From the NCBI GenBank assembly GCA_003647525.1, contig QMMZ01000025.1, forward strand, positions 1 to 11,319: a DNA stretch of 11,319 bases, read 5' to 3'. The stretch comes from Deltaproteobacteria bacterium. Its GTDB lineage: Bacteria > Desulfobacterota > Desulfobacteria > Desulfobacterales > ETH-SRB1. Positions 1-11,319 of the stretch are shown here, in pieces (the first letter of the stretch is position 1; each line of letters begins with the position of its first letter). The notes beneath the pieces were generated by a model. The model had not been told where the DNA came from and did not search any database. It was given only the letters and a program-made list of their open reading frames with translations. A program made the translations under genes and the position numbers.

Positions 1-427
1 CAACAGCCGTATCTTCACTGAGATTTTTATAAAGAAAATCAATATCCAGATTTCCCTTACTGTCAACCGGAACAAATGTCACACGATAACCCTTCTTTGA
101 AAAATATTCGTACAAATTTTTAATGGCAGGGTGCTCAACCCGTGTGGTTATGATATGCTTTTTATCAGGGTTCGACAATATTGCTGCCTTTATTGCGGTA
201 TTGTCACTTTCAGTACCGCAACTGGTAAATACGATTTCCTCGGGCGCAGCCCTCAAAAAAGCCGCCAGTTTTGCACGTGCTTCCTTTAATTTGCAACTTA
301 CATTTCCGCCAAAGGAGTGTATGCTTGAAGGATTTCCGTAAGTTTCAGTAAAGTATGGGAGCATCTCTTGAAGAACTTCAGGAGCAACCTGTGTAGTGGC
401 ATTGTTGTCAACATAAATAATTTTCAT
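1..427 (-). CDS. nifS: NifS/IscS-type cysteine desulfurase, N-terminal part (runs off the window)
   Basis: A PLP enzyme that takes sulfur from L-cysteine as an enzyme persulfide and hands it to an Fe-S scaffold; cytosolic. The 142 codons seen begin MKIIYVDNNATTQVAPEVL, the usual NifS opening. They continue with NPSSIHSFG (about 32-40), the phosphate-binding loop TSCGTESDN (68-76) and the EHPA motif (98-101), whose His stacks on PLP in the family. The PLP lysine and the active Cys lie beyond the window edge. The loop reads SCGTE where SGGTE is more usual; the effect is unknown. The ATG at 427-425 fits the family start. GAGG lies about 10 bases upstream, inside a NifU-derived fragment in another frame, which suggests an old nifU-nifS arrangement. 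The family assignment is secure; whether it serves nitrogenase or general Fe-S assembly cannot be told. Confidence 0.95.
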   Translation of the reverse strand, partial: MKIIYVDNNATTQVAPEVLQEMLPYFTETYGNPSSIHSFGGNVSCKLKEARAKLAAFLRAAPEEIVFTSCGTESDNTAIKAAILSNPDKKHIITTRVEHPAIKNLYEYFSKKGYRVTFVPVDSKGNLDIDFLYKNLSEDTAV

Positions 428-569
428 CGCTGGACATCCTCAAGTTTAAAAAAAGTTTCAAGGCGTCACCACACGCCATAGAACCAACTTCCCCCATACC
501 ATCAGGATCTTCAATGATGCCAACGTTTCGAGGGTTAAGGGCTCGGAAAATTAGTTGCCCACCTATCAT
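408..569 (-). pseudogene. NifU/IscU scaffold fragment, truncated at both ends
   Basis: In the frame offset from nifS, a 53-codon stretch contains LNPRNVGIIEDPDGMGEVG followed by SMACGDALKLFL (roughly positions 539 down to 444). This is the N-terminal part of the NifU/IscU scaffold, including the first cluster Cys in the CGD motif. The expected first ~20 residues are absent, replaced by MIGGQLIFRA, which is unrelated. After LFLNLR the match is lost and a stop at 410-408 lies inside nifS. The upstream break falls at AGGGCTCGG (538-546 on the plus strand), the same sequence that ends the repeat elements near 6768 and 6948, so an element insertion or deletion probably removed the 5' end. A short translated leader coupled to nifS is an alternative, but no good ribosome site precedes the ATG at 569. 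Confidence 0.72.
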
Positions 570-615
570 AGTGTCTGAACCGCTTGGAAGCAGGGGTTTT
601 TCATTCAGGCACTAT
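568..615. repeat. Inverted repeat hairpin between nifS and ppaC
   Basis: ATAGTGTCTGAA (568-579) and TTCAGGCACTAT (604-615) are 12-base inverted arms with one G-T mismatch around a 24-base loop. There is no T-run of terminator type, though the loop ends in five T. It abuts the repeat end at 538-546, so it may belong to the same inserted element or to a second repeat class. Its function is not known. Confidence 0.55.
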
Positions 616-728
616 CTACAATAATAATTATGTATTTGCAAAAAAAATGATACAATTTACAAAATTTCCGATTTTTGCTTCTTGACACCAGCACCATATT
701 ATGCCATTTATTAAAAATATGTTTTAAC

Positions 729-734
729 TATAAT
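729..734 (+). promoter_or_regulatory. Possible -10 box for ppaC
   Basis: TATAAT occurs 58 bases before the ppaC ATG in a strongly AT-rich leader, but no good -35 box sits 16-18 bases upstream (TTTATT at 707-712 is poor). A TTGACA at 682-687 lacks a matching -10 box at normal distance. ppaC needs a promoter here because nifS diverges, yet these boxes are only candidates. Confidence 0.3.
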
Positions 735-792
735 TTGGCAATTAGTCTGGTAGTAACATAGTAAAATTTAATTAAAATTTGGGAGGTTTAAT

Positions 793-1716
793 ATGGCAGT
801 TTATGTTTACGGGCACAAAAATCCTGATAGTGATTCTGTGTGTGCCGCTATTGCGCTTGCTGATCTTAAAAGCAAGATAGGCGTTGAGGCTGTGCCTGCT
901 GTACAGGGCAACTTAAACCCTGAATCCAATTTTATTCTGGAAAAATTCGGTGTCAGTGCACCCGAAATCATAAGCAGCGGCGCTGGCAAGCAGGTTATTC
1001 TGGTTGATCATTCGGATCTTGCACAGAGTCTGGATGACTTAAAAGATGCTGAGATTCTGGGCATTGTTGACCATCACAAACTCGGCGATGTGACTACTTC
1101 AAATCCCCTGGAATGCTGGATTTGGCCTGTTGGCTGTACATGCACTGTGCTAAAAGAAATGTATGGATTCTTTGGAGTTGAAATCCCCAAAGCTATAGCC
1201 GGCATTATGCTGTGCTCCATCCTGAGCGATACAGTCATTTTCAAGTCAGCTACCTGTACAGACCAGGACAAGGAAGCTGCTGATGCTCTGGCCAAGATCG
1301 CCGGCGAATCAGATTTGACCGCACTGGGCATGGAAATGTTCAAGGTTAAGTCGGCAGTTGAAGGCACACCCGCAAGGGAACTTGTATTGCGTGATTACAA
1401 AGACTTTGATATGAACGGCAACAAAGTGGGAATTGGCCAGCTTGAAGTAGTTGATCTGTCCATTCTGGATAGTGTCAAACCAGCCCTTGCTGAAGATATC
1501 AAGGCTCTTAAAACAGAAGGCAACAGACACTCTGTATTCCTCCTATTGACCGACATCATGAAAGAAGGCTCTGAAATGCTTATTGCATCTGATGATGAGG
1601 CTGTTGTTCAAAAAGCTTTTGGCATTGCCCCGGAGGGCGGAAAAGTCTGGCTCGATGGAGTTATGAGCCGTAAAAAACAGGTTGTTCCAAATTTCGAAAA
1701 AGCCTTTGCAGGCTAG
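793..1716 (+). CDS. ppaC: Manganese-dependent (family II) inorganic pyrophosphatase
   Basis: Hydrolyses pyrophosphate to two phosphates in the cytosol, pulling biosynthetic reactions forward. The 307-residue protein has the family II (DHH superfamily) pattern in full. GHKNPDSDS at 7-15 carries His8, Asp12 and Asp14 as Mn ligands, followed by VDHSD at 71-75, the signature DHH at 93-95 and SDT at 145-147. The C-terminal DHHA2 part ends with SRKKQVVP (292-299), whose Arg/Lys hold the substrate. Length is normal for the single-domain form, with no CBS regulatory insert. The start is fixed by GGGAGG at 781-786, six bases before the ATG. It stands alone, divergent from nifS, and ends in its own strong terminator. 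The stop codon lies in a 14-base tandem duplication (1714-1741). Confidence 0.97.
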   Translation: MAVYVYGHKNPDSDSVCAAIALADLKSKIGVEAVPAVQGNLNPESNFILEKFGVSAPEIISSGAGKQVILVDHSDLAQSLDDLKDAEILGIVDHHKLGDVTTSNPLECWIWPVGCTCTVLKEMYGFFGVEIPKAIAGIMLCSILSDTVIFKSATCTDQDKEAADALAKIAGESDLTALGMEMFKVKSAVEGTPARELVLRDYKDFDMNGNKVGIGQLEVVDLSILDSVKPALAEDIKALKTEGNRHSVFLLLTDIMKEGSEMLIASDDEAVVQKAFGIAPEGGKVWLDGVMSRKKQVVPNFEKAFAG

Positions 1717-1741
1717 TATTTATTATTTAGTATTTATTATT
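1714..1741 (+). repeat. 14-bp tandem duplication over the ppaC stop
   Basis: TAGTATTTATTATT is present twice head to tail (1714-1727, 1728-1741). The first TAG is the ppaC stop codon; the second is out of frame. It looks like a local slippage duplication with no evident function. Confidence 0.8.
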
Positions 1742-1747
1742 TTGCAT

Positions 1748-1786
1748 AAAAAAGCCCGGTTATGCATATGCATGCCGGGCTTTTTT
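1748..1786 (+). terminator. Intrinsic terminator after ppaC, probably bidirectional
   Basis: AAAAAAGCCCGG (1748-1759) pairs perfectly with CCGGGCTTTTTT (1775-1786). The G+C-rich 6-bp core is extended by A-T pairs, and the loop contains the self-complementary ATGCATATGCAT. The T-run follows on plus, and the A-run before the stem gives a T-run on minus as well. It closes the ppaC unit. Confidence 0.93.
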
Positions 1787-1800
1787 ATTATGTTTTTTTC

Positions 1801-1818
1801 ACCACGAAGCTTCGTGGT
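1801..1818. repeat. Perfect 18-bp palindrome
   Basis: ACCACGAAGCTTCGTGGT is a perfect palindrome with no loop, between the ppaC terminator and the GT9 gene. It could be a dimeric protein site or a collapsed relic of the ACCACGAAG/CACGGA repeat type seen elsewhere in the window. No specific role can be assigned. Confidence 0.6.
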
Positions 1819-1897
1819 TTAATTTTTCCTTATAATCCTGACCGTTTCAAAAAGCGCGGTTTATAGCCGTGCAAACTATATATAGCGTAATTTATGT

Positions 1898-2815
1898 ATG
1901 AAAACGTTCTTAATTTGCCATCGCGGGGCTCTCGGTGATTTTATACTTACATGGCCCGCTATTCTTTGTTTACGAAAAATTTTGCCGGATTATTTTTTTA
2001 AAGGCATTGGCCGCCCGGAATATATGCGTTTAGCCATTAATCTTGGCTTGCTTGATTCATTTATAGACATGGATTCCTCAAGATTGCTTGATCTGTTCAA
2101 TGGAAAAGCAATTCCTCCTGAAATAGGCCATCCAGGCGGAGCCTTACTCTGGCTGTCATCCGGGCAGGGTATCGTTAATCTTCTAAAAAAATATGCTTTG
2201 CTGCCGGTTGTATCAATTGCCCCATTTCCAGCCAGGCGAATGCATGTGGCAGTTTATCACTGTCAATCCATGCAATCCCATTTTCCTGTTAATATTCCTG
2301 AAAATCTTTCTGATTGTTTTCCTCCAAAAACAAAGAAAGGCAATTATGCTTTGATTCATCCTGGAAGCGGAAGCCCCGCCAAAAACTATTCGCCCCGATT
2401 TTATCTTGCTCTTGCTGATGAATTGCAACGTTTAGGATATAAAAAGACAGGGTTTATCGCAGGACCTGCAGAAAAAACAACCATCATGCATGAGAATTTT
2501 ACAGGCAGATGGGTAGAATGGCCGGAAAATGTTGAAAGACTGGCCGACCTGCTTGCCGATGCATCACTCTATATTGGAAATGACTCCGGCGTAAGTCATC
2601 TCGCAGGAATTCTTGGGGTGCCGACAATTGTTTTTTATAAAACCACTGCTCCGGAAGTCTGGGGAGCTCTAGGCAGAAAGGTGGCCCACATTAAAGCCGG
2701 TAATGAAAAATCTGCTTTATACCTCGGAAGGTCACAAATTGCGCTTTTTTCGGTGAGCAATGAGCATCAAGAGCAAGGCGCGAAGACGCGGAATAGCAGG
2801 CTATTGCAAGTCTGA
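1898..2815 (+). CDS. GT9 family glycosyltransferase (heptosyltransferase-like), C-terminus formed by a repeat
   Basis: GT9 enzymes add ADP-heptose or a related sugar to the lipopolysaccharide core on the inner face of the inner membrane. The N-terminus has the family loop RGALGDFILTWPA (9-21). The second Rossmann half begins near IHPGSGSPAKNYS (153-165) and carries the nucleotide-binding signature YIGNDSGVSHLAG (225-237), followed by GVPTIVFY and a Trp-Gly segment. At 305 residues it is slightly short. Homology ends near residue 273; residues 274-305 are encoded by the 160-bp palindromic element at 2718-2877 and are unlike any GT9 tail. The protein may therefore be C-terminally altered yet folded, or decaying. 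No clear ribosome site precedes the ATG, so the start is tentative. There is no LPS gene neighbour. The acceptor cannot be told from sequence. Confidence 0.85.
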   Translation: MKTFLICHRGALGDFILTWPAILCLRKILPDYFFKGIGRPEYMRLAINLGLLDSFIDMDSSRLLDLFNGKAIPPEIGHPGGALLWLSSGQGIVNLLKKYALLPVVSIAPFPARRMHVAVYHCQSMQSHFPVNIPENLSDCFPPKTKKGNYALIHPGSGSPAKNYSPRFYLALADELQRLGYKKTGFIAGPAEKTTIMHENFTGRWVEWPENVERLADLLADASLYIGNDSGVSHLAGILGVPTIVFYKTTAPEVWGALGRKVAHIKAGNEKSALYLGRSQIALFSVSNEHQEQGAKTRNSRLLQV

Positions 2816-2877
2816 GCAACGCTGCTATTGATGTTCATGGCCAGCGAAAAATCGTATTTGTGGCCTTTCGAGGTATA
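2718..2877. repeat. 160-bp long-hairpin element, copy 1
   Basis: The ends are inverted copies: TATACCTCGGAAGGTCACAA on the left, against the reverse complement of the right end, TATACCTCGAAAGGCCACAA. The whole length is an imperfect palindrome with arms of about 79 bp, for example ATGAGCATCAAGAGCA against ATGAACATCAATAGCA. The centre reads GGAATAGCAGGCTATTGC. It shares its sequence nearly end to end with copy 2 at 3304-3464. Its left half lies inside the GT9 reading frame and includes that gene's stop codon. No open frame for a transposase exists, so it is MITE-like or REP-like. Confidence 0.9.
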
Positions 2878-3013
2878 AATAAAGTTCTAAAGCTTCTATC
2901 GCCATAAATTTACAAACTCGTAACGGTTTTTAAAAAATATACATTCTTGACAATTAAAACTCAGATGTGTTTTTTATTTAATAGAGGCAAAAACTTCCCG
3001 ATTTCTGAAATAA

Positions 3014-3202
3014 TTCGAGCTGTGCGGGTAGATAATTCCTGAGCCCTTCCGAATGATCTAATCCTCATCGGCAGGTTCCAGTAGTGGCTGGTTTATCTCG
3101 CCCTATCGATTTGGCGGGCGGCATAAAGCCGCCCCTACGATGTCTCCTTCTAATTATCAACTCATTGACAAAACACGGTAAATCCTACCCGCACAGCTCG
3201 AA
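3014..3202. mobile_element. 189-bp MITE-like element with perfect 18-bp terminal inverted repeats
   Basis: TTCGAGCTGTGCGGGTAG (3014-3031) is exactly inverted at 3185-3202. ATAA flanks both sides (3010-3013 and 3203-3206), consistent with a 4-bp target duplication, although the A/T-rich ends make this uncertain. The interior has no gene but carries a nested hairpin (3081-3138). The small size and lack of coding suggest a non-autonomous element mobilised by a transposase elsewhere. Confidence 0.8.
3081..3138. repeat. GTAGNGGC...GCCNCTAC nested hairpin
   Basis: An imperfect inverted repeat: GTAGTGGCTGGTTTATCTCG on the left mirrors the right arm ending GCCGCCCCTAC. The right arm alone folds as GGGCGGC-ATAAA-GCCGCCC (3116-3134). 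Sequences of the GTAGGGGCGG-TTTAT-CCGCCC type are, to my memory, common dispersed repeats in other bacteria. It is G+C-rich against an AT-rich background. Confidence 0.7.
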
Positions 3203-3210
3203 ATAATTCG

Positions 3211-3541
3211 CCACGGAAGGGCACGGAGTTTCACTGAAAATTGTAAACAATGAGAGGTTACATAAAAATTTGAGCTATAAAATCATAGGTGCAGCACGGA
3301 AAGTATACATCGAAAGGTTGCAAATTGCGTTTTTTTCGGCGAGCAATGAGCATCAAGATCAAGGCGCAAAGGTGCGGAATAGCAGGCTATTGCAAGCCTG
3401 AGCAACGCAGATATTGGTGTTCATGGCCAGCGAAAAACCGCAATTTGTTGCCTTTCGAGGTATATATAAAAAACTTGGTTCTGGTTATAATGTTGAGAAG
3501 AGTATTTTGATAATTCAGTGTAATTCCGTGAAAATCCGTGG
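3211..3541. repeat. Inverted CCACGGA/CACGGA/CACTGAA arms around hairpin copy 2
   Basis: The left arm (3211-3238) and right arm (3514-3541) are 28-base inverted copies matching at 22 positions. The shared blocks are CCACGGA, CACGGA and CACTGAA in order. They enclose hairpin element copy 2. The right arm ends 27 bases before the ATG of the next gene, so the element may carry or disturb its promoter. Confidence 0.65.
3304..3464. repeat. 161-bp long-hairpin element, copy 2
   Basis: Direct-orientation copy of the element at 2718-2877. The inverted ends are TATACATCGAAAGGTTGCAA and, from the other side, TATACCTCGAAAGGCAACAA. They share AAATTGCG and a T-run just inside, and the core GGAATAGCAGGCTATTGCAAG is identical to copy 1 over that stretch. 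Several arm differences between copies are matched on the opposite arm (for example CACAA versus GCAAA-type pairs), which suggests that the folded form matters. Confidence 0.9.
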
Positions 3542-3568
3542 TAAACTTTTACACATAAAGGAAAATGC

Positions 3569-5182
3569 ATGAATAAATTGTCTTTAAGGACATGCGTATC
3601 AACTTCTGGTGAATTTGTTTACGGCATTCACAAGCCCGATTACACAGTTGTCAACCTCAGGGGAAAAGATCACATTACAACTCTTGGACATATTAACGGC
3701 AAAACCGCTGTTGAGAACAAAATTAACTTTCCTGCAAATGATGTAACAATTGATAACGCAGACTGGGTATTTGAAATCTCCAACTCCTTTTCTTTTATGG
3801 GCGCAACTTTTATATTAAAATCAAGCGCTGATAAAAGAATAGAAAATGCGAATCCTTTTGATATTATTAACAAACACGAATCTTCAAAATTAAAAACCAG
3901 TATAAATGAGTTCGAAGACAATGACCCGCTTACTATATCATTGGGCCGAACCTCCACAGACGCAGATTTACTTATCGAGTTAGCCAAAAAGTCGTGCTTG
4001 TTTGAGTTCGATTCACACACAGGAAAGCCTGTTGGCATTCAATATGAAAAGACAAAAAATGGAGAAATCCGACAGGCAATTAAAAACCACCATCTGTTTG
4101 AAATCGTGTCCAACAATACTTTTTTACCTGATACTTATAAGCAGGCTATGGTACTTATCCCCGGCATTCAGGGCCCTAATAAAATTGTGGGAGAGTATAA
4201 AAAGTCTGCCGGCACTCACATCTGGGAATATCTGAGAGAAAACAGCTATATCCCATGGGGACATTATGCAGCAAACATGGCACATGATTCCATCAGGTAT
4301 AAAATCGGAACACTTAAGAAAGAGGATTTGATTGGTCTCAGGCATTTATACTACCAAAGGGTTTACACACAGCTCGCCCAAAGTCTGGGCATTCCCATTC
4401 CCGCAAAAAAACGTACTCTCACAAAAGATGAGCTGGAGTCTTTACGGATACATCTTCTCGAAACCATAAAACATTATGAAAAAGCTAAAAACAATTTGCC
4501 CTTTAATGCATCAATGTGGGGATGGAACTTCGGCTTTGATCTATCTCCTTCAGGATACCGCCTCAATGCCTCTCACCAGCAAATACACCAGCAATTTGCC
4601 ATAGTGCCAACATATATCCCTGGTTTTATCAATGGAAAAAATGATGAAAGCTATACTTTCTTTCCAACCTATACTCAAGGAGATGAAGTATCTCTCTTCT
4701 GCCGGCAGTTCAGAAATAGGACCGGCAAAAACTTCTTTGAAACATACATTAATGCCTTAAAAAATAACAGGAGAATGGATGGCAGAGAAGACAAGGCAAA
4801 AAACCTTATTTTCTATCAAGACGAAAACATCATAGCTTTTGTACCCAAAGCCCAACGCTCTCAAGGAGAAGTACAGATTATGGCCACAGCAAATTGCGGC
4901 AATATTCTTGAGGCGAATTCTACAATGAGAAGGTCTCTGGACATGGCTATTTTGACAACTGTAAGGATGCTGGAAAAATTGGGTGTGGAAATGATGATTT
5001 GTTACGAAACATCCAAGAGGTTTGATAATCCAGACAATGACCAGCGGCTTATGTACACTTTTATTCCACGTCATCCTAAATCGCCAGGGACTTACAGTGA
5101 GTGGCTATATCGCTGGATTATCGGGCATTATCCCGAAGACTTCGCCCATGCCTGTAGTAGGGTTGTTAATCAGAAATTTTAA
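3569..5182 (+). CDS. Uncharacterised 537-aa protein, possibly GalT/HIT-superfamily related
   Basis: I do not recognise a named family. No signal peptide or membrane helix is seen, so it is probably cytosolic. The best clue is NASHQQIHQQFAIVP (333-347): it aligns with the nucleotidyltransferase SxPHPHGQ motif of GalT/HIT proteins, keeping the second His (His340) and final Gln but with Gln for the first His. VPKAQRSQGEVQIM (425-438) resembles the C-terminal GalT-fold strand region. Other notable blocks are WGHYAANMAHDSIRYK (230-245) and a C-terminal RWIIGHYPEDFAHACSRVVN (515-534). A nucleotide-sugar or nucleoside phosphorylase-type reaction is therefore only a suggestion. AAAGGAA at 3557-3563 supports the start. 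The stop TAA shares its last A with the ATG of the next gene, so the two are translated together. Confidence 0.85.
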   Translation: MNKLSLRTCVSTSGEFVYGIHKPDYTVVNLRGKDHITTLGHINGKTAVENKINFPANDVTIDNADWVFEISNSFSFMGATFILKSSADKRIENANPFDIINKHESSKLKTSINEFEDNDPLTISLGRTSTDADLLIELAKKSCLFEFDSHTGKPVGIQYEKTKNGEIRQAIKNHHLFEIVSNNTFLPDTYKQAMVLIPGIQGPNKIVGEYKKSAGTHIWEYLRENSYIPWGHYAANMAHDSIRYKIGTLKKEDLIGLRHLYYQRVYTQLAQSLGIPIPAKKRTLTKDELESLRIHLLETIKHYEKAKNNLPFNASMWGWNFGFDLSPSGYRLNASHQQIHQQFAIVPTYIPGFINGKNDESYTFFPTYTQGDEVSLFCRQFRNRTGKNFFETYINALKNNRRMDGREDKAKNLIFYQDENIIAFVPKAQRSQGEVQIMATANCGNILEANSTMRRSLDMAILTTVRMLEKLGVEMMICYETSKRFDNPDNDQRLMYTFIPRHPKSPGTYSEWLYRWIIGHYPEDFAHACSRVVNQKF

Positions 5183-5628
5183 TGTTTTTTAAAAGGATAA
5201 AACCAGCTGTTCCCAAATATTTGCTTATTGGTCTTGCCGGTCTGATGTGGAGCACCGTGGGCATAATGCTTTGCAGCATGGCTTATTACTGGCTTAAAGA
5301 GGTTGACTGGATAGCTGCTTTCCCATTTGGGCTATTTGGAATCATTTTGTCATTGGCAGCATATCGCTTTGGATTTTCCGGAATCGCTCGAAAAAATATT
5401 GACCGTATCTGTCTGCTCCCTGATAGAGGATGTATTTTCGCTTTTCAGGCATGGAAAAGTTATTTTATCATTGCCTTTATGATTGCACTTGGAATCATTT
5501 TGCGGCATTCCCCTATTCCAAAACACTACCTGGCAATCGTCTATACGACTGTAGGTGGAGCGCTCCTGCTGTCAAGCTTGCACTATTACCGGAAGCTATG
5601 GCGGTTAATAATTCTCAAAAAACCATGA
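5182..5628 (+). CDS. Small four-helix inner-membrane protein, unknown function
   Basis: 148 residues with four predicted transmembrane segments at about 13-35, 43-62, 91-108 and 116-135. A cytoplasmic or periplasmic loop of 28 residues (63-90) includes RKNIDRICLLPDRGCIFAFQAWKSY, cut here as RKNIDRI (70-76) and FAFQAWKSY (86-94). The Arg/Lys-rich tail suggests both ends are cytoplasmic. I know of no function for such proteins. The ATG overlaps the stop of the previous gene by one base (TAATG), and no separate ribosome site is obvious, which points to coupled translation and perhaps physical interaction. The stop overlaps an ATG in another frame (ATGA), which opens a 16-codon frame toward the next gene. 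Confidence 0.85.
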   Translation: MFFKRIKPAVPKYLLIGLAGLMWSTVGIMLCSMAYYWLKEVDWIAAFPFGLFGIILSLAAYRFGFSGIARKNIDRICLLPDRGCIFAFQAWKSYFIIAFMIALGIILRHSPIPKHYLAIVYTTVGGALLLSSLHYYRKLWRLIILKKP

Positions 5629-5675
5629 CAGCCTTCAAAAAAAGGTGGAAGTTAACGCTTACAAAAGAAAATTGA
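5625..5675 (+). CDS. Possible 16-codon linking ORF
   Basis: MTAFKKRWKLTLTKEN begins at an ATGA overlap with the membrane protein stop and ends three bases before the ATG of the cysteine-cluster gene. The peptide is short and basic. Its likely value, if any, is to carry ribosomes across the 50-base gap so that the downstream gene, which has no good ribosome site, is reinitiated. It could equally be chance. Confidence 0.25.
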   Translation: MTAFKKRWKLTLTKEN

Positions 5676-5678
5676 TTA

Positions 5679-6548
5679 ATGTCCTGTCTCAATAATAATG
5701 ATAACCAGGTGCCGGGCGGAATTTACCTTTGCCAGGCCAATAAAGAAATTTCCTGTGGAGCATGCTGCGGTTTATATAATATTGCCGATCCATCGTACGA
5801 ATCTATAATGGAAATTCTTACATGGCGCACCAATACTTTCTCACGCATTAATCGAAATATGGACGATATACTCGCCTTCAAAGAAGAAGTCGAAGATAGA
5901 GAACCACAGAAAAGGCCTTTCCCCGATTTTCATCATTGCCCTTACATCGGTCTGATAGGGGAAGAGCGTTCACGTGTGGGTTGTCTGTTACATCCCCTGC
6001 TTGACGAAAACAAGGGTATAGATTTCAGGGGGCTAAGCTATTACGGAGGCATGGCATGCAGGGTTTACTTCTGTCCAACATACCAACATCTCTCAGCGGC
6101 TTTCAAAGAAATAGTCCGTGAAACGGCAAGTAACTGGTATGCGTACGGACTTGTAATTACTGAAACAAAATTATTAAACACGATTTTTGAAAAACTGGGA
6201 AATTGCCTTAACCGGCCATTAATAAAAAACGACATATTAAAGAATAAAAATACTCTTGAGGCTGTTAGAAAGCTTTTAGATTTAAAGATTAATTGGCCTT
6301 TCAGGCGACGATCATCTTCGGGACCAACAAATTATTTTTTTGAAGACCGGCTTTATTCCAGGCCCCCTGTAAATTATGAAACAATCGGGAAGCCTGTATC
6401 CAGGCATGACACCATATTACAAGAGTTGGAATCTCACTTTAATTCAGCAAATGAATTACATGCGGCTGAAAATCTAATTGACGGATTAATTAATAAAGTA
6501 GCATCAAATTTAAATCCTGAATATCCTGTTCATCCTGTCCAAAAATAA
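5679..6548 (+). CDS. Cysteine-cluster (CxxCC-type) metal-binding protein, unknown function
   Basis: 289 residues, soluble. Cysteines are grouped as SCGACC (25-30), HHCPYIG (Cys87), VGCLLHP (Cys102) and MACRVYFCPTY (Cys127, Cys132). This spacing is like the YkgJ/UPF0153 type CxxCC domain thought to bind zinc or an iron-sulfur cluster. The part after about 140 is helical and without clear motifs; charge-rich RRRSSSGPTN lies near 209-218. A TGA lies in frame two codons before the ATG, so this is the first possible start, though only weak purine-rich sequence precedes it. It is third in the cluster. Its last 11 residues (NPEYPVHPVQK) are encoded by a 9-bp triplicate repeat at 6514-6540 and are probably not ancestral. 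A metal site is likely; the metal and role are unknown. Confidence 0.85.
   Translation: MSCLNNNDNQVPGGIYLCQANKEISCGACCGLYNIADPSYESIMEILTWRTNTFSRINRNMDDILAFKEEVEDREPQKRPFPDFHHCPYIGLIGEERSRVGCLLHPLLDENKGIDFRGLSYYGGMACRVYFCPTYQHLSAAFKEIVRETASNWYAYGLVITETKLLNTIFEKLGNCLNRPLIKNDILKNKNTLEAVRKLLDLKINWPFRRRSSSGPTNYFFEDRLYSRPPVNYETIGKPVSRHDTILQELESHFNSANELHAAENLIDGLINKVASNLNPEYPVHPVQK
6514..6540 (+). repeat. 9-bp ATCCTGNNN repeat, three units, at a gene end
   Basis: ATCCTGAAT, ATCCTGTTC and ATCCTGTCC follow head to tail. Repeats of the type ATCCTGTTAATCCTGTC are, as I remember, widespread in intergenic DNA of many bacteria. Here the frame runs through them, giving a Pro-every-third-residue tail before the TAA at 6546. 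Confidence 0.75.
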
Positions 6549-6767
6549 TATTTAACAGCGCTAAACGATAGTGTTACGCCTTGTTCGCTCCTGATAGTGG
6601 CTCCCTCCATATCTGTTAGCTGCTTCGCATTCCTGAAGGAGGCACTCGGGTTGCTATGCGATGCGCGATGCCTGTCTAAAATATGCCACGCATCCGGTGC
6701 GGGAGTACCTTTTTTGGCAACTGCCAATGAACGTAAATTCAAAATAGCATTTCTCGATATCGGTCTT
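6549..6767. other. Gene-free or decayed segment upstream of hairpin copy 3
   Basis: More G+C-rich than its surroundings. The only long open frame is on minus (6802 to 6530), with text such as GTPAPDAWHILDRHRAS and EGATIRSEQGVTLSF. It begins inside the TIR of hairpin copy 3 and ends inside the cysteine-cluster gene, with no ribosome site. It may be a relic of another repeat or a short coding fragment. I cannot support a gene. A small hairpin TTGGCAACTGCCAA lies at about 6714-6727. The whole gap to 7378 is otherwise occupied by copies 3 and 4 and a promoter. Confidence 0.4.
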
Positions 6768-6948
6768 AGGGCTCGGTAAAAAATAACTTGGCATTTTTGC
6801 ATCCCAACTTCACCATATCTTCAATCGATTTTTATTCGCAAAAGTCCTCGAAATAGCTCGCTATTCCTGCGGTTTTGCTCAATCAGATCGATTAAATCTA
6901 CGGCAAATTTGGGCGCAAATTCTACCAAGTTATTTTTTACCGAGCCCT
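6768..6948. repeat. 181-bp long-hairpin element, copy 3, with perfect 24-bp ends
   Basis: The 24-base end at 6768-6791 (beginning AGGGCTCGGTAAAAAATAAC) is exactly inverted at 6925-6948. TTA on both sides (6766-6768, 6948-6950) could be a target duplication that overlaps the end. Inside, nested arms AATCGA/TCGATT and GCAAAA/TTTTGC close on the core GAATAGCGAGCTATT (minus strand). It has no coding capacity. Confidence 0.9.
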
Positions 6949-7033
6949 TATCCTATTCTGCAGTTAGCAAATCGGCAAGCCGTTGATGCAAAAGACAGTC
7001 TTGCAAAAAAAATGAAAATGGTATACTTGGCTT

Positions 7034-7193
7034 GGAGTTCGCTCAAAAATAAATTTACATTTTCAGGGGTTGAGGCGCACGCATGGCAAGGCGCGAGGAG
7101 GGCGAATAGCAAGAGCTATTTAACCAACGAGCAACGCAGCCATGCGGGATGGATCGGCGCATCAAAATGTGAAGTTATTTTTGAGCGAGCCCT
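7034..7193. repeat. 160-bp long-hairpin element, copy 4
   Basis: The left end GGAGTTCGCTCAAAAATAAA (7034-7053) and the right end read from the other strand, AGGGCTCGCTCAAAAATAAC, are inverted, both continuing to ACATTTT. The inner arms pair over GCATGGC. The centre CAAGGCGCGAGGAGGGCGAA-TAGC...GAGCTATT and GAGCAACGCAGC match the cores of copies 1 and 2, while the ends match copy 3. It therefore links the two kinds into one family. Confidence 0.88.
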
Positions 7194-7228
7194 TAGGTAT
7201 AAGTACAAGAATATCAAATGGTTTTTTA

Positions 7229-7257
7229 TTGACCATGTTTGCTTTCTTTGGTATTCT
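7229..7257 (+). promoter_or_regulatory. Sigma-70-type promoter candidate for the Met-rich protein/cyclase unit
   Basis: TTGACC (7229-7234) and TATTCT (7252-7257) are 17 bases apart. A full TATAAT at 7259-7264 follows but is too far from the TTGACC box. The start of transcription would fall near 7264, leaving a leader of about 115 bases before the ATG at 7379. Confidence 0.45.
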
Positions 7258-7367
7258 TTATAATATAAAATTCACCAGCGGTCGGTTTGTTTCATAAAGG
7301 TGTTACATGGAAATGAGTTTGTAAATTTCTGATTACCGCAAATACAGAATTGTTACCATACAAATTT

Positions 7368-7377
7368 AGGAGGAGGA
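7368..7377 (+). promoter_or_regulatory. Strong doubled ribosome binding site
   Basis: AGGAGGAGGA sits directly before the ATG at 7379. A ribosome can pair in either register. This fixes the start of the exported protein and predicts strong translation, in contrast to the weak sites of the 1898 and 5679 genes. Confidence 0.85.
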
Positions 7378-7378
7378 A

Positions 7379-7915
7379 ATGAGAAAAAATTATCCGAAAA
7401 AGTCTTTTGGAACTTGCGGGAAAATATTGTTGGCAAGTTGTGCAATATTGGTTATGGCCGTTGCTGTACAGGCGGAATCATATCAAACGCTTTATCCCTG
7501 CCTTATTGATCTTTCAGGATGGACGGGCGGCGAGCCGACAGGTATGAATATGAATATGTCCGGCATGGTTATGATTAATTCTACACGTACCTACAGCAAG
7601 GGAAAGAAAGAACTGAGAGCCATAATTATGAAGGGCAATCAGGCTTTTGGAATGGCCGGTATGCAGGGTTCTGAAATGCACATGGAGAGTCCTGAAGTTA
7701 ATATGAACATCAAAACCATAAACGGCTTTCAGGTGCAGACAGTTTATGACAAAAAAGAGAATTCAGGTGCAGTTACTGTTTTTTTGACACATAAACAAAC
7801 CGGGGGCGCTTTCTTCTCCCTGTCATATGCAGGGATTTCAGAGAAAGAGGCCATTGGGCTGGCCAAAAAATTTGACTGGGAAAAAATAAAGAGCAAGATA
7901 CAGTCATTAAGATAA
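7379..7915 (+). CDS. Exported methionine-rich protein, unknown function
   Basis: 178 residues. The N-terminus is a signal peptide: basic MRKNYPKKSFGTCGK, hydrophobic ILLASCAILVMAVAV, and a likely cut after VQA (32/33). LASC (18-21) resembles a lipobox, but hydrophobic sequence continues after the Cys, so a soluble periplasmic protein is more likely. The mature part has 11 Met in about 146 residues, concentrated at 56-65 (MNMNMSGMVM) and 84-109. It ends in a mixed basic segment (KKFDWEKIKSKIQSLR). Met clusters suit copper(I) or silver binding or redox protection, but nothing proves this. No heme or enzyme motif is seen. The gene has a strong ribosome site and lies 38 bases before the sensor cyclase, so the two probably share one mRNA and perhaps one signal. 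Confidence 0.88.
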   Translation: MRKNYPKKSFGTCGKILLASCAILVMAVAVQAESYQTLYPCLIDLSGWTGGEPTGMNMNMSGMVMINSTRTYSKGKKELRAIIMKGNQAFGMAGMQGSEMHMESPEVNMNIKTINGFQVQTVYDKKENSGAVTVFLTHKQTGGAFFSLSYAGISEKEAIGLAKKFDWEKIKSKIQSLR

Positions 7916-7953
7916 TGGAGTTTTATTATTAACCTCATAAGAGGGCAGAAAAA

Positions 7954-10533
7954 ATGAAATTTGAAGATTGGATGAGGAAAAACTACTTAAACGGTAAGCA
8001 TTTGCATTATAAGCTCACTATAATATTTGCTCTTTTTTTTCTGTTTCCTGTCTTGGGGTTTGTTACATTTGGAATTAAATATAACTTAATGAATGACCAA
8101 TATGTTTTGGTGTTTTTTCTGGGCGTTCTTATTTTTTCATTGTTAGGATATACCATGCTAAGGAAGTTATTTGGTGAAATAGAGGATATATCCAGAAATA
8201 TTTCTCGGAAAGGCATTGAACAATTTGGAGGAGAGTTGCAGACGGGCACGGGCACGGGCACGGATGAAATACGCAACATTGTTCAGTCTTTTAACGCGAT
8301 TGAGAATCAATTCAGCAAAACTTTCCTGCAACTTCAAAAGAAGTCTTCTGAAATATCAATACTAAAGGAGCTTTCCGAGCTTTGCTATGTTACATTTGAT
8401 CCAACTGAAATTCTTTACGTTACTCTGGAGCGTTCTTTGGCATTAACTGATTCAGACGTTGGTTCAGTCATAGTTACAGCTCGTGATCGCAGATCGTTTG
8501 TTGTTAAGGCAACTATTGGAGCAGGGGAATACGTTAAGATAGATGACAGGATAGATTTTAATACAAGCATTGCCAAGTATGCTGTAATCAATAAATCGCC
8601 TATTGTGGTAGAAGATGTTGAAAAGGATACCAGGTTCGCAAGGGCGAACCGTCCTCTATATTGCTCGAAATCCTTTGTTTGCATGCCGATCAAGACCAGT
8701 AAAGATATTGTTGGAGTGCTAACAATTTCGCGTAGAAATGGTAATAAAATTTATTCACACGACGATGTGGAGATTCTAACGCCCCTTTTGAGTAATGCTG
8801 CTTTCACATATGAAAACCTCCGTCTTTTGAAGGATAATGAAAATGGAGAACTCGTCCTGAAGACAGTTGAGAAAATCTTCAAGATAATAAACTCAAGTTT
8901 TAGAGACAGCGAACTTTTACATGCTATTTTTAATGAAATTTATGCTGTAGTTCCTTTTAATCTTGCCATGGTTATGACCGTGGTTGAAAAAGCTCCTGGT
9001 TATATTTCGATTTTTGAGTTGCTGGCTAATGAGCAGACAAACATTTCAAGGGGCGTTCAATATTCCATTTCGCAGGGCGATATAATTGACAAGGCGCTTA
9101 AACAGAAATCCATTCTGATTGTGGATGATACTGACGTACTTACCAGTGAGTGTGCAAAGGAATTATTTGTAAACCAGGGAAGCAAATCATGCTGTCTTGT
9201 CCCCATGAAGATGAGAGGGGTTGTTAAAGGGATATTTGCGCTATCTTCAAGTCATGCAAAAGACTTTCATGATTCTCAGGAGCTAATTGAATGGATGGCA
9301 AACGCGCTTTCTATTGCCATAGAGCGCAACAAGTTGTCTGAATCTGTTATTAAACGCAATAAAGAATTGGATTCGATCAAACAAATCGGAAGCGCCCTTG
9401 CTTCATCGACTTTTGATATGGATCAGGTCCTTAAATATACAATGGACATGATTCGGGAAGTTATGAATGTTGAAGCAGGCTCCCTTTATCTTGTAGATGG
9501 AAAAGAGCTTGAGTTTGCTGTTGCATTTAATATCAAACTTGAATTTCTGAAAGATCTGAAAGACCTGCGACTTAAAATGGGTCAGGGAATTGCCGGTTAT
9601 GTGGCGGCACGGGGGGAATCTGTTATTATAAATGATGTACGGAAGTCACCGCATTTCTATCCTGAAATAGATAAAGCTACAGGTTTTAAGACGTTATCAG
9701 CATTGTGTGTGCCGATGATTTCCCAGGGAAAGGTAATTGGAGTCCTCGAAGTACTCAATAAAATAAACGGCGATTTTGGCTCTAATGATGAAGATCTACT
9801 GCAGTCAATAGCATCATCGGTAAGCATTGCCATTGAAAATGCTCGTCTTTACAAGGAAACAGTTTCATTGGCCGAACATGAGCGCGGTATAAGGAGTGTG
9901 TTTCAGAAATTTGTACCCAAGGAAATAGTTGATAAGATTGTCTATGGCACGGAAACAGGAGGGGAAATGCTTGAGGAGGTAAAGACTCTTACCTTGCTGA
10001 ATATTGATATCAGGGAATTTTCAAGTATTTTAAGAGAAATCGGTTCTCAAAAAACGGTTCCTCTGCTTAATTATTTCTTTTCCGTTATGGGGGGCATGGT
10101 GTTCAAACATCATGGTATTGTTGATAAATATCTGGGTGATGGGCTGCTGGCGCTTTTTGGAGCGCCTGTTTCAAGCATAATGGACGCGGATAATGCTGTG
10201 CAGGCGGCGCTTGAAATGAAGAACTTGGTTGCAACTGTAAATGAGTATTTTGCCAGGGAATTTGGCGTTTCCCTGAGTATAGGTATTAGCGTTCATACAG
10301 GCGAGGTCGTTGTAGGCAGCTTTGGCTTTGAGATGAAAATGGATTATACGGTTATCGGCGATTCTGTAAATGATGTATTTAAGCTTCAGGAGCTTACCAA
10401 ATCCATTCCGAACAGTATTTTAATCAGTGAGAAAACCTGCCATTCCGCACGGTTCAACCTGGAACTGCGTGATATTGATGCCACACTCAGCGATATGAAA
10501 ATATACGAACTGCTGGGCTATAACCCCAATTGA
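7954..10533 (+). CDS. Membrane sensor adenylate cyclase: 2 TM - HAMP - 3 GAF - class III cyclase
   Basis: 859 residues. Two membrane helices (about 20-41 and 48-69) are joined by a very short loop, so there is no large outer sensor. A HAMP-like stretch (70-120, with DEIRNIVQSFNAI) and a coiled coil follow. Three GAF domains (about 140-290, 305-460, 470-632) precede the class III cyclase domain (about 645-855). The metal Asp residues are Asp685 (NIDIREFS) and Asp729 (KYLGDGLLALFG). Lys725 and Asp797 (MDYTVIGDSVN) are the ATP-selecting pair, so the product should be cAMP. Asn806 of the transition-state pair is present, but the usual Arg is Lys810 (VNDVFKLQ). The start is supported by AAGAGGG at 7939-7945. 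The stop codon overlaps a repeat end (ACCGAGCCCTTA, 10533-10544). GAF ligands (cNMP, small molecules, redox) cannot be predicted. Confidence 0.95.
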   Translation: MKFEDWMRKNYLNGKHLHYKLTIIFALFFLFPVLGFVTFGIKYNLMNDQYVLVFFLGVLIFSLLGYTMLRKLFGEIEDISRNISRKGIEQFGGELQTGTGTGTDEIRNIVQSFNAIENQFSKTFLQLQKKSSEISILKELSELCYVTFDPTEILYVTLERSLALTDSDVGSVIVTARDRRSFVVKATIGAGEYVKIDDRIDFNTSIAKYAVINKSPIVVEDVEKDTRFARANRPLYCSKSFVCMPIKTSKDIVGVLTISRRNGNKIYSHDDVEILTPLLSNAAFTYENLRLLKDNENGELVLKTVEKIFKIINSSFRDSELLHAIFNEIYAVVPFNLAMVMTVVEKAPGYISIFELLANEQTNISRGVQYSISQGDIIDKALKQKSILIVDDTDVLTSECAKELFVNQGSKSCCLVPMKMRGVVKGIFALSSSHAKDFHDSQELIEWMANALSIAIERNKLSESVIKRNKELDSIKQIGSALASSTFDMDQVLKYTMDMIREVMNVEAGSLYLVDGKELEFAVAFNIKLEFLKDLKDLRLKMGQGIAGYVAARGESVIINDVRKSPHFYPEIDKATGFKTLSALCVPMISQGKVIGVLEVLNKINGDFGSNDEDLLQSIASSVSIAIENARLYKETVSLAEHERGIRSVFQKFVPKEIVDKIVYGTETGGEMLEEVKTLTLLNIDIREFSSILREIGSQKTVPLLNYFFSVMGGMVFKHHGIVDKYLGDGLLALFGAPVSSIMDADNAVQAALEMKNLVATVNEYFAREFGVSLSIGISVHTGEVVVGSFGFEMKMDYTVIGDSVNDVFKLQELTKSIPNSILISEKTCHSARFNLELRDIDATLSDMKIYELLGYNPN
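8242..8263 (+). repeat. In-frame 6-bp tandem repeat in the HAMP region of the cyclase
   Basis: ACGGGC is repeated about 3.7 times and encodes alternating Thr-Gly (residues 97-103). Gain or loss of a unit would change the linker by two residues without shifting the frame. It interrupts the HAMP connector just before the DEIRN helix. Confidence 0.8.
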
Positions 10534-10544
10534 CCGAGCCCTTA
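10533..10544. repeat. Solo GGGCTCGG-type repeat end at the cyclase stop
   Basis: ACCGAGCCCTTA is identical to the outer end of hairpin copy 3 at 6939-6950 and close to copy 4. No partner arm is found nearby. It begins at the last base of the cyclase stop codon, so it is a solo end or a remnant left after excision. Confidence 0.6.
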
Positions 10545-10576
10545 GCCCGCATTACTCATGAACAACTCATAACATA

Positions 10577-11319
10577 ATGCATAAAATAGTTATATTCTTG
10601 AAAGTCATAATTATTTTTTTGATGTTTATCTCATTGACTTCGTTGTCGGTCGGGGCAAGGCAGGTAACTGACCAGTTGGGGCGGCAGGTTATCCTGTCCG
10701 ATGATCCGCAGCGTGTGGTTTCCCTTGCGCCGAGCATTACTGAGATAATTTTTGCTCTGGGACAGGAACACCGCCTGAAGGGGGCGACTCGTTTCAGCGA
10801 CTTTCCTCCCGATGCAAGCAGTCTTCCCAAAGTTGGTTCTTACGTTCAACTTGATCTTGAAAGAATTGTAGCTTTAAAACCAGATCTGTGTATTGCAATA
10901 AAAGATGGAAATCCAAGGCAAACAGTTTTGCGGCTGGAGTCTTTGGAGGTTCCGGTTTATGTAGTTGATCCAAGGAATCTGGAAGCAGTGACGGAAACGA
11001 TTATTGAAATAGGTGATTTGCTTAATGCCACAGAAAATGCAGAAGATCTGGTCAATAATATGCGTTCGCGTATTAACAGGGTAAAGTCAGCGGTAGAAAA
11101 AATTTCTAATCGTCCCGGTGTTTTTTTTCAGATTGGCATTTCACCCATAGTTTCTGTGGGAACAAATACATTTATACACGAACTAATAGTTCTTGCAGGA
11201 GGTGATAATCTTACTAAAGGTCCCATCCCCTATCCAAGGTTCAGCCGGGAACAGGTCTTATGTCTTGCTCCTGATGTCTTCATTATAACTTCCATGGCAA
11301 GGGGCGAGGTGTTTGAGCG
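10577..11319 (+). CDS. btuF: BtuF-like cobalamin (or siderophore-type) ABC transporter binding protein, partial
   Basis: Periplasmic binding protein that delivers cobalamin to a BtuCD-type importer. The 247 codons seen start with a signal peptide (MHKIVIFLKVIIIFLMFISL, cut near SVGA/RQ at 27-28). VTDQLGRQVILSDDPQRVVSLAPSITEIIFALG follows, the TroA/BtuF opening, here seen as VTDQLGRQV (30-38) and VVSLAPSITEIIFALG (47-62). GATRFSDFPPDA (69-80), LPKVGSY, LERIVALKPDL and a second-lobe SVGTNTFIHELIVLAGG complete the picture. The reading frame is open to the window edge. No good ribosome site precedes the ATG, and only 43 bases separate it from the cyclase stop. A cobalamin riboswitch would not fit there, so it is perhaps read from the cyclase mRNA. 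A heme, iron-siderophore or cobinamide ligand is possible, as family members differ in ligand. Confidence 0.9.
   Translation, partial: MHKIVIFLKVIIIFLMFISLTSLSVGARQVTDQLGRQVILSDDPQRVVSLAPSITEIIFALGQEHRLKGATRFSDFPPDASSLPKVGSYVQLDLERIVALKPDLCIAIKDGNPRQTVLRLESLEVPVYVVDPRNLEAVTETIIEIGDLLNATENAEDLVNNMRSRINRVKSAVEKISNRPGVFFQIGISPIVSVGTNTFIHELIVLAGGDNLTKGPIPYPRFSREQVLCLAPDVFIITSMARGEVFE

Follow-up and report, generated by a model that had tools for sequence, protein, structure and literature searches.

The window analysed here, 11,319 nucleotides of contig QMMZ01000025.1 from a Deltaproteobacteria bacterium of the order Desulfobacterales, contains four long imperfect palindromes whose arms differ although their pairing persists around a common centre, raising the question of what they are and what keeps them foldable. 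The palindromes are copies of gene-less mobile hairpins that are numerous in some Desulfobacterales. Our reading, to which we assign a probability of about 0.62, is that all four (E1–E4) belong to one superfamily of non-autonomous hairpin transposons (MITEs) in which ends and tip can be exchanged and a folded tip-sense strand is needed for spread. The elements, their target duplications and two possible solitary ends are:

2720..2875, + strand (tip-sense on +): E1, family A hairpin element, 156 bp
2718..2719 (left) and 2876–2877 (right): E1 target duplication TA, judged from the site in G001, the nearest genome compared
3306..3462, + strand: E2, family A hairpin element, 157 bp
3304..3305 (left) and 3463–3464 (right): E2 target duplication TA
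6769..6947, − strand (tip-sense on −): E3, family B hairpin element, 179 bp
6766..6768 (left) and 6948–6950 (right): E3 target duplication TTA
7035..7192, + strand: E4, family C hairpin element, 158 bp
539..551, + strand: possible solo B-type end, TAA-GGGCTCGGAAAAT, short and tentative
10533..10541, − strand: possible solo B-type end, ACCGAGCCC-TTA, short and tentative, adjoining the stop codon of a GAF/cyclase gene

The palindromes lie where a preliminary description of this DNA had placed them, and their RNA folds on the + strand (−84, −71, −68 and −74 kcal/mol for E1 to E4) are far below the means of 100 letter shuffles each (−41, −39, −30 and −41 kcal/mol). The lengths of 160–181 bp given there included the target duplications; the elements proper are as listed. 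Each has the centre AATAGC-N2/4-GCTATT, on the minus strand in E3. Two motifs had been assigned to copies 1, 2 and 4: GAGCAACGC does occur in E1, E2 and E4, and CAAGGCGCGA is found unaltered in E1 and E4 and with one change in E2 (CAAGGCGCAA). Copy 4 had also been thought to join both end types, which proved mistaken, as both of its ends are of the B/C type, the left decayed to GAGTTCGC and the right reading GCGAGCCC, and the A type is confined to its tip.

Such B-like ends with an A-like tip characterize family C. Across the families, elements of 156–180 bp are complementary over the full length of their arms and share the oriented tip GGAATAGC-RR-GCTATT, with arms and ends that differ. Near-full copies in G001 number 25 for family A and at least 33 for family B. 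Searching with the core, as the preliminary description had proposed, gave 57 occurrences of GAATAGCN{1,6}GCTATT in G001 against 1 for the reversed control, and the 15-base tip GAATAGCRRGCTATT has 349 copies in one congener against 0 for its control. Remnants are also found: 14 G001 loci that we opened hold eleven single ends, some longer than those in the window, and palindromes reduced to 42 and 70 bp by internal deletion.

Flanking sequences record how the copies arrived. Family A has a 2-bp TA duplication, with TA on both sides of 33 of 34 elements and three comparisons of empty with filled sites, one with TG replacing TA. E1 sits at the 3′ end of a glycosyltransferase-9 gene, whose last codons it has replaced; the syntenic G001 site lacks E1 and reads CTGCTT-TG-AATAAAG, with TG where TA is expected. 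E2 lies in an older dispersed repeat (about 3207–3552) that is unbroken at C56 of G001 (AAG-TA-TATAAAGAACTTGG), and a family A copy at C59 of G001 has its empty site in the window, GTGT-TA-CATG, with the TA at 7304–7305. Families B and C and the related family D have instead a 3-bp duplication, mostly TTA or TAA. Flanking triplets are identical in 85 of 109 D pairs and 67 of 77 B/C pairs (152 of 186 together), compared with 1 of 109 and 0 of 77 for the next triplets outward; 146 of the 152 are TAA or TTA, 1 is TCA or TGA and 5 are others. E4 is flanked by TTG (7032–7034) and TTA (7193–7195), an inexact duplication. Of 140 B/C/D elements, 119 are flanked left and right by TTA or TAA; their middle base is concordant in 112 and discordant in 7, and, read in tip orientation, the two triplets are about equally frequent. 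Concordant middle bases and equal use fit staggered insertion of a double strand. Short, gene-less elements with terminal inverted repeats, copies at many places, target duplications and empty sites bear out the MITE-like mobility first suggested. The hairpin-recognising (HUH/Y1) transposase suggested with it finds no support, since HUH/Y1 insertion is not known to make a target duplication.

The arms covary across genomes. We aligned 40 of the 58 B and D reference elements (20 of 21 B, 20 of 37 D). At 27 of 55 consensus pairs both bases have changed without loss of pairing, and 96.4% of cells pair, against 85.1% after shuffling and at most 51.9% when the alignment is slid. Covariation, common ends and a common core, whose joint absence the preliminary description had named as grounds for giving up its proposal, are thus all present.

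The fold is, moreover, better on one strand. In each of 167 distinct elements the tip-sense strand gives a better fold than the opposite strand when RNA parameters are used; with DNA parameters this holds for 166 of the 167. On that strand, the ratio of G·U to A·C mismatches is 39:39 for private changes, 36:22 for changes in 2–3 copies, 26:8 for those in four or more copies and 27:6 for fixed pairs, the common variants not being independent because members of a family share their ancestry. The G·U excess of common and fixed over private changes has a Fisher p of 0.003, and the 2–3-copy class by itself is not significant (p = 0.09). A G·U-type excess was looked for in unpaired columns and was absent: common changes there comprise 11 C>T/A>G and 20 G>A/T>C (Fisher p = 3 × 10^−4 versus paired columns). 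By family, fixed pairs divide 6:3 in A, 7:3 in C, 7:0 in B and 7:0 in D, the G·U pairs of B, C and D being partly homologous; all six fixed A·C pairs fall in A and C, and only B and D show the strand effect cleanly. An earlier, smaller test on 87 sequences agrees (private 36:31, common 30:10, fixed 22:3). Variants common to several copies therefore accept G·U and avoid A·C on the tip-sense strand, and the departure of 26:8 and 27:6 from the private 39:39, with no excess in unpaired columns, points to selection on the folded sense strand. These counts suggest that selection acts on this strand, as RNA or single-stranded DNA, in lineages that are spreading. The selection on folded DNA or RNA first proposed is in this way supported in a sharper form, apparently specific to one strand; the mutation pattern suggests that spread depends on the fold of that strand, a dependence unexpected for elements with this mode of insertion.

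Could complementarity persist with no function for the folded strand? Correction of quasi-palindromes by template switching is expected to give compensatory changes without selection, so ordinary double-stranded MITEs might keep their arms complementary in this way, and the internally deleted palindromes and single ends at the 14 loci show that the hairpins are unstable. Such correction in dispersed copies would, however, be blind to tip-sense versus antisense, whereas common mismatches are G·U rather than A·C on one strand only and the sense fold is the better one in every element; unpaired consensus columns also persist. We consider this explanation unlikely. A second source of strand bias would be mRNA function at each site, if the elements were dispersed RNA hairpins kept by the host for processing or stability. 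We surveyed the neighbouring genes of 174 elements, each with two recognisable ends (no more than one mismatch per end motif) and a central tip containing two mismatches or fewer, leaving out partial and decayed copies. The upstream gene has the direction of the tip-sense strand in 81 cases against 74; for the downstream gene the count is 101 to 55 (p = 0.0003), with an effect of place mixed in, as 35 elements lie between divergent and 17 between convergent genes. Only the tandem class therefore informs on orientation, and there the tip-sense strand is co-directional by 56 to 29 (p = 0.0045), as mRNA function would have it; passages of PMC2229807 also describe ERIC and NEMIS hairpins that act in mRNA, ERIC in an orientation-dependent manner. 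Yet private changes show no G·U preference, so that single inserted copies are not visibly constrained, and Rfam has no match in the window at gathering scores and none in 2600–7300 at E values up to 1, making host retention very improbable.

Movement as single-stranded hairpins by REP-associated tyrosine (Y1) transposases, as in REPINs, would also yield strand-specific hairpins, compensatory changes and solo remnants, a resemblance drawn from passages of PMC3116915. Y1 genes occur in 8 of 8 congeners. In genome G065, 10 of 12 tips lie on the lagging strand as inferred from GC skew sampled at 20 places (p = 0.04), a weak signal because four of the ten are clustered and the count becomes 7 to 2 (p = 0.18) if they are counted once. 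At locus L212, two D-type ends, at 1310 and 2759 and each with TAA beside it, enclose a Y1 gene (PF01797, E = 1 × 10^−16). The Y1 unit there carries inverted ends of its own (GGGGTCAAGTCTGTTCTTGA) and lies inside a D element that is truncated; the right D-type end is separated from the unit by about 260 bp of other DNA and is mismatched at 4 of 22 positions, and TAA would be expected beside both ends in half of all cases. L212 looks like a chance arrangement, and none of the other 29 of the 30 Y1 loci scanned has these ends on both sides. Together with 3-bp duplications of concordant middle base and about equal TTA and TAA use, this renders a REPIN-like origin quite improbable.

For hairpin MITEs spread by a folded strand, our main reading, a partner enzyme was sought by four Pfam families: PF13358 (11 matches), PF01609 (32) and PF01797 (60) in 8 congeners, and PF13586 (2) in 16 genomes of the family. 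Loci L149–L219, L409 and L410 (for PF01797, 30 loci of the 60 matches) were searched for ends of the A, B and D types, and L149–L189 for any inverted ends. No convincing autonomous partner was found by these families, L212 being the nearest case to the transposase-carrying element that had been suggested, and none of the end pairs in 2.1 Mb of DNA (overlapping loci counted) convincingly encloses a transposase. An element end on just one side is seen at L195, L208, L409, a few other loci and L217, which is cut off by the end of its contig. Eleven end pairs are long, five of them spanning 223–557 bp, and the other six were opened by listing open reading frames. L381 encloses a radical-SAM gene, L232 and L389 enclose genes that are host-like by eye, L223 encloses a 473-aa frame without a Pfam match, and at L386 a D element is interrupted by 1.1 kb with a PIN-domain open reading frame. 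The left end at L227 is a mini D element of 30 bp, with TAA on both sides, inserted in frame in a reading frame that looks DDE transposase-like by eye and has no Pfam match; in our reading this frame is the target of the mini element, not its source.

Within the main reading, the way such elements multiply can be put only tentatively. A DDE-type transposase supplied in trans would insert the double-stranded element, and a copy would have to form the folded tip-sense strand, as RNA or single-stranded DNA, before it could give rise to new copies, so that well-folding lineages alone would multiply. Inserted copies would then decay unconstrained, through point mutations, by losing the centre of the hairpin and by shrinking to single ends. 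A further-reaching version, which we hold to be possible rather than probable, is a target-duplicating, DDE-type mini-transposon for which a folded one-strand hairpin (RNA or single-stranded DNA) with a conserved tip, common to differing ends and duplication lengths, is obligatory for amplification. We take the TNA duplication of B–D to resemble insertion of the IS5/IS1031 or Harbinger type, and that of family A presumably resembles IS630 or IS5/IS427. The duplication lengths of A and B–D differ, so that a single enzyme may not suffice for every family; the lack of a convincing transposase gene bracketed by element ends, among the four Pfam families, counts against the main reading.

Several known systems share part of this pattern. 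Tourist-like MITEs, which move with PIF/Harbinger or IS5/IS1031 transposases, have a 3-bp TWA/TNA duplication and G-rich ends, a likeness to our elements that rests on the duplication; here, no transposase was found with the four families. TA-type MITEs (ERIC/RU-1, RUP, linked to IS630-Spn1, and Correia/NEMIS) are, in passages of PMC2229807, gene-less elements under 200 bp with long stem-loop transcripts, TA ends and a TA duplication. Family A matches them, including the 2-bp duplication, whereas in B, C and D the duplication is TNA, one oriented tip is common to several arm families, and a one-strand fold constraint in spreading lineages is not mentioned for them in those passages. REPINs and other REP–RAYT elements are likewise dispersed extragenic hairpins with compensatory arm changes and solo remnants (passages of PMC3116915), and differ from ours, which have target duplications, a common tip with family-specific ends and no convincing bracketed RAYT. 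By their description in parts of PMC10969869, the QMITEs of Coxiella and the Chunjie MITE of Geobacter uraniireducens are MITEs of about 190–235 bp; QMITE2 has a transcript that forms a long stem-loop, and direct repeats of 7–9 bp rather than 2 or 3 bp. These elements did not come to our notice in the literature on related bacterial hairpin elements that we drew on, which is no proof that they are undescribed.

If the strand effect is true, comparing private with common mismatches, G·U against A·C, offers a simple genomic test for whether a hairpin element needs a folded strand to multiply, and the effect suggests that some target-duplicating mini-transposons rely on a folded single strand, for which standard cut-and-paste models have no need. 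With hundreds of tips in one genome, these hairpins are a densely sampled system for finding the partner enzyme, and the end motifs to compare with an autonomous TNA-duplicating insertion sequence are like GGGCTCGG or GGAACGTGG.

The four long palindromes that the preliminary description placed in the window are present there, and their folds are far more stable than those of shuffled sequence:

2720–2875, hairpin element E1, family A
3306–3462, hairpin element E2, family A
6769–6947, hairpin element E3, family B
7035–7192, hairpin element E4, family C

Together with a related family, D, they form a hairpin MITE superfamily of a known kind that carries a new, testable property. Family lengths are about 157 bp (A), 179 bp (B), 156–158 bp (C) and 180 bp (D); all four share the oriented tip GGAATAGC-RR-GCTATT at the hairpin centre, and C joins B-like ends to an A-like tip. 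In G001, the nearest genome compared (it contains 42% of the 31-letter words sampled from the window), E1 finds 25 near-full copies at 90–99% identity and E3 at least 33 at 92–97%, plus one at 87%, the E3 counts being lower bounds from 40 of 178 candidates scored. The core described earlier as shared (GAATAGCN{1,6}GCTATT) has 57 matches there, against 1 for the control.

The earlier observation that pairing persists as arms diverge is borne out by compensatory changes. Double changes with pairing kept occur at 27 of 55 consensus pairs among 40 diverse B and D elements, and covariation at 5 of 62 pairs in family A (10 sequences). In the B/D alignment, 96.4% of cells are paired by the structure, compared with a mean of 85.1% for shuffles and at most 51.9% for slid versions; none of 500 shuffles, which leave relatedness among elements in place, attains the observed value on any of five measures.

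This folding favours one strand. The tip-sense strand, which reads the tip in its set orientation, folds better than its complement in all 167 distinct elements with RNA parameters and in 166 of 167 with DNA parameters, and its G.U pairs add to the advantage. We counted single-side changes at Watson–Crick columns of these elements, scored on the tip-sense strand. The G.U to A.C ratio is 39:39 for changes private to one copy, 36:22 for those in 2–3 copies (p 0.09) and 26:8 for those found in at least 4 (p 0.003); among consensus mismatches 27 are G.U and 6 A.C, the latter all in families A and C. Unpaired columns contradict a bias of mutation towards one strand in source copies: there, shared changes number 11 C>T/A>G against 20 G>A/T>C (unpaired versus paired, Fisher p 3e-4). 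Even private changes set against G.U-rich shared and fixed ones, with no excess at unpaired columns, suggest that inserted copies drift freely and that multiplying lineages kept the sense strand foldable, a reading of counts that share ancestry to which we give a probability of about 0.6. The acting form may be RNA or single-stranded DNA. Between tandem genes the sense strand runs in the genes' direction 56 times and against it 29 times, a lean towards RNA; a weak lagging-strand excess of tips in one genome leans towards single-stranded DNA.

Flanking TA/TA is found in 33 of 34 family A elements. The site syntenic to E1 is empty in G001 (CTGCTT-TG-AATAAAG, against CTGCTT-TA[element]TA-AATAAAG in the window), TG versus TA being an inter-genome difference; the older dispersed repeat hosting E2 has an uninterrupted copy (AAG-TA-TATAAAGAACTTGG); and a family A copy on G001 contig C59 has its matching empty site in the window (7304–7305, GTGT-TA-CATG). 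Families B, C and D have 3-base target duplications: flank triplets are identical in 85 of 109 D pairs and 67 of 77 B/C pairs. One triplet further out, the figures fall to 1 of 109 and 0 of 77. Of the 152 identical triplets, 146 are TAA or TTA. Among 140 B, C and D elements, 21 of them with other flanks, the two ends have the same middle base in 112 and different ones in 7. TTA (59) and TAA (53) are about equally frequent in tip orientation, which is what double-strand insertion in both directions should give. The flanks of E4 do not match exactly, with TTG on one side and TTA on the other.

These duplications are at odds with insertion by an HUH/Y1 (tyrosine) transposase, and the hairpin-recognising transposase proposed earlier is, in that form, not supported. 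We take the TNA duplication to resemble IS5/IS1031-type or Harbinger-type insertion, and the TA duplication to resemble that of IS630 or IS427. No gene was convincingly bracketed by element ends at the scanned loci of four transposase families, nor between the long end pairs opened. The one arrangement open to another reading is L212, a locus in genome G002, where a Y1 gene (PF01797) has D-type ends on its two sides, at 1310 and 2759, each bordered by TAA on the outside. We interpret it as a truncated D element into which a Y1 unit bearing inverted ends of its own has inserted, close to a solo end unrelated to it, because some 260 bp of other DNA precede the right end and this end has 4 mismatches in 22. 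Y1 units whose ends resemble GGGGTCAAGTCTG or GGGGTCAGGTCTTCATTC lie within or adjoin D-type ends at L212 and at a further locus, L195. At L386 (56–1331), a D element is interrupted by some 1.1 kb that includes a PIN-domain ORF (PF01850), and the 11-bp repeat GCGCACAGATT stands on both sides. A 30-bp mini D element at L227 (7110–7139, GGAACGTGG...CCACATTCC, TAA both sides) lies in frame within a reading frame that is transposase-like by eye (no Pfam match).

Decayed forms also occur. Of 14 B-end loci opened in G001, 11 show one end alone and the other 3 a short palindrome, and genome G065 has 68 D-end matches against 12 tips (≤3 mismatches per end; control 1).

Short palindromes in G001 and possible single ends in the window
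L147, short palindrome, 42 bp
L142, short palindrome, 70 bp
L137, short palindrome, similar
539–551, possible single end, short
10533–10541, possible single end, short

Distribution is patchy: the 15-base tip occurs in 21 of 76 relatives, with 349, 105, 62 and 55 copies in the genus' richest genomes and 46 in G062, from another family. The exact 20-base B/D tip occurs in only 3 of 395 genomes sampled across the phylum (G001; G146, 7; G461, 1). More distant arms carry the same tip in G025, where the ends resemble GTGTCYGYCYACAARTGG, and in two records, L319 (named Rhodobacteraceae) and L286 (named Pseudoalteromonas); other tip-bearing records, among the matches listed, are mostly Desulfobacterales or Deltaproteobacteria MAGs. 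Some of the tip matches L319, L286, L284, L290 and L317, whose records are named Rhodobacteraceae, Pseudoalteromonas and Verrucomicrobia, sit inside long palindromes. Elements in G054 (L404–L407, about 120 bp) retain D ends around an unrelated interior, itself palindromic (for example, GGAGTGCAAACTTCAGTTTGC).

Within the window, E1 alters the C-terminus of a glycosyltransferase-9 gene (1898–2815), which ends in EKSALNKVLKLLSS in G001 and here reads on into element-encoded residues. The E3–E4 block (6494–7200) sits where synteny switches between G001 contigs C67 and C59; C67 carries a C-type element end immediately past the break, suggesting rearrangement between element copies. The repeat housing E2 (about 3207–3552, ends like CACCACGGA...TCCGTGGT) looks like a decayed frame, putatively of the GxxExxY type. 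A different, 183-bp element at 3017–3199 (GAGCTGTGCGGGTAG...CTACCCGCACAGCTC) is flanked by a 10-bp duplication, GAAATAATTC, at 3007–3016 and 3200–3209, and has an empty site in G001 contig C67 and similar DNA on contigs C1 and C25.
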